Assembly (NCBI RefSeq): GCF_000337835.1 | Contig: NZ_AOLM01000021.1 | Span: 1 to 64,000 of the forward strand | Origin: Haloferax sulfurifontis ATCC BAA-897 | GTDB taxonomy: Archaea; Halobacteriota; Halobacteria; Halobacteriales; Haloferacaceae | DNA length: 64,000 nucleotides | Direction of reading: 5' to 3' | Shown here: one piece after another, positions 1 to 64,000 of the stretch | Position numbering within the stretch: position 1 is the first letter of the stretch | Layout of the letters: each line of letters opens with the position of its first letter | Program-made: the position numbers and the translations under genes | Notes under the pieces: model-generated | Database searches by the model: none | What the model saw: the letters and a program-made list of their open reading frames with translations, nothing else | What the model was told of the DNA's origin: nothing

Positions 1-118
1 CGGTCCGCTCGCCCATCACACACAGACAGCGACCGCACTCCGGCCGAGACACCGAAAACGCCCGACTCAGGTTGCACACCGTCAGGCTTAAGCACGAGAC
101 AGGGATATCAGTAACTGC

Positions 119-195
119 GCCAAGGTGGCAGAGTTCGGCCCAACGCATCCGCCTGCAGAGCGGAACCCCCGCCGGTTCAAATCCGGCCCTTGGCT
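119..195 (+). tRNA. tRNA-Cys (GCA)
   Basis: The sequence folds as a cloverleaf. The acceptor stem is GCCAAGG with CCTTGGC and a T discriminator. The anticodon stem is TCCGC/GCGGA around loop CTGCAGA, giving anticodon GCA. The T arm is GCCGG-TTCAAAT-CCGGC. No CCA is encoded. A TTAAG-type box A lies about 30 bases upstream (near 86-91) and a T-run follows at 195-199, fitting an archaeal tRNA promoter and terminator. Confidence 0.96.
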
Positions 196-258
196 TTTTG
201 CTTCGAACGTCGCTCCCGTGAGCGACGCGTCTCGGAATCGAATCGGCGAGTGACGACG

Positions 259-1644
259 CTATCGCACGAGTCGTGCTTCGAGCGCGTCGGCCGCGTCGAC
301 GTCATCCAGTTCGCGTGCGAGTTCGAGGGCGTCGAGTGCGGTCTTTCGCGCTCGAACCCCTGCTTCGACGGACGAAAAGCACGTCGTAGCGCGCCGTTGT
401 TCGGCGAGCGCCTCGGTTGCGTTGCCGACTTCGCGGAGTGCACCGGCGTACTGTCGGCGGCATCGACCTTCGAGGACCGCCGTCGGCGCGGACTCGGTTG
501 CCGCCGCGAGAAGCGAGAGTCCGTCGTCAGTCTCACCCGACCGCACGTACATGTCTCCGAGAGTCATCTTCGCGAGCGCCTTCGGTTCGTCACCGAGCGC
601 CGCCGCTCGTTCGTGGGCTCGTTCTGCGACCGTTCGCGCGTCGTCGAACGCTTCTTGAGCAAGTCGTATCTGTGCTTGAACCGCTAACACTTCGACGAGA
701 CGTGACTCGTTGTTCGAACAGTACGACGCCGCGCGTTCGGCACAGGTGAGCGCCTCGTCGAGTTCGCTTCGGTCGAGGTGCGTATCGGCGAGGCCGTGGT
801 AGACACCGCCGTTGACCCATCCGTACTGTTGACTGTCGACGACGTTCTTCAGTTCGAGGAACTGTTCGTGTGCGGACTCGATGTCGCCGCGCTGGAACTG
901 AATTTCGGCGAGGTTTGTCGCCGAAGACGCGGCTCCCATCTGGCCTCCGATTTCGCGTCGCACTTCGAGCGCCGCGCGGGTGTACCGCTCTGCTTCGTCG
1001 AGTGTTCCGTCTTCGATTTCGATGAGGCCGAGAATCGAGAGTGAGAGCGCCTCTCCCCAGCGGTATCCGATTTTCCTCTGTCGTCGTAAGCTTTCGCGGG
1101 CGTACTCGCGGGCAGGCTCGTACGAGCCGACCGACTGCTCCGTCCGCGCGAGGTTCGCAATCGTACTCGCGATTTTCGCCTCGTCGCCGACAGACCGACG
1201 GATTTCGAGTGCTCGCTCGTAGTTGACTCTCGCGCCTTCGTAGTCGTCGTTTCGCGCTTTGATGTTCCCGAGCGCGTTCAACACGTCGCTTCGTCCCACG
1301 TCGTCGTCGATTCGGCTGAACCGTTCGAGGGCTTCCCGTGCGTACTCGCGGGCGCGTTCGAACGAGCCGCGGTAGCGCTCGACCTCGGAGAGTCCGGCGA
1401 AGCCGTCGGCACGCGCGCGGACCAGCACCGTTTCGCTGCGGCCCTCGCCATCGAGCGACGCGAGCGACTCGAACTCTCGTTCGGCGCGTTGGAGTTCGCC
1501 TCCGTTGACGAACATGCGGGCACGCCACCGACGCACGTCGAGTCGGAGGTCGTCGTCGCAGGCCGCGGGTACGTCGACGCTCGAGAAGTCGGTCTCGGCG
1601 TACAGTTTCGACAGCGCCGGGTTGTTGACGCCGAGTTCGAACAC
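259..1644 (-). CDS. TPR-repeat protein, probable C-terminal half of an interrupted NTPase-TPR protein
   Basis: A 461-residue protein made almost entirely of tetratricopeptide repeats, for example EYAREALERFSR, VNYERALEIRR and EYARESLRRQRK, of the type that forms a protein-binding solenoid. The only convenient start is a GTG 12 bases after the stop of the NTPase gene, and no Shine-Dalgarno sequence precedes it. The reading frame is the same as the upstream gene. If the TGA at 1657-1659 is ignored, the two join smoothly (AAWGE-x-LVRGVFELGVNN). HTH-NTPase-TPR proteins of this type are signal-transduction ATPases, so I infer that this is the sensor half of a broken or recently split gene. It could also be a separate operon gene made by termination and restart. 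Confidence 0.8.
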   Translation of the reverse strand: MFELGVNNPALSKLYAETDFSSVDVPAACDDDLRLDVRRWRARMFVNGGELQRAEREFESLASLDGEGRSETVLVRARADGFAGLSEVERYRGSFERAREYAREALERFSRIDDDVGRSDVLNALGNIKARNDDYEGARVNYERALEIRRSVGDEAKIASTIANLARTEQSVGSYEPAREYARESLRRQRKIGYRWGEALSLSILGLIEIEDGTLDEAERYTRAALEVRREIGGQMGAASSATNLAEIQFQRGDIESAHEQFLELKNVVDSQQYGWVNGGVYHGLADTHLDRSELDEALTCAERAASYCSNNESRLVEVLAVQAQIRLAQEAFDDARTVAERAHERAAALGDEPKALAKMTLGDMYVRSGETDDGLSLLAAATESAPTAVLEGRCRRQYAGALREVGNATEALAEQRRATTCFSSVEAGVRARKTALDALELARELDDVDAADALEARLVR

Positions 1645-1656
1645 GCCGCGAACGAG

Positions 1657-3885
1657 TCATTCGCCCCACGCCGCGGGGTCGTTCTCGATGGTGCGGACGA
1701 TATCGGCGGTCCCGCCGAACACCGATTGGACGGCCTGTCGCGCGTCGTCGTCGACGAGCGAGCAGAGCGCGTCGAAGCATCGCTCGAATCGTCGGCGGGC
1801 GCGGCGTTCGGATTCGAGGTCGAGCAGTCGCTGGAGAAAGCGCGCGGACCACGTCTCGTGGACCGTTCGGACCCGTTCACCGTCGGTCCCGTCGTCGAAC
1901 GCGGAGTACAGCACCGACCGTTCGAGCGCGTCGAGCGCGTCTTCGACGACAGACTCGTCGGGTCTCGATTCGGTGAGCGCGTACGCCAGCGGCGTCGAGA
2001 CGCCGACACCGGAGGCGTTCAGGAGGTTCACGAGGACGCCGACGTCGACGCCGAGGCGGTCGTCGACGCGTTCGAGGTCGGCGTAGACGGAATCGATATC
2101 GTCGAGGAGGCTCGTCGGGGCGGTCTCGCCGGTCGCTGGTTCGGCGTGTCGGGCGAGTCGGCGGAAAAAGAGATACATCTCGTCGGGGTCGAGGTCGCCG
2201 CCCCCGCTCGGGGAGAGTTCGTCGGGGTCGATATCGACCCGCGTCCCGACGGTCGCCTCGAAGTGGTCGACCAGTCGGGTTCGCTCCCGGGCGTCGACGG
2301 GTGGAACGGAGACCACGTCTATCGACTGGGTCCGATGGGATTCGAGGCGGGCGGCCCCGCGGAGCGTGCCGTCGCGCCACTCGTTTTCCCGGCTGTCGAG
2401 GAGGAACGTCACGCGACCGTCGTCCCCGAACTCGCGGACGAGTTCGAAGATGCCGTTGGCCTCGTTTCGGGTCGCGTCCTCGACGACGACGAGGACGCGC
2501 CCGCTCGTCTCGGCGAGGTACGACCCGAGGTGAGCGGTGGCGGTAAACGGGTCGCGCCGGCCGGACTGCCGATAGAGCACGGGGCCCTGTTCGCGCTCGT
2601 GCCACCGGCACGCGACGGACATACAGACCGTGCTCTTTCCCGCACCGGGCGGTCCCGTCACGACGAGGTCGTTCCCGGTTCGAAGCCGCGAGAACAGGTC
2701 GTCGGTGACGTTCTCCCGGGCGTCTTCGGTCGCTCGCTCGCGGTCGAGCGCGTACCCGACGCGGACCTCGCCGAGGTCGAACCCCGCGCGCCAGCACGCG
2801 AGCGGTGGCGAGACGCCGACGCGGTCGAAGTACGTCGGCGAGAGTCGGACGAACCCCTGTGACTGAAGCGTCGTGGGGAGCGGCGGGCCACGAACCGACG
2901 AATCTGCGTCGGCGTCGTCGGTGGCGTTTTCGCTCTCCGACTCGGCTCTCGTCGACTCGGCGGGGACGCCGTCGGAGTCGGAGTCGGAGTCGGAATCGCC
3001 GTCTAATCGGGTCGCCGATTCAAACCCGGGTTCGGGCGCGGGCGACGCCGACCCGGCTTCGCTCGCGGTGCCCGCGTAGGACTCTGGGGCGTCCCCGCTG
3101 ACGGCTCCGTTGAGGTCGAACGGCGACGCCGCCTCCCAGACCGACTGCACGCGGCTCCGGGCCCACGCCACGGCGCGTTCAGCTGTGTTCTCGATGACAC
3201 AACTGGCACGCGCGTCGTCGTCGTAGGCGACGACCGTCATGTGGGGAACCCCGTCGAGCGTCGTCTGTGCGATGGCGAACGGCGGGACTTCGCCGACCCG
3301 AAGCTCGCAGTCCGGGACGGTTTGTACGGTTTCGAGAAACGCCGGATACGTCCGCCAGGTGGCGGTGATGACCGATTCCGGCGCGACGAACCGACAGGAG
3401 TGGCCGTCGACGAGCCACGACGTACATCGGTCGACGAACGTCTGGCTCGGGAGGTACGGGAGGACGAACGCTCCGTTGTTCGTCGCCGTCAGCCTGTTTC
3501 CGAGCGCGTCGAGTGGGTGTGACACGCGGGGCCCGGTCATCAGCTCGTCGGCGCCGACGACGGCTTCGACCGGAAGCGGGTAGTCGGCGGTCGTTCCGGC
3601 GACGAACGAGTCGAGTTCGAGCACGTCGGCGACGGCGTCGCGGGCGGTGCGGAACAGGGAGACGAACTGTCGCCCCTTCAGCGACGTGATGTAATCGCCG
3701 TCGTCGAGGACGAGACCCGCGGCAGTCAGGTCGCGTATCGCGCGGTCGACCGTCGACCGGGAGTGCGGAAGCGATTCGGTCAGGTCGCGCTTGTCGAGGC
3801 GTGCGCCGTCGAGCGCGTCGAGGAAGTCGAACCGGTCGGAGACGAGTTCCAACTGCTCTATGATGTGGTCGTCCGCGCGCGTCAC
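1657..3885 (-). CDS. HTH and P-loop NTPase regulator (STAND-like), ends at an in-frame TGA before the TPR part
   Basis: The N terminus holds a winged helix (DLTESLPHSRSTVDRAIRDL) followed by a sensor-like region resembling the haloarchaeal regulators that carry a FilR1/DUF1724-type domain. An acidic Ser/Glu/Asp-rich linker follows, then an ATPase with Walker A GPPGAGKSTVC and a Walker B-like VLVVVEDATRN. I chose the GTG at 3885 because GGGAGGG lies just upstream; an open frame continues to a TTG at 3960, but that stretch is not acidic. The protein ends at TGA 1657-1659, directly before TPR repeats in the same frame. It is probably a transcriptional or signalling ATPase whose target is unknown. 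Confidence 0.75.
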   Translation of the reverse strand: MTRADDHIIEQLELVSDRFDFLDALDGARLDKRDLTESLPHSRSTVDRAIRDLTAAGLVLDDGDYITSLKGRQFVSLFRTARDAVADVLELDSFVAGTTADYPLPVEAVVGADELMTGPRVSHPLDALGNRLTATNNGAFVLPYLPSQTFVDRCTSWLVDGHSCRFVAPESVITATWRTYPAFLETVQTVPDCELRVGEVPPFAIAQTTLDGVPHMTVVAYDDDARASCVIENTAERAVAWARSRVQSVWEAASPFDLNGAVSGDAPESYAGTASEAGSASPAPEPGFESATRLDGDSDSDSDSDGVPAESTRAESESENATDDADADSSVRGPPLPTTLQSQGFVRLSPTYFDRVGVSPPLACWRAGFDLGEVRVGYALDRERATEDARENVTDDLFSRLRTGNDLVVTGPPGAGKSTVCMSVACRWHEREQGPVLYRQSGRRDPFTATAHLGSYLAETSGRVLVVVEDATRNEANGIFELVREFGDDGRVTFLLDSRENEWRDGTLRGAARLESHRTQSIDVVSVPPVDARERTRLVDHFEATVGTRVDIDPDELSPSGGGDLDPDEMYLFFRRLARHAEPATGETAPTSLLDDIDSVYADLERVDDRLGVDVGVLVNLLNASGVGVSTPLAYALTESRPDESVVEDALDALERSVLYSAFDDGTDGERVRTVHETWSARFLQRLLDLESERRARRRFERCFDALCSLVDDDARQAVQSVFGGTADIVRTIENDPAAWGE

Positions 3886-3932
3886 GGCCCTCCCCCGATG
3901 CGGTGCCGTCGCGCGACTGGTCCGTAACTCAT
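3882..3932 (-). other. Possible 16-residue leader ORF overlapping the NTPase start
   Basis: An ATG at 3932 opens a 16-codon frame whose TGA (3884-3882) overlaps the GTG start of the NTPase gene (GTGA). A T-rich box at about 3955-3965 sits 25-30 bases upstream, where a leaderless start would be expected. This may be a translated coupling peptide or chance. Confidence 0.3.
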
Positions 3933-4101
3933 GATACGTCCGTTCGGCCGACAGATTCAAAAAGTCTCGTCAATCTGCGACCGCGACTGCGCTTCCGCCC
4001 CGCCGTATTGAGGGTGGGAGTCGCCGCCGGCGGGCGCGCGACGCGGTGACACGCTCCGAGGAAAAGTAATCGTTATACGCCGCGTGGCCCATGCCGAAAC
4101 C

Positions 4102-4956
4102 ATGCAACGACGCGCCGCGGTCATCTCCGTCGTGTTCTTCCTGGTCATCGGTGCCGGTGCATACTCGCTTATCGCGACTGCATCGACGCCGTCGGTCAGT
4201 TTCGAGAACCCCGAGTACTCGCTGGCACAGGGAGACGAGTTCTCCGTCCCCGGTAGCGACCAGGCGTACACAGTATCGTCGATAACCGAAGAGGAGGAGT
4301 CGGGCGGCCACGGTGGCGGCACGACGCTGGTCCGTTCCGGTGAGCTCACGTACGTGAACGAGTCGGCCCGGTACACGGAGACGTGGGACAACGAGAGCAC
4401 CGTCACGCTCGACGGCACCGACTACCGTGTCGAAATCGCCAACGTCTCGGACCCCAGCGAGGCGACGCTGGTCGAACTGTACAACGAGACCGCGATTCTC
4501 CGGGCCGACTCGAACGCCGACAACGAGACCGTCACCCGTGACGGCGAGCGCTACGTCGTCATCAACGATTCGACGCTCGTCTCGGTCGACGAGTACTTCC
4601 CGGAAAACGAGACGCGCACCGTCGCCGAGGGCGACTCCTTCGGCTACAACAACCAGTCTGTCACCGTCGCGGCTGTCGAGACTTCCGGCGTGACCGTCGA
4701 GTGGTTCGCTCCCGAGGAGAACACCGTCACCGTCGACAACGAGGCGAACCTGACTCTCTCCGGACAGCAGTACCTCGCGTACTTCCCGGACGGCGAGACC
4801 CTCGTCCTGACGCAGAACTACGACAGCTATCAGGCCCAACTGTCCGAAATCGAGCACTACCACGAGACGGAAAACGGCCTCTGGGGTGTCGCCATCGTTT
4901 CGTTCACCACGAGCATTCTCCTCGTCGGCATGGCGTTCCTCCCGTCGCGGTACTGA
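4102..4956 (+). CDS. Membrane-anchored haloarchaeal protein of unknown function
   Basis: A 284-residue protein with one N-terminal hydrophobic helix (VISVVFFLVIGAGAYSLI) and one near the C terminus (GVAIVSFTTSILLVGMAFL). Between them is a long acidic, Thr/Ser/Glu-rich region with many N-x-S/T sites, probably outside the cell. ATG 4102 is preferred over the in-frame GTG at 4084, because TTATAC lies about 27 bases before it and the hydrophobic segment then starts close to the N terminus. No enzyme motif is visible. It stands alone, divergent from the NTPase gene, and I do not recognise a function. Confidence 0.8.
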   Translation: MQRRAAVISVVFFLVIGAGAYSLIATASTPSVSFENPEYSLAQGDEFSVPGSDQAYTVSSITEEEESGGHGGGTTLVRSGELTYVNESARYTETWDNESTVTLDGTDYRVEIANVSDPSEATLVELYNETAILRADSNADNETVTRDGERYVVINDSTLVSVDEYFPENETRTVAEGDSFGYNNQSVTVAAVETSGVTVEWFAPEENTVTVDNEANLTLSGQQYLAYFPDGETLVLTQNYDSYQAQLSEIEHYHETENGLWGVAIVSFTTSILLVGMAFLPSRY

Positions 4957-4968
4957 ACGCCGCGGCAG

Positions 4969-5196
4969 TCACCGTTTTTCGCGCGCAGTCTTCGCTTCGA
5001 GCCACGCGATTCCGATTCCGATAGCGACGGCCGACAGCGACCCGAGTATCTGGAGCCCGGCGACCGTGAGAACCGAATCACTGGGTGCGTAGCGCCACGA
5101 GGCCTCCACGAGTGTCCCGAGGCCGACGAGGACGAGGAACGCGCTGACGGCGACCGACGGCCACGACTCCGTCCGCGCGAGGGCTCGGCGAATCAT
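4969..5196 (-). CDS. Small membrane protein with two TM helices
   Basis: A 75-residue protein with two predicted transmembrane segments (VAVSAFLVLVGLGTLVEA and ILGSLSAVAIGIGIAWLE) and a basic tail. The start is placed at ATG 5196, because the longer frame upstream runs through a repetitive low-complexity stretch and does not look like haloarchaeal coding sequence. It converges with the membrane protein at 4102-4956. Function unknown. Confidence 0.6.
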   Translation of the reverse strand: MIRRALARTESWPSVAVSAFLVLVGLGTLVEASWRYAPSDSVLTVAGLQILGSLSAVAIGIGIAWLEAKTAREKR

Positions 5197-5243
5197 CACT
5201 CGGAAGCGTCGCGCCGCGAGGAGAAAAGCGAGACGGGAACACG

Positions 5244-5273
5244 GCGGGGACACAGCGGGGACAAGCGGGGACA
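5244..5273. repeat. Short tandem repeat GCGGGGACA, three copies
   Basis: Three near-identical copies of GCGGGGACA (5244, 5255, 5265) lie upstream of the small membrane protein, with related GGGAAC and GAGACA motifs on each side. It is a simple local duplication; no function is apparent. Confidence 0.5.
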
Positions 5274-5358
5274 CGGCAGAGACATGGCGGGCCGACACGA
5301 AGCGGAGACGAAACAGAAACGCCGGGGGCGGTCGGCGAGCGTCGACCGAACCGGGCGA

Positions 5359-7941
<2,583 letters not shown>

Positions 7942-8013
7942 CTCACCTAGACGTACGTGCCCCTTGCTTACCTCGGTTGCCCCTTCAGAACCGAACGTCC
8001 GAGAGGGGCGGAA

Positions 8014-8028
8014 CTTTAGATTCGAAAC
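8014..8028. promoter_or_regulatory. Putative metal-regulator operator upstream of copA
   Basis: CTTTAGA-T-TCGAAAC is an imperfect inverted repeat that differs at two positions from the perfect repeat at 8727-8743. It lies between the regulator stop and the copA start, so both copper promoters carry the same element. Confidence 0.55.
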
Positions 8029-8082
8029 CGGTGGGTTCGACGCTCGGTCGCCGCCAGCACCGCCCGACCGTCGCCCGCCCGC

Positions 8083-8682
8083 TCAGTCGTCGTTCGCGCC
8101 GGCTTCGAGGCGGTCGTATCGGTCTTCGAACCGGCCGAGACAGGACGAACAGCAGAAGTGGTAGAGCGACCCGCCGATGCGGGCGCTCTCGCCCTCGCTC
8201 GTCACCGTGTTGCCGCACTCGGCGCATTCGAGGGCGAAGCCGGTCCCGTTGACCGTCGGCGTCCACTCGGCGGACTCCACGAGGCTCACCTCGTAGTCGC
8301 GGACCCGCGAGAGGTCGACGAGGTCGTCCAACTGGGCGCGGACGGAGCTTCCGTCGAGTCGGGCGTGGGCGGTCACCTCCCCGTCGGCCGCGACGAACAG
8401 GTGTTGGACCGGGTCGGCCGCGCGGAGGGCGTCGCGGACCTCGTCGACGAACTCCGGGCGGACGGTCAGCCTGACGAGGACGGGCGTCCCGCCCGACAGC
8501 GTCGACTGGTCGAGGTCGACGGTGAACCGACGGATGATGCCCTCCTCGCGGAGGCGGTCGATGCGGTCGGAGACCGCCGGCGCGGAGAGGCCGACTTCGG
8601 CGGAGATGTCGCTGAACGGTCGGCGGGCGTCTTCGGCGAGGAGTTCGAGGATGTGGAGGTCGGTTTCGTCGAGCGCACGCAT
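8083..8682 (-). CDS. Lrp/AsnC-family regulator with C-terminal TRASH metal-sensing domain
   Basis: A 199-residue regulator. Residues 1-55 are an Lrp-type helix-turn-helix (LDETDLHILELLAEDARR...SAPAVSDRIDRL). The middle is a RAM-like alpha/beta domain. The C terminus is a TRASH zinc-finger-like domain with C-x2-C...FCCSSC, which in archaea senses copper and related metals. Start ATG 8682 gives the normal Lrp N terminus. The position between copA and a CopZ-like gene, with a shared inverted repeat, points to copper-responsive control of both, possibly with autoregulation. Confidence 0.92.
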   Translation of the reverse strand: MRALDETDLHILELLAEDARRPFSDISAEVGLSAPAVSDRIDRLREEGIIRRFTVDLDQSTLSGGTPVLVRLTVRPEFVDEVRDALRAADPVQHLFVAADGEVTAHARLDGSSVRAQLDDLVDLSRVRDYEVSLVESAEWTPTVNGTGFALECAECGNTVTSEGESARIGGSLYHFCCSSCLGRFEDRYDRLEAGANDD

Positions 8683-8726
8683 GGCTCCGTTTGGCACCGC
8701 GATGTCATAGGTTTTTCCCGCGTTCA

Positions 8727-8743
8727 GCTTTCGATTCGAAAGC
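8727..8743. promoter_or_regulatory. Perfect inverted repeat between the regulator and copZ-like genes
   Basis: GCTTTCGA-T-TCGAAAGC has 8-base arms and a one-base centre, in the 131-base divergent spacer. An extra half site TCGAAAG occurs at 8768-8774, immediately before the TATA-like CTAAAT of the copZ-like gene. It is the best candidate operator for the TRASH-domain regulator. Confidence 0.65.
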
Positions 8744-8813
8744 AGATACCGGCACGACACCGAATCGTCGAAAGGGAAACCCACTAAATCGAGAAGCCCC
8801 TCCCTCGAACCGT

Positions 8814-9011
8814 ATGCCGACAACCCTCACCGTCACCGGGATGACCTGCGAACACTGCGAACAGCGCGTCGCTGACGCCCTCGCCGGCGTCGACGGGGTC
8901 GAGGACGCGACCGCCGACCGCGAGGCGGAGCGCGCGACCGTCGAGGGCGACGCCGACACCGACGCCCTCGTCGCGGCCGTCGAAGACGCGGGCTACGACG
9001 CGAGCGCCTGA
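8814..9011 (+). CDS. CopZ-like copper chaperone (single HMA domain)
   Basis: A 65-residue heavy-metal-associated domain with GMTCEHC near residues 9-15, the usual Cu(I)-binding loop, and a typical ferredoxin-like fold pattern ending in VEDAGYDA. It presumably carries copper to CopA. It is divergent from the TRASH-domain regulator, and CTAAAT about 27 bases upstream fits a leaderless transcript from ATG 8814. Confidence 0.93.
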   Translation: MPTTLTVTGMTCEHCEQRVADALAGVDGVEDATADREAERATVEGDADTDALVAAVEDAGYDASA

Positions 9012-9142
9012 CCCCGAGGCGACGACGGGCCGGGCGAGAAGACTCGCAGAACGAAGACTCGAAGAATCGGACGGCGCGACCGACAAGTCGCTTCGACGCG
9101 CCGACCTGAACGGTTTTAGCCGGCGACCCGCTACGCTCGACC

Positions 9143-9325
9143 ATGCACGCGCGGTCGTGGGCGACCGTCCTGTTCGCGCTCGCCATCGGGCTCCTCCTCG
9201 CGCTCGGCGTCGTTCGACTCGCCGCCGGCGACACCGGGGACTTCGCGAGAAACGCCGGAATCGCCGCCCTGCTGACGATTTTCGCCGTCGCGCTGGTCAG
9301 GGACTGGGAGTCGAGCGCGGAGTGA
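9143..9325 (+). CDS. Small membrane protein with two TM helices
   Basis: A 60-residue protein with two hydrophobic helices (WATVLFALAIGLLLALGVV and NAGIAALLTIFAVALV) joined by a short charged loop, ending in an acidic tail. A TTTTAGC-type box lies about 30 bases upstream. Function unknown. Confidence 0.7.
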   Translation: MHARSWATVLFALAIGLLLALGVVRLAAGDTGDFARNAGIAALLTIFAVALVRDWESSAE

Positions 9326-9435
9326 ACCGGCGGGCGGCGAGTCGGAGTTGTGCCGGTCCCGCGGCGAACTGTCATCCGCCTGTCTTTCACTTCGGCTGTA
9401 GGCGGTTACAAGAGGCCGCGGTTCCAACCCCGTCT

Positions 9436-9795
9436 GTGTCTCCACCGAGCGACGACGACTTTCGCACGCACTCCCCCACCGCCCCGATAGACGACACGCC
9501 CACCGTCTCGTGTTCGCGTTGCGGCGAGGAGTGGGACCTCTCGTACGAGCTGGACGAGCTACAGCTGGGGAACCAGTCGGTCGAGCAGTTCGCGCTCGAC
9601 CATCGCCGCCACACCGGTCACTTCCCGGACGACGTCTCGCCGTGGGTCGTCAGCTGTCGGCGGTGTCCCGACGGCGAGCAGTTCCTCTCCGAGGCCAGCG
9701 CCCGCCGGTGGGCCCGCGCGCACGCCCGCCACACGCGACACGAGGTGTCGATGGACCACGCCGACGACGACGGGGTCGTCATCACGCCCGAGTGA
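9436..9795 (+). CDS. Small zinc-ribbon-like haloarchaeal protein
   Basis: A 119-residue acidic protein with two Cys pairs, SCSRCGEEW and SCRRCPDGE, spaced about 45 residues apart, and two His-rich helices (DHRRHTGHF, ARHTRHE). These could bind zinc. The GTG at 9436 is chosen because the region upstream has non-haloarchaeal, Arg-rich composition. The function is unknown; it stands alone between small genes. Confidence 0.7.
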   Translation: MSPPSDDDFRTHSPTAPIDDTPTVSCSRCGEEWDLSYELDELQLGNQSVEQFALDHRRHTGHFPDDVSPWVVSCRRCPDGEQFLSEASARRWARAHARHTRHEVSMDHADDDGVVITPE

Positions 9796-9962
9796 GGCTC
9801 GGCGGCGTCCGGTTAGTCGCGCCGCTGGCGCGTGGTCAGTCACCGCCGCCGGTGTCGGTCGTCGGCGCGCTCGCGGCGGGCCGCATCCTCGGCCTCGACG
9901 CGTACCTCGAAGCGATGGAGTTCGTCCGCCGGCGGCCCAAGCTCAAGTACCTCCTCGGCTGA
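9792..9962 (+). CDS. Possible 56-residue protein overlapping the previous gene
   Basis: A GTG at 9792 overlaps the previous stop (GTGA) and opens a 56-codon frame. It has a plausible helical C terminus (DAYLEAMEFVRRRPKLKYLLG), but the first part is not clearly haloarchaeal in composition. It may be a real small gene or a remnant. Confidence 0.35.
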   Translation: MRLGGVRLVAPLARGQSPPPVSVVGALAAGRILGLDAYLEAMEFVRRRPKLKYLLG

Positions 9963-10065
9963 GGGGGGCGCTCCGGCCGCGTTCGGCATCGTTTCTCTCG
10001 GACGACATCGTCGATTACCAGGAACGTGAGTTCCTCTTCGGACCGTTTCGAAGCGTGTCGTCGGG

Positions 10066-10081
10066 TTTAGGAGTCCCTAAA
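10066..10081. promoter_or_regulatory. DtxR/Idr-type iron operator 1
   Basis: TTTAGG-AGTC-CCTAAA is a perfect 6-4-6 inverted repeat just upstream of the TATA-like TTTATT (10094-10099). It matches the TTAGG...CCTAA pattern bound by archaeal DtxR-family iron regulators. Confidence 0.7.
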
Positions 10082-10102
10082 ATCCGAAAGTGGTTTATTG
10101 TA

Positions 10103-10116
10103 TTAGGGACGCCTAA
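10103..10116. promoter_or_regulatory. DtxR/Idr-type iron operator 2
   Basis: TTAGG-GACG-CCTAA lies immediately downstream of the TATA-like element and just before ATG 10122, so a bound repressor would block the promoter. With site 1 it brackets the TATA box. Confidence 0.7.
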
Positions 10117-10121
10117 AACGT

Positions 10122-10187
10122 ATGAACGAAGACGGAGTCGACGTCGACCACGCGTTTCGATGGGCTGTTCTCACGGGGAGGGTCTGA
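10122..10187 (+). CDS. Short leader ORF (21 residues) ahead of the iron operon
   Basis: ATG 10122 is exactly where a leaderless transcript from the TTTATT box (10094-10099) should start. It encodes MNEDGVDVDHAFRWAVLTGRV and stops three bases before the GTG of the FAD-protein gene. A GGGGAGG ribosome-binding site for that GTG lies inside the end of the leader. It could be a coupling peptide, a regulatory leader or chance. Confidence 0.4.
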   Translation: MNEDGVDVDHAFRWAVLTGRV

Positions 10188-10190
10188 GCC

Positions 10191-11177
10191 GTGACCGCTC
10201 AAGACACCGGCCCCGAATCGGCGGACGTGGTCGTCGTCGGCGGCGGTCCCTCGGGATGCGCCGCGGCCGTCTTCACCGCGCGATACGGTCTCGACACCGT
10301 CGTTTTCGACCGGGGCAACGCCGCCTTCCGCCGGTGTGCGTACCTCGAAAACTACCTCGGTTTCCCCGCCGGCATCGGCGTGGACACCTTCACCGCGCTC
10401 GTGCACGAACACCTCGCCGAGGTCGGCGCGGACTACGTCGCCGACATGGTCGTCTCGGTCGAGCGACCGGGTGACGAGGGCGAGGCCGCGGATGCGAGCG
10501 AAAGCGAGTCGGACGCGTTCGATGCCGACGCCCGGCGGTTCGTCGTCCGCACGCAGGAGGGTCGCCGGGTCGAGGCCGACTGCGTCGTCGCCGCCGCGTG
10601 GTACGACGGCGACTACCTCCGCGGCCTCGACGACGACGACGCGATGTTCGAGGAACGCGACCACCACGGCGAGGTCCACGAGCACTTCGATTCCGACTAC
10701 GCCGACGACGGGCGGACCCCCGTCGAGGGGCTGTACGTCGCCGCGCCCTCGGGCGAGAGAAACGCGCAGGTCGGCATCGCGGCCGGACAGGGCGGTCACG
10801 TCGCCCGGTGTCTCATCGAGGACCGCCGGCGCGAGCGCGGCTTCCCCGGCGACCTCGCGCGCCACTACGACTGGCTCCGCGCCGACACCGAGTTCCAAGG
10901 CGAGTGGGGCGACCGCGACCGCTGGCGCGAGTGGTTCGACGGCGAGGTGCCGGCCGACGCCGACCTCGACGACGAGCGCCTCGCGGAACTCCGCGAGTCC
11001 TACATCGACCGGGCGTTCGACACCCGCCGGACCGACCACGAGGTCGAGGCCGCGGAACCCCGCGGCATCCGGCGACTCGTCGAGACAATCGGCACCGAGC
11101 GCGTCCTCGACGCCCTTCCCGACGAGGCGCTCGCTGACTACCTCGACGGGCGCGAACTCGGAGGTGTCGAGCAGTGA
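10191..11177 (+). CDS. FAD/NAD(P)-dependent oxidoreductase of an iron-uptake operon
   Basis: A 328-residue protein with an N-terminal Rossmann motif VVVVGGGPSGCAAAVF (residues 12-27) and a second acidic Arg sequence ending VVFDRG. It resembles the FAD half of thioredoxin reductase-like enzymes but has no C-x2-C redox pair; FRRCAYLENYLG has a single Cys. The C-terminal third is an acidic helical extension. The start is a GTG with GGGGAGG nine bases before it. The four-base overlap with a FecCD-type permease suggests a reductase that frees iron from a chelate, which is inference. Confidence 0.85.
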   Translation: MTAQDTGPESADVVVVGGGPSGCAAAVFTARYGLDTVVFDRGNAAFRRCAYLENYLGFPAGIGVDTFTALVHEHLAEVGADYVADMVVSVERPGDEGEAADASESESDAFDADARRFVVRTQEGRRVEADCVVAAAWYDGDYLRGLDDDDAMFEERDHHGEVHEHFDSDYADDGRTPVEGLYVAAPSGERNAQVGIAAGQGGHVARCLIEDRRRERGFPGDLARHYDWLRADTEFQGEWGDRDRWREWFDGEVPADADLDDERLAELRESYIDRAFDTRRTDHEVEAAEPRGIRRLVETIGTERVLDALPDEALADYLDGRELGGVEQ

Positions 11178-12289
11178 GCGGGACGACGCCGACCGAACAG
11201 TCCTCCGGGTCGGCGCTGACCCGGCTGTTCGGCTGGATTGACGGGTCGCTCCTGTCGCTTTGTCTCGCCAGCCTCGTCGTCGTCGTGGCCGGCGGCCTCG
11301 TGCAGGTCAGCTTCGGCGCGTTCTCGATGACTATCGCCGAGGCGTGGCGCGCCGTCTTCGACCCCGCGGTCATCTTCGACCCGCAAGTCTGGCAGGTGTT
11401 CCTCCTCGGCGGCGAACTCCCCGAACTCGGTCGACAGACGCTCATCGTCTGGAACATCCGGCTTCCGCGGGTGTTCGTCGCCATCATCGTCGGCGCGAAC
11501 CTCGCGATTTCCGGCGCAATCTTTCAGGCGGTCACGCGGAACGAACTGGCGAGTCCGTTCATCCTCGGCGTCTCGTCGGGGGCCGGACTGCTCATCCTCC
11601 TCACGCTCGTCGTCTTCTCGGGGCTCGCGGCGTACCTCCCGCTTCTGGCGGCGCTCGGCGGGATGTTCGCGTTCGTCCTCGTCTACCTCATCGCGTGGAA
11701 GAACGGCACCTCGCCGGTCAGGCTCGTCCTCGCGGGCGTCATCGTCGGCACCGTCTTCCAGAGCCTCCAGACGGGGCTTTTCTTCTTCGTCGACGATATC
11801 GGCGTCGTCCAGTCGGCCATCGCGTGGACGACCGGCTCGCTCACCGGCACGGACTGGGAGCAGGTCCGCATGGCCCTCCCGTGGTCCATCATCGCCGTCG
11901 CCCTCGCGCTCGGAAGCTCCCGACAGCTCAACGTCCTGCTTCTCGGCGAGCAGACCGCCCGCTCGCTCGGGATGTCCATCGAGAAGGTCCGGTTCGCCCT
12001 CTCGGGCGTCGCGGTCCTCGCGGCCGCGGCGAGCATCGCCGTCGCCGGCATCGTCGGCTTCGTCGGTCTCGTCGTCCCGCACCTCGTACGGAACGTGGTC
12101 GGGAGCGACTACAAGCGCCTCGTCGTCGGCTGTCTGTTCGCCGGCCCGGCGCTGATGGTCGCCGCCGACGTGGGCGCGCGCCTCGCGCTCAACCCGATTC
12201 AGCTCCCGGTCGGTGTCGTCACGGGCCTCGTCGGCGGGCCGTACTTCCTCTATCTCATGCGCAAACAGCAGAACATCGGTGAAGTGTGA
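11174..12289 (+). CDS. Iron-chelate (FecCD/BtuC-type) ABC transporter permease
   Basis: A 371-residue integral membrane protein with about nine or ten hydrophobic segments and the family signatures IRLPRVFVAIIVGANLAISG and GFVGLVVPHLVRN. The GTG start overlaps the previous stop (GTGA) and its own stop overlaps the ATPase start (TGATG), so the three genes are translated as a unit. No substrate-binding lipoprotein gene adjoins it, which is unusual for this transporter class. Confidence 0.93.
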   Translation: MSGTTPTEQSSGSALTRLFGWIDGSLLSLCLASLVVVVAGGLVQVSFGAFSMTIAEAWRAVFDPAVIFDPQVWQVFLLGGELPELGRQTLIVWNIRLPRVFVAIIVGANLAISGAIFQAVTRNELASPFILGVSSGAGLLILLTLVVFSGLAAYLPLLAALGGMFAFVLVYLIAWKNGTSPVRLVLAGVIVGTVFQSLQTGLFFFVDDIGVVQSAIAWTTGSLTGTDWEQVRMALPWSIIAVALALGSSRQLNVLLLGEQTARSLGMSIEKVRFALSGVAVLAAAASIAVAGIVGFVGLVVPHLVRNVVGSDYKRLVVGCLFAGPALMVAADVGARLALNPIQLPVGVVTGLVGGPYFLYLMRKQQNIGEV

Positions 12290-13170
12290 TGTCGAACCAG
12301 CAACCAGAGAACTCCCGACAGATGGCACACCACGGCGAAACGGCCGCTGACGACAGCGGCACCGCGAGCGTCGAAGGCGAGACCGACCGCGAGAGCGCGC
12401 TCACCGGCGACGCGCTCGAACTCTCGTATCCGACGAGCGAGGGCCCGGTCGTCGAGTGCGACCGAATCGACATCCCGCGCGGCGAAATCACGGCGCTCGT
12501 CGGGCCGAACGGCTCGGGCAAGAGCACGCTCCTGAAATCCCTCGCCAAACAGCTCTCGCCCGACAGCGGGAGCGTCTACCTCGACGGGAAGTCAATCTCC
12601 GAGTACGACGACAAGGCGTTCGCCCGCGAGTTGGGGATGCTCTCCCAACAGCACGACTCTCCCACGTCGCTCACCGTCGAGGACCTCGTCTACCACGGCC
12701 GGTACCCCCACCGGAGCTTCTTCGAGCAGGTCAACGAGGCCGACCACGAGGCGGTCGAGCGCGCCATCGACCTCGCGGGCGTCGAGCACATCCGCGACAA
12801 GCAGATCGGTAACCTCTCGGGCGGCCAGAGCCAACTCGCGTGGATTGCGATGGTGCTCGCACAGGACACCGACGTGCTCCTCCTCGACGAGCCGACGACG
12901 TACCTCGACTTACACCACCAGCTCCGCGTGTTGGAGACGGTCCGCCAGCTCAACGAGGAACGCGGCGTCACGGTCGCGGTCGTCCTCCACGACATCGCGC
13001 AGGCGGCGCGGTTCGCCGACTACCTCGTCGCCATGCAGGACGGCGAACTGTACGACTGGGGCCCGCCGCGGGAGGTCGTCACCGAGGAACTCCTCGCCGA
13101 CGTGTTCCGCGTCGAGGCCGCGGTCAACTACTCGCCCGACCCGGAAATCGTCCCGAAGCACTCGCTGTAG
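12289..13170 (+). CDS. Iron-chelate ABC transporter ATP-binding protein
   Basis: A 293-residue FepC/FhuC-like ATPase: Walker A GPNGSGKST, Q-loop LSQQHDSP, signature LSGGQSQLAWIAMVLAQ, Walker B VLLLDEPTTYLDL and switch His in VVLHD. About 40 acidic N-terminal residues precede the domain. It is the last gene of the operon controlled by the two TTAGG...CCTAA sites. The substrate is probably a ferric chelate; cobalamin is the main alternative, since BtuD is closely related. Confidence 0.93.
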   Translation: MSNQQPENSRQMAHHGETAADDSGTASVEGETDRESALTGDALELSYPTSEGPVVECDRIDIPRGEITALVGPNGSGKSTLLKSLAKQLSPDSGSVYLDGKSISEYDDKAFARELGMLSQQHDSPTSLTVEDLVYHGRYPHRSFFEQVNEADHEAVERAIDLAGVEHIRDKQIGNLSGGQSQLAWIAMVLAQDTDVLLLDEPTTYLDLHHQLRVLETVRQLNEERGVTVAVVLHDIAQAARFADYLVAMQDGELYDWGPPREVVTEELLADVFRVEAAVNYSPDPEIVPKHSL

Positions 13171-13233
13171 CGGGTCGACCCGTTTCGTTCCGTGCGGCCG
13201 CTCGGCAGAAGCGACTCGACACGCCCCGTGCGC

Positions 13234-13707
13234 CTACTGGACGGCGACGATTTCGATGTCGAAGACGAGCGTCTTCCCCGCGAGTTCGTGGTTGAAGTCC
13301 ACCTCGACCTCGTCGTCTCGGACGGCGATAACGTCGCCGTGAAGCCCGTTTTCGGCGTGGACGTGCAGGCCGACCTCGGGCGTCTCGCCGACCATCCCCT
13401 CGAACGTCTCGGGGTCGTAGGTTCGGATTCGGTCGGGGTCGAACTCGCCGTAGGCGTCTTCCGGCGGGACGGTCACGGTCGCCTCCTCGCCGGCCGACAT
13501 CCCGACGACGGCCTCGTCGAGCCCCGGAATTATCTGGCCCGCGCCGACGACGAACGTCTGGGGGGCGTAGTCGTCGCGGTCCTTCTCTTGGGCGTCGAAC
13601 AGGCCGCGTTCGACCGCCACCTCGTACCGCGAGGTGTTGAAGACGGTCCCGTCTTCGAAGCGTCCGACGTACGCGAGCGCGACTCGGTCTCCCGACTCGA
13701 TTGCCAT
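13234..13707 (-). CDS. FKBP-type peptidyl-prolyl cis-trans isomerase (SlyD-like)
   Basis: A 157-residue FKBP with VGAGQIIPGLDEAVVGMSAGEE, the core of the FKBP domain, an inserted flap, and FNHELAGKTLVFDIEIV at the C terminus, as in SlyD. It is a cytoplasmic folding helper. ATG 13707 gives the normal start MAIESGDRVAL. It converges with the iron operon. Confidence 0.93.
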   Translation of the reverse strand: MAIESGDRVALAYVGRFEDGTVFNTSRYEVAVERGLFDAQEKDRDDYAPQTFVVGAGQIIPGLDEAVVGMSAGEEATVTVPPEDAYGEFDPDRIRTYDPETFEGMVGETPEVGLHVHAENGLHGDVIAVRDDEVEVDFNHELAGKTLVFDIEIVAVQ

Positions 13708-13770
13708 AGCGGGGGTCGGCGGAGGACGCGCATAAAAGTCGTCATCGAGGCGTCCCACCGGGGGTTCGCG

Positions 13771-14535
13771 TCAGTCGCCCGTGCTCATCTTCCGGGCGTG
13801 TTGCGGGGGGAGTCGGAGCTCGTCGAGTCCGGGGAGGTGTTCGATGTTGTAGACGACTTGCAGGTCGTCGGTCACCGGGAGGCTGATACACGACAGCCGG
13901 ACGCCCTGGTCCAGCATCTCCTCCGAGAGGATGTGGTTCGAGGGCATCTTCACCTCGCCGTCGACGACCGCCACCGCGCAGTTCGCACAGGCCCCGCCGC
14001 GGCAGGCGAAGGGCCAGCTGTGGCCGGCGTCCTCGGCCGCTTTCAGGAGGTTGGTCCGCGGCTCGACGAACACCTCGCCGTAGGCGTCGCCGTCGAGGCC
14101 GCTCTCGGCGGCCTTCTCGAAGAGGTCGTCGTCGGTGAGCGACCAGCCGCGGTCGGTGAGCACGTCGTAATCGAGGAACTCGACCCGCGCTCCACGCCGT
14201 TCGGGTTCGGGCTCCGGGTCGGCGTCGACGCCAGCGCCCTCGCCGCCGGTCCCGTTTTCGGCGCGGCCGTTCCGGGCGGCACCGGCGTCGTGCCGTCCGT
14301 TTCGGGCCGCGCTCTCGTCGGTCGGGCGGCGGGCGTCCGTCTCGACGGGTTCGAGTTCGTCGCCGGGCTCGTAGCCGCCTCGAATCGCCTCGTAGGCCGT
14401 CCGAACCGCCTGAAATTCCTCCGCCGACCCGCCGTGGTCCGGGTGGGCCGACTTCACCCGCCGACGGTACGCGTCGACGAGTTCGTCCTCGTCTGCGTCC
14501 GGGTCGATGCCGAGCGTCTCGAACGGGGAGTCCAC
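13771..14535 (-). CDS. DnaJ-domain and 2Fe-2S ferredoxin fusion protein
   Basis: A 254-residue protein. Residues 1-60 are a J domain (FETLGIDPDADEDELVDAYRRR, then the HPD motif in AHPDHGG). An acidic, low-complexity linker follows. The C terminus is a plant-type ferredoxin with CRGGACANC and the fourth Cys in VRLSCISL. The GTG at 14535 gives the start VDSPFETLG. The J domain may recruit Hsp70 to an electron carrier or help iron-sulfur assembly; this is inference. Confidence 0.9.
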   Translation of the reverse strand: MDSPFETLGIDPDADEDELVDAYRRRVKSAHPDHGGSAEEFQAVRTAYEAIRGGYEPGDELEPVETDARRPTDESAARNGRHDAGAARNGRAENGTGGEGAGVDADPEPEPERRGARVEFLDYDVLTDRGWSLTDDDLFEKAAESGLDGDAYGEVFVEPRTNLLKAAEDAGHSWPFACRGGACANCAVAVVDGEVKMPSNHILSEEMLDQGVRLSCISLPVTDDLQVVYNIEHLPGLDELRLPPQHARKMSTGD

Positions 14536-14683
14536 ATCGGGGCTAGTAGGAACTCGCGAGCATAAATCCACGGCCACCGGCCGTCTCGTCGTGGTTTACT
14601 CCTCGAATCGGAGCGCGACGGGGGACGCCTGAGCGCGGCCGCGAGCCGCGGTGGTTTTGTAGCGGGCCTCGCTTGCTTCGGGT

Positions 14684-15685
14684 GTGAGACGCGGGGTTCG
14701 GTTCGCCGTCGGCGCGGGACTCGGCATCGGAGCGCTCGCGGCGTATCTCTGGTACGTCGGGCCGGGAGAGGTCGGCTCGCGCGTCGCGGCCGTCGCCCCG
14801 TGGGCCGTCGCCGTCGTCTGCTGTCTGATGCTCGCCGAGGCGACCGTCGACGGCCTCGGCGTCTGGGCGTCGGTGCGCCCCCTCCGGGGCGGACTCTCGC
14901 CGCGCGCGAGCGTCCAGTTCGCGTTCGCCGGCGACTTCTTCGACGTGCTCAGCCCCGCCGGCCCGGTGAGTTCGGAGCCAATCATGGCGCAGTTCTTCGG
15001 CGTCGCGACCGAGACGAGCTACAGCGAGGCCCTCGGCGTCCGCGGCGTCGCCAAGTACGTCAAGTCCGCGGCACAGCTCCTCCTGTCGGTCGCCATCGTC
15101 GGCGTCCTCTTTCTCGACGCGCCGACGCCGCGGTTCGTCCTCGTGACGCTCGCTGGCGCGGTCGCCGCGCTGTTGGTCGTCGGTGCCGCGCTCGTCTGGG
15201 CCCGAGACGCGCTGTCGGCGGTCGTCGTCGCGGTCCTGACTCCGGTCGTTCGCGTCGTCAGCGGCGTCACCCGCGAGACCCCGCTCGGCCGCGACGCCGT
15301 CGCCGACGCGGTCGAGCGGTTCTGGGAGCGCGTCGTCCGCTTCCGCGACGCGCCGGAACTCCTCGGCGTCATCGCGCTCAGCGGCGTCTTCGAGCAACTG
15401 CTCACGTCGCTCGCGCTCTGGGTCGCGCTCGCCGGCACCGGCACGACCGTGGCGTTCCTCCCGATTGTCGCCGTCATCCCGCTCCCGCAGGCGGCGAGCG
15501 TCGTCCCCGTTCCGGGGAGTCTCGGCGCGTACGACGTGCTTCTCGCGGGCGCGCTCAGCCTCACGACGGGCGCGCCGGCCGCGGGCGCGGCCGCGGCGGT
15601 TCTCGTCGTGCGGACGTTCGAACTCCTCGTCTCGCTCGGCTGTGGCGGCGTCGCAACCGGCTTCCTCCGCGGCTTTCGGGCCTGA
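14684..15685 (+). CDS. UPF0104/LPG synthase-type membrane protein (flippase-like)
   Basis: A 333-residue protein with about eight transmembrane helices and the family's central pattern (VQFAFAGDFFDVLSPAGPVSSEPIM and PGSLGAYDVLLAGALS). Members act as lipid or glycolipid flippase-like proteins or as the membrane half of lysyl-PG synthase; no soluble synthase domain is present. The start is a GTG at 14684. It is a single gene divergent from the DnaJ-ferredoxin gene. Confidence 0.85.
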   Translation: MRRGVRFAVGAGLGIGALAAYLWYVGPGEVGSRVAAVAPWAVAVVCCLMLAEATVDGLGVWASVRPLRGGLSPRASVQFAFAGDFFDVLSPAGPVSSEPIMAQFFGVATETSYSEALGVRGVAKYVKSAAQLLLSVAIVGVLFLDAPTPRFVLVTLAGAVAALLVVGAALVWARDALSAVVVAVLTPVVRVVSGVTRETPLGRDAVADAVERFWERVVRFRDAPELLGVIALSGVFEQLLTSLALWVALAGTGTTVAFLPIVAVIPLPQAASVVPVPGSLGAYDVLLAGALSLTTGAPAAGAAAAVLVVRTFELLVSLGCGGVATGFLRGFRA

Positions 15686-15746
15686 GGCGAGTTGGTCGGC
15701 CCCCGTCGCGGCGGCGTGAGAGGTGATGAGAGGAGCGAAAAGCGAG

Positions 15747-16722
15747 TCAGTCGGCGGTGCGCTCGTGGATGGGGACGCTCGCCAGCCCGACCGCGTTAGA
15801 CTTCGAGGAGACCGAGAGCGTCGCGTGCCAGCCCCCCTCGGCCGGCGTGACGTGCAGGGAGACGGGGCTTCCACGACGACGCGCGGCGGTAGAGCTCGAC
15901 GACGACCGGCAGTACCGGGAGCCGGCCCTCGCGCGCCGAGAGGGCGTAGCCTTCGAGGGTCAACTCCGCCGACCTCGTGCCGGCGTCCGGGCCGGGCCGC
16001 CACGCCGAACAGCTGTACGACTCCACGAGGCCGAGCCGTTCCATCTCCACCAGCGTCGCCTCCAGCGCCCCCGCGGAGTCGGGCCGCGACGCGAGATGCG
16101 AGGCGGCGCGTTCGAGCACGTCCGCCTGCTCGGCCGACGGGAGGTGCACGTGGAGCGCGGTCGCCATGCTCTCCAACAGCCGCAGACAGAGGTCGTCCGC
16201 GCTGGACACCGTCTCCGCGAGGTCGAAGTACGCGTCCATCACCGCGGTCTCGACCGCCCGGTGGCCGGCGTCCACGAGTGCTTCGAACACCGCCGCCGCG
16301 ACCCGGTGACAGAACTCGACCCGCTCGGCGCGGTCGCCGCCGTCCACACACGCCGCGCGGCCGTCCGCGTCGGGTCCGAGGTCGAGGTCGCAAGACGGGT
16401 TCGGGAGCCCCGGCGTCGCCCCGGCGGTCGCCCACCCCTCCGCGGGCGCATTCGCGCTCGCGCCGCCGCCCCCCGACCGCGCCTCGTGCTCCGAGACGAT
16501 GAGGTCGTAGTACGGGACCTTCGGGTCGTACCGCCGGAGCGCGGAGCGGTACTTCCTCGCCGCGCGCGCGGCGGCCTCGGCGGTCGCGCGGTCCTCGAAC
16601 CGGAGGCCGTCGACCGGAACGGGTCGCTCCCCGGTCCGTCCGCAGACGAGCTCGTAGCTCCCGTCGTCGCTCGCGAGCGATTCGATGTGGGTCCGTATCT
16701 GGGTGAGTGTCGTGCCGACCAT
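15747..16722 (-). CDS. Haloarchaeal DUF7551-like protein with a C-terminal frameshift
   Basis: The N terminus (VGTTLTQIRTHIESLASDDGSY, VCGRTGERPVPVDGLRFEDRATA) recalls a haloarchaea-specific family I know as DUF7551. The middle contains a helical winged-helix-like region. As written, the frame stops at 15796. Removing one base from the G run at 15864-15867 restores a tail, SLHVTPAEGGWHATLSVSSK through VPIHERTAD, ending at 15747-15749. I therefore give the full intended extent. A DtxR-like operator lies 72 bases upstream of ATG 16722, suggesting iron control. Function unknown. Confidence 0.72.
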
Positions 16723-17075
16723 GATGTGTCAGTGTGTCCGTTCGCGGGTCGTCGCCGACGCCGCGGTCCGTTCGTCGCTCGCTCGACACATTGTTTAGGC
16801 GGGCCTAAAACGTATTGGTTCGAGCGGTCGCTCGGGAGGCCGCCCGAGACGCGCTTCCCTCGGTCGTCTGCCCTCGTTATCGCACCCGTGTCGGTCGGTC
16901 TCGATTCGAATTTGGGCCTAATTTGTGCCCCTCTCGGGGGCAACTCTGCGTCGAGTTCGGCGAATCATTATCCGCCGTTACGCGGGTAGATTCGATAGAT
17001 GACGCACTCGACGAACTGCGAGACGAACACGCCCTCGATGACCGGCCGCGGGACGACCGCGACGGGCGCGCGACG
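16723..17075. other. Divergent intergenic region
   Basis: The spacer holds iron operator 3, the partial CCTAA site and a TCATTA TATA-like box (16965-16970). It also holds two short leader-like ORFs: 20 codons leftward, 16791 down to 16729, ending six bases before ATG 16722; and 26 codons rightward, 16999-17079, whose TGA overlaps ATG 17076. No larger gene is supported: the long rightward frame here includes rare codons and lacks a good start. Confidence 0.5.
16794..16809. promoter_or_regulatory. DtxR/Idr-type iron operator 3
   Basis: TTTAGG-CGGG-CCTAAA has the same 6-4-6 architecture as the site at 10066. It lies upstream of the DUF7551-like gene (leftward) and well upstream of the small regulator gene (rightward). 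A partial copy, GGGCCTAA, occurs at about 16914-16921. Confidence 0.65.
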
Positions 17076-17465
17076 ATGACGACCCACAACCGCACCACGA
17101 GAACGCCGGCGCTCCAGCAGACGACGACAGATGCACGTCACGAACACCGGCGGAGCAAAACGGGAGCGCAGATGAGGCAGTTGTTGTGGTGGCTCGTCGG
17201 CGGGACCCGCGGCGGGAAGAACCGCCTCAGAATCATCCGCGCGCTGAACGAGCGCCCGATGAACACGAACCGGCTCTCGAACGAACTCGACTTGAACTAC
17301 AAGACCGTCCAGCACCACCTGGAGATGCTCACGGAGAACGGCGTCCTCACCACCAGCGGCGAGGAGTACGGCAAGCTGTTCTTCCTGACGCCGGAGATGG
17401 ACGACAACCTCGACCTCCTCGACGACATCGCGGAACAGACCGATATCGAGGACGAGGATGCATGA
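17076..17465 (+). CDS. ArsR-like winged-helix regulator
   Basis: A 129-residue protein with a winged helix: NRLRIIRALNERPMNTNRLSNELDLNYKTVQHHLEMLTENGVL, the usual haloarchaeal ArsR-type DNA-binding core. It has no metal-binding Cys pair and ends in an acidic helix. The N-terminal 30 residues are Thr/Arg-rich and could be partly non-coding; ATG 17172 is an alternative start. It overlaps the following membrane protein by eight bases, a pairing common in haloarchaea that suggests a membrane-linked signal. Confidence 0.8.
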   Translation: MTTHNRTTRTPALQQTTTDARHEHRRSKTGAQMRQLLWWLVGGTRGGKNRLRIIRALNERPMNTNRLSNELDLNYKTVQHHLEMLTENGVLTTSGEEYGKLFFLTPEMDDNLDLLDDIAEQTDIEDEDA

Positions 17466-17874
17466 AACCGCGGCGCTCCGGCGAACCGCCGGGTACACCG
17501 CGGTCGCCGTCGCCGCCTCGCTGGGCGTCGTGTTCTCGCTCCCCGAGGCGGGGCTCCCGATGTTCTTCGACCCGCGGACCCCGCTTTTCGGCGCGCTCGT
17601 GCAGACGAAGCTGTTCTTCTCGACGTTCACGACGCTCTTACTGCTCGTCCTGCTCGCGACGTACGGCCGCGTCTACCGCGAGTTCCCGAACCGCTTCACG
17701 CTGAGTCTCATCCTCTTTACCGTCGCGCTGTTGTTGCACGCGGTCACGTCGAACCCGTTTCTCCCGCTGTTGTTGGGGTTCGGCCGCGGCGTCGAACTCG
17801 GACCTTTCACGTATCTCCCGGACCTCTTTACGAGCGTCGCGGTGGTCATCCTCCTGTACCAGAGCCACAAGTAG
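17458..17874 (+). CDS. Four-TM membrane protein paired with winged-helix regulator
   Basis: A 138-residue integral membrane protein with four hydrophobic segments, for example YTAVAVAASLGVVFSL, STFTTLLLLVLLATYG and LSLILFTVALLLHAV. It ends in VVILLYQSHK. It starts inside the end of the regulator gene, so the two are translationally coupled and probably work together, the membrane protein perhaps sensing or sequestering. It resembles the haloarchaeal DUF7521-type family, from memory only. Confidence 0.8.
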   Translation: MHETAALRRTAGYTAVAVAASLGVVFSLPEAGLPMFFDPRTPLFGALVQTKLFFSTFTTLLLLVLLATYGRVYREFPNRFTLSLILFTVALLLHAVTSNPFLPLLLGFGRGVELGPFTYLPDLFTSVAVVILLYQSHK

Positions 17875-17989
17875 GGGCCGCCGCCCGCGATTGGGCCGTC
17901 CGAACTCGGTGGGAGTTGCGCCTCATCCGGCCCCGAATTGGTCGTAAGTTCGGAAATCGAATTTCACCGTTCGACCCGCACCTCGAACC

Positions 17990-18223
17990 ATGAGTTCCGG
18001 TAGTGCCCCGTCCAAGCGAGACCGCCTCGAACAGTACCTCTCGGCGCGCGCCTCGGAGGGAGCGTTCCACTTCAAGAGCAGACACATCGCCGACGAGATC
18101 GGACTGTCTTCGAAGGAAATCGGGTCGCTCGTCGGGAGGCTTCAACGCGAGGCGGAGGCCGCTCGCATCTCCCAGTGGGGGTACACCCGCGGCACCACGT
18201 GGTACGTCGAGCCCGCCGACTGA
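17990..18223 (+). CDS. Small haloarchaeal winged-helix protein (DUF7123-like)
   Basis: A 77-residue protein with a compact helix-turn-helix (HFKSRHIADEIGLSSKEIGSLVGRLQREA) and a beta-wing ending WGYTRGTTWYV. It is widespread in haloarchaea and probably binds DNA, but no target is known. GAAATC and TTCACC in the 40 bases upstream are the only promoter-like sequences. Confidence 0.82.
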   Translation: MSSGSAPSKRDRLEQYLSARASEGAFHFKSRHIADEIGLSSKEIGSLVGRLQREAEAARISQWGYTRGTTWYVEPAD

Positions 18224-18565
18224 GTTGCGAGGCGCTTGCCCGACGGCGGCGCAAAAGAGTGTTGGTGGGATTCCGGCCCGAAGTGGCAGGGCAACCGGGT
18301 CCGAGACGGTGCGTCAGTCCGGGCCGACAGGGGAGACGGGGAACGCGGCGGCCGACGACCGGCCGAGCGACCGTGGGGTGGTGCTCGGCGGACGCGGCGC
18401 GCCGCCGACGGGGTCCGTCACAGAGAGGGGAGTTCTGTTCCCCGTCTACACATGAGCTAACGGTGAAATAGCGGTTTTCCGAACTTCGGGACAACACCGA
18501 CCGAACTCTCGCCGAACTCCGTTCGGATTACACCCAATTCTCGCTCGCGGCGACCCGCGACTCGG
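18224..18565. other. Convergent intergenic spacer
   Basis: A 342-base GC-rich spacer between two convergent genes. Several short frames are open, but all are Arg/Gly-rich shadows without acidic bias, so I see no gene. GGTTTTCCG near 18471-18480 is a weak T-rich terminator candidate. Confidence 0.4.
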
Positions 18566-19105
18566 TCACGACGCGTCGTTGGCGTCTTCGCCCGGTCTGT
18601 AGAACGTTCGGTGGAACATCTTGTAGGAATCGGTGATGGGGACGATGGTGTAGGTGTCGACCACGTCGCTGTCTTGGAGGAGTTCGCGGACGTAGCTGTT
18701 GATACTGCTCAAAGAAGACTGCCAGACGCGAATCAGCAGGTCGTACTCGCCGATACATTCGGCGACCTCGTACACCAGCCCCTCGTCGAGGAGGCGCTCG
18801 ATGAACGCCGTAATCTCGTCGTTCGTGGCGTGGTTGTCGTAGGAGATGTGGACCTCGGCGTAGGGGTAGTTGGCCGCCCGAAAGACCAACAGCGCGAAGA
18901 TTTCGAGAATGCCGTCTTCTTGGAGCATCTTGCGCCGCCGCCGCGCGGCCGTCCGCGAGAGCCCGACGCGGTCGGCCAACTCCGTGTCCGAGATGCGCCC
19001 GTCTTTGTTCAGCTCGCGGAAGATGAGGACGTCCTTTTTGTCCATCCGGTCTTCGAGAAGCTCGACAACGCGCGGGTCCTCCATCCACTCCTGCGAATCG
19101 GGCAT
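18566..19105 (-). CDS. Lrp/AsnC-family transcriptional regulator
   Basis: A 179-residue Lrp-type regulator: helix-turn-helix LIFRELNKDGRISDTELADRVGLSRTAARRRRKML (roughly residues 27-60) and a C-terminal RAM domain (EIFALLVFRAAN...VAECIGEYDLLIRVW). ATG 19105 is preferred; an in-frame ATG at 19138 is possible but lies within the TATA-like CATATATATG. The gene runs away from the big amino-acid or peptide operon at 20 kb and is a candidate regulator of it, which is inference only. Confidence 0.9.
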   Translation of the reverse strand: MPDSQEWMEDPRVVELLEDRMDKKDVLIFRELNKDGRISDTELADRVGLSRTAARRRRKMLQEDGILEIFALLVFRAANYPYAEVHISYDNHATNDEITAFIERLLDEGLVYEVAECIGEYDLLIRVWQSSLSSINSYVRELLQDSDVVDTYTIVPITDSYKMFHRTFYRPGEDANDAS

Positions 19106-19297
19106 TGCTAGTCTCACGGTTATATCGCTTATCTTCATATATATGAATGTTTCTTCGAAATCTCCGAATTGGATATAGTATGTGAACGAATCGTTTACTC
19201 ACGTCGAGACGGCGGCCGACCGAAATCGCAGGCCGTCGGTGGAACGCGCGTTTCGGCCCCCAAACACTTTTACTCCGCGTTCACGGAGGGGAACGAC

Positions 19298-19780
19298 ATG
19301 GTTCGCGGAAAAATCAATCGAACGAACAAGGCCCTCGCGGATTGGGCCGACATCCTCACTGAAATCGACGAGGTCTCGAGGGAACTCGAAGATTCCGGCT
19401 GGGAGACGCTCGTCCTTCACCCGGGAGACGTCTCCACGTCGGACGCGGCGGCGGCCGCCGACGCCGGATTCCGGCTCCTCGTTCCGGATTCCGAACTCGA
19501 AGCCCTCGAATCGGCAGTCTCGGGGGCTAATTCGGCGTTCGACCAGTTCGAGGTCTACCGCGCCCGCGACACGAACGTCCGAATCTTCGTCGTCGTCGTG
19601 AAATCCGAGGAAACGATGGAAGCGGTCCTCTATCCCGTGTTTTACGACGCCGACACCGACTCGTCGTTCGTCGAAACGCTCCGGACCGAATCCGAGATTC
19701 GAACGACGGTGAGCGACCTCGGAAACAGTCGCCGCTGTTCGTTCCGACACACCGAACCCGGCCTGTTTCTCCCCCAGTAA
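19298..19780 (+). CDS. Haloarchaeal DUF7529-like protein, paralogue of 54709-55230
   Basis: A 160-residue protein with the core WETLVLHPGDVS followed by FRLLVPDSELEAL, an EVYRARDTN strand and a tail RHTEPGLFLPQ. The gene at 54709-55230 has the same order (WETLVVHPGDVT, FDVLVPGGEFDAL, DVYRAREGD, SEPDPLFP). TTTTAC about 27 bases before ATG 19298 suggests a leaderless transcript. Function unknown; DUF7529 is named from memory. Confidence 0.82.
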   Translation: MVRGKINRTNKALADWADILTEIDEVSRELEDSGWETLVLHPGDVSTSDAAAAADAGFRLLVPDSELEALESAVSGANSAFDQFEVYRARDTNVRIFVVVVKSEETMEAVLYPVFYDADTDSSFVETLRTESEIRTTVSDLGNSRRCSFRHTEPGLFLPQ

Positions 19781-20083
19781 CTGCCCGCGGGGTCGCTGAT
19801 TCCGTCTCGTCCCCGACCGCGCTCGCCGCGACGTTCTCGTGATTGACGAGCCGAGTCTGTCCACTATTCTCACGATTAGCTGTGCATATTCGATCTCTAT
19901 CGGGGAAGCCAAGACCGAATCGGCTTCTATATCTTCTCATGGGGTGTATTCGTCCATATCTGTGGGTTCTCGGTTCTCTCCAATATTATTACAAACTCAC
20001 AATTAGATGAATCAACTTTTTTTATAGACGATATGTTCAATCACTAGGAAAGCTTTATACGAATGGGGTATCCACAAACCTCC
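19781..20083. other. Intergenic region and promoter of the transporter operon
   Basis: This AT-rich spacer contains a hairpin GAAGCC...GGCTTC (about 19903-19926) and ends with TTTATA at 20054-20059, about 28 bases before ATG 20084, a good leaderless promoter. No gene is seen. Confidence 0.5.
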
Positions 20084-21772
20084 ATGCCAACCGGCAACAT
20101 AGAGCGCAGAAAACTGCTGAAACTCATCGGTGCGGGCGCGACGAGTGTCGCGCTCGCGGGCTGTCAGGGGACCCAGCAGACCGAGACGAGCGACGGGAGT
20201 TCCGGGAGCGACTCGACTGCGACCGAACAGACGAGCGACGGCGGAAGCGGCGGAAGCGGCGGCAACGACTTCCACTTCATCGCCGGGCAGGTGTTCGGGA
20301 CGCTCGACCCCGCAGAGCAGGTCGACTACACGCAGGGGCTCGCGGCGCAGAACCTCTACGACGAACTCATCACGGTCGACGCCGAGACGCTCCAGCCGAC
20401 CGCCCACATCGCCGAGAGCTGGGACACCGAAGACGAGGGCCAGACGTGGGTGTTCACCCTCCGCGACGACGTGACGTTCTCCGACGGCACACCGCTGACC
20501 GCCGACGACGTGGCGTACTCGCTCACCCGGATGCTGGAACTCCAGCGCGGCTACTCGTCGTTCTGGCTCGACTACCTCGACCCCTCGAACATCTCCGTCC
20601 GCGACGAGCAGACGGTCGCCTTCGAGTTCAATCAGGCGTACGGGCCGGCGCTGGCGACGTTCGTCCAGTTCTACATCGTCAACAGCGCCGTCGTCCAAGA
20701 GAACGAACAGGACGGCGACTACGGGAACGCCTACCTCCAGAGCAACTCCGCCGGGTCGGGCGCGTACGTCCTCGACGACTGGGAGCAGGGAAACTCCATC
20801 GAGGCGACCGCCTACGAGGACTACTGGAAGGGCTGGAGCGAGGACAGCTTCGACACGTTCCGCTCGACGGTCATCACCGAGGAGTCCACCATCAAGACGA
20901 CGATGCAACAGGGCGAAGGCGACATGACCGACCAGTACATGGGCACGCAGGCGTACGCCGAGATGGACTCGTACTCCAACGTCCGCGTCCCCGAGGTGCC
21001 GCAACTGCAGTTGTTCCACTTCCCGCTGAACTGCCGGAAGGCACCGACCGACGACATCAACGTCCGGAAGGCCATCGCCTATGCCTTCGACTACGACAGC
21101 GCCGTCAACGACATCATCGGCGGCGGCGGCGTCGCGGCCGGGCCGGTCCCCCGTCAGATGGCGGGCCACAACGGCGACCTCGTCCCGATGGAACAGGACC
21201 TCGACAAGGCCAAGGAGTTCCTCGACAGGGCGGACTACTCCGTCGAGGAAATCAACGAAATCGGCCTCGAACACGTCGTCGTCGCCGGCACCGAGCTCCA
21301 GCGCCAGATGGGGCTTCTCAACCAGGCCGGGCTGAACGAACTCGGCATCGACCTCGAAATCAACCCCCTGCAGTGGGCCCGCCTCACCGACCGCGCGACG
21401 AGCGCCGAGTCGACCGCCCACATGACGAACATCTTCCACACGGCGAAGATGCCGTCGCCGGACAGCCACACCTACCTGATGTACCACCCCTCCTCGTTCG
21501 GGTCGTACATCTCCCAGTCGTGGTACTCCACCGACGAAATCGCGGCCACCCTCGAAGAGGCGCGCCAGACCTCCGACCTCCAGTCGCGGCTGGAGAAGTA
21601 CGAGGAGGCGCAGGCGCTCATCGTCGAGGGCATGCCCAGCGTCTACATCGCCAACCCGCCGTACCGCATCGGCATCAACGAGAACGTCGAGGGCTGGCAG
21701 TACCGCGGCGTGATGTCGTTCGACTGGGACGTCCACTCGATGACTCGGAGCGGCGAGGGTCGCGCGGAGTAG
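20084..21772 (+). CDS. Dipeptide/oligopeptide-type ABC transporter substrate-binding lipoprotein
   Basis: A 562-residue family-5 solute-binding protein. A Tat signal with RRKLLKL near residues 8-14 leads to lipobox LAGC, so it is exported folded and lipid-anchored. A Ser/Gly/Thr-rich linker follows, then the binding domain (LYDELITVDAETLQPTAHIAESW, DVTFSDGTPLTADDVAYSL). ATG 20084 is chosen because of its TTTATA box and because the Tat motif then sits near the start. It is the first gene of a long operon; ligand unknown. Confidence 0.95.
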   Translation: MPTGNIERRKLLKLIGAGATSVALAGCQGTQQTETSDGSSGSDSTATEQTSDGGSGGSGGNDFHFIAGQVFGTLDPAEQVDYTQGLAAQNLYDELITVDAETLQPTAHIAESWDTEDEGQTWVFTLRDDVTFSDGTPLTADDVAYSLTRMLELQRGYSSFWLDYLDPSNISVRDEQTVAFEFNQAYGPALATFVQFYIVNSAVVQENEQDGDYGNAYLQSNSAGSGAYVLDDWEQGNSIEATAYEDYWKGWSEDSFDTFRSTVITEESTIKTTMQQGEGDMTDQYMGTQAYAEMDSYSNVRVPEVPQLQLFHFPLNCRKAPTDDINVRKAIAYAFDYDSAVNDIIGGGGVAAGPVPRQMAGHNGDLVPMEQDLDKAKEFLDRADYSVEEINEIGLEHVVVAGTELQRQMGLLNQAGLNELGIDLEINPLQWARLTDRATSAESTAHMTNIFHTAKMPSPDSHTYLMYHPSSFGSYISQSWYSTDEIAATLEEARQTSDLQSRLEKYEEAQALIVEGMPSVYIANPPYRIGINENVEGWQYRGVMSFDWDVHSMTRSGEGRAE

Positions 21773-21823
21773 CCGCCCGACGACTTCCGACGCCCCGCCT
21801 CGGGCCGTCTTTCCAACTCACCA

Positions 21824-22843
21824 ATGTCATACGTAGATTACCTCGTTCGGCGCGCAATCCACTCGGTCCCCGTCATCTTCGGGCTGTCAGTGCTCATCTT
21901 CCTGATATCCCGCGTGATTCCGGGCGACCCCGTTCGGTTGGCGCTCGGACCGGAAGCAACTGACCAACAAGTCGCGGCACTCCGCGCCGAGATGGGCCTC
22001 GACCAGCCCCTGCCGATGCAGTACGTCGACTGGCTCGTCGGCGTCGTACAGGGCGACTGGGGGATGTCGCTACGGACGAACAACAACGTCTTTTCCGACA
22101 TCGTCGCTCGCCTGCCCGCGACGCTCGAACTGACCGTCGTCACGCTGTTTTGCGCCGTTCTGTTGGCCATTCCGTTCGGCGTCGTCGCCGGCACCAACAA
22201 GGACCGCTGGCAGGACCATCTCTCGCGCATCACCGCCCTGTTCGGCGTGTCGATGCCGCGGTTCTGGGTCGCTATCGTCCTCCAAATCGTCTTCGTCGTC
22301 AGCCTCGGGCTGTTGCCCCTCTCGGGGCGGCTCAGCGACGGCGTGGCACCTCCGCCGGCGGTCACCCGCCTGTATCTGGTCGACAGCCTCATCGCCGGCC
22401 AGTTCGGGACGTTCGTCGACGCGGCCACACACCTCCTGTTGCCGACCGTCGCGCTCGGCCTCGCCACGCTGGCGCAGGTGATGCGGCTCATCCGCTCGGA
22501 CATGATCGACGAACAGCGCAAGGACTACGTCCTCGCCGCGCGGGCTTACGGCCTTCCGAACACCCTCATCGAATACAAGTACATGCTCCAAAACGCCTTT
22601 ACGAGTTCACTCACGGTGGTCGGCCTCGCGTTCGGCTTCCTCCTCGGGAACGCGTTCCTCGTGGAAATCGTCTTCGCGTGGCCGGGGATGGCGCGCTACG
22701 GCGTCCAGGCCATCCTCTATCAGGACTTCAACGCCATCGTCGGCGTCACCATCGTGGTCGGTATCGGCTTCGTGACCGCCAACTTCGTGGTCGATCTGCT
22801 GTACGGCTACCTCGACCCGCGGGTGCGGCTGGAGGAGGGATAG
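21824..22843 (+). CDS. DppB-type ABC transporter permease
   Basis: A 339-residue permease with six predicted TM helices and the family hallmarks: N-terminal VRRAIHSVPVIFGLSVLIFLI and GDPVRLALG, and the cytoplasmic EAA loop near YVLAARAYGLPNTLIEYKYML. It follows the binding protein by 51 bases and precedes the second permease by two, consistent with one transporter. Confidence 0.95.
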   Translation: MSYVDYLVRRAIHSVPVIFGLSVLIFLISRVIPGDPVRLALGPEATDQQVAALRAEMGLDQPLPMQYVDWLVGVVQGDWGMSLRTNNNVFSDIVARLPATLELTVVTLFCAVLLAIPFGVVAGTNKDRWQDHLSRITALFGVSMPRFWVAIVLQIVFVVSLGLLPLSGRLSDGVAPPPAVTRLYLVDSLIAGQFGTFVDAATHLLLPTVALGLATLAQVMRLIRSDMIDEQRKDYVLAARAYGLPNTLIEYKYMLQNAFTSSLTVVGLAFGFLLGNAFLVEIVFAWPGMARYGVQAILYQDFNAIVGVTIVVGIGFVTANFVVDLLYGYLDPRVRLEEG

Positions 22844-22845
22844 CC

Positions 22846-23751
22846 GTGTCCACGAAGACCACTATCCCGTTTCTCGACACCGAGAGCGCCGCCCGAAAAG
22901 AGCGGATTCGACAGCTCAAACGCGGCTTTCGGACCTTCGCGGGCAACAAGCTCTCGCTCGTCGGGCTGGCGATGATTCTGACGCTCGTCGCCGCGGCGCT
23001 CCTCGCGCCGTACATCGCGCCGTTCCCCGAACACGCCGGCGCGGGCGTCTACTTCGACCAGGCGAGCGAGCCGCCGAGCGCGACGCATCTGATGGGCACC
23101 GACACGACCGGCCGCGACATCTTCAGCCGCGTCCTGTTCGGCGCGCGCCTGTCGCTCCTGATGAGCGGCGTCGTCCTCTCTATCGCCATCTCCATCGGCG
23201 TGACGCTCGGGCTCATCGCGGGCTACCTCGGCGGGACGACGAACACCGTCATCATGCGGGTGACGGACATCTTCCTCGCCATCCCGCCCACGCTTCTCGC
23301 CATGGCGGTGGTCGCCGCGACCGGCGCGTCGCTGTTCAACGTCATGGTCGCCATCGCCTTCTCGTGGTGGTCGTGGTACGCCCGCCTCGTGCAGGGCGAG
23401 GTGCTCTCGATAAAGGAAGACGAGTTCATCGAGTCGAGCCGGGCGCTCGGGTCGGGGTGGGTGCGGACGACGTTCAAAGAGATTCTCCCGAACGTCGTCA
23501 GCCCCATCACGGTCAAGGCGACCCTCGACATGGGCTTCGTCATCCTCGTCGGCGCGGGCCTGTCGTTCCTCGGCCTCGGCGCGCAACCGCCGACGCCGAC
23601 GTGGGGCGCGATGATCGCGCAGGGCCGCAACTACGTCACGAGCTTCTGGTGGATCGCCGTGTTCCCCGGACTGGCGATTTCCTTCGCCGTCCTCGGGTTC
23701 AACTTCATCGGCGACGGCCTGCGCGACGTGCTCGACGTGGAGGTGGACTGA
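22846..23751 (+). CDS. DppC-type ABC transporter permease
   Basis: A 301-residue permease with an N-terminal helix, the HLMGTDTTGRDIFSRVLFGARLSL signature and the EAA-type loop EDEFIESSRALGSGWVRTTFKEILPN. GTG 22846 is the start, two bases after the dppB-type stop. It pairs with the DppB-type permease to form the channel. Confidence 0.95.
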   Translation: MSTKTTIPFLDTESAARKERIRQLKRGFRTFAGNKLSLVGLAMILTLVAAALLAPYIAPFPEHAGAGVYFDQASEPPSATHLMGTDTTGRDIFSRVLFGARLSLLMSGVVLSIAISIGVTLGLIAGYLGGTTNTVIMRVTDIFLAIPPTLLAMAVVAATGASLFNVMVAIAFSWWSWYARLVQGEVLSIKEDEFIESSRALGSGWVRTTFKEILPNVVSPITVKATLDMGFVILVGAGLSFLGLGAQPPTPTWGAMIAQGRNYVTSFWWIAVFPGLAISFAVLGFNFIGDGLRDVLDVEVD

Positions 23752-23752
23752 G

Positions 23753-24880
23753 ATGGCCGACCCCATCTTAGAGGTGAAGAACCTCCACGTCCACTTCGAG
23801 ACCCACGACGGGACGGCCGAAGTGATAAACGGCATCGATTTCACCATCGACCGCGGCGAGACCGCGGCGCTCGTCGGCGAGACGGGCTGTGGCAAGAGCG
23901 TCACCGTGAAGTCAATCATGGGCCTGCTCCCCTCGGCGACCATCCCCGAGGGCGAGATTCGATACAAGGGCGAGGACGTGCTCTCGCTTTCCGACGCCGA
24001 GCGCCACTCGCGGCGCGGCAAGGAGATGAGCATGATAATGCAGGACCCGATGACGAGTCTCAACCCCGTCCTGACGGTCGGCGAGCAGATGGTGGACGTG
24101 CTGAAGTGGCAGGGGCGGCCGCGGCTGTCGCTGTCGAAGCTCGTCCGCGACGCGCTTTCGACCGGCTCGAAGGCCGAATACAGGCGGCGGGCCATCGAGA
24201 TGCTCGGCGAGGTCGAAATCTCGGCCCCCGAGCGCGTCTTCGAGAGCTACCCGGTCGAACTCTCCGGCGGGATGCGCCAGCGCGTCCTCATCGCCATCGC
24301 GCTCCTGTCGGAGCCGGACCTGCTCATCGCCGACGAACCCGGCACCGCCCTCGACGTGACGACCGAGGCGAAGGTGCTCGACCTCCTCGACGAACTCGTC
24401 GAAGAACGCGACACGAGCGTCCTCTACATCACCCACGACCTCGGGGTCGCCCGCGAGGTCAGCGACCGAATCAACGTGATGTACGCGGGCGAAATCGTCG
24501 AACAAGCGCCGACGGCCGACCTGTTTGCGAACCCCCAGCACCCCTACACCCGCGGGCTGTTGGAGAGCATCCCGACGCTGTCGACCGGCATCGGCGACGG
24601 CATCGAAGGGCACCTGCCCGACTACACGGACCCGCCGGTCGGCTGTCGGTTCGTCGAGCGCTGTCCGCACGCGGAGCCGGCCTGTTACGACGCGTACCCG
24701 TACCCGCGGCAGACCGGCTCAGACCACGCGACCGCGTGCCACCTGTTCGACGGCTCGCCCGCCCGCGAGCGCCACGAATCGCTCGCCGCCGACACGGTCG
24801 ACATCGGCACCGCGCCGTGGCTGGCCGGCGGCGGCGACGCGCCCGGCGACGTCTCCGCCGACGGGGGGACGGACCAATGA
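23753..24880 (+). CDS. DppD-type ABC transporter ATP-binding protein
   Basis: A 375-residue ATPase with Walker A GETGCGKS, Q-loop MIMQDPMTSLNP, signature LSGGMRQRVLIAIAL, Walker B LLIADEPGTALDV and a C-terminal oligopeptide/dipeptide domain with the Cys cluster GCRFVERCPHAEPAC. The start is one base after the permease stop, and the end overlaps the next ATG. It is one of the two ATPases of this importer. Confidence 0.95.
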   Translation: MADPILEVKNLHVHFETHDGTAEVINGIDFTIDRGETAALVGETGCGKSVTVKSIMGLLPSATIPEGEIRYKGEDVLSLSDAERHSRRGKEMSMIMQDPMTSLNPVLTVGEQMVDVLKWQGRPRLSLSKLVRDALSTGSKAEYRRRAIEMLGEVEISAPERVFESYPVELSGGMRQRVLIAIALLSEPDLLIADEPGTALDVTTEAKVLDLLDELVEERDTSVLYITHDLGVAREVSDRINVMYAGEIVEQAPTADLFANPQHPYTRGLLESIPTLSTGIGDGIEGHLPDYTDPPVGCRFVERCPHAEPACYDAYPYPRQTGSDHATACHLFDGSPARERHESLAADTVDIGTAPWLAGGGDAPGDVSADGGTDQ

Positions 24881-25940
24881 ACGACTCAGCGTACACGACC
24901 GACCCGACGGCGGCGGCACAGCGCGACCGGGACCTCGACGACCCGATGGTCACGGTCGAGAACCTCAAGAAGCACTTCCCGCTGTTCGAGGGTATCCTCC
25001 AGAAGAAGGCGGGGGAGGTCCGCGCCGTCGACGGCGTGAGCTTCTCCATCGCGGAGGGCGAGACGTTCGGCCTCGTCGGCGAGTCCGGTTCCGGCAAGAC
25101 GACGACCGGCCGGTCGATGCTCCGCCTGACGGAGCCGACGAGTGGGCGGGTCGAAATCGACGGCCAGAACGTCGTCGACCTCTCGGACGGCGAGCTCAAG
25201 CGGTTCCGTCGGAACATGCAAATCGTCCATCAGGACCCGTCTTCGAGCCTCAACCCGCGCCACCGCGTCAAGTCGATTATCGAGGCACCCCTGAAGATTC
25301 ACGACTACGGCGACTCCGAGGCCCGGCTCGAACGGGTCGAGGAACTCCTGGACATGGTGGACCTCCCGCGGGAGTTCATGTACCGCTACCCCGGACAGCT
25401 CTCGGGCGGCCAGAAACAGCGCGTCGGCATCGCCCGCGCCGTGGCGCTCAACCCGAAGTTCGTCGTCCTCGACGAGCCGACGAGCGCGCTCGACGTGAGC
25501 GTGCAGGCCCGCATCATCAACATCCTCGAAGAGATACAGGAGGAGTTCGGCATCACCTACCTGTTTATCACCCACGACCTCTCGCTCCTGAAGAACGTCG
25601 CCGACCGAATCGGCGTCATGTACCTCGGGCGGCTCGTCGAGGTCGGCGACGTGGACTCGGTGTTCGGGTCGCCGCAACACCCCTACAGCCGGGCGCTCCT
25701 CTCCGCCATCTCGACCATCAGCGAGGAGGACGAACTGGCGAAACCCGACCGAATCACGCTCGACGGCGAGGTGCCGGACCCGAGAGAAAAGCCCAGCGGC
25801 TGTGCCTTCCGGTCGCGCTGTGCCCACGAGTTCGACGCCTGCGCGGTCGAGGAACCCGACCTGTACGAGCGCGGGCCGGACCAGGTCTCGCGGTGTTTCC
25901 TCCAGACGACCGGTTCGAGGAAGGCGCGGAGTGGGAATGA
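24877..25940 (+). CDS. DppF-type ABC transporter ATP-binding protein with a frameshifted tail
   Basis: The second ATPase of the importer: Walker A GESGSGKTT, Q-loop IVHQDPSSSLNP, signature LSGGQKQRVGIARAV, Walker B FVVLDEPTSALDV and the C-terminal Cys motif GCAFRSRCAHEFDAC. After CFLQTT the frame does not stop; it stays open to 27378 and joins the DUF917 gene. Adding one C in the CC run near 25911 gives RFEEGAEWE and a TGA at 25938-25940 overlapping the next ATG, as elsewhere in this operon. I infer a one-base loss here, real or a sequence error. The extent given is the intended one. Confidence 0.88.
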
Positions 25941-26299
25941 CCGCAGAGCGCGCGGAGCGCCTCGCCGCCCTCCGGCGGGCGCGGCGGAACCGCCCGTGGA
26001 CCGACGAACTGCTCCGGTCGTGCGCGTCCGACCCGGCGGCGTTCAAGGCCGCCCAGCCGGCGTGTTCGGCCTGCGACCGGCCGTGCCGCGACGACGAGGT
26101 CTGCGCCACGGCCGTGGCGAAATCGGACGGACTGTTCGAATCGATGGGCCGCGACCAGACGTACCACCTGCTCGCGGCGGGCATGAAGCGACTCCGGGCG
26201 CGGGGGACCGCGACGCTTCGCAACGCCGACAGACAGCGGCCGAACGCCTTCCTCAGCGCGACGGCCGACGACGCAGACACCCCCGAGGCACCCCAATGA
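25937..26299 (+). CDS. Cys-rich small protein of the transporter operon
   Basis: A 120-residue protein with the cluster CSACDRPCRDDEVC (C-x2-C-x3-C-x5-C) near residues 37-50, which could hold a metal or cluster. A conserved-looking helix (RDQTYHLLAAGMKRLRARG) follows. The ATG overlaps the expected DppF stop, and its TGA overlaps the DUF917 ATG. I do not recognise a family. The tight coupling implies a role with transport or the enzyme that follows. Confidence 0.75.
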   Translation: MTAERAERLAALRRARRNRPWTDELLRSCASDPAAFKAAQPACSACDRPCRDDEVCATAVAKSDGLFESMGRDQTYHLLAAGMKRLRARGTATLRNADRQRPNAFLSATADDADTPEAPQ

Positions 26300-27378
26300 C
26301 GACAGACGACACGCGGACGATAACGGCGGAATGGGTCGAAGACATCGCGGTCGGCGGCGCGGTCCTCGGCGGCGGGGGCGGCGGCTCGCTGGCCAAGGGC
26401 ATCGAGTTCGGCGAACTCGCCGTCGAGTACGGCCGGCCGACAATCGTCTCGGTCGCCGACCTCGACCCGACGGACGTGGTGCTGACCGTCAGCGGCGTGG
26501 GCGCGCCCGCCGCGACGGAGAGCCACGTCGACCCCGCGGACTACGTGCGCGCGGTCGAACTACTGGTGGACAGACTCGCGGCCGACGGGACGACCGTCGG
26601 CGCGCTGATGACGAACGAGATGGGCGGGTTCGCCACGGTCAACGGCCTGCTCCAGTCGGCCGTGACCGGGCTCCCGCTCGTCGACGCCGCCTGTAACGGG
26701 CGGGCGCACCCGACCGGGCCGATGGGCTCTATCGGGCTGTCGCAGGACGCCGAGTCGGTGCAGGCGGCGGTCGGCGGCGTGCCGGGCACCGCGGCCCGAC
26801 TGGAGACGGTCGTCGAGGCGGAACTCGGCACGGCGGCGTCGCTCGTGCGACACGCGGCCGAAGACGCCGGTGGCCTCGTGGCCGTCGCTCGCAACCCCGT
26901 TCCCGCGAGCTACGCCGAGGCGAACGCGGCGCTCGACACGTACGACCGGGCCGAGGCGGTCGGTCGCGCGGTCAGACTCGCCGACGACGGGCGCGACGCC
27001 GCCGACCGCGTCGCCGACGTGCTCGGCGGCGAGGTCTCGCTCGTCGGTCCCGTCGAGTCGTTCGCGCTCGAGACGACCGGCGGCTTCGACGTGGGTGAGG
27101 TCGAAATCGAGGGGCGCGAACTCACCTTCTGGAACGAGTACATGACGCTCGAACTCGACGGCGAGCGCCTCGCGACGTTCCCGGACCTCATCACGACGCT
27201 CGACGCCGAGACGGGGATGCCCGTCTCGACGGCGGAACTCGCGGAGGGCCGGTCAGTCGCGGTCGTCGTCGCGCCCGCGGCGAACCTCTCTCTGGGCGCG
27301 GGGATGGCCGACCCCGCGCTCTTCGACCCGGTGGAACAGGCGGTCGGAAAAGCGGTCAAATCACACGTATTCAACTAA
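26296..27378 (+). CDS. DUF917-family protein (S-methyl thiohydantoin desulfurase-like)
   Basis: A 360-residue protein with the family's Gly-rich N terminus (VGGAVLGGGGGGSL), TVSGVGAPAATESH, GGFATVNGLLQSAVTGLPLVDA and CNGRAHPTGPM. Pfam links DUF917 to S-methyl thiohydantoin desulfurase of ergothioneine breakdown, and members often sit near hydantoinases. Here no hydantoinase is adjacent, so the substrate is open. The start overlaps the Cys-rich gene by four bases. As sequenced, this frame is also continuous with the DppF frame upstream. Confidence 0.9.
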   Translation: MTTDDTRTITAEWVEDIAVGGAVLGGGGGGSLAKGIEFGELAVEYGRPTIVSVADLDPTDVVLTVSGVGAPAATESHVDPADYVRAVELLVDRLAADGTTVGALMTNEMGGFATVNGLLQSAVTGLPLVDAACNGRAHPTGPMGSIGLSQDAESVQAAVGGVPGTAARLETVVEAELGTAASLVRHAAEDAGGLVAVARNPVPASYAEANAALDTYDRAEAVGRAVRLADDGRDAADRVADVLGGEVSLVGPVESFALETTGGFDVGEVEIEGRELTFWNEYMTLELDGERLATFPDLITTLDAETGMPVSTAELAEGRSVAVVVAPAANLSLGAGMADPALFDPVEQAVGKAVKSHVFN

Positions 27379-27386
27379 CGACACTC

Positions 27387-28310
27387 ATGTTCGACAAGAT
27401 TCAGCAAGCATACGACATCCTCAGCCGTCCCGACGCGGACGGCGAACTGGTACGCGACGCGCTCGAAACGTACGGTCTCGACACGGAAGTCACGACCATC
27501 TCGACCGACGAGGGGTCGACCGACTTCGTCAAGACGGTCGTCCCCGGGGCCGACCCGGACGCGCCGACGCTCGGCGTCATCGGTCGCCTCGGCGGGGTCG
27601 CCGCCCGGCCGGCCGAACTCGGACCGGTCTCCGACGCCGACGGGGCCATCGTGGCCCTCGCGGTCGCGCTCCACCTCGGCGAGATGCGCGCCCGCGGCGA
27701 CGTGCTCGCCGGCGACGTTCGCATCGCCACGCACGTCTGTCCCGACGCGCCGACCTCCCCCCACGACCCGGTGCCCTTCATGGGCAGTCCGGTCGATACG
27801 AGCACCATGAACGAACACGAGGTGGACGAGGAGATGGACGCCGTCGTCTCCGTCGACGCCACGAAGGGCAACCGCGTCCACTGCGAGCGCGGCTTCGCCA
27901 TCACGCCCACGGTCAAGGAGGGGTGGGTGCTGAAGGTGAGCGACAGCCTCCTCGACATCCAAGAGCGGTCGACCGGCCGCCCGCCGAGCACGCTCACGCT
28001 CACGATGCAGGACATCACCCCCTACGGCAACGACGTCCACCACATCAACAGCATCCTCCAGCCGGCGACGGCGACCGACGCGCCCGTCGTGGGCGTGGCG
28101 ACGACGAGCGTCTCGCCCGTCCCCGGCTGTGGGACCGGCGCGAACTACCTCACCGACCTGCTCGACGCGACCGGGTTCGTCGTCGAGACGGCCAAGGACT
28201 TCACCCGCGGCCGCGCGTCGTTCTACGACGAGGCCGAGTACGACCGCCTCACGTCGCTGTACGGTTCGATGGGCCGCCTCCAGACGCTCGGCGAGGGCGA
28301 GGGCGTCTGA
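27387..28310 (+). CDS. DUF1177-family protein
   Basis: A 307-residue protein matching the DUF1177 pattern as I know it: the peptidase-like LGVIGRLGG, the HVCPDAPTSPHDPVPFMGSPVD region, SVDATKGNR and PVPGCGTGANYLTDLL. The family has no settled function; its fold suggests a hydrolase or deacylase-like enzyme. It follows DUF917 by eight bases and is followed by AroM at once. This gene pairing recurs in bacteria next to peptide transporters, from memory. Confidence 0.88.
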   Translation: MFDKIQQAYDILSRPDADGELVRDALETYGLDTEVTTISTDEGSTDFVKTVVPGADPDAPTLGVIGRLGGVAARPAELGPVSDADGAIVALAVALHLGEMRARGDVLAGDVRIATHVCPDAPTSPHDPVPFMGSPVDTSTMNEHEVDEEMDAVVSVDATKGNRVHCERGFAITPTVKEGWVLKVSDSLLDIQERSTGRPPSTLTLTMQDITPYGNDVHHINSILQPATATDAPVVGVATTSVSPVPGCGTGANYLTDLLDATGFVVETAKDFTRGRASFYDEAEYDRLTSLYGSMGRLQTLGEGEGV

Positions 28311-28311
28311 G

Positions 28312-28971
28312 ATGTCGACGCTCGGACTCGTGACCATCGGTCAGGCCCCCCGGACCGACGTGACGCCCGACATCGCGGCGGCCCTCCCGCCGGAGGTGGA
28401 CATCGTCGAGGTCGGCGCGCTCGACCGGTTCGACTCGGCGGCCGAGGTCGAGGCCGCGGTCGGCCCGCGCGATGGAAAACCGGTGTACGTCTCCCGACTC
28501 TCCGACGGCACGGCCGTCACCGTCGACCGCGAATCGGTCGTCGACCTCCTCGGAGCGCGCATCCGCGACCTCGAATCCGAGGTGACGGCCATCGGCGTCC
28601 TCTGTACGGGTCACTTCCCGCCGTTCGACGTCAGTGTCCCCGTCTTCGAGCCGAGCGACCTGCTTTCGGCGTGGGTTTCGACCATCCTCGACGGGGGCAC
28701 CCTCGGGGTCATCATGCCCAAGGAGGAACAGGAGGCCATGACGTTCGAGAAGTGGGCCGACTACGACCTCGTCACCGCCGCCGGGTCGCCGTACGCCGAC
28801 GAAGACGAGGTGTCGGCCGCCGCGGCCGACATCGGCACCGACGCCGACCTCATCGTGATGGACTGCATGGGTTACACGCCCGAGATGAAGGCGACCGTCC
28901 GCGAGATAACGGACACGAGCGTCCTGCTCGGGCGGTCAGTGCTGGCGAAGACCGCAGAGGAGGTGCTCTGA
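28312..28971 (+). CDS. aroM: AroM family protein
   Basis: A 219-residue AroM-type protein: N-terminal LGLVTIGQAPRTDVTPDI, central VLCTGHFPPFD and C-terminal VMDCMGYTPEMKATVRE. AroM is related in fold to the Asp/Glu racemase superfamily and has no proven reaction. The ATG begins one base after the DUF1177 stop. In this operon an isomerase or lyase role on the imported substrate is the natural guess. Confidence 0.92.
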   Translation: MSTLGLVTIGQAPRTDVTPDIAAALPPEVDIVEVGALDRFDSAAEVEAAVGPRDGKPVYVSRLSDGTAVTVDRESVVDLLGARIRDLESEVTAIGVLCTGHFPPFDVSVPVFEPSDLLSAWVSTILDGGTLGVIMPKEEQEAMTFEKWADYDLVTAAGSPYADEDEVSAAAADIGTDADLIVMDCMGYTPEMKATVREITDTSVLLGRSVLAKTAEEVL

Positions 28972-28972
28972 C

Positions 28973-29920
28973 GTGGCCGACTACCGCGCCGTGGCGAAGC
29001 GACTCCTCGCCGAGAACATGAACGCCCGTCCCGGCGAGACGCTCCTCGTCGTGACCGACACCGACACGAACCACATCGGGCGGCCGCTGTTCGAGGCGGG
29101 GGTCGAACTCGGCTTGGAGTCCGGGCTGTTCGAGATTCCGCCGATGGAGCGAAACGGGATGGAGCCGCCGGCGTCGGTCGCCCGCGCGATGGAGTCGGCG
29201 GACATCGTGGTCTGTCCGACCAGCGCGTCGCTGACGCACACGCGGGCCCGAGAGGCCGCGACCGAGGCCGGCGCGCGCGTCGCCACGATGCCCGGCATCA
29301 CGGACCAGATGTTCAGCGAGGGCGCGATTACGGCCGACTACGAGGAGGTCGAGCGCCTGACGGCGGCGCTCACGGAGAAGCTCACCGCGGCCGACGAGGC
29401 CCGCATCGAGGCCGGCGGCGCGTCGGCGACGATGTCGCTTTCGGGCCGCGACGGCATCCCGAGCGACGGCATCATCGCCGACCCCGGCGACTCCGGCAAC
29501 CTCCCGTCCGGCGAGAGCTACATCGCGCCGGTCGAGGGGACGGCCACCGGCACGCTCGTCTTCGACGGCGGCCTCGCGGGCGTCGGCGTCCTCGACGACC
29601 CGCTGACGGTCGAACTCGACGCGGGGCGCATCGCGTCCGTCGAGGGCGCGGCCGCCGACGAGTTCCTCGACGCGACGAGCGGCGACGACTGCGCCCGGCG
29701 GGTGTGCGAACTCGGTCTCGGGACGAACCCGGCGGCGAGCATCATCGGCACCGTCCTCGAAGACGAGAAGGTGTACGGCACCTGCCACGTCGCCTTCGGC
29801 GACAACCTCGGCTTCGGCGGCACCATCGACTGCGACTCGCACCTCGACGGCGTCATCCTCGAACCGACGGTCTCGCTCGACGGCGAAGTCGTCGTCGCCG
29901 ACGGCGAGGTGCGCGTGTGA
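28973..29920 (+). CDS. M29-family aminopeptidase-like or NicX-like metalloprotein
   Basis: A 315-residue protein with M29-type signatures: NLPSGESYIAPVEGTATG (metal-binding Glu), ELGLGTNP and a C-terminal HVAFGDN...DSHLD segment supplying His and Asp ligands. The same fold includes 2,5-dihydroxypyridine dioxygenase, so it may be a peptidase or a ring-opening dioxygenase. The GTG starts two bases after the AroM stop and the end overlaps the next GTG. A clearer M29 peptidase is at 46932-48026. Confidence 0.85.
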   Translation: MADYRAVAKRLLAENMNARPGETLLVVTDTDTNHIGRPLFEAGVELGLESGLFEIPPMERNGMEPPASVARAMESADIVVCPTSASLTHTRAREAATEAGARVATMPGITDQMFSEGAITADYEEVERLTAALTEKLTAADEARIEAGGASATMSLSGRDGIPSDGIIADPGDSGNLPSGESYIAPVEGTATGTLVFDGGLAGVGVLDDPLTVELDAGRIASVEGAAADEFLDATSGDDCARRVCELGLGTNPAASIIGTVLEDEKVYGTCHVAFGDNLGFGGTIDCDSHLDGVILEPTVSLDGEVVVADGEVRV

Positions 29921-30882
29921 GCGACCGCGCGCCCTCGACCGGTGACCGCGCGGGCACGGACCACACGGAGCAAACAGCAGACCACGCGGACCGTCCCGCC
30001 CTCGCCGCGGCGGCCGCCGACGTCCCCGATCTCGCACCGTGGCTGGCGCGCCGCGCGACGGTCCGCCAGTTCGACACGGACGCCGAAATTCCCGACGACG
30101 AGGTCCGCGCGATGGTCGACGCCGGGCGGAAGGCCCCGACGAGCGGGACGACCCAGATGTACAGTTTCGTCTGGATACGCGACCCCGACCGCCGCGAGCG
30201 GATTCATGAACTGTGTAGCCGCGGCACCGTGCAGGTCGAGGAGGCGAGCCACTTCCTCCTCGTCTGCATCGACGTCCGCCGGATTCGACTGTTGTTGGAG
30301 CACCGCGACCGCGAGTTCCGGACGACGCCCGCGATGGGGCTGTTGGAGGGGGCGATAGACGCCTCGCTGGCCGCGATGGGCGTGATGCTGGCCGCCGAGA
30401 GCCGCGGCTACGGCGTCTGTCCCATCGGCAACATCCTGAACAACCTCACCGAGGTCGCCGCGACGGCCGACCTCCCCGCGGGCGTCCTGCCGGTTTTCGG
30501 CCTCTGTCTCGGCGTCCCGCGCCACGGCGAGGCGACCGAGAACGCCCCGCGGGTTCCGCTCGACACGGTGCTCCACGAGGGCGGCTACCGCGACCCCACC
30601 GCGGCGCAACTCGACGCCTGCTACGACGCGATGAACGAGATGTACGGCGACAGCGTCTACGGCGACGACCGCCGCGAGTGGCAGGAGACGCTCGAACGCT
30701 ACTGGGGCCCCAACGGCTTCATGAATCGCCGCGAGGGCGAACTGCTCGCCGCGCTCCGCCAGCAGGGCTTCTTCGCGGCCCGCGGCATCGACGAGCCGGC
30801 GGACGCGGACACGGCGGACGCGGACTCGGGCGCGCCGGACCCGGACGCCGACCGGAACGGGAACGGCGGGGGTGCCGCCTGA
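29917..30882 (+). CDS. Nitroreductase-family FMN oxidoreductase
   Basis: A 321-residue protein with the nitroreductase core: RRATVRQFDTDAEIPDDEVRAMVDAGRKAPTSGTTQ (FMN-binding Arg/Ser region), LAAESRGYGVCPIGNI, FGLCLGVP and a C-terminal helix bundle. The C-terminal extension resembles NfsA-type enzymes, and the final 35 residues are an acidic tail. It overlaps both neighbours by a few bases. It would reduce an electron-poor ring or double bond; the substrate is unknown. Confidence 0.9.
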   Translation: MSDRAPSTGDRAGTDHTEQTADHADRPALAAAAADVPDLAPWLARRATVRQFDTDAEIPDDEVRAMVDAGRKAPTSGTTQMYSFVWIRDPDRRERIHELCSRGTVQVEEASHFLLVCIDVRRIRLLLEHRDREFRTTPAMGLLEGAIDASLAAMGVMLAAESRGYGVCPIGNILNNLTEVAATADLPAGVLPVFGLCLGVPRHGEATENAPRVPLDTVLHEGGYRDPTAAQLDACYDAMNEMYGDSVYGDDRREWQETLERYWGPNGFMNRREGELLAALRQQGFFAARGIDEPADADTADADSGAPDPDADRNGNGGGAA

Positions 30883-31541
30883 TGGTCGAACTCGGCGTCC
30901 TCCGCGTGCTCACCCTCGACGACCCCGAGGAGGTCGCTCTCCACGGACGACTCGTCGAGCGACACTACCCGCACGTCTCGACGCTGTCGCGGTGCATCCC
31001 CGACCACCCCGACGGGATTCCGAACGCGGCCGCCGAGGCCGACGCACTCCCGCACATCGAGGCGCTCGGCCGCGAGCTGGCGACCGAGGTCGACGCGCTC
31101 TGCGTCAGTTGCGCGCTCGACCCCGGCGTGGAGGCGCTCGACGAGGCGCTCGACATCCCGGTCGTCGGCGCGGGCGCGAGCGTGGCGGCCGTCGCGTCCG
31201 CCCGCGGCGAGCGCGTCGGGACGCTCGGCCTCGAAAACGGGGCCGGGTCGGCCATTCGTGACCTGCTCGGCGACCGGCTCGCGGCCGAGGAAGTCGTCGA
31301 GGGCGCGGCGACGACGAACTACCTCACGACCGACAACGGGCGGGCGGCGATTCGCGCGGCGGTCGACCGCCTCGTCGACGCCGGCTGTGACGTCGTCGCG
31401 CCGAGCTGTACCGGCATCTCCTCGTCGGGCGCGATTCCCGACGTGCGGGCCGACGTTCCGATACCCATCGTCGACCCTGTCGTGGCGATGGGCGCGGTGG
31501 CGACGACCGCTGTCGCGCCGCCGCGTCCACCACGGCAGTAA
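30882..31541 (+). CDS. Asp/Glu/hydantoin racemase family protein
   Basis: A 219-residue racemase-type protein with the two catalytic-Cys regions LCVSCALDPG and VAPSCTGISSSG, and VGAGASVAAVASA between them. Both Cys are present, so it should be active as an amino-acid or hydantoin racemase. It is the last gene of the operon and overlaps the nitroreductase stop by one base. Its presence is the best clue that the operon handles hydantoin-like or D-amino-acid substrates. Confidence 0.92.
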   Translation: MVELGVLRVLTLDDPEEVALHGRLVERHYPHVSTLSRCIPDHPDGIPNAAAEADALPHIEALGRELATEVDALCVSCALDPGVEALDEALDIPVVGAGASVAAVASARGERVGTLGLENGAGSAIRDLLGDRLAAEEVVEGAATTNYLTTDNGRAAIRAAVDRLVDAGCDVVAPSCTGISSSGAIPDVRADVPIPIVDPVVAMGAVATTAVAPPRPPRQ

Positions 31542-31717
31542 GCTGCCGGACCACCCCGACGGCATTCCGCGCCGCTCGCGCCGCGCTCGGGGTCACGCGC
31601 GAGCGATTTTCTCGACAGTCGTCGGTCGATTGTACCGAGCCGAAGTAATGAGCTTCCGACTTCGAACGCTTCCGTCTCCGTGTTTCGAACCGCCCAAAGA
31701 GTCGGCCGGCCCCCGTC

Positions 31718-32518
31718 TCAGTCGTCGAGGCCGTCGTTTTCGAGCCGCCACGTGAATATCGCCCGGAGCACCGCGACGAGGCTGTTCGTCTCGCCGGCCC
31801 TCCAGATCGCCGTCTCCGACCGAGGGCTCGACGGAGCCGCGTCTCTGCCGTTGACGAGCACGCTCACGAGCGTTTGCGTTCCGTCGACCATCATGAGGCG
31901 GCCCGCGGGCGTGTCCGACCACATCCACAGCGTGTCGAACAGCTCCGCCTCGGGAATCTCTTCGTGAAGCGTGTCCTGAACGTCCGGTGAGACACCCGCG
32001 AGCCGAATCGAGACCCCGCGGTGTGCCGCCTCGCTCAGCGCCTCGGTGACGTCCTCGGTAAGCAGGTCCTCGACGGTCATGTAGACGATTTCGTCTTCCG
32101 CCCTTTCGATGAATTCGAGGACGCGGTCCGTGACCGCAGACTGGCCGTTGACCGTCCAGACACCGCGCTGTTCTTGCTTGCGTTGCGCCGTCCCGAGTTC
32201 TTGGAGCGCCGTCGTCAGAAGGGAGGTCCGCTGTCTCATCTCGTGTTCGAATCTCTGGCACGTCGTCTCCGCGGACACCACCCAGAACTGCTTCGGTGAG
32301 GACTGCTGGACGTCGACGAGTCCCCGCTCGCGTAACTCGTCGACCGCGTCGTACACCCGAGTTCGCGGGACCTCGGAGACCTCGCTAATCTCCGTTGCCG
32401 TGCCGATACCGAGGCTGGTGAGTGCGACGAAGGTCCGTGCGGCGTACGCGCTGAGGCCGAGTTGTTTCAGTTGTTCGATTGCGACAGAACGGAAGTCGTC
32501 GCCCGAGTCAGTACTCAT
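31718..32518 (-). CDS. TrmB-family sugar-sensing-type regulator
   Basis: A 266-residue TrmB-like regulator: N-terminal winged helix LKQLGLSAYAARTFVALTSLGIGTATEISEVSEVPRTRVYDAVDEL, a coiled linker (MRQRTSLLTTALQEL) and a C-terminal effector domain. It is about half identical by eye in the DNA-binding part to the divergent gene at 32905-33699. ATG 32518 fits the family start. It ends just after the transporter operon and could control it. Confidence 0.9.
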   Translation of the reverse strand: MSTDSGDDFRSVAIEQLKQLGLSAYAARTFVALTSLGIGTATEISEVSEVPRTRVYDAVDELRERGLVDVQQSSPKQFWVVSAETTCQRFEHEMRQRTSLLTTALQELGTAQRKQEQRGVWTVNGQSAVTDRVLEFIERAEDEIVYMTVEDLLTEDVTEALSEAAHRGVSIRLAGVSPDVQDTLHEEIPEAELFDTLWMWSDTPAGRLMMVDGTQTLVSVLVNGRDAAPSSPRSETAIWRAGETNSLVAVLRAIFTWRLENDGLDD

Positions 32519-32904
32519 AGTGGGTGCCTCGCTGTCTGCGAAACTCAGCCACGACAAGTGGCTGAGGCGGCACGTGTCGGTTGTGGTTGGGACACAGTAC
32601 TTCGCTGTGTGCCGCACTCTCCATTCGTCTTGGCGCCGTATAGTTGTTTGTGATTAACTGAGTGAATCTATTAAGTGCCTATCGTCTGCGCGTAACGTGC
32701 GAAAATCCGGGGGAGACTACTTTGTAACTAAGAAAATAACAACGGCACGTTCGGAGCCGGGGTGAAAGCACGTTTTTAACGCCGAATTAACCCGGTTGGC
32801 TAATACTGTCGAAACGCATTCACTCGAAAAGTAACAATTGTTATCCGTTCGCCGATACAAGCGTTCGTGAGGAGACGGGACGCCTCGGAGTTCGGTTGAG
32901 ACAT
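32519..32904. other. Divergent promoter region between two TrmB genes
   Basis: The spacer holds a perfect hairpin CTCAGCCAC-GACAA-GTGGCTGAG (32544-32566), a second inverted repeat ACACAG...CTGTGT (32592-32610), and AT-rich TATA-like stretches near 32660-32830. I see no gene in it. Confidence 0.5.
32544..32566. repeat. Perfect 9-base hairpin upstream of a TrmB gene
   Basis: CTCAGCCAC (32544-32552) pairs perfectly with GTGGCTGAG (32558-32566) across a GACAA loop, 26-48 bases before ATG 32518. It could be an operator, an RNA hairpin or an end of an IS200/IS605-type element, whose ends form such hairpins. Confidence 0.6.
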
Positions 32905-33699
32905 ATGAGCACGGGAGATTCACAAGAAGACGCTATCGACGTACTTCAGCAACTCGGACTCAAAGAGTACGAGGCAAAGTGTTTCGTCGGTCTCACTCGC
33001 GTCTCGACGGGCACGGCGAAGCAACTCAGCGAGATTACCGACGTACCGCGGACTCGCGTGTACGACGCGGTTCGCGTGCTGGAGGCGCAGGGGCTCGTCG
33101 AAGTCCAGCACTCGAGTCCGCAGCGGTTCCGGGCCGTCCCGCTCGTGGAGGCGACCGAGACGCTCCGTGCGCAGTATCAAAACCGAATCGACCGGCTCAC
33201 GAACGCGCTGGAGCGGACCGACAGAATCGACTCGGACGAACAGGGCTCGGTTCAGGAAGTCTGGGCGATGTCCGGGACCGAGGGCATCGCGAACCGGACG
33301 CACAAGCTCATCGACGACGCGGACGACGAAATCGTGCTCGTCCTCGGCGACGACTCGCTTCTGACCGACCGGTTCGTCGATGACCTGAACGCCCGAGCCG
33401 AGGATGTGGACGTGCTCATCGGGGCGGCGACCGAATCCCTGCGACAGCAGGTGCGGGCGGCCGTCCCGAGCGCGACGACGTTCGTCTCCGGTCTCGAATG
33501 GCTCCGCGGCGAGAACACCGCCGAGAACCTCGCTATCGGCCGGCTCTTACTCGTCGACCGCTCGTCGATTCTCGTCAGCACCATCGTTCCCGCCACCGGC
33601 GAAGAACACGCGATTTTCGGCAGTGGATTCCAGAACGGACTCATCGTCATCTCGCGTCGGTTGCTGTCCCAAGGATTGCTCGGCCGCGACTCGGAGTAA
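32905..33699 (+). CDS. TrmB-family regulator, divergent paralogue
   Basis: A 264-residue TrmB-like regulator with winged helix LQQLGLKEYEAKCFVGLTRVSTGTAKQLSEITDVPRTRVYDAVRVL and an effector domain containing IVLVLGDDSLLTDRF. The motif PRTRVYDAV and the following VEVQHSSPQRF closely match VDVQQSSPKQF in the paralogue. ATG 32905 is preferred over the nearby ATG 32896 because MSTGDSQ matches the paralogue's MSTDSGD. It probably arose by inverted duplication. Confidence 0.9.
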   Translation: MSTGDSQEDAIDVLQQLGLKEYEAKCFVGLTRVSTGTAKQLSEITDVPRTRVYDAVRVLEAQGLVEVQHSSPQRFRAVPLVEATETLRAQYQNRIDRLTNALERTDRIDSDEQGSVQEVWAMSGTEGIANRTHKLIDDADDEIVLVLGDDSLLTDRFVDDLNARAEDVDVLIGAATESLRQQVRAAVPSATTFVSGLEWLRGENTAENLAIGRLLLVDRSSILVSTIVPATGEEHAIFGSGFQNGLIVISRRLLSQGLLGRDSE

Positions 33700-33749
33700 T
33701 CCGCTAGCGGCGCTGCCGTTCGTTCGCACGTCGGTTCGCTCGACGACGC

Positions 33750-34076
33750 CTACAGTACGTCGCCCGGCAGTTTCTTTCGGTGGTCGTCGATGACGCGCAA
33801 CAGCGGTTCGATCTCGTCGAAGCGCGGACCTCTGCGGATATCGTACCAGTTCCCGCTCGGCTCGATGAGGCCCATCTGTTCGAGCTTCGGGAGGTGCACG
33901 TGGTACATCTCCAGTTTCAGTTCCCGCACGTCGGTTCCCGGAGGTGTGTGGTCAGCGTCGAACGCGGTGCTGTCGGGCCCCGCTCTGAGAAGCGTGAGAA
34001 GCAGTAGACGCCGTTCGACGTGTTGAATAGCCGCAAGTTGCGTGTCAAACGAGAGTGCCGTTGCTCTATCGTCCAT
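33750..34076 (-). CDS. Small winged-helix protein (DUF7344-like)
   Basis: A 108-residue haloarchaeal winged-helix domain with HVERRLLLLTLLRAG...LKLEMYHVHLPKLEQMGLI and a short wing, as in the DUF7344-type regulators. ATTAAAGAATA at about 34100-34112, 25-35 bases before ATG 34076, is a good leaderless TATA box. It is divergent from katG and might regulate it, which is inference. Confidence 0.85.
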   Translation of the reverse strand: MDDRATALSFDTQLAAIQHVERRLLLLTLLRAGPDSTAFDADHTPPGTDVRELKLEMYHVHLPKLEQMGLIEPSGNWYDIRRGPRFDEIEPLLRVIDDHRKKLPGDVL

Positions 34077-36600
<2,524 letters not shown>

Positions 36601-36690
36601 CCGCGCCGTCCGCCGCGTTCGGTCGCGGCTGAGCGCGCGACGTCGGTTCCCGCCGGGGCGTCTGCGGTCGCGGTCGCCGCCGCGGGCTGA

Positions 36691-36696
36691 TTTTTT
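36691..36696 (+). terminator. T-run terminator after katG
   Basis: TTTTTT about 90 bases after the katG stop is a typical archaeal oligo-T terminator for the rightward transcript; it precedes the convergent chemotaxis-type gene. Confidence 0.5.
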
Positions 36697-36727
36697 GACG
36701 TTCTCGCGCCGATTCGATTCCCCCGAC

Positions 36728-38539
36728 TCAGTCGTCGGCGGGAACGTCGCAGTCGAACGTGTCGAGTCGCTCTTGGAGGCCGCCGGTCTGGCCCCTGAGT
36801 TCGTCGAGTTGCGCTCGAATCTCCGAGATCGTCGCCGCTCGGGACTCGGCTTGGCTCGCCAGCGCGTCGCTCTGTTCCGCGATGTCCCGCGAGTGGTCGG
36901 CGATGCCGATAATCGCGTCGACGACCTCCTCGGTCGTCCGCGCGCCGTCGTCGGTCGCCGTGGCGACCTCGTCGACCGACATATCGACGCTCTCGACGAT
37001 GTCCGAGACCGCCGCGAACGCCTCGGCGGCGTCGGTCGTCGTCGCCCGCCCCGTTTCGAGTTGCGCCTTCGTCTGTTTCATCTCCGCCTGCACGCGCGCC
37101 ACGTCGTCGACCGTCTCGGATATCGTCCGCTCGATGGCCGACGAGTGGTTCTGCGTCTCGTCGGCGAGGGACTTCACCTCGTTCGCGACGACGGCGAACC
37201 CCTCACTGCCGTCCGAGGCGCGGGCGGCCTCGATGTTCGCGTTGAGCGCGAGCGTGTTCGTCTGCTCGGCGATGGACTCGATGAGGTCGGTGCTCTTCGA
37301 GACGTCGTCCATCCGCTCGTCGAGCGACTCGACGAGCGACGCGAGTTCGCCGACGCTCTGTTCGACGTTCTCTATGGCCTCGATGGCCGCCGCCGCGGTT
37401 CCGGTCCCCTCGTCGGCGGCCGCCGCGGCGTCGCTGGCCTCGCCCGAGACCTGGTCGGCGTTCGCGGCGATTTCCTCGATTGTCGCCGAGAGACTGCTCA
37501 GCTCGTCGGTCGTGGATTCGAGGTCGCTGGCCTGCTCGCGCACGTCCGCGGCGAACGACCCCACGTCGGTCGCGAGCTGTCGTTGCGTCCGTTCGAGCGT
37601 CTCGGCGTCGTCGTGGACCGACCGCGTCGTCCGCTCGACGGTCGCCGCGAACGACCGGAGGTCGACGATGGTCGACGAGAGATCGCGCTTCATCGCCACG
37701 AAGGCGTCGCTGATGGCCTCGATGGCCTCGATGTCCGAGCCCTCGGGCGGGTTCGCGGTGAAGTCCCCCTCCGAGACGGCGTCCATGGCCGCGGCGAGCT
37801 CGTCGGCCCGCACCACCAACTGCTCGTTCAGGCGCTCGACTTCGGCCTTCGCCTCCTCGCTGTCTTCGAGGCTCTGCATCTTCTGTCTGGTCTCTTCCCG
37901 AGAGCGCTCGATGGAGAACCAGTTCGTGACTAACGCCGCCGCGAGCGCGAGGAGGAACACCGCGTGGACGAGCCCCCATCCCATCGGGTTGGCGATGGCG
38001 TCCGGGTGGTTGTATACCGCTTCCGGATGCGCCATGCCGAAGACGCCGTGCTGGATGGCGACGTACAGGATACCGACGACGAACGGGACCCAGTCCTCGT
38101 ACACCGCGAGGACGGCCACGATGACGAAAAAGTGGAAGTGCGCCTCGATGTAGCCGCCCGAAAAGTAGACGAGCAGGGCCGAACACGTCAGCAACCCGGT
38201 GGACGCGAACCCGCTTCGTAACCGCCGCGGGAGCCACGGGAGCCACGCGAAAAGCGCCAGCACCGCGACCGCTCCGACACCGACCAAGACGTGCTCGACG
38301 GGCGCGGCGGTGAAGCTCGCACCCGTGACGTACGGTTCCGATCCGGTGAAGTTCCCGAGAGCGTACAAAAGCGGTGCGTGCGCCACGAGGAAGACGAGGA
38401 TGTTTCGGTGCCGCGCCCGCCACGACTCGCTCGGAATCGAGTCCCCCTGCGGGACGTATCTCACTGCGTCTCGAAGCCCCTGTCGCCACCGCCCCACACC
38501 GCCGCGACGACGCTGTCTGTCCGCTGTCGGCGTTCCCAT
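36728..38539 (-). CDS. Methyl-accepting chemotaxis-type transducer with a multi-TM sensor
   Basis: A 603-residue Htr-like transducer. Residues 30-200 hold about six TM helices with the His-rich motif IEAHFHFFVIVAVLAVYEDW, then QHGVFG, a pattern seen in some bacterial GGDEF and MCP sensors. A cytoplasmic MCP signalling domain follows, with the hairpin tip EQTNTLALNANIEAARA and FAVVANEVKSLADE. It ends acidic (CDVPADD). No che genes are nearby, so it feeds a signalling array made elsewhere. Ligand unknown. Confidence 0.92.
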   Translation of the reverse strand: MGTPTADRQRRRGGVGRWRQGLRDAVRYVPQGDSIPSESWRARHRNILVFLVAHAPLLYALGNFTGSEPYVTGASFTAAPVEHVLVGVGAVAVLALFAWLPWLPRRLRSGFASTGLLTCSALLVYFSGGYIEAHFHFFVIVAVLAVYEDWVPFVVGILYVAIQHGVFGMAHPEAVYNHPDAIANPMGWGLVHAVFLLALAAALVTNWFSIERSREETRQKMQSLEDSEEAKAEVERLNEQLVVRADELAAAMDAVSEGDFTANPPEGSDIEAIEAISDAFVAMKRDLSSTIVDLRSFAATVERTTRSVHDDAETLERTQRQLATDVGSFAADVREQASDLESTTDELSSLSATIEEIAANADQVSGEASDAAAAADEGTGTAAAAIEAIENVEQSVGELASLVESLDERMDDVSKSTDLIESIAEQTNTLALNANIEAARASDGSEGFAVVANEVKSLADETQNHSSAIERTISETVDDVARVQAEMKQTKAQLETGRATTTDAAEAFAAVSDIVESVDMSVDEVATATDDGARTTEEVVDAIIGIADHSRDIAEQSDALASQAESRAATISEIRAQLDELRGQTGGLQERLDTFDCDVPADD

Positions 38540-38810
38540 ACCCCTCCCCTTCGACTTCGCGGTGAAATGAATTGGCGCTCGTTTATCAACGTTGATTCTC
38601 TCACTGGCGATTTTCGTTCCCAGAACCCCAATATTGTGGGGTTTTCGGCGTTTCCCTTTCCGTTTACCTAATTGATGCTTGACGGGTTTCCGTGCGGTCG
38701 GTGGGACTCGTCAGGGGCGTGTGTGGCGCGGGCGAACCTCGGTCACGCGACGGTGGTACCCGCACTGCTCGGACCATCGTATTTTTTCAGTTGGCTGTCC
38801 TCTCACTGAT

Positions 38811-39539
38811 ATGGACGGCGGTGACGTCTCGGTCGCCTGTGTTGGACTCTCCCGTGAGTTCGGACCCACTGTCGCGCTCGACGGTGTCGATATCCGCCTC
38901 GACGAACCCGAGATTCTCGGCCTCGCGGGACCGAACGGTTCCGGTAAGACAACGCTCATCCGCTGTCTGCTCGGACTGCTCGCCCCCTCCGCGGGGACGA
39001 GTGCCATCAACGGCGTCCCTTCACTCGAACTCGGGCCTGCGACGCGCGGGCGAATCGGGTTCATGCCACAGTGAGAAGCCGTGTACTCCGACCTCACGGT
39101 CCGCGAAAACGTTGCCTTCTTCGCGCGCTTGTACGGCCTCTCGAACCGACGTGAAGCGGTCGAACGGGCGCTCTCGTTCGTCGAACTCGGTGACCGGGCC
39201 GACGACCGTGTGCGGACGCTCTCGGGCGGCCTGGTTCGCCGGGTGAGTCTCGCGTGTACGCTCGTCCACGACCCCGACGTCATCGTCCTCGACGAACCCA
39301 CCGTCGGGGTCGACCCGGTGCTTCGGGCGTCGATGTGGCGCGGATTCCGCGAGCGGCGTGACGACGGTGCCATCGTCATCGTGTCGACGCACTACCTCGG
39401 CGAAGCGACGAACTGCGACCGCGTGTTGTTCTTGCGAGACGGGCGCGCCCTCGCGGTCGACACGCCCGACGCGTTCCTCGCGTCGACGGGGGCCGCCGAC
39501 CTCGAAAGCGCCTTCCTCGAACTGTTGGGGGAGCGATGA
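38811..39539 (+). pseudogene. ABC exporter ATP-binding protein interrupted by an in-frame TGA
   Basis: A DrrA/CcmA-type ATPase. The first part has Walker A GPNGSGKTT and runs to GFMPQ, the Q-loop. A TGA at 39072-39074 then stops it. The same frame continues directly as EAVYSDLTVRENVAFF, signature LSGGLVRRVSL, Walker B VIVLDEPTVGVDP and switch His STHYL. Both parts together make one 242-residue domain. The gene is followed by a permease that overlaps its end, so it was a working two-gene exporter. The stop may be a real mutation or a sequence error. Confidence 0.8.
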
Positions 39540-40252
39540 ACGGGGCACAGGCGGTCTCGCTCCGAATCCTGATGACGCTTCGGGGAGACAAACGGACACT
39601 CGGATTGATTCTCGTCGTTCCCGTGGTCCTCATCTACTTGTTGAGCGAGGTGTTCGAGCGCCCAACCGAAGTCGCGCCGGTACTGCTCGCGGTGTTCGTG
39701 TTCATGCTGACCTACATTCTCACCGCAATCGGGTTCCTGCGAGAGCGTCAGGCGGGGACGTTCGAACGCGTCCTCGTCTCACCCATCTCACGGCTGGAAC
39801 TGGTCTTGGGATACGTCCTCGGGTACGGGTTGCTGGCGACTGCGCTGTCGCTCGTGGTGCTCGGCGCGTCGGTTCACTTCTTCGAACTCGAGTTCGAACA
39901 CGGGGTTGCGCTCTTCTTTCTCGTCGAATGGCTCGGCGCGCTGTCGGCGCTGGCCATCGGTATTCTCCTGTCGCTGTTCGCCCAAAACGAGTTCCAAGTG
40001 ATGCAGTTCATCCCCGTCGTCATCTCCCCGCAGATTATCCTCGGTGGCACGTTCATGCCCGTCGAAGACCTGCCGTTCGCACTCGAAGTTCTCGCACGGG
40101 TCATGCCGCTTACCTACCTGATTCAGGGAATGAACTACGTCGTTCTCGACGTGGGGAGCGCGAGAGACCTCTGGGTCGCGGTCGTGGCGCTCCTGTTTTT
40201 CACCGAACTGTCCGCGATCGCCGCCAACGAGACGCTCCGGCGAGTCCGGTGA
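39536..40252 (+). CDS. ABC-2 family exporter permease
   Basis: A 238-residue membrane protein with six hydrophobic segments typical of ABC-2 permeases: LGLILVVPVVLIYLL, VFVFMLTYILTAIGFLRERQAGTFERVLVSP, QFIPVVISPQIILGG and VMPLTYLIQGMNYVV. It starts four bases before the ATPase stop (ATGA). It should export a small molecule, but depends on an ATPase that is interrupted in this sequence. Confidence 0.92.
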   Translation: MNGAQAVSLRILMTLRGDKRTLGLILVVPVVLIYLLSEVFERPTEVAPVLLAVFVFMLTYILTAIGFLRERQAGTFERVLVSPISRLELVLGYVLGYGLLATALSLVVLGASVHFFELEFEHGVALFFLVEWLGALSALAIGILLSLFAQNEFQVMQFIPVVISPQIILGGTFMPVEDLPFALEVLARVMPLTYLIQGMNYVVLDVGSARDLWVAVVALLFFTELSAIAANETLRRVR

Positions 40253-40297
40253 GAGTCCGGAGAAATCGCTATATTCCAGTCAAACGTATATCATTAA

Positions 40298-40702
40298 ATG
40301 CCACCGCAACCTGGAAGACCGTTTGACTACACGAGGGAGAACATCCGAGGTAGTGTGCCTGCGGAAGCGGGAGTGTACTGGCTTCGAACGAATGACGGTG
40401 TCGCGTATATCGGAGAGAGCAATAATCTACAACGCAGATTGTTTGAGCACGCCGAGAAAGACCCTCTGCGATTCCAGTATGACACTGTGCGGTCGTACTG
40501 TGAGCGGTACGATTTGGTGAACTACCCGTGGCGATCGCCAAAGTGGATGGCGCATAAGATCGAGAACACCGAATTGAGCCTCTACGAAGACCGGTTCGGT
40601 AGGCTCCCCCCGCTGAACCAGAAGCGTAACAACCACCGGACAGACGTACTCGAGAGTGTCATTGAGACGGTGTATCGAGAAGGCAAAAACTGGTGGCCAT
40701 AA
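40298..40702 (+). CDS. GIY-YIG-type nuclease-like protein
   Basis: A 134-residue protein with an apparent GIY-YIG core: AGVYWLRTNDGVAYIGESNNLQRRLFEH, followed by a helical part with HKIENTELSLYEDRFG. The first motif reads GVY rather than GIY. Its AT content is clearly higher than its neighbours and it lies inside the island beside tRNA-Arg. The family cuts DNA in repair, homing and phage defence; catalytic completeness is not certain. A mobile-element cargo gene is likely. Confidence 0.75.
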   Translation: MPPQPGRPFDYTRENIRGSVPAEAGVYWLRTNDGVAYIGESNNLQRRLFEHAEKDPLRFQYDTVRSYCERYDLVNYPWRSPKWMAHKIENTELSLYEDRFGRLPPLNQKRNNHRTDVLESVIETVYREGKNWWP

Positions 40703-40901
40703 GCGCTCCCCGCTCGTTTCGGGACCCCGGTGAAGAGGCACGGTTTCGATGTGCCGCCGAGGGCGGCTGGTCTCGCTCAACTGGTGTTGCCGATGAGTTC
40801 AGGGAGACTCGTCTGGTCAGTTATGAACCACCGTATGCACCGGGGGGAGCTTTGCGTGAACCCGGAGTGAACGAGCATCGATTCTTCTTATACTTAGGAT
40901 G

Positions 40902-41825
40902 TCAATGACATCGACCGTGCCAACCGGGTGATCGAATCGGTTGAATTCTATGCACGCTGTTCGCCGATGACGGTGGTGACGGTGCATACATCGAGGCCTT
41001 CTTGTACAGCGCACCGAGTTTCGGGTGGTACAGAGGGTCGCCGTTAGCGCTCTCGCGAACGTGCTGTGGATGGTAGTGCTTCAGCTGTAATCCTCGAGGA
41101 CGGTGCTGGCTATTCGGGAAGAGATCAGTAATAGCCGAGCGGTCGAGCCGGAGCTGGTGGTTGTAGCCGACTACGTCCTCGTTGTTCGAATCGTAGACGA
41201 CGTGCGAACCCTCGATATCGGCCGAGAGCATGAACAGACGCATGAAGACGCCGTCGCGTCGAACCAGTTTCTTCGCCTGATCGCGGTCGATCCGCAGGTA
41301 GCGTTCGTGCTGAGTTATCGTCGAGAACTCGTGTGGCTCCTCGGCGAAGTACTTGCGCGACCAGTCGAACCCGACCTTCTCGCAGACTCGACGCATCACC
41401 CACGTGATGACGTGCGGTATCTCGTCTAACTCGAGGTTGACCACGTTCTGCAGTTTCACGTTCGTCGCGGGACCGAGAGCCGCAGGGACGCTATCCGGTC
41501 GGTTCTCGTCGGACCACGCGAGTCTCGGCTGTACGCAGACCGGAAGCTTCCGCTCTCCCTCGCCGTAGGCGTTGATGTCGTACTCGAGAAGCGAGTTTAC
41601 TGTGTCTGCCTCGCGCGGAGACAGGCCCGACTGGTGGAAGCCCATCGAGACTTCCCATGTCTCGGTTCCGTCGTCCTCGAGGCGGGGCACTTCTATCTCG
41701 ATCTTCGAGATACCGCCGTCGATGTGGTTGTATAGCTGGCGAACCGCCCAGTACGGCGATGACCCGTACTCGTCGTAGAGGAGATCACCACGTGTCTCGT
41801 GGGGTGCACTCGCGACGGAGCTCAC
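40902..41825 (-). CDS. DUF7845-like protein with a degraded C terminus
   Basis: A 307-residue protein with LYDEYGSSPYWAVRQLYNHID at the N terminus, then an ordered alpha/beta region (HVITWVMRRVCEKVGFDW, HYHPQHVRESANGDPLYHPKLGALYKK). I recall this as DUF7845, common in haloarchaeal accessory regions. After LGALYKK the tail (MYAPSPPSSANSVH) is low-complexity and unlike the rest, and other frames are broken by stops, so the C-terminal part is probably lost. GTG 41825 overlaps the upstream zinc-finger stop. Confidence 0.7.
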   Translation of the reverse strand: MSSVASAPHETRGDLLYDEYGSSPYWAVRQLYNHIDGGISKIEIEVPRLEDDGTETWEVSMGFHQSGLSPREADTVNSLLEYDINAYGEGERKLPVCVQPRLAWSDENRPDSVPAALGPATNVKLQNVVNLELDEIPHVITWVMRRVCEKVGFDWSRKYFAEEPHEFSTITQHERYLRIDRDQAKKLVRRDGVFMRLFMLSADIEGSHVVYDSNNEDVVGYNHQLRLDRSAITDLFPNSQHRPRGLQLKHYHPQHVRESANGDPLYHPKLGALYKKASMYAPSPPSSANSVHRIQPIRSPGWHGRCH

Positions 41826-41917
41826 CGCCGGTCCTCCTCCGCGAGATCGCGGCCGCAGTACTCACAGCGGAAGATGCAGTCGCTGTCGCGGCTACAGGAC
41901 GGACAGCGAACCGTCAT
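41822..41917 (-). CDS. 31-residue zinc-finger mini-protein
   Basis: The ATG at 41917 opens a 31-codon gene encoding two Cys pairs, CPSC and CEYC, with a third Cys-containing stretch between them (SDCIFR). Both ends overlap neighbours by four bases (ATGA upstream, GTGA downstream), the mark of a translated coupled gene. Zinc binding is likely. The function is unknown; such tiny zinc fingers are common in haloarchaea. Confidence 0.65.
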   Translation of the reverse strand: MTVRCPSCSRDSDCIFRCEYCGRDLAEEDRR

Positions 41918-42150
41918 TGCCACCGCTCCGGGTTACCGCCGTGACGACCGGACGCACCGTTCCACGGGTCCGGAATCGGAACGTCGAGACCGCCCGCGGA
42001 ACCGCGCTGTAGACGGACCAGCGTATCGCACTCGTGACAGCGGTGCGCGCGGTCCTCGCGGTCACCGTAGACGCGGCGGAAGTCGCGGGTGACGTGTGAC
42101 CCGCAGTTGAGACAGCTGCTCTTTCGGCTCTCCGAGTCGAGCAGCATCAT
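41914..42150 (-). CDS. Small zinc-finger protein (DUF7563-like)
   Basis: A 78-residue protein with CLNC...CHEC, two Cys pairs about 25 residues apart in SSCLNCGSHVTRDFRRVYGDR and HRCHECDTLVR, typical of the small haloarchaeal zinc fingers I know as DUF7563. ATG 42150 is chosen; a TTG at 42183 would add 11 residues. It is the first gene of the three-gene mini-operon. Confidence 0.65.
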   Translation of the reverse strand: MMLLDSESRKSSCLNCGSHVTRDFRRVYGDREDRAHRCHECDTLVRLQRGSAGGLDVPIPDPWNGASGRHGGNPERWQ

Positions 42151-42234
42151 GCCGACCACCCCGTCTGTCCCGCCTGACCGCAAGACAGCGGCGACCCGCG
42201 TTCCGTTTCGTGGTGGACTCTTTTTCGGCCCCCG

Positions 42235-42257
42235 CTCGCGAATATATATACTCGCGA
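42235..42257 (-). promoter_or_regulatory. Promoter with flanking TCGCGA palindromes
   Basis: CTCGCG and CTCGCGA flank AATATATATA, giving two TCGCGA palindromes 16 bases apart around a strong TATA stretch. It is the likely promoter of the zinc-finger and DUF7845 mini-operon, with an operator that would bury the TATA box. Confidence 0.5.
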
Positions 42258-42323
42258 TGAGACCAGCCGGTAGAAGTCGTGAGCCGGTCGTTTTCTACAT
42301 ATAGAAAACGCCGAAAATTTGGA

Positions 42324-42396
42324 CGGACCCGACGGGATTTGAACCCGCGACATCTTGGTCCGGAACCAAGCACTCTGTCCACTGAGCTACGGGCCC
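42324..42396 (-). tRNA. tRNA-Arg (CCG)
   Basis: On the minus strand the acceptor stem is GGGCCCG/CGGGTCC with discriminator G. The anticodon stem is CTTGG/CCAAG around TTCCGGA, giving anticodon CCG. The T arm is GCGGG-TTCAAAT-CCCGT. No CCA is encoded. TTTTAC lies about 30 bases upstream as box A. The 3' end faces the accessory island, the usual side for tRNA-targeted integration. Confidence 0.96.
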
Positions 42397-42458
42397 TCAG
42401 CGGGCAGAGCTACACGGCACCGACGTAAAACCGTTGTGGAACCCGCGCCGGCGGCCGA

Positions 42459-43925
42459 TTACGTTCCGGTCGCGTCGGCGTCGACGACGCTGTGTTTCCA
42501 CGTTCCGCGGGTGAACCACGCCGTGGCCGCAATCGCACCGAGAATCTGCCCGACGGCCATCCCGAGCCAGATGCCCGTCTCGGCGAAGCCGAACTGGAAC
42601 GAAAGCAGGTAGACGATGGGAACCCGGCCTAACCAGAGCGCGAAAAGCGAGAAGCCGAGGGCGGTCTTCGTGTTCCCCGCGCCGCGGTACGCGCCGAGGA
42701 CGACCTGGAGAACGCCGATGAAGCCGAACTCGAACGCGCGGATGCGGATGTACTCGACGCCGAGGTCGATAGTTTGGGCGGCCGAGGCCGTCCCGGTCTG
42801 GAGGAAGAACGCGACGACGGGTTCGGCGAAGACGTACGCGAGGACGCCGGTGACGAGCATGACGCTCGCGCCGACTTTGGCGGCGAGCCAGACGGCGCTC
42901 TCGGCGCGGTCGGGTTTCTTCGCGCCGAGGTTCTGGCCGACGATGGTGTTCGTCGCCCGACCGAGGCCGAGCGCCGGAAGGAACACGAGCGACGTGAGGC
43001 GGTTGCCGAGGCCGAACGCGGCGACGACTTCGGGGGTGAACGTGACGACCATCGCGGTGAGGGTGATGAAGCCGAGGGCGGTGGCGGACTGCTCGATGGC
43101 GCTCGGGACGCCGATATCGACGATTTGCTTGATGTACTCGAACTGCGGGCGGAAGTCGGCGAGTTGCACGTCGGGGCCGGCGCTCGTCCCGAAGATGACG
43201 TAGATGCCGATGACGGTGGCGACGGCGCGCGAGAGGACCGTCGCGTACGCCGCGCCGGCGACTTGGAAGCCGTCGAAGCCCGTGGCGGCGAACAGGCTGG
43301 CCTGCAGGCCCTCCATCCCGAGCATCGAAAACAGCGGGTTGGCGTCGAAGCCGAAGATGAACACGGGGTCGATGACGACGTTGATGAGGACGCTGATGAA
43401 CATCACGACCATCGGGGCGCGGGTGTTGCCGTAGCCGCGCATGAGCGCGGAGAAGACGAAGAAGCCGAAGAGGAACGGCAGGCCGAGGAAGAACACGCGC
43501 ATGTAGTCGCCGGCGAGGGGGATGACCTGCCCGGCGGTCGCCTCCGAACTCGGGAGGACGGCGAGCATCGCGTCGGTGGCGAAAAAGCCGATGACGCCGA
43601 CGACGACGGCGATAACGGTGATGAAGGTGAGCGTCTGTCCGGCGACGGTCCCGGCGGAGCCCTCGCTTTTCGCGCCGGTGTACTGGGCGACGAGCGTGCT
43701 CCCCGCGACGGTGAAGCCGCCGCCGACGGAGATGAGCAGGAAGATGAGCGGAAACGCGAGGCTGATGGCGGCGACGGCGTCGGTCGAGAGCCGACCGAGC
43801 CAGACGGTGTCGGCGAGGTTGTACGCCACCTGGAGGAGTTCGGTGACGATAATCGGCCACGCCAGTTCGAACATCGGGCGTTTGAGGTCGCCCTCGGTGA
43901 GGGAACCGCCTTCGGGGAGGGACAC
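42459..43925 (-). CDS. MATE family multidrug/Na+ antiporter
   Basis: A 488-residue membrane protein with about 12 helices and the MATE signature near the start: FELAWPIIVTELLQVAYNLADTVWLGRLSTDAVAA. Two related halves are visible (VAQYTGAK...AGQTLTF and VGQNLGAKKPDRAES). It should export drugs or metabolites by ion exchange. It is a single gene between tRNA-Arg and the membrane ferredoxin. Confidence 0.95.
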   Translation of the reverse strand: MSLPEGGSLTEGDLKRPMFELAWPIIVTELLQVAYNLADTVWLGRLSTDAVAAISLAFPLIFLLISVGGGFTVAGSTLVAQYTGAKSEGSAGTVAGQTLTFITVIAVVVGVIGFFATDAMLAVLPSSEATAGQVIPLAGDYMRVFFLGLPFLFGFFVFSALMRGYGNTRAPMVVMFISVLINVVIDPVFIFGFDANPLFSMLGMEGLQASLFAATGFDGFQVAGAAYATVLSRAVATVIGIYVIFGTSAGPDVQLADFRPQFEYIKQIVDIGVPSAIEQSATALGFITLTAMVVTFTPEVVAAFGLGNRLTSLVFLPALGLGRATNTIVGQNLGAKKPDRAESAVWLAAKVGASVMLVTGVLAYVFAEPVVAFFLQTGTASAAQTIDLGVEYIRIRAFEFGFIGVLQVVLGAYRGAGNTKTALGFSLFALWLGRVPIVYLLSFQFGFAETGIWLGMAVGQILGAIAATAWFTRGTWKHSVVDADATGT

Positions 43926-44113
43926 TGAACAGGTGAGACTCGCGGAGACCGTTTGAAACCGTCGATTAGCGTCTTCGAACGTGGGTGCGTCCCGGCACCG
44001 AACGAGCGCGACTGGTCGAGTCGCGACGGGGCGGCCGTCCGCACGAGCGGCGACCGCGGCTCACCGGAGCGGGTGGCGTCGCGAGAAACGGTGGGTGGTT
44101 GCAGTTCGTCGCG

Positions 44114-44695
44114 TTACGGCGCTTCGCCGGTCTCGATGGCGAAGTCGGCCTTCGGGTAGGCGACGCAGGTGAGCGTGTAGCCGTTGTCCATCTCCTCGTC
44201 GGAGAGCGTCTCCTGGGTGTAGTGCGTGATGTACTCTTCGGCCGGGCCGTTGGTAATCTTCGCGGCACAGGAGACGCACGAGCCCTGCCGGCAGGCGTAC
44301 GGGAGGTCCATCCCGGCGTCTTCGCCCTGGTCGAGCACCGTCTCGTTGCTCGCCAGTTCGATGGTCTCGCCCTGCTTGACGAACTCGACTTCGAAGTACT
44401 CGACTTCGTCTTCGGGCATGTCGGCGGGGCTTGGTTCTTCCTCCGCTTCCTCGCCTTCGAGTTCGGCGCCCTCTTCGCCGGCTCCGACCGCGGCGACGCC
44501 GCCGCCGCCCCCGATAGAACGGTTCATCGGCTCGGGGAAGTCGGTCTCTGCGACGGTCGCCGCGCGGCGTTCGAGGACCTCCTGTGTGATGTCGGCGGTC
44601 GGCTCCCAGCCGGTGCCCTTCGAGTAGTGCAGGGCGACGACGAGGAGTACCAGGACCAAACCGGCCCCGACACCCACCAGACTGATGACTGCCAT
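44114..44695 (-). CDS. Membrane-anchored 2Fe-2S ferredoxin
   Basis: A 193-residue protein: one N-terminal TM helix (VISLVGVGAGLVLVLLVVAL), an acidic and Gly-rich linker, then a plant-type ferredoxin domain with CRQGSCVSC and the fourth Cys in YTLTCVAYP. It carries electrons at the inner face of the membrane. ATG 44695 puts the helix at the start. The neighbour at 44925 is 6-phosphogluconate dehydrogenase, but no functional link is shown. Confidence 0.93.
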   Translation of the reverse strand: MAVISLVGVGAGLVLVLLVVALHYSKGTGWEPTADITQEVLERRAATVAETDFPEPMNRSIGGGGGVAAVGAGEEGAELEGEEAEEEPSPADMPEDEVEYFEVEFVKQGETIELASNETVLDQGEDAGMDLPYACRQGSCVSCAAKITNGPAEEYITHYTQETLSDEEMDNGYTLTCVAYPKADFAIETGEAP

Positions 44696-44924
44696 ACCGG
44701 CGGATATGGAGGGAGGGGTTAAGGAAATTGTGATTGTGGCGGCACCCGCGGGCGGTCGATTTCGCCCCCGAAACGCGGGTCTCGCGGAGGTTCCCACAGT
44801 ATCGAGGGCGCGCACGTCGTCCGCCGCGGCCGACCCGAAGGCGGTTCGGCGGGGACAACCGCGTCAGTTCACGACCGCAGAAGCGGGTCAGTTCACGGCC
44901 GTAGCAGGCCGGTTCGCGACCGCG

Positions 44925-45824
44925 TCAGTCGTCCTTCCGAGCGACCTCGTGGCGGCCGAAGCCGTACCGGAGCCGGTTGGCGAGGCGACGGGAGAACCGG
45001 TCGTCGGCGCGGGAGCCGAACCGCTCGGCGAGCGACTGGTAGATGAGCGGGACCGGGACCTCCTGTTCGAGCGCCTCCTGGACCGTCCACGTGCCCGTCG
45101 AGCCGCCCGCGACGTGGTCGTCCACGTCGCCGAGGTCGCTTCCCTCCTCGCGGAACGCCTCCTCGCAGAGTTCGAGAAGCCACGAGCGGATGACCGCGCC
45201 GTTGTTCCACGTCTTGGCGACCGATTCGAGGTCGAGGTCGTAGCGGCCCTCGGCGAGCAGTTCGAAGCCCTCGCCGTACGCCTGCATCAGCGCGTACTCG
45301 ACGCCGTTGTGGACCATCTTCACGTAGTGGCCGGAGCCGGAGTCGCCCATGTGGCCGTGGCCGTCCGGGCCGGTCGCCACGGCGTCGAAGACGGGGGTCA
45401 GTTCGTCGTAGGCCCACTGCGGGCCGCCGACCATGAGCGAGAAGCCGAGGTCGGCACCGGCGGGGCCGCCGGAGGTCCCGCAGTCGAGGTAGGCCGCCGA
45501 GCACGCCTCGGCGCGCCGCACGGACTCCTCGAAGTGGGAGTTGCCGCCGTCGACGACCACGTCGTCGCCGTCGAGGTGCGGGTCGAGGTCGTCGAGCGTC
45601 GCGTCCACCGCGTCGCCCGCGGGAACCATGAGCCAGATTCGCTTGTCGTCGCCGAGTCGGTCGGCGAGGTCGGCGACGCTGTCCGCGGGTTCGGCACCCG
45701 CGTCGGCGGCCGCCGCGACGGCTTCCGCCGAGAGGTCGAAGGCCACGACCTCGTGCCCGGCATCGAGCACTCGGTCGACTACGATGCGCCCCATCCGGCC
45801 GAGGCCGATGACGCCTAGTTGCAT
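44925..45824 (-). CDS. gndA: 6-phosphogluconate dehydrogenase, decarboxylating
   Basis: A 299-residue short-form archaeal Gnd, oxidising 6-phosphogluconate to ribulose 5-phosphate. It has the nucleotide-binding start GVIGLGRMG, the substrate motif DGGNSHFEES, the catalytic region GGPAGADLGFSLMVGG and SGHYVKMVHNGVEYALMQAYGEG with the catalytic Lys. Imperfect repeats of GTCAGTTCACG follow its stop (about 44860-44930) without obvious meaning. Confidence 0.95.
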   Translation of the reverse strand: MQLGVIGLGRMGRIVVDRVLDAGHEVVAFDLSAEAVAAAADAGAEPADSVADLADRLGDDKRIWLMVPAGDAVDATLDDLDPHLDGDDVVVDGGNSHFEESVRRAEACSAAYLDCGTSGGPAGADLGFSLMVGGPQWAYDELTPVFDAVATGPDGHGHMGDSGSGHYVKMVHNGVEYALMQAYGEGFELLAEGRYDLDLESVAKTWNNGAVIRSWLLELCEEAFREEGSDLGDVDDHVAGGSTGTWTVQEALEQEVPVPLIYQSLAERFGSRADDRFSRRLANRLRYGFGRHEVARKDD

Positions 45825-45917
45825 GCGTCGGCATCGTCCGCGGGGGGTGGTAGTGGTTGTGGTTTGGCGCGTGCGCGGCCGTCCGCCGAGGCGGCACTCC
45901 TAGAGCCGCCCCCGCGT

Positions 45918-46790
45918 TCAGAGCCGTGCCAAGAGCGCCTCGGCCAACCGGTCGCCGGCGTCGTCGTCGGTTCGGAAGAACAGTTCCGGCTCGATGAGTT
46001 CGACTTCGAGGAGGTAGAAGTCGTCGCCGCGCTCCACGCCGTCGACGCGGGCGTACAGCGGCGGGTCGCCGCCGAGGTGGGCCGAGACGGCGTCGACGAC
46101 GCGCCGAGCGTTGTCGAGGAGCGTCTCGCTCGGCACCTCGACGTGGACGCTCCCCCCGTGTTTCTCTTGGACGCGGTAGTCGCCGGGTTCGGGTCGCTTG
46201 ACGACCGCATGGCTGAACTCGTCGCCGAAGAAGACGAGCGACCACTCGCCGTCTTCGATGTCCGGCGCGAACTCCTGAACCAGCACGTCTTTCTCCGCCA
46301 CGAGGTCGTCCACCCACGGCTGGGCGGCGGCGGCCTCCGCGCGACTCAGCTGTCTCGTCTCGAACGCGCCCGCGCTCACGGCGGGCTTGACGACGAGTTC
46401 GTCCCAGCCCCGCCTCTCGAAGACGGCTTCGAGGGACACGTCGTCGCCGCGTTCGACGTACTCGGTCGGAAGGGTCGAGACGCCGGCGTCGGCGAGGTCA
46501 CGCAGGTAGAACTTGTGGCTGTTCCAGTCGAGCGTCGCCGTCGGGTTCCACACCGCGCAGTCGGCGTCGGACAGTCGGTCGACCCACGCGGCATACGCCG
46601 CCGGACGCCGGTAGTAGTCCCAAATCGACCGGACGACCACGGCGTCAAATCCGTCCCAGTCGACCGACTCGTCGGACCAGACGACCGGTTCCGCGGTCAC
46701 GCCGCGCTCCCGGAGCGCCGCGAGAAACGAGGCGTCGTCATCGACGAGTCCGGGGAGGTCCGCGGCGGTGGCGAGTGCGATGGAAGTCAC
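45918..46790 (-). CDS. ATP-grasp (RimK-like) ligase
   Basis: A 290-residue ATP-grasp protein: N-terminal SIALATAADLPGLV and SIWDYYRRP, ATP-binding LVVKPAVSAGAF and a C-terminal metal-binding stretch LYARVDGVERGDDFYLLEVELIEPELFF. Members join an acid to an amine or peptide with ATP; the substrate is unknown. The GTG at 46790 is the first sensible start. It is divergent from the M29 peptidase. Confidence 0.88.
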   Translation of the reverse strand: MTSIALATAADLPGLVDDDASFLAALRERGVTAEPVVWSDESVDWDGFDAVVVRSIWDYYRRPAAYAAWVDRLSDADCAVWNPTATLDWNSHKFYLRDLADAGVSTLPTEYVERGDDVSLEAVFERRGWDELVVKPAVSAGAFETRQLSRAEAAAAQPWVDDLVAEKDVLVQEFAPDIEDGEWSLVFFGDEFSHAVVKRPEPGDYRVQEKHGGSVHVEVPSETLLDNARRVVDAVSAHLGGDPPLYARVDGVERGDDFYLLEVELIEPELFFRTDDDAGDRLAEALLARL

Positions 46791-46931
46791 GGCGGTGGAT
46801 GATAGACATCGGGCGATAAGGGTTCTGTAACGCTCGGAGCGTCCGCCGCGACCCTCCGCGTTGCGGCCGCGGTCGGTCGGCCTCGCGCCCGCAGACGCCG
46901 ACGTTTTTACCGCCCCGCGCGACGGTCGCGT

Positions 46932-48026
46932 ATGGACGAACGCATCCACGAGCACGCCGCGGTGCTCGTCGACTGGAGCGCGCGAATCGAGGCCGGCGAC
47001 GACGTGGTCGTCTCCGTCGGCGAGGGGGCCCACGACCTCGCGGTCGCCGTCGCCGACGCCCTCGGCGAGCGCGGCGCGAACGTCGTCACGACGTACGCCT
47101 CCGAGGAGGTCCAGCGGGCGTACCTCCGCGCGCACGACGGCGACTTCGAGCTTCCCGAACACGAACTCGCCCTCTACGAGGCCGCCGACTCGGTGCTCTT
47201 CCTCGGCGGCACCCGCAACACGGCGGCGACCGCCGACGTGCCGACCGCGACGCGGCAGGCCTACGGCCGCGCCACGAGCGAGGTCAAAGAGGCGCGCATG
47301 GACACCGACTGGGTGTCGACGGTCCACCCGACCCGCGCGGCGGCCCAGCAGGCCGGCATGTCGTTCGAGGAGTACGCCGACTTCGTCTACGACGCGATTC
47401 TCCGCGACTGGTCGGAACTCGCCGAGGAGATGGCGAACATGAAAGACGTGCTCGACGCCGGCTCCGAGGTCCGCATCGTCAAGGCGGACACCGACCTCAC
47501 GATGTCCATCGAGGGCCGGACCGCCGTCAACTCCGCGGCCTCGGTCGCCTACGACTCCCACAACCTCCCGTCGGGCGAGGTGTTCACCGCGCCCGTCGAA
47601 GACGCCGTCGAGGGCGAGGTGTTCTTCGACGTGCCGATGACGCTGGAGGGCCAGCGCGTCGAGAACGTCCGCCTGACGTTCGAGGGCGGCGAAGTCGTCG
47701 ACTTCTCCGCGGGCGCGGGCGAGGACGCGCTCGCCGGCATCCTCGACACCGACGAGGGCGCGCGCCGACTCGGCGAACTGGGAATCGGCATGAACCGCGG
47801 CATCGACCGCTTCACCGACAGCATCCTCTTCGACGAGAAGATGGGCGACACCGTCCACCTCGCGGTCGGCCGGGCCTACGGCGCGTGCCTCCCGGAGGGC
47901 GAAGACGGGAACCAATCTGCGGTCCACACGGACATGATAACCGACATGAGCGAGGACTCCCGCATCGAGGTCGACGGCGAGGTCGTCCAGCGGAACGGCA
48001 CGTTCCGGTGGGAAGACGGGTTCTGA
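46932..48026 (+). CDS. M29-family aminopeptidase (AmpS-like)
   Basis: A 364-residue thermophilic-type metalloaminopeptidase, releasing N-terminal residues in the cytoplasm. It shows the family's NLPSGEVFTAP (metal-binding Glu), ELGIGMNRGIDRFTDSILFDEKMGDTVHLAVG (second Glu and His) and SAVHTDMITDM (His and Asp). The length is slightly below the usual 370-410. A more divergent M29-like protein lies at 28973-29920. Confidence 0.94.
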   Translation: MDERIHEHAAVLVDWSARIEAGDDVVVSVGEGAHDLAVAVADALGERGANVVTTYASEEVQRAYLRAHDGDFELPEHELALYEAADSVLFLGGTRNTAATADVPTATRQAYGRATSEVKEARMDTDWVSTVHPTRAAAQQAGMSFEEYADFVYDAILRDWSELAEEMANMKDVLDAGSEVRIVKADTDLTMSIEGRTAVNSAASVAYDSHNLPSGEVFTAPVEDAVEGEVFFDVPMTLEGQRVENVRLTFEGGEVVDFSAGAGEDALAGILDTDEGARRLGELGIGMNRGIDRFTDSILFDEKMGDTVHLAVGRAYGACLPEGEDGNQSAVHTDMITDMSEDSRIEVDGEVVQRNGTFRWEDGF

Positions 48027-48142
48027 GCCCTCTCTGAGGCGTTTTCTGACGCAGACCGCGGTGGGCGGTTGAGACGATTAAGATACCATGACATGTGGTA
48101 ACTCTACGCTTACTAAAACCGCGTGGTGACGTAGCTCCGGCT

Positions 48143-48655
48143 ATGGCACGATTCGTCCGAACGAGGCGACGGTTCCTCGAACTGGCAGGCAGTGGTGCGG
48201 TGGTGGGAATCGCCGGCTGTCTCGGTGGGGGCGGCGGCCAGCAGGAAACGGAGACGGAAGCGACGACCGAAGCGGCCGACGACGACCACGACGAGGAGCG
48301 TCCGGAGGGCGTCTCCGCCGAGGAGTTCGTACGCGGCCCGGTCCCCGAACCGTACCGGACCGCGCTCTCGCAGGCGAACGAGCGACGGGACCCAGACGAC
48401 CTGTTCACGAAGGAGGCGGTCAAGTTCCAAGAGGCGGACGACGCCGTCGAGGCGGGACTCACGGAGGCGGGGCGGAACTGCGGCAACTGCGCGGAGTACA
48501 TCCCCGACAAGAACGGCGACGGCTTCGGTGCCTGCGCCAAGGTCGAGGGCTACATCGGCCCCGAAGACTGGTGTTCGCTCTGGGAGTCTATCGAGGAGGC
48601 CGAGGCCGAAGCCGAAGAAGGCGAGGACGGAGGCGAGACCGCGTCCGTCGTCTGA
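48143..48655 (+). CDS. HiPIP-type iron-sulfur lipoprotein
   Basis: A 170-residue protein. A Tat signal (TRRRFLELAGSG) leads to lipobox IAGC, then an acidic linker. The C-terminal part has CGNC, FGACAK and WCSLW, giving the four-Cys pattern of high-potential iron-sulfur proteins (C-x2-C, then two single Cys). It would be an electron carrier on the outer face of the membrane. ATG 48143 puts the twin Arg in the right place. Confidence 0.9.
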   Translation: MARFVRTRRRFLELAGSGAVVGIAGCLGGGGGQQETETEATTEAADDDHDEERPEGVSAEEFVRGPVPEPYRTALSQANERRDPDDLFTKEAVKFQEADDAVEAGLTEAGRNCGNCAEYIPDKNGDGFGACAKVEGYIGPEDWCSLWESIEEAEAEAEEGEDGGETASVV

Positions 48656-48658
48656 GGT

Positions 48659-48961
48659 TCACTCCTGAGCCACGCCGATGTTCTTCAGCGACCCGCCGCA
48701 CCGCGGACAGACCTGTTCGTAGACGCCGTGGCCCGAGCGGTAGCCGCACGCGGCACACTCGTACCGCGCGCGCTCGACGAGCGTCGTCGGTTCGGCCTCG
48801 ACGAGCGTCTCCGTCCGGCGTTCGACCAGCGCCTCGGTCCGGCGCTCGACCAACTCCGCCGGGGGTCGTTCGACGAGGTCCGTCGGCTCGGGGCCGACCA
48901 GCGCCCGTGATTTGGCTTTGACGAGGTCTACAGGCCCGCGAGTGTCGATATCCTTGCTCAT
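48659..48961 (-). CDS. Octapeptide-repeat and zinc-ribbon protein
   Basis: A 100-residue protein. From residue 13 to 68 there are seven consecutive eight-residue units each starting LV (for example LVERPPAE, LVERRTEA, LVERRTET, LVEAEPTT). A zinc ribbon with CAAC and CPRC follows. The repeats are unlike the usual acidic haloarchaeal linkers; the charge alternates. The zinc ribbon suggests nucleic-acid or protein binding. Convergent with the HiPIP gene. Function unknown. Confidence 0.8.
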   Translation of the reverse strand: MSKDIDTRGPVDLVKAKSRALVGPEPTDLVERPPAELVERRTEALVERRTETLVEAEPTTLVERARYECAACGYRSGHGVYEQVCPRCGGSLKNIGVAQE

Positions 48962-49115
48962 GTCACTGTGTACGCTGTGTCAGATGTTAACTCTTACCGG
49001 CACGCTCCGTTCTCCCTGACGACGCCGAATTCGGCCGTTTCGCCCCGATTCGGTGGGTTCGGTCCCGAGACGCGCTTTCGACGTACTTTTTATCCGCGAC
49101 CGTTTTCATCCGCGC

Positions 49116-49517
49116 ATGGCAGAATTCATGGTCGTCGTCGCCGACCCCGACTCCGGTGCGACCTACCAAGTCGACGTCGAAGGACAGGACGCAAACCGAT
49201 TCCTCGGCCGCGACCTCGGTGACGAGGTCGACGGCGCGGCCGTCGGTCTCGACGGCTTCACGCTCGAACTGACGGGCGGTTCGGACAAGGCCGGCCGACC
49301 GATGCACCCCAACGTCCCCGGCGGCGCGCTCAAGGAAATCCTCGCCGAAGACGGCATCGGCTACAAGCCGTCCCGCGACGGCGAGCGCAAGCGCGTCACC
49401 GTCCGCGGCCGCGAGGTCTCCGGCGAGACCGTCCAGATCAACGCGAAGGTCGTCGCCGGCGAGGGCGACGTCGCCGCCGCCTTCGGCGAGGGCGACGACG
49501 AAGAAGCGGACGAATAA
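49116..49517 (+). CDS. rps6e: 30S ribosomal protein S6e
   Basis: A 133-residue archaeal S6e with the conserved [17 protein letters not shown] and [20 protein letters not shown]. It is a small-subunit ribosomal protein. CTTTTTATC about 27 bases before ATG 49116 is a strong promoter for a leaderless transcript. The acidic tail is typical of haloarchaea. Confidence 0.97.
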
Positions 49518-49541
49518 CGCCGTCTCACTCCTCTCTTCCCC

Positions 49542-49979
49542 GTGCCAGAGCAACTGCCCTCCGACCATCCGTCGGTCCAGACGTTCCGCGCGAACATCGC
49601 CCGCAGTGGCGGCACCCGCCGTCCCTGCCTGCGCGTCCCCGACGACGTGCTCGCCGCCGACGGCGATTTCGTCCGCCTCCATCTCGGCGGCACCGCCTAT
49701 CACGCCCGCCTCTCGGCCGACGCCTCGGGGCTCGTGATTCGCGGCGCGTACGACAACAAGCGCCTCGCCCGCACCCCGAACGGCGGCGAGAACCGCCTCG
49801 TCGAGTGGTGCCGCGAACACGACCGGGCCGATGGCGACGCCGTCGAACTCGATGAACTGGACGACGGCTACCAGTACGGCCTCCGGGTTCCCGGGGTCCG
49901 ACAGGTGTACCGCATCACCGAGCGCCCGAACGACTCGCTTTCGAGCATCGCCGAGCAGTTCGGCCTGTCCGACGAGTGA
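49542..49979 (+). CDS. Haloarchaeal DUF7112-like protein
   Basis: A 145-residue protein with a compact beta-rich fold: RRPCLRVPDDVLAADGDFVRLHLGGTAYHARL, GAYDNKRLARTP and YQYGLRVPGVRQVYRI. The GTG at 49542 starts 24 bases after rps6e, so the two may share a transcript. I know the family as DUF7112 (name from memory); function unknown. Confidence 0.85.
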   Translation: MPEQLPSDHPSVQTFRANIARSGGTRRPCLRVPDDVLAADGDFVRLHLGGTAYHARLSADASGLVIRGAYDNKRLARTPNGGENRLVEWCREHDRADGDAVELDELDDGYQYGLRVPGVRQVYRITERPNDSLSSIAEQFGLSDE

Positions 49980-50033
49980 CCGGTCGGGCTCCGAGACACG
50001 CCGCTTTTACGCGCCGACCGCACTAGGCGGGGT

Positions 50034-50462
50034 ATGAGCAAGGTAACGGAGTACCTCGCAGGCGAGCGTCTCGACGACGTGGCGCTCTATCTCACCCACG
50101 AGTACCTCGACAGCCAGGGCAAACTCCCGAACATGGGCGTCGAAGTCGAAAACGGCTACGTGCTCGTCGTCCCCGGCGACGACGGCCGACGGGCCTTCGC
50201 GGCCGGAACCGGCATGGACGCCATGGAGTTCGCCCAGACCGCCATGGGCAACGACGGCGACATCGACGACGACCTCAGCGGCGGCACCTGCCCCGAGGCG
50301 GCCGCCGAGGAGAACCACGAGGTGAAGTTCATCTTCTCGTTCGCCGAGGCGCAAAACGAGGAGGTCGGCGGCATCTACGAGGAGGGCGACGTGGTCCACG
50401 CCTACGCCAAATGTACCTGCGGCACGACGTACTCCGACCGCTGGGTCGTCGACGACGCGTAA
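50034..50462 (+). CDS. DUF5807-like conserved protein
   Basis: A 142-residue acidic protein with YLTHEYLDSQGKLPNMGVEVENGYVLVVPGD at the N terminus and a Cys pair CTCGT near the end. The pattern matches the haloarchaeal family I recall as DUF5807. Located after the ribosomal gene cluster and convergent with the DHH gene. No function known. Confidence 0.85.
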   Translation: MSKVTEYLAGERLDDVALYLTHEYLDSQGKLPNMGVEVENGYVLVVPGDDGRRAFAAGTGMDAMEFAQTAMGNDGDIDDDLSGGTCPEAAAEENHEVKFIFSFAEAQNEEVGGIYEEGDVVHAYAKCTCGTTYSDRWVVDDA

Positions 50463-50511
50463 CCGCCCGATTCGGGTTCGAAGCTAGTTTTCGGGGGGGT
50501 CGACGCGAACG

Positions 50512-51774
50512 CTAGCGCTCGGTCTCGACGCCTTCGTCGTCCTCGTCGTCGGCCGCGGCTTCCGCTTCCGCCTTCTCGACCGCGTCGGCGACCTGTTCGA
50601 ACGCTCGGAGGATGACGCGCTTCGTCGTCGCGCCCTGCGTCGTCCAGTGGTGGGCGTAGTCGAGCATGTCGTCGTAGATATCGGGCTTACAGCCGGCGGC
50701 CTTCGGGTGGCCGCCGCCGTTGACGAGGTCGGCGACCTCGTGACAGCGCTCGAAGTCGTCGGAGCCGCGGATGGAGGCGCTCCCGGCGGGCTTGACGACG
50801 ACCGCCGCGTCCGCTCCCGCCTCGCGGAGGGCGTCGGCGACCTCGTTTTGCGAACATCGGCCGTAGGTGATGCCGACGGTCCAGTCGCCGACGGTCTTCA
50901 GGTCGGCGCGGTCGACGGCGGCCTGAATGAGGTTCTCCTTTTCGACGCGGCGGTGGGCGATGTACTCCTCGACGACCGGCGGGAGGTCCGCGCCGTACGC
51001 GCCGACGACGGCGACGTACTCCTCTTTCGAGGTCCAGTAGGCGTAGTCCGCGAGGTCCTGACTCCGCTCGTCTTCGTTCAGCCAGAGGTCGTGGTCGCGG
51101 GTGACCGCCGCGAGCTCCGAAAACCGCTCGTCGAACTCGTAGTCGAGTTCGCGGAGCGTCACGTCGGTCGAACACTCCTCGTCGGACTCGCCGACGACGA
51201 GGTCGACGCCGGCCCCGCGGACCGCTTCGGCGACTTCCGGCTTCCACTGGTGGTGGTCGTACCAGTGAATCTCGCCCGCCGTCTCGACGAGCGCGGTGAG
51301 CTCCTCTTCGACGTACTCGAACTTGTCCGGACAGAGGTCGCAGACGTACACTTCGACGCCCTCGGGGGCGTAGTCGGCGACGCGCTGAAGGTCGTCTTCG
51401 AGCGAGTACGGACTCGACCCCATCAGCGCGACCGGCGATTTCGGACGCTCGTCCTCGTCGCCCTCGTCGAGGGCGGGTTCGTCGTCGTCTTCGTCATCGT
51501 CGCCTTCGTCGTCCGCGAGTTTCTCCTCGATGCGTTCCTCGAAGTCGGCCACGTCGAGGGCGGCGTCGTACGCCTCCCGGAGGAGGGCGACACAGCCGAG
51601 GCCGTCGGCGTCGGTGTCGGTGACGACCGCGACCGAGGCGTCTTCGAGTTTCTCCTCGGCGCGCTCTTCGGCGCGTTCCTCGTCGAACGACTCGGGGTAG
51701 AAAAACCCGGCACCGGGGAGCACGGACTTGCGGGGGAGCGAGAGCCGAGAACTGTCGATGAGCTCGTCTTCCAT
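50512..51774 (-). CDS. DHH-family phosphoesterase (RecJ-like)
   Basis: A 420-residue DHH/DHHA1 protein. The metal site is formed by TDTDADGLG (residues 52-60) and HWYDHHQW, and the DHHA1 domain carries NGGGHPKAAGC. An acidic insert of about 30 residues lies after the first motif. The family cleaves single-stranded nucleic acid or nanoRNA. ATG 51774 is the first good start. Confidence 0.94.
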   Translation of the reverse strand: MEDELIDSSRLSLPRKSVLPGAGFFYPESFDEERAEERAEEKLEDASVAVVTDTDADGLGCVALLREAYDAALDVADFEERIEEKLADDEGDDDEDDDEPALDEGDEDERPKSPVALMGSSPYSLEDDLQRVADYAPEGVEVYVCDLCPDKFEYVEEELTALVETAGEIHWYDHHQWKPEVAEAVRGAGVDLVVGESDEECSTDVTLRELDYEFDERFSELAAVTRDHDLWLNEDERSQDLADYAYWTSKEEYVAVVGAYGADLPPVVEEYIAHRRVEKENLIQAAVDRADLKTVGDWTVGITYGRCSQNEVADALREAGADAAVVVKPAGSASIRGSDDFERCHEVADLVNGGGHPKAAGCKPDIYDDMLDYAHHWTTQGATTKRVILRAFEQVADAVEKAEAEAAADDEDDEGVETER

Positions 51775-51819
51775 ACGCCGAACTCGGGCGCGACGGGGAA
51801 AACTCCTCCCGATTCGGTC

Positions 51820-51867
51820 GCCTCGTCGCTCAGGCGGCCTCGTCGCTCAGGCGGCCTCGTCGCTCAG
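51820..51867. repeat. 17-base tandem repeat spanning the end of a UspA gene
   Basis: GCCTCGTCGCTCAGGCG occurs at 51820-51836 and 51837-51853, with 14 bases of a third copy at 51854-51867. The stop codon of the UspA gene lies within the repeat. Confidence 0.75.
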
Positions 51868-52308
51868 CAGGGAGTCCGTCGTCCCCGCTTCCAACTGGCG
51901 GACCGTCAGCACCGGCACCGGGCAGGTCCGGACGACGCGCTCGGCGACGCTCCCGATGAGAAACCGGTTCTCGCCGTGTCGGCCGCGGGTGCCCATGGCG
52001 ACGGCGTCGGCGTCCACCTCGCGGGCGTAGTTCGAAATCTCGGCCGCGGGGCGGCCCTCCCGCACCGCGACGGTCACCTCGCGGTCGGTCGCGGCCTCGA
52101 CCTCGGCGAGCGCCTCCTCGCCGCGTTCGGTGAGCGCGTCGCGCATCTCGTCGCGGAGTCGGTCCGGCGCGGTCTCCACGTCGCCGGCGTCGATGACGTA
52201 CAGCGCATGGACCGACGCGTCGAACCGCTCTGCGAGGTCGACGGCGACGCTGACCGCCCGGCGGACGCTCGCCGAGCCGTCGGTGGCGATGACGATGGTG
52301 TCGAACAT
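51847..52308 (-). CDS. Universal stress protein (UspA family)
   Basis: A 153-residue UspA with IVIATDGSASVRRAV at the start and GTRGRHGENRFLIGSVAERVVRTCPVPVL, the nucleotide-binding G-x2-G-x9-G-S pattern. ATP-binding stress proteins of this type are common in haloarchaea. The end lies inside a 17-base tandem repeat, so the C-terminal LLSDEAA may have been lengthened or cut by repeat slippage. Confidence 0.92.
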   Translation of the reverse strand: MFDTIVIATDGSASVRRAVSVAVDLAERFDASVHALYVIDAGDVETAPDRLRDEMRDALTERGEEALAEVEAATDREVTVAVREGRPAAEISNYAREVDADAVAMGTRGRHGENRFLIGSVAERVVRTCPVPVLTVRQLEAGTTDSLLSDEAA

Positions 52309-52409
52309 GTCCACGGGTTCTCGGCGCGGCGGCATAAAACCAGTCTGGGGCGGCCGGCCGGCGGGACCGTGGGGTGAGTTTTTTGTCGTCCCCCGACGCA
52401 GGTGGGGAC

Positions 52410-52865
52410 ATGTCACCGCGCCCGCTCTCTATCGACCTCGTTCTCGTGCCGGTCGACCAAAGCGAGGAGGCGACACGCGCGGCGGAGTACGCCGCCGCCG
52501 TCGCGGCCGAGTACGACGCCGCGGTCCACGCCGTCCACGTCCTCGGCGAGGACGTCGTCCGCGCCATAGAGCAGGGCGTGGTCGACGAGGACGCCGTCGC
52601 CGAGGACAGCAAGGCCGTCACCGACACGATTTCGGCCCTCGCCGAGACCGCCGACGTTCCCGTCACCACGTCGGTCGCCTACGGCTTCTCGCGGACGAGC
52701 AAGCTCCGCCACCCCGGAAGCGTCGTCCTCGACACCGCAGAAGAACTCGACGCGGACTTCATCGTCGTGCCCCGAGAGCCCGTCTCGGGCGACCCCGGCG
52801 AAGTGCTCGCCAAGGCCGCCGAGTACGTCCTCCTGTACGCCAGCCAGCCCGTGCTTTCGGTCTGA
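52410..52865 (+). CDS. UspA-like protein, divergent nucleotide site
   Basis: A 151-residue protein with the UspA fold (LVLVPVDQSEEATRAAEYAAAVAAEYDAAVHAVHVLG) but no G-x2-G-x9-G-S motif; its place is taken by DFIVVPREPVSGDPGEVLAKAAEYVLLYASQPVL. It probably does not bind ATP in the usual way. A GTTTTTTG box lies about 28 bases before ATG 52410. It is divergent from the previous UspA gene. Confidence 0.88.
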   Translation: MSPRPLSIDLVLVPVDQSEEATRAAEYAAAVAAEYDAAVHAVHVLGEDVVRAIEQGVVDEDAVAEDSKAVTDTISALAETADVPVTTSVAYGFSRTSKLRHPGSVVLDTAEELDADFIVVPREPVSGDPGEVLAKAAEYVLLYASQPVLSV

Positions 52866-52896
52866 ATCCTGAATCGGGGGTCGCTCGCCGCCGCCC

Positions 52897-53451
52897 TCAG
52901 CCCCCCTCCTCGTCCGGCGGCTCTGCGAGCCGGATGGTCATCTCCAGTTCGAAGCTCTCGGCGTCGCTCGTCTCGAAGCCGACGGTCTGGTAGAGGCCGA
53001 CCGCCGCGCGGTTCCACCGCTCGACCGTGAGCCACACCTTCTCCACGCCGGACTCCCGGCCGTAGCCGAGAAGCGCCTTGATGAGCCGCGTGCCGATTCC
53101 GGCGCGCTGGTAGGTCTGGTGGACGAAGATGGCGAGTTCGTAGGCGTCGCCGTCGGGGACGAGCGTCGCGTGGCCGGCCACCTCGTCGCCGTCCCACGCG
53201 ATGACGTTCAGGCAGTCCTCGTCGAGGATGTTCTCCAGCCAGTCGCGGATGCGGTCCTCGCGGCCCGGTGGGATGCCCTGCGCGCGGTCCGAGGGGTCGA
53301 ACGCGTCGTACATCTCGACGAGCGCCTCCAGTTCCTCGTCGGAGCCGTCGTGCGCGCGCACCTCGATGGTGCGGTCCTCCCTGTCGGTGAACGACAGCGG
53401 CGGCGCGTCGTAGGGGTCGGCGACGGCGTCGGAGAACGTTCGGTCGCTCAT
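52897..53451 (-). CDS. GNAT-family N-acetyltransferase
   Basis: A 184-residue acetyltransferase with acetyl-CoA motif VHQTYQRAGIGTRLIKALLGYGRE and the strand pattern VWLTVERWNRAAVGLYQTVGFE. The substrate is not predictable. Its ATG overlaps the stop of the following UspA gene by four bases, so the two are an operon. Confidence 0.92.
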   Translation of the reverse strand: MSDRTFSDAVADPYDAPPLSFTDREDRTIEVRAHDGSDEELEALVEMYDAFDPSDRAQGIPPGREDRIRDWLENILDEDCLNVIAWDGDEVAGHATLVPDGDAYELAIFVHQTYQRAGIGTRLIKALLGYGRESGVEKVWLTVERWNRAAVGLYQTVGFETSDAESFELEMTIRLAEPPDEEGG

Positions 53452-53816
53452 CGTACCAGAGTGACGGTCACGTGGGAGTTCAGGAGGACGAACTCCGCGA
53501 TGTTGCCGATCTGTATCTTCCCCATCGGGCTCGTCTCGCCGCCGCCGAGCACCAGTTGGTCGAACCCCTCGTTCTCGGCGAGGTCCACGAGGGCGCTCCC
53601 CGGGTCGCCGTCGAGCGCGCGGACGGTCGCGTCGACGCCGCGCTCGTCGAGCAGTTCCGTCACCCGCGCTTCCATGTCCTCGCGCGAGCGCTCGCCCGAC
53701 GGGTTGTCGACGATGGCGACCGTGAGGTCGTCGCCGACCTCGGCCGTCCGTTCGACCGTCGTTTCGAGCGCGCGCATGGAATCGTCGCTGCCACCGATTC
53801 CGAGCAGTACCTTCAT
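53448..53816 (-). CDS. Universal stress protein (UspA family), short form
   Basis: A 122-residue UspA-like protein with VLLGIGGSDDSMRALETTVERT at the start and QLVLGGGETSPMGKIQIGNIAEFVLLNSHVTVTLV at the end. ATG 53816 is preferred over the one nine bases upstream. It is coupled to the acetyltransferase, which lies downstream of it. Confidence 0.9.
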   Translation of the reverse strand: MKVLLGIGGSDDSMRALETTVERTAEVGDDLTVAIVDNPSGERSREDMEARVTELLDERGVDATVRALDGDPGSALVDLAENEGFDQLVLGGGETSPMGKIQIGNIAEFVLLNSHVTVTLVR

Positions 53817-53936
53817 GATTCCCAATCTCGCGGGCGCGATAGAAAACCCTTACCCGGAAACGGGGGGCGACACCCCCGTCGGCGGGGGACCGAACATCGC
53901 GGAACCCTTTTCGGCCGTGCCGCGGTAGCCCGCGGT

Positions 53937-54641
53937 ATGACAGACGAGTCCGACGAGTTCGAGACGGGCGCGAGCGACGCCGAGGAGACGGCTCGCCCCG
54001 ACGCGGACTCCCGAGCGGCGGCGGACGAAGCGGCGGCAGACGCGGAGCCCGAGACTTCGGCGGCGGCGACCGCGGAATCGACGGGTGCGGAATCGACGGA
54101 CGCGGCCGGAGGAGATTCCGGCCCGGACGCCGAAGACGCGGTTCCCGAGGACGTCCAGAAGTACGCCCGGTTCAAGAAGGTCGACGGCGCGCAGTACGAC
54201 CGCGTCAACGACTTCCTCCGCGAGCGGACCTACGTGACGGCCCGCGAGTGGGCAATCGCGCGGCTCTGTGCGGACTTCCGAACCGAGACGGGCGTCGAGA
54301 TGACGAAAATCGGGAACAACCTCCCAGAACTCGTCCCCTTCATGACCGACACCTACACGCCGCAGGCGGTCAATCAGGCCCGTTCCGCGTTCCGCGACAA
54401 GGTCCGGAAGTCGGGCGCGACGTTCCTCTACGGCGCGATGTCGGGTTTTTTCACGGCCGAGGAGCTCGACGAGATGATGTACGAGGTGACGGAAATCGCC
54501 AAGTTCCTGCTCGAAGTCGAGGGCGTGGACCTCTCGGTCGAAGAGGAACTCGAAGCCGAAGAGCGTATTTCGAGCGTCATGCGCGAGGTGCGCGAGGCGA
54601 GCACCGACCTGCGGAAAGAAGAGCTGTCGGACGAGGAGTGA
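53937..54641 (+). CDS. DUF5806-like conserved haloarchaeal protein
   Basis: A 234-residue protein: about 70 residues of acidic Ala/Glu/Asp-rich low-complexity sequence, then a helical domain (YARFKKVDGAQYDRVNDFLRERTYVTAREWAIARLCADF, YTPQAVNQARSAFRDKVRKSGATFLYGAM). I recall this domain as DUF5806. It is soluble, with no enzyme motif; function unknown. Confidence 0.88.
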   Translation: MTDESDEFETGASDAEETARPDADSRAAADEAAADAEPETSAAATAESTGAESTDAAGGDSGPDAEDAVPEDVQKYARFKKVDGAQYDRVNDFLRERTYVTAREWAIARLCADFRTETGVEMTKIGNNLPELVPFMTDTYTPQAVNQARSAFRDKVRKSGATFLYGAMSGFFTAEELDEMMYEVTEIAKFLLEVEGVDLSVEEELEAEERISSVMREVREASTDLRKEELSDEE

Positions 54642-54708
54642 CGCCCCGCGGCCCGTGCGACTTCGACCCGGCGCTGACTCCCCGAACCGACGCCGCGCCG
54701 ACTCGAAC

Positions 54709-55230
54709 TCAGGGGAAAAGCGGGTCTGGCTCCGACTGGACTAACTCGACGCGTCGGTCCGCGTCGACCGGTCGAACGTAGAGGCGGAGTTCGCCCTGTT
54801 CTCGCGCCGTCGTCGCCATCGCGGCCACCTCGTCCAGCCCGTAGTACAGCGGGACGACGACGGCTTTCGATGACGCGGCGTCCTGTACGACGGAGACGAC
54901 GAACACGGTGTCGCCCTCGCGGGCGCGGTAGACGTCGTAGCGGCCGAATTCGGCAGATTCGACCCACGACGACAGCGCGTCGAACTCGCCTCCGGGGACG
55001 AGCACGTCGAAGCCGACGCGCTCGGTCGCCTCGGGCAGGTTCGCCGGCGGCAACACCGTCACGTCGCCGGGATGGACCACGAGCGTCTCCCACCCCTCGG
55101 CTTCGTACTCTGCCGCGGTCGCCTCGGCGTCCTCTACGACCGTCTCCCAGAACGACAGCAACCCCGTGAGTTCGGATGATTCGTCCGCGTCCGGGTCGCG
55201 GTCTCGCGGTGGCGTCCGCTCGTCGGTCAT
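54709..55230 (-). CDS. Haloarchaeal DUF7529-like protein, paralogue of 19298-19780
   Basis: A 173-residue protein with an acidic N terminus, WETLVVHPGDVT, FDVLVPGGEFDALSSW, YDVYRAREGDTVFVVSVV and the terminal SEPDPLFP. The core matches the protein at 19298-19780 segment for segment. ATG 55230 gives the acidic start MTDERTPPRDRD. Function unknown. Confidence 0.82.
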   Translation of the reverse strand: MTDERTPPRDRDPDADESSELTGLLSFWETVVEDAEATAAEYEAEGWETLVVHPGDVTVLPPANLPEATERVGFDVLVPGGEFDALSSWVESAEFGRYDVYRAREGDTVFVVSVVQDAASSKAVVVPLYYGLDEVAAMATTAREQGELRLYVRPVDADRRVELVQSEPDPLFP

Positions 55231-55372
55231 GCGTGTCACGCACTCTGGGAGTCGGACGGGAAAAGGATTCGCCTGCATCGGGGCGTCGTCCGGCTCCCGA
55301 CCGACGCTCTGACGCCCCGACGCCCCGGCGACGACGGAACAGCTATCTGTCCGCCTGCCGACAGTCGGCCCG

Positions 55373-55816
55373 ATGCGCCGGTCACTTCGGGCGGTCCTCG
55401 GGTCGCTCCAGCTCCCCGTCGCCGGTTCCGGGGTCGCCCTCCTCGCGTTCGTCTGGTGGACCGCCGTCACGATGCCCCCGCCACCGCCCGGAAGCGACGG
55501 CTTCGCCCACGGGCTCGCGGGCTTTTTCCTCCTCGTGTTCGGGGTCGTCGGCTTCGCCCTCCTCGCGAGCGGCCTGCTCATCCCGCCGGGACCGGGTTAC
55601 GGCGTCCGGTTCACTCGCAGACAGCGCTGGCTGTTCGCCTACGCGCTGGTCGCGCCGGCGCTCGCCGTGGGCGGCTTCCTCGCGACCGTCGTCCTGTCGG
55701 CCGCGCTCGGCGGCCTCGCCGGGTCGGCAGTCTCGCTCGTCGCCCTGACCGCGCCGCTTGCGGTGCTCGTCGGCGTCGGCTGGAGGGGCGCGCAGGTCGC
55801 GGCCGCGCGGCTCTGA
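55373..55816 (+). CDS. Four-TM membrane protein
   Basis: A 147-residue protein with four hydrophobic segments (VAGSGVALLAFVWWTAVTM, GLAGFFLLVFGVVGFALLAS, LFAYALVAPALAVGGFLATVVLS, VALTAPLAVLVGVG) and a Pro-rich loop. No family recognised. It converges with the dihydroorotase gene. Confidence 0.75.
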   Translation: MRRSLRAVLGSLQLPVAGSGVALLAFVWWTAVTMPPPPPGSDGFAHGLAGFFLLVFGVVGFALLASGLLIPPGPGYGVRFTRRQRWLFAYALVAPALAVGGFLATVVLSAALGGLAGSAVSLVALTAPLAVLVGVGWRGAQVAAARL

Positions 55817-55837
55817 GGGTTCGGGGCGCAGTCGCGC

Positions 55838-57127
55838 TCAGTCGCGGACGTTCTCGCCCGCGACCGCGCCGAACTCCTCGCCGTCCCAGACGAACTCGCC
55901 GCGGAGCATCGTCCACTCGGGGAAGACGCCGGTGTGACCCTCGAACGGCGTCCAATCACAGTTCGAGTGGAGGTCAGCCCCGCGAATCTCGCGGGCGACG
56001 TCGAGGTCGTACAGCGCGAGGTCGGCGTCGGCGCCCGCCTCGATTCGGCCCTTGCGCGGCAGGTCGAACACCTCGGCGGGGTTCGCGGCGACCACGTCGC
56101 GGACGCGCTCGGCGGTGAGGTCGCCGGCGACGACCGCGCCGAGAAGCAGGGGAACCATCGTCTCGACGCCGGGGACGCCGCTGGGGGCGTCGAGGAGCGA
56201 CTGTTCTTTCTCCTCGCGCGTGTGCGGCGCGTGGTCCGTGGCGACCACGTCGATGCGGCCGTCGGCGAGGCGCTCGAACATGGCCTCGCGGCGCGTCTCG
56301 GAGCGGAGCGGCGGGTTCATCCGGCCGTAGGTGCCCAACTCGGCGAGGTCGTCGCGGGACAGAAACAGGTGGTGCGGCGTCGCCTCGCAGGTCGCGCCGC
56401 CGTCGCGGGCGGCGTCGACGCCCTCGGGCGTGCTCGTGTGGGCGATGTGAATCTGCGCGCCGGTCTCGCCGCCGACGCGGACGGCGCGCTCGACGGCGAC
56501 CGCCTCGGCCTCGGCGGTGCGGTAGGCGCTCCACGCGTCGGCGTCGGCGTCGCGGCCGACCCCGCCGAGGTCGCCCTCGATGGCGGACTCGTCGAACAGG
56601 TCGGCGTCCTCGGCGTGGACCGTGACGGGCACGCCCGCCTCGCCGGCGCGCTCCGCGGCCTCGGCAAACAGGTCGGCCTCGATGCCCATGTCGCCGGTCG
56701 AGTCGGCGAGGAACACCTCGCCGAGGGCGAAAAGCGGCCGGTCGAACAGGCTGTCGGGGTCCCAGTCGGCGGTGACGCCGCCGTTGATGCCGTAGTCGAT
56801 ACAGGCGTTCGCCGCGCGTTCTGCCTTCGCGTCGAAGCCCGCGCCGTCGGTCGTCGTCGGGTCGGTGTTCGGCTGGTCGGCGACGGTCGTCACGCCGCCG
56901 GCGGCGGCGCTCCGCGCGCCCGTCTCCCACGTCTCCTTGTGCTCGAAGCCCGGTTCGCGGAAGTGGACGTGCACGTCGATAGCCCCCGGCAGAAGCAGGT
57001 TCCCTTCGGCGTCGACGGTCTCCTCGTCGGCGACGGGGTCGAGGTCGCCGACCGCCTCGACGGTCCCGTCCTCGACGCGGACGTCGACGGCGCGGCCGTC
57101 GGCCAGCGTCGCGTTCTCGATTCGCAT
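55838..57127 (-). CDS. pyrC: Dihydroorotase
   Basis: A 429-residue amidohydrolase of pyrimidine synthesis, closing carbamoyl-aspartate to dihydroorotate. It has the metal site AIDVHVHFREPGFEHKETW, the His regions VTVHAED and IHIAHTST, and the catalytic Asp in DVVATDHAPH. ATG 57127 gives the conserved start MRIENATLADGRAVDV. The lipoate-ligase-type gene lies 144 bases upstream and runs in the same direction. Confidence 0.96.
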   Translation of the reverse strand: MRIENATLADGRAVDVRVEDGTVEAVGDLDPVADEETVDAEGNLLLPGAIDVHVHFREPGFEHKETWETGARSAAAGGVTTVADQPNTDPTTTDGAGFDAKAERAANACIDYGINGGVTADWDPDSLFDRPLFALGEVFLADSTGDMGIEADLFAEAAERAGEAGVPVTVHAEDADLFDESAIEGDLGGVGRDADADAWSAYRTAEAEAVAVERAVRVGGETGAQIHIAHTSTPEGVDAARDGGATCEATPHHLFLSRDDLAELGTYGRMNPPLRSETRREAMFERLADGRIDVVATDHAPHTREEKEQSLLDAPSGVPGVETMVPLLLGAVVAGDLTAERVRDVVAANPAEVFDLPRKGRIEAGADADLALYDLDVAREIRGADLHSNCDWTPFEGHTGVFPEWTMLRGEFVWDGEEFGAVAGENVRD

Positions 57128-57271
57128 ACGAGGGGGTGCGACGCGCCGGGTGCTAAGTCCGGCGGTTCGGGTAGTAAGGGGACCAGTGGTTCGGGGAGTG
57201 ATGGCTCCGGCGGTTCGGAGAGCGGTCGCGGCCGGCCGCATCGCCCGGCTGTCGGCCGCGTCCCGCGTCGC

Positions 57272-57958
57272 TCACGCGAGGTCGGCCGCGTCTTCGACGC
57301 GCGTCTCCGCGTCGCCGACGAAGACGGCTTCGAGGGCGTCGCAGACCGCGTCCGGACTCGCCGGGCCGCCGGCGTCGGCGACGCTCCCCACCGAGTCCGG
57401 GTCGAAGGGAACCTCGATGGCCTCGTAGACGGGCGCGAGCACGTCGGCTATCTCGCCGCGGTCGGCGACGACCACCACGCCGGAGACGAGCGCGCTCCCC
57501 TTGCGGACCCGCTGGGCGAGACCGCAGAGCTTTCCGCCCGCTTGGACCGAGTGGTCGCCGGGGCAGTACGAGTTCGGCGGTTCGCCCCGCCGCGCGGGGA
57601 CGCCGAGGGTCCGCAGGGCGCGGACGACGGCGGTCGTTCCGGCCTCGTACCGCGCGTCGAGGCCGCTCCGGGCGTCGTCGAGCGGGAGCGCGTGGGCGAA
57701 CGCGACGGTGGTTCCTGTGTAGGCTACGGCCCGGCCACCGACCGAGCGCTCGACTGGGGGGAAGCCGCGCTTTTCGGCGGCGGCGACGGCCTCGTCGTAC
57801 CGCGGGGCGCGGGTGTCGCGCCTGCCGAACGCGAGCTGTCGGTGCGGCGTCCACGCGCGGAACGCCGGTTCGCCCGTCTCGCCCGCCTCGCGGAGCATGG
57901 CCGCGGTGACCCCCCGGTCTGCGTCCCGGTCGGGCCCGCGGCCGCGGATGACGCGCAT
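57272..57958 (-). CDS. Lipoate-protein ligase A family protein
   Basis: A 228-residue BPL/LplA/LipB-fold protein with TPHRQLAFGRRDTRAP, GGRAVAYTGTTVAFAHAL and the conserved Lys in GGKLCGLAQRVRKGSALVSG. It attaches lipoate or octanoate to dehydrogenase subunits. A distinctive PNSYCPGDHS with a Cys precedes the Lys, as in LipM-like forms, so octanoyl transfer is possible. Confidence 0.9.
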   Translation of the reverse strand: MRVIRGRGPDRDADRGVTAAMLREAGETGEPAFRAWTPHRQLAFGRRDTRAPRYDEAVAAAEKRGFPPVERSVGGRAVAYTGTTVAFAHALPLDDARSGLDARYEAGTTAVVRALRTLGVPARRGEPPNSYCPGDHSVQAGGKLCGLAQRVRKGSALVSGVVVVADRGEIADVLAPVYEAIEVPFDPDSVGSVADAGGPASPDAVCDALEAVFVGDAETRVEDAADLA

Positions 57959-58012
57959 GCCCGAGAGAAACACCCCGACGTACCTAAGCGCACCCGTCCC
58001 GTCCCGACGACC

Positions 58013-58924
58013 ATGTTGCGACTGCCGCGGTCGGTGCTCGCGCGCTTCGAGCGCTTCTCGCTCTACAACTCGCCGTATCCCGCCCACGACGGCGGCTGTG
58101 CAATCGACCTCTACGTCGCCGACGACGACCCGGTGGCCCGCTCGCCCGTCGCGGGGGTCGTCCGCGAGACGCGGACCGTCCGCGCGCCCGACAAGCCCTA
58201 CGCCCACGACGACGAGTACCTCGTGCTCGTGGACGTCGACGCCGACGCCACCGGACTGGACTGGCTCGGCGACCCCGACGACGACCCCCGCGACGGACTG
58301 GTCGCGCGAATCCTCCACGTCGACCCCGGCGTCGACGCGGGCGACGAACTCGCCGCCGGCGACCCGCTCGGGCGTCTCGTCCGCTCCGGCTTTTTCGCCC
58401 CGTGGGTCTCGAACCACGTCCACCTCGGCTTCCGGGCCGCTGACGCGAACCACCACCGCGCCCGCGGGTCGCTCCCGGTCTCGCCCGGCGTGACCGTCTC
58501 GCCGCTCGACTGGGACGGGACGGGAACCGTCGTCGAGACGGCCGAGACGTTCGTCGTCCTCGACGCCCCTGACCGCGCCGACGCGGGGGTCGGACCCGAC
58601 GAGTTCGTCGGCCTCGCCAGCGACGAGGGCGTCGCCCTCGACGGCGGGCTCGCCCACTACGGCTTCGGGGGCACGCTCTCGTCCGTCGAAGACGGGCAAT
58701 CGCTGTCGCTCCTCGGCAAGCGAGTCGGCCGGGCCGCCGGCCGCGACGTTCCGTGGGCCGACTTCGACGTACTCGTCGACGGCGTTCGAGTCACTGGGTT
58801 GTCACTATTCGCGTCCCGCGTCGACTTCGGGACCAAGGTCGTCTGTTCCGGCCACGACTTCGCCGTCGGCGACGAGGTGTCGGTCGCGATTCGCCCCAGC
58901 GCCGACCCGATTCGACTCGATTGA
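58013..58924 (+). CDS. M23-like metalloprotein of haloarchaea
   Basis: A 303-residue soluble protein. Residues 20-145 resemble an M23/LytM beta fold: His25 and Asp32 in PAHDGGCAIDLY mirror the H-x-n-D site, and His135-Val-His137 in SNHVHLGFR mirrors the H-x-H site. Haloarchaea lack peptidoglycan and no signal peptide is present, so a murein hydrolase role is unlikely. The rest is an acidic beta-rich domain. ATG 58013 is divergent from the lipoate-ligase-type gene. Confidence 0.78.
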   Translation: MLRLPRSVLARFERFSLYNSPYPAHDGGCAIDLYVADDDPVARSPVAGVVRETRTVRAPDKPYAHDDEYLVLVDVDADATGLDWLGDPDDDPRDGLVARILHVDPGVDAGDELAAGDPLGRLVRSGFFAPWVSNHVHLGFRAADANHHRARGSLPVSPGVTVSPLDWDGTGTVVETAETFVVLDAPDRADAGVGPDEFVGLASDEGVALDGGLAHYGFGGTLSSVEDGQSLSLLGKRVGRAAGRDVPWADFDVLVDGVRVTGLSLFASRVDFGTKVVCSGHDFAVGDEVSVAIRPSADPIRLD

Positions 58925-59145
58925 CTCCGAAGAAAACATTTATAATTGACATGAATGTGCTGGTCGGAGGCGACTGAATGGACCCTCTATTTTGAGGTTC
59001 CTTTTTAAACACCTTTACTATGAAAGGATTAGTCTCCGCAAAAAATATCCTTCGCTCGCCCGTATTTTTCTCCGTTTGTGAGACTCGACAGACGAACGTG
59101 TGCCGTCGTTTCGGTTTTCGACGTAGCCGTCGGCTCCCCTCCGCG
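58925..59145. other. Intergenic region before the HTH-10 gene
   Basis: AT-rich, with two TATA-like boxes: ATTTATAAT (about 58938-58946) and TTTTTAAAC (59002-59010). An open frame upstream of ATG 59146 reads basic and non-haloarchaeal, so I treat it as leader. Confidence 0.4.
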
Positions 59146-59829
59146 ATGACTGACGACCACGCCAGTGGGTACGAGGTCGAACTCCGTCACCCGCTGGCCG
59201 GGGCCTCCCCCGACGGGACGTTCGAGGACCCCGAGTTCGAGCTCACGTTCGTCGGCGGTGTCCCGGTGACCGACGAGCCGGTTCCGTACTTCGTCGCCCG
59301 CGGGAGCGACCGCGAGACGCTCGACGACCTGCTCGACGACCACGCGAGCATCGACCGCTTCGAACCGATATCCGACGGTCCAGAGGGTCGGCTCTACCGC
59401 TGTGAGTGGGCGACCCACGACGGCGACATCATCTCGGCAATCCGCGAGTGCGACGGCATCGTCCGGCGGATGGTCGGCACGAGATACGGCTGGTCGCTGT
59501 CGGTGTACTTCCCGTCGAACGAGCTGACTACCCGGTTCCACGACGCCTGTCTCGCCCGCGACATCGACATCGACGTGCGCCGCGTCGAACCGGCCCGCCT
59601 CGACGAGCGCCACCCCCCGAACACCGGTCTCTCGGAGAAACAGCTGACGGCGCTTCGGCTCGCCTTCGAACGGGGCTACTTCGAGACGCCGAAAGAGACC
59701 GGCCTCGACGACATCGCGAGCCGGTTGGGTATCACCGAGCAGGCGCTCTCACAGCGGCTTCGCCGGGCGCTCCGGAACCTCGTCGGGTCGGCGATAGACG
59801 ACCTCGAACGCGACTCACGGTACGAGTGA
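59146..59829 (+). CDS. HTH-10 (bacterio-opsin activator type) regulator
   Basis: A 227-residue protein with a sensor-like N-terminal region (ELRHPLAGASPDGTFEDPEFELTFVGGVPV) and the C-terminal HTH-10 motif LSEKQLTALRLAFERGYFETPKETGLDDIASRLGITEQALSQRLRRAL. This family controls many haloarchaeal genes. ATG 59146 is preferred over 59020, because the upstream stretch is basic and not acidic like the rest. Confidence 0.92.
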   Translation: MTDDHASGYEVELRHPLAGASPDGTFEDPEFELTFVGGVPVTDEPVPYFVARGSDRETLDDLLDDHASIDRFEPISDGPEGRLYRCEWATHDGDIISAIRECDGIVRRMVGTRYGWSLSVYFPSNELTTRFHDACLARDIDIDVRRVEPARLDERHPPNTGLSEKQLTALRLAFERGYFETPKETGLDDIASRLGITEQALSQRLRRALRNLVGSAIDDLERDSRYE

Positions 59830-60047
59830 AGAGCCGACGATGAGTGCAGAGCCGACGACGCGTCAGAACGGGACCGTGGTGGGACGCGGCAACCGGGCGC
59901 GAGATGCCACGGTGGGAGTCGATTTCGCCACCGGAACGGAGCGACCTGCGGCCCCTCCGGCGGTGCGCCCGCGTGGGGGGTGCCACCGACGCATATCGGT
60001 ACGCCGATTCTAGTAATATATCTGACCCTTGTGTGGACAATCGGTAT

Positions 60048-61175
60048 TTAAACAGCGTCGAAGTAATCGAGATACGCCGAGGCGAACGCCCGGAGTTCGT
60101 CGTACGTCGGCGGCGACCCGTTTCTGACGAAGTGTCCCGCGACCGCGATGCCGACGACGAGCGACTCCGCGCGGCCGAGGTCGAGGACGTGCGCGAGCGC
60201 GAGTCCCGCGTTGAAGTGGTCGCCCGAACTCGTCGTCAACACCGGGTCGTCCGTCCGGGGGACGCCGACGGTCGCGGTCCCCTCGTCGTCGACGAGGTGC
60301 GCCGCTTCGATGCCGTGGCCCGCGAACCGGCTGACGCCGAGGTGGTCGAACGCCGCCCGCGACTCGCGGCCGAAATCGCCGCTCTCGACGCCCGCCAGTC
60401 GCGCGAGATAGCTCGTCTCGTAGCGGTTCGCCGAGACGACGACGCGCACCGCGTCGTCCAGCGCCGACACCTGTTCGACGCCCGCGTCGACCACCTCGGG
60501 CTCCCGTTTTCTGAGGTCACCGGGGTCCAAAAGCAGTGTCTCCGGCGGGTCCGACAGCGTCGGCCACAGCTCCTCGCGGAGGCCGCGGGCCACGTCCGGT
60601 AGCTCGGGCATCTCCGACCAGTAGCCCATCCCGACGAGCTCGGTCCCGTCGACCAGTTCGGCCAGTCGGTCGAGGCCGACCCGCGACTCGATTCCGGCCC
60701 AGTCGAGCGTCATCAGCGCGCCGATTTCGGTGAGCATCAGCTTCCCGTCGCCGAACTCGACGGCGTCGGTGTAGCCCGGCGACCCGAGCGTCTCTAAGGG
60801 GAGGTGGCCGAACTCCTCGGCGAACGGCGCTTCGACCGGGTCGCCGAGACAGCCGACGACCCCGGGGTCGAACCCCAGTCGGTCGAAGGCGCGCGCGAGG
60901 TGGCTCACGTGGCCGCCGGTGCGGACGCCGGCTTGAATCCACTCGAAGCTGAGCGAGCTCTCGGCGTCGACCGAGTCGTTCACGCGGTCGGCGAACGCTT
61001 CGAGGGTCGACACCCGCTCGTAGGCGTCGGCCGACTGCCGCTCGGAGACCAACTCCCGAACGCGGTCGACGTATCCGTCGAACCCGAACAGCGCCCGTCC
61101 GCCGTCGACCGTCTCGGGAAGCGACTCCCGGCACGACTCGACCGCGCGGACCGTCGCCTCGTCTGGCGTCTCCAT
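60048..61175 (-). CDS. PfkB-family carbohydrate kinase
   Basis: A 375-residue ribokinase-fold protein: N-terminal ALFGFDGYVDRV, central GGHVSHLARAFDRLG and C-terminal TSSGDHFNAGLALAHVLDLG, the PfkB signature with the catalytic Asp. The last part (ELRAFASAYLDYFDAV) is normal for the family. The sugar is unknown; a ketosugar or nucleoside kinase is possible. Confidence 0.92.
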   Translation of the reverse strand: METPDEATVRAVESCRESLPETVDGGRALFGFDGYVDRVRELVSERQSADAYERVSTLEAFADRVNDSVDAESSLSFEWIQAGVRTGGHVSHLARAFDRLGFDPGVVGCLGDPVEAPFAEEFGHLPLETLGSPGYTDAVEFGDGKLMLTEIGALMTLDWAGIESRVGLDRLAELVDGTELVGMGYWSEMPELPDVARGLREELWPTLSDPPETLLLDPGDLRKREPEVVDAGVEQVSALDDAVRVVVSANRYETSYLARLAGVESGDFGRESRAAFDHLGVSRFAGHGIEAAHLVDDEGTATVGVPRTDDPVLTTSSGDHFNAGLALAHVLDLGRAESLVVGIAVAGHFVRNGSPPTYDELRAFASAYLDYFDAV

Positions 61176-61232
61176 GGCGTCCGGTTCGGACGACCGCCAG
61201 TTAGTGTTGCCGCCGGTGGCGCGCTCGCCCCG

Positions 61233-63470
61233 TCAGCGGCCGCTCTCCGTCGTGATTTCGAACCGCGCGCCGCCCTCGTCGCTCTCGACGAACCAGACGC
61301 TCCAGCCGTGGGCGTTCACGACGCTCATGACGACGCTGAGGCCGAACCCGGTCCCCTCGGTGCTCGTGGTGTAGCCCGCCTCGAAGATTCGGGGACGCTC
61401 GTCCGGCGGAATCCCCGGGCCGTCGTCTTCGACGTAGAAGCCGTCGCGGTCGCCGAGCGGACCGACGCGGACGGTCACGTCGTCGCCGCCGTGTCGAATC
61501 GCGTTCGAAAAGAGGTTCTCGAGGAGCTGTCTGAGCCGCCCGCGGTGGGCGTCGACCGCGACCTCGCCGTCGATAGCGAGCGTCGCGGTCGGCGCGCCGC
61601 CCGCGGCGGTCGTCCACGCCGCCTCGGCGACGGAGCGGAGCGACAGCCGCTCGGCCTCTTCGACCGTCTGACCGTTCTGCGCGAGCGCGAGCACGTCCTC
61701 GACGATGCCGGCCATCCGCTCGTGGGCGTCGGCCACGCGGTCCAACTCGTCGCCGTCGTACTTCTCGCGGGCGAGGTCGAGATAGCCCATCGCCGCGTTG
61801 AGCGGGTTCTTGAGGTCGTGGGAGACGACCGACGCGAACGATTCGAGCTGTTCGTTCTGGCTGGCGAGCTCGCGCTCGCGCTTCCGCAGGAGCCGCTCGC
61901 GTTCGACCCGGTCCAAGACGGCGCGGGTGTTCGCGGCCAGCACCTTCGCCAGCGCGATGCGCTGGTCGGCCAGCTCCCCCTCGTCGAGCGAGGCGACGAA
62001 GAACACGCCGTGGTCGGGAATCGGGACGATGAGCTCCTCTTTGACCCCGGCGTCGAGGACGAACCGCCGCGGGTTCGAGCCCACGTCCCGATAGAGGTTG
62101 TGCTCGCCGCGCTCGAACACCTCCCACGTCAGGCCGGTCCCCCGCGGCACCGGCGGCACGTCGCCGAACACCTCCCGGGCCTCGTCGGTGAGCGCCGTCG
62201 GAACGAGCGCGTCCTGCGACTCGTCGTACAGGAGGACGCCGCTTATCGCGTAGTCGAGGATTTCGGTGGCCGCCTCGCGGACGATGTCGGCGACCTCCTC
62301 GCGGCTGGTCGCCCCCGTCAGCCGCCGGGTCGAGGCGTGGAGCGCGTTGAGCCGCTGTTCGTACCGCTTCCGTTCCGTCACGTCCGTCGAGACGCCGACC
62401 GCGCCCACCGCCTCGCCGTCGTCGCCGACGATGGGCGAGACGGTGAACTCGACCACGTACTCCTCTTCCGGGAGCGACAGCTCGATTTCGAACCGCTCGC
62501 GCTCGCTCTCGCCGCCGAGGACGGCGTCGAGCGCGGACCGGACGCGCTCGTACTGGTCGGCGGCGAGATAGCCGGCGTCGCGGAGCGCCGAGACGTGCCG
62601 GCCGACGAACGACGACATGGGAATGCTCGTCCGCGACAGCGCGGTCTCGTTGATGAACTGGACGACCCCCGACTCGTCGACCACGTACGCCCCCTGTCCG
62701 ATGCTCTCGACGATGGTCTCGTAGCGCTTGAGCCGCTGTTCGTAGCTCCGCTGTTCGGTCACGTTCCGCGAGGTGACGACGAAGCCGTCGACCGAGGTGT
62801 CCGCCTGATTGCTCCCCACGGATTCGAGCCAGGTCCACGACCCCTCGGCGTTCCGGTGGCGGTACCGGACGGGGTCGGTCCCGTCGGCGTCCGTCTGGAG
62901 CGCGTGGTCGAAGACGGCGGCGACGCGGCCCCAGTCGTCGGGGTGAATCAGCTCCGCGACGGAGCTCCCGACCAGCTCGTCGGGCTCGAAGCCGAGCACG
63001 TCGGCGACCGAGGGGCTCTGGTACCTGATTCGCCCGTCGGTCCCGACGAGAGTCACGAGGTCGCGCGCCAGCTCCACGAGGCCGCGGAACTGCGCCTCCG
63101 TGGCGCGCTGCTCGGTCACGTCGCGCACGGAGACGAGGACGCCGTACGAGCCGTGATACTCGATTTCCTTGACGTTCGCCGAACACTCGCGGGTGTCGCC
63201 GTCGGCGTCGACGATGCGTATCTCGTAGCTCACGGGGGCGTCGTCGCCCCGCCGCCGCGTCGCGGCGATGTCGGCGGCCCGCTCGCGGTCGTCGGGGTGG
63301 ACGACGCTCGACACCGGCGTCTCGGCGAGTTCGCCGTCGCTCAGCCCGGTGAGCTCGGCCAGCCGGCGGTTCCAAAAGCGGAACTCGCCGTCCTGCGTGA
63401 CGAAGATGGCGTCGTGGCTCTGCTCGACGACGGTCCGGTACAGCGAGTCCGAGTTCCGCCCCGCCGACGC
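61233..63470 (-). pseudogene. PAS-PAS-PAS-GAF-histidine kinase lacking its own start
   Basis: A long sensor kinase. The first PAS domain begins right after the TGA at 63471-63473 (YRTVVEQSHDAIFVTQDGEF), and no ATG, GTG or TTG occurs in frame until the GTG at 63314, inside that domain. Then come two more PAS domains, a GAF-like domain, the H box SFASVVSHDLKNPLNAAMGYLD, and ATP motifs LFSNAIRHGG, DDGPGIPPDERPRIFEAGYT and GTGFGLSVV. It shares its frame with the receiver gene and is best read as the rest of one protein. Whether it is translated in this state is uncertain. Confidence 0.8.
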
Positions 63471-63824
63471 TCACCGTGAGAACTCGATGGCGCGTTCGAC
63501 CCGCGCGGCGACCGCCTCGGTCGCCGCCGGCGTCTGCGGGTCGTCGACGGCGATGGCACCGGCGCTCGCGGCCGAGTCATCGTCGCTCGCGGTCCCGTCG
63601 CCGCCGAGGAAAAACACCGGAACCACGCCGATTCGGGCGCGGACGCGGGAGACGAAGTCGGTGTCGACGGCCCCGCGGGCGACGACGCCGCCGACCCCGT
63701 CGTCGAGCGCGCCGAACACGGCGTCGCGGTCCGCGCACGTCTCGGTCGTGAACCCGCGTCGCTCGATGGCCTCGACGAGTCCCTCGGGGCACTCGTCGAC
63801 CAGCACGACGCGGGAGTCGCTCAT
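63471..63824 (-). CDS. Degenerate receiver-like domain, N-terminal part of the split kinase
   Basis: A 117-residue receiver-like protein: RVVLVDECPEGLVEAIERRGF followed by GVGGVVARGAVDTDF, where the usual phosphorylated Asp is not in place, and VPVFFLGGD. TATATA at 63850-63856, about 28 bases before ATG 63824, is a clear leaderless promoter. It ends with a TGA directly before the first PAS domain of the kinase in the same frame, so the two were probably one hybrid kinase. Confidence 0.8.
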   Translation of the reverse strand: MSDSRVVLVDECPEGLVEAIERRGFTTETCADRDAVFGALDDGVGGVVARGAVDTDFVSRVRARIGVVPVFFLGGDGTASDDDSAASAGAIAVDDPQTPAATEAVAARVERAIEFSR

Positions 63825-64000
63825 ATCCGTACCACTCCGTGAACGTGTATATATTTCACGTGATTCCGACCTGACGACTTCCCGTCGGATCCGTTCGCTT
63901 CGCTCACTTCTCCGACGACTTCCCACTCGCTCGCGCTCGTGGGAATCCAGTCGGGCCCGTATACTTCTGGAGCGCTTCAGAACCAAAGAGTGAGCGCTCT
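63825..64000. other. End of window, non-coding
   Basis: Beyond the kinase promoter lie imperfect repeats of CCGACGACTTCCC and CGCTCGCGCTCGTG. No gene is seen before the window ends. Confidence 0.4.

Follow-up and report, generated by a model that had tools for sequence, protein, structure and literature searches.

The gene discussed here lies at 48659..48961 on the minus strand of the 64-kb window, by which we mean the whole stretch of DNA analysed, and encodes 100 residues from an ATG (stop codon 48659-48661). The protein starts with 12 leader residues, continues with seven eight-residue units ('octads') that each begin with Leu-Val, and ends with a CxxC/CxxC ribbon. Read along the minus strand, residues 1-4 precede the leader 8-mer IDTRGPVD (residues 5-12, 48926..48949), which stands in the register of the array and may, on our reading of the sequence, be a degenerate eighth unit. 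The octads proper are LVKAKSRA (48902..48925), LVGPEPTD (48878..48901), LVERPPAE (48854..48877), LVERRTEA (48830..48853), LVERRTET (48806..48829, identical to the preceding unit at 20 of 24 nucleotides), LVEAEPTT (48782..48805) and LVERARYE (48758..48781). Their LV pairs fall at residues 13, 21, 29, 37, 45, 53 and 61, and the array (residues 13-68) runs without interruption right up to Cys69, the first residue of the ribbon CAAC...CPRC (residues 69-100, 48662..48757).

The stop codon is 3 bp from a convergent gene, 48095-48655, whose product has a twin-arginine/lipobox-like start, four spaced cysteines that we take to resemble those of a HiPIP-type protein, and no Pfam match at 1e-5. On the other side, 154 bp separate the start from the gene of ribosomal protein S6e, which is transcribed divergently (49116..49517, plus strand; PF01092, 9.3e-40) and serves as our synteny anchor. 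A promoter-like box, GTTAAC (48986..48991, minus strand), is placed 24 nt before the start codon and occurs once in the 64-kb window. The same distance is seen in 12 of 14 Haloferax species, and 27 nt in the other two; in the genomes G008 and G009 a GTG start one codon upstream restores the 24 nt. A 420-residue minus-strand ORF at 50512-51774 carries a DTDADG motif, presumably like that of DHH phosphoesterases, and has no Pfam match at 1e-5.

Is the periodicity real? The sequence-only reading of this DNA had described seven exact, consecutive octads starting with LV at residues 13-68, most of them reading LVE. The ORF translation bears out the array, with LVE in five of the seven (the first two read LVK and LVG). 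'Exact' holds for the spacing and for the LV pair, but not for the octad sequence: the seven units are identical on average at 13.8 of 24 nucleotides, and Tandem Repeats Finder detects only 3.4 units (48770-48850). Of 3000 shuffles of the protein, one gave the same residue seven times running at a fixed period (any residue, periods 4-20), and all seven N-terminal leucines fell in one phase modulo 8 in none of 200,000 shuffles; the pattern is thus not a product of chance. Across 14 Haloferax species, all 95 octads open with Leu and 88 of them have Val next (the remainder being A, M or T), although octads of common ancestry in related species do not amount to 95 independent observations. In 14/14 orthologs all leucines preceding the first Cys share one phase modulo 8, and proline occurs in 46 of the 95 octads, in line with the earlier remark that this is no coiled-coil heptad; the array does not display the hydrophobic residues at 3-4 spacing on a continuous helix that mark heptad coiled coils. 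Ice-nucleation proteins and prion octarepeats also have a period of eight, with another consensus and another logic.

A zinc ribbon at the C terminus had likewise been proposed, and two profiles recover it above their curated cut-offs: Pfam DUF7129 (PF23455; residues 63-100, 40.5 bits against a cut-off of 30, 2.3e-10) and NCBIfam NF033497 (rubrerythrin-like, rubre_like_arch; residues 67-100, 45.6 bits against 32, 4e-12). Both CxxC knuckles, C69-C72 and C85-C88, are conserved in 14/14 Haloferax orthologs. From these matches, the last 32 residues are predicted to fold as a Cys4 ribbon of the DUF7129/rubrerythrin-like kind, with zinc (or iron) as its metal. With other haloarchaeal DUF7129/NF033497 proteins the octad protein shares its C-terminal 34-38 residues, which pass both cut-offs. 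Family members found next to S6e in two sister genera measure about 39-44 aa, with one 8-residue leader; tandem octads are absent from them and from the other-genus ribbon proteins examined.

The window comes from a Haloferax that is a near relative of H. denitrificans, and the protein is identical in L031. With the full protein as query, 96 of 147 related genomes gave some match at E 0.01 or better. Outside Haloferax the matches, among those listed, were mostly ribbon-only, and the ones examined have no octads; five matches seemed longer (G126, G141, G019, G033, G086), yet these too have none. In Haloferax, octads are present in 14/14 genomes, in exact register with the first Cys. A search with the octads alone matched 42 of 170 genomes of the family: 15 from Haloferax, all reaching E 1.9e-5 or better (the 14 whose orthologs were counted, plus G153) and 27 others at E 0.011-0.1, none convincing. 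A second octad query matched 25 of 392 genomes of the order, 13 from Haloferax and 12 from elsewhere (9e-4 to 0.0096); the four of these 12 that were examined all proved to be 24-bp DNA repeats without a ribbon. Plasmids yielded a single match, ribbon only and without octads, and viral contigs none. Among the genomes searched, the octad array appears restricted to Haloferax.

Perfect or near-perfect 24-bp tandem DNA repeats are found in several haloarchaeal genomes (L197, L198, L199, L200; G024:C1:1667978-1668247), and these are homogeneous at the DNA level, unlike the octads. One Haloferax genome (L042; G013:C3, about 126179-126280) has four exact copies of a 24-bp unit encoding LVESDVES on the plus strand, which adjoin other short serine/valine or arginine repeats; we rejected it as a relative, since its 24-bp DNA repeat is perfect and its setting differs. 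A DNA pattern of four in-phase CTS-GTS units was also discarded: it misses the window's own gene, which has a TTG codon, and in 25 of 147 genomes what it matched were 24-bp repeats of no relation; a reversed control gave matches too.

Counted back from the first Cys, five octads are present in four species (G004, G005, G010, G013), seven in another seven (G000, G001, G002, G003, G006, G007, G011), eight in G009 and nine in G008 and G012. Variation in repeat number between strains had been thought possible; it is seen between species (5, 7, 8 or 9 octads among 14), whereas the same-species pair G000/G153 has identical octads. The DNA is 24-base periodic as stated earlier, and octad number changes in whole 24-bp units. 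When octad 3 is omitted from G008, 182 of 192 nt are identical to G009, the best of nine omission choices, and by this alignment the two differ through gain or loss of a single 24-bp unit. Octads 2-3 of G012 match its octads 4-5 at 35 of 48 nt, the closest match among 21 block pairs, in keeping with a 48-bp duplication. Most units are probably old, since they are well diverged (mean unit-to-unit DNA identity 11.7-14.4 of 24 across species). In a tree of S6e and downstream DNA, the seven 7-octad species cluster together, with G012 beside them, and G008 pairs with G009. When the root is set on the sister genera, the same tree places G010 (five octads) with G008/G009, apart from the other five-octad species, so that more than one order of octad gains and losses may fit.

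The octad residues are under purifying constraint while silent sites diverge. Pooled Nei-Gojobori dN/dS over the seven 7-octad species (21 pairs) is 0.204 for the octads and 0.162 for the ribbon, against 0.576 for residues 1-12, and in the four 5-octad species it is 0.136 for the octads and 0.099 for the ribbon. The LV columns alone give 0.083. Octad leucines are encoded by CTC, CTG, TTG, TTA or CTA, so it is the residue that is kept, not the DNA. The excess invariance of LV columns over other octad columns has a Fisher p of 0.049 in the 7-octad species and 0.40 in the 5-octad species, a contrast that is weak within subgroups because most columns are conserved between close species. The pI of the protein is 4.6-6.6 across the 14 orthologs, versus 4.1-5.0 for six neighbours, and the net charge of the octads ranges from -8 to 0; the protein is less acidic than its neighbours in the 7-octad species, but not clearly so in the 5-octad species. 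It is probably cytoplasmic.

Where did the array come from? We examined 70 S6e loci (L098-L167), taken from 113 S6e-bearing genomes: 14 are Haloferax loci with octads, and at four a short ribbon gene runs divergently from S6e; at the remaining 52, that strand shows no convincing ribbon over 1.5 kb (at L130, one of the 52, a Cys-rich frame was judged spurious). A search with the short form matched 17 of 170 genomes, ten from Haloferax and seven from two other genera. In all seven non-Haloferax genomes the gene lies beside S6e and encodes four residues, then FDRSxWYE, then Cys, without octads. Octad-free relatives, which the sequence-only reading had named as evidence against itself, therefore occur outside the genus (7/7 orthologs) and not inside Haloferax (0/14). 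Since these octad-free orthologs occupy the same locus in two sister genera, the array is most simply a Haloferax gain. The leader, four residues plus one 8-mer in the sister genera, measures four residues plus 8 x (n+1) in Haloferax, where four residues are followed by one leader 8-mer, n octads and Cys; in G008/G009 this layout requires the GTG start one codon upstream. Octad 7 aligns with the FDRSxWYE of the sister genera, and the last octad reads LVERSWYE in many Haloferax species. We suggest from such sequence likeness that the octads may have originated by copying of the leader 8-mer. To go further, and to see in the array an expanded ribbon leader whose octads mimic the first strand and dock to the ribbons of other copies in trans, giving a homotypic chain or condensate tuned by copy number, would be very speculative, and we hold it to be very unlikely.

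Two AlphaFold2 models were obtained, both from shallow alignments (8 and 7 sequences), so that their low pLDDT is compatible with a fold or with folding on binding. With 8 sequences, block-mean pLDDT is 44-56 over residues 1-60 and 72-80 over residues 61-100, with helices at 10-17 and 35-54. With a 5-octad relative placed first (7 sequences), block means are 46-57 over residues 1-50 and 59-88 beyond, and residues 1-50 contain only a 4-residue helix, none matching that at 35-54. Neither model has strands in the octad array apart from the first ribbon strand, which octad 7 overlaps. None of 390 Foldseek matches reached E 0.001 (the best being 4tpu, a disulfide reductase entry, E 0.05), and a sequence search of solved structures gave a single non-significant match, again 4tpu (E 0.96, there named rubredoxin), and no octad match. 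The beta-solenoid once entertained for these repeats is thus unsupported, with array pLDDT of about 44-57 (from the shallow alignments) and no confident Foldseek match. The frequency of proline, together with this pLDDT, fits a flexible extended chain, and the models suggest a tail that is probably disordered. Disordered low-complexity sequence, and nothing more, had also been named beforehand as an argument against a meaningful repeat; the disorder is probable, but the Leu/Val register is under purifying constraint.

The reading we favour, at a probability of about one half, is a flexible multivalent arm of short linear motifs on a zinc ribbon, gained in the Haloferax stem, changing by whole 24-bp units and predicted to bind. 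On this view the N-terminal part would be flexible and consist of linear motifs eight residues long, repeated in tandem with the pattern LV-E-x-x-(P/T/S)-x-(E/A/D), each using its Leu-Val pair as sticker and its charged, Pro and Thr residues as spacer. Such an arm would rely on avidity to bind a single groove-bearing partner or multiple copies of that partner, the ribbon being its folded anchor. The array would have emerged in the Haloferax stem, ahead of the ribbon of an ancestor that had no octads, and whole 24-bp units would since have been gained or lost by tandem changes. We infer both the disorder of the tail and its multivalent binding; of the ideas first put forward for the octads, that of a binding ladder endures, in that a repeated binding arm stays the best reading.

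Could the array instead be a neutral or length-only spacer, a slippage-prone low-complexity extension before the ribbon without specific binding? Octad number does differ between species, the tail is charged, Pro/Thr-rich and of low pLDDT, and pure 24-bp DNA repeats are found elsewhere in haloarchaea. However, the units are probably old and are diverged in DNA with the LV register still kept, their dN/dS is about as low as that of the ribbon, and array-less or out-of-frame members number zero among the 14 Haloferax species, which makes a spacer unlikely. A regular folded repeat, for example a beta-solenoid whose half-coil or turn is one octad long, would account for the strict period of eight and the invariant hydrophobic pair, but adjacent Leu and Val should not both point into a beta core unless they lie at a corner, most other octad positions are charged, polar or Pro, and copy number is 5, 7, 8 or 9; with no confident model and no Foldseek match at E 0.001, we regard this as highly improbable. 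It is also improbable that the octads build a helical arm broken by Pro/Thr into a series of short helices, as opposed to a coiled coil. One model does draw a helix at residues 35-54, spanning the Pro-free octads 4-5, and the sequence is rich in E/A/R; this helix is nevertheless of low confidence (block means 50-56) and missing from the model of the 5-octad relative, proline is present in nearly half of the octads, and on a helix a period of eight should drift by about 80 degrees per unit, so that LV would form no stripe.

A redox-switched holdase working like the mycobacterial Ruc (Rv0991c), where oxidation of the Cys4 site would free zinc and the flexible tail, through its hydrophobic stickers, would then bind unfolded clients, seems to us quite unlikely. 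The FmdB-type model TIGR02605, to which we presume Ruc belongs, stays below its cut-off of 31.3 bits (11.3 for our protein and 17.6 for the G012 relative), and the neighbouring genes give no chaperone link. By comparison of the two proteins, a plan of a small Cys4 ribbon with a probably disordered tail would be shared. In the accessible part of the source, Ruc is a small zinc ribbon with a disordered tail that acts as a redox-switched holdase, and this tail is required for chaperone activity (PMC7448276). It is C-terminal and hydrophilic, however, whereas the Haloferax tail is N-terminal with regular LV pairs, and no octads are reported in that part of the source. SSSCA1/ZNRD2, as described in the accessible part of its report (PMC7070046), combines a zinc ribbon, a disordered linker and a partner-binding C-terminus, and resembles our protein in joining a ribbon to a flexible region whose length varies between species; it is a human protein, though, and tandem octads are not seen in that portion of the report.

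In the open-access literature, our scope here (most subscription papers lie outside it), we found no recognisable description of the octad/ribbon protein and no work on DUF7129; literature on HVO_1826 to HVO_1829 names an aminopeptidase homologue, which we take to be a neighbour. The ribbon family is already known, and what is new is the tandem octad arm, here in one genus. It offers a single-branch case of a short linear motif multiplied before a folded knob, where the outgroups have the same locus but no octads. As close species carry 5 to 9 copies, a tractable archaeon could be used to test how motif number affects binding, and the arm provides a hint of function for one small zinc-ribbon protein of a kind of which haloarchaea have many that are uncharacterised.
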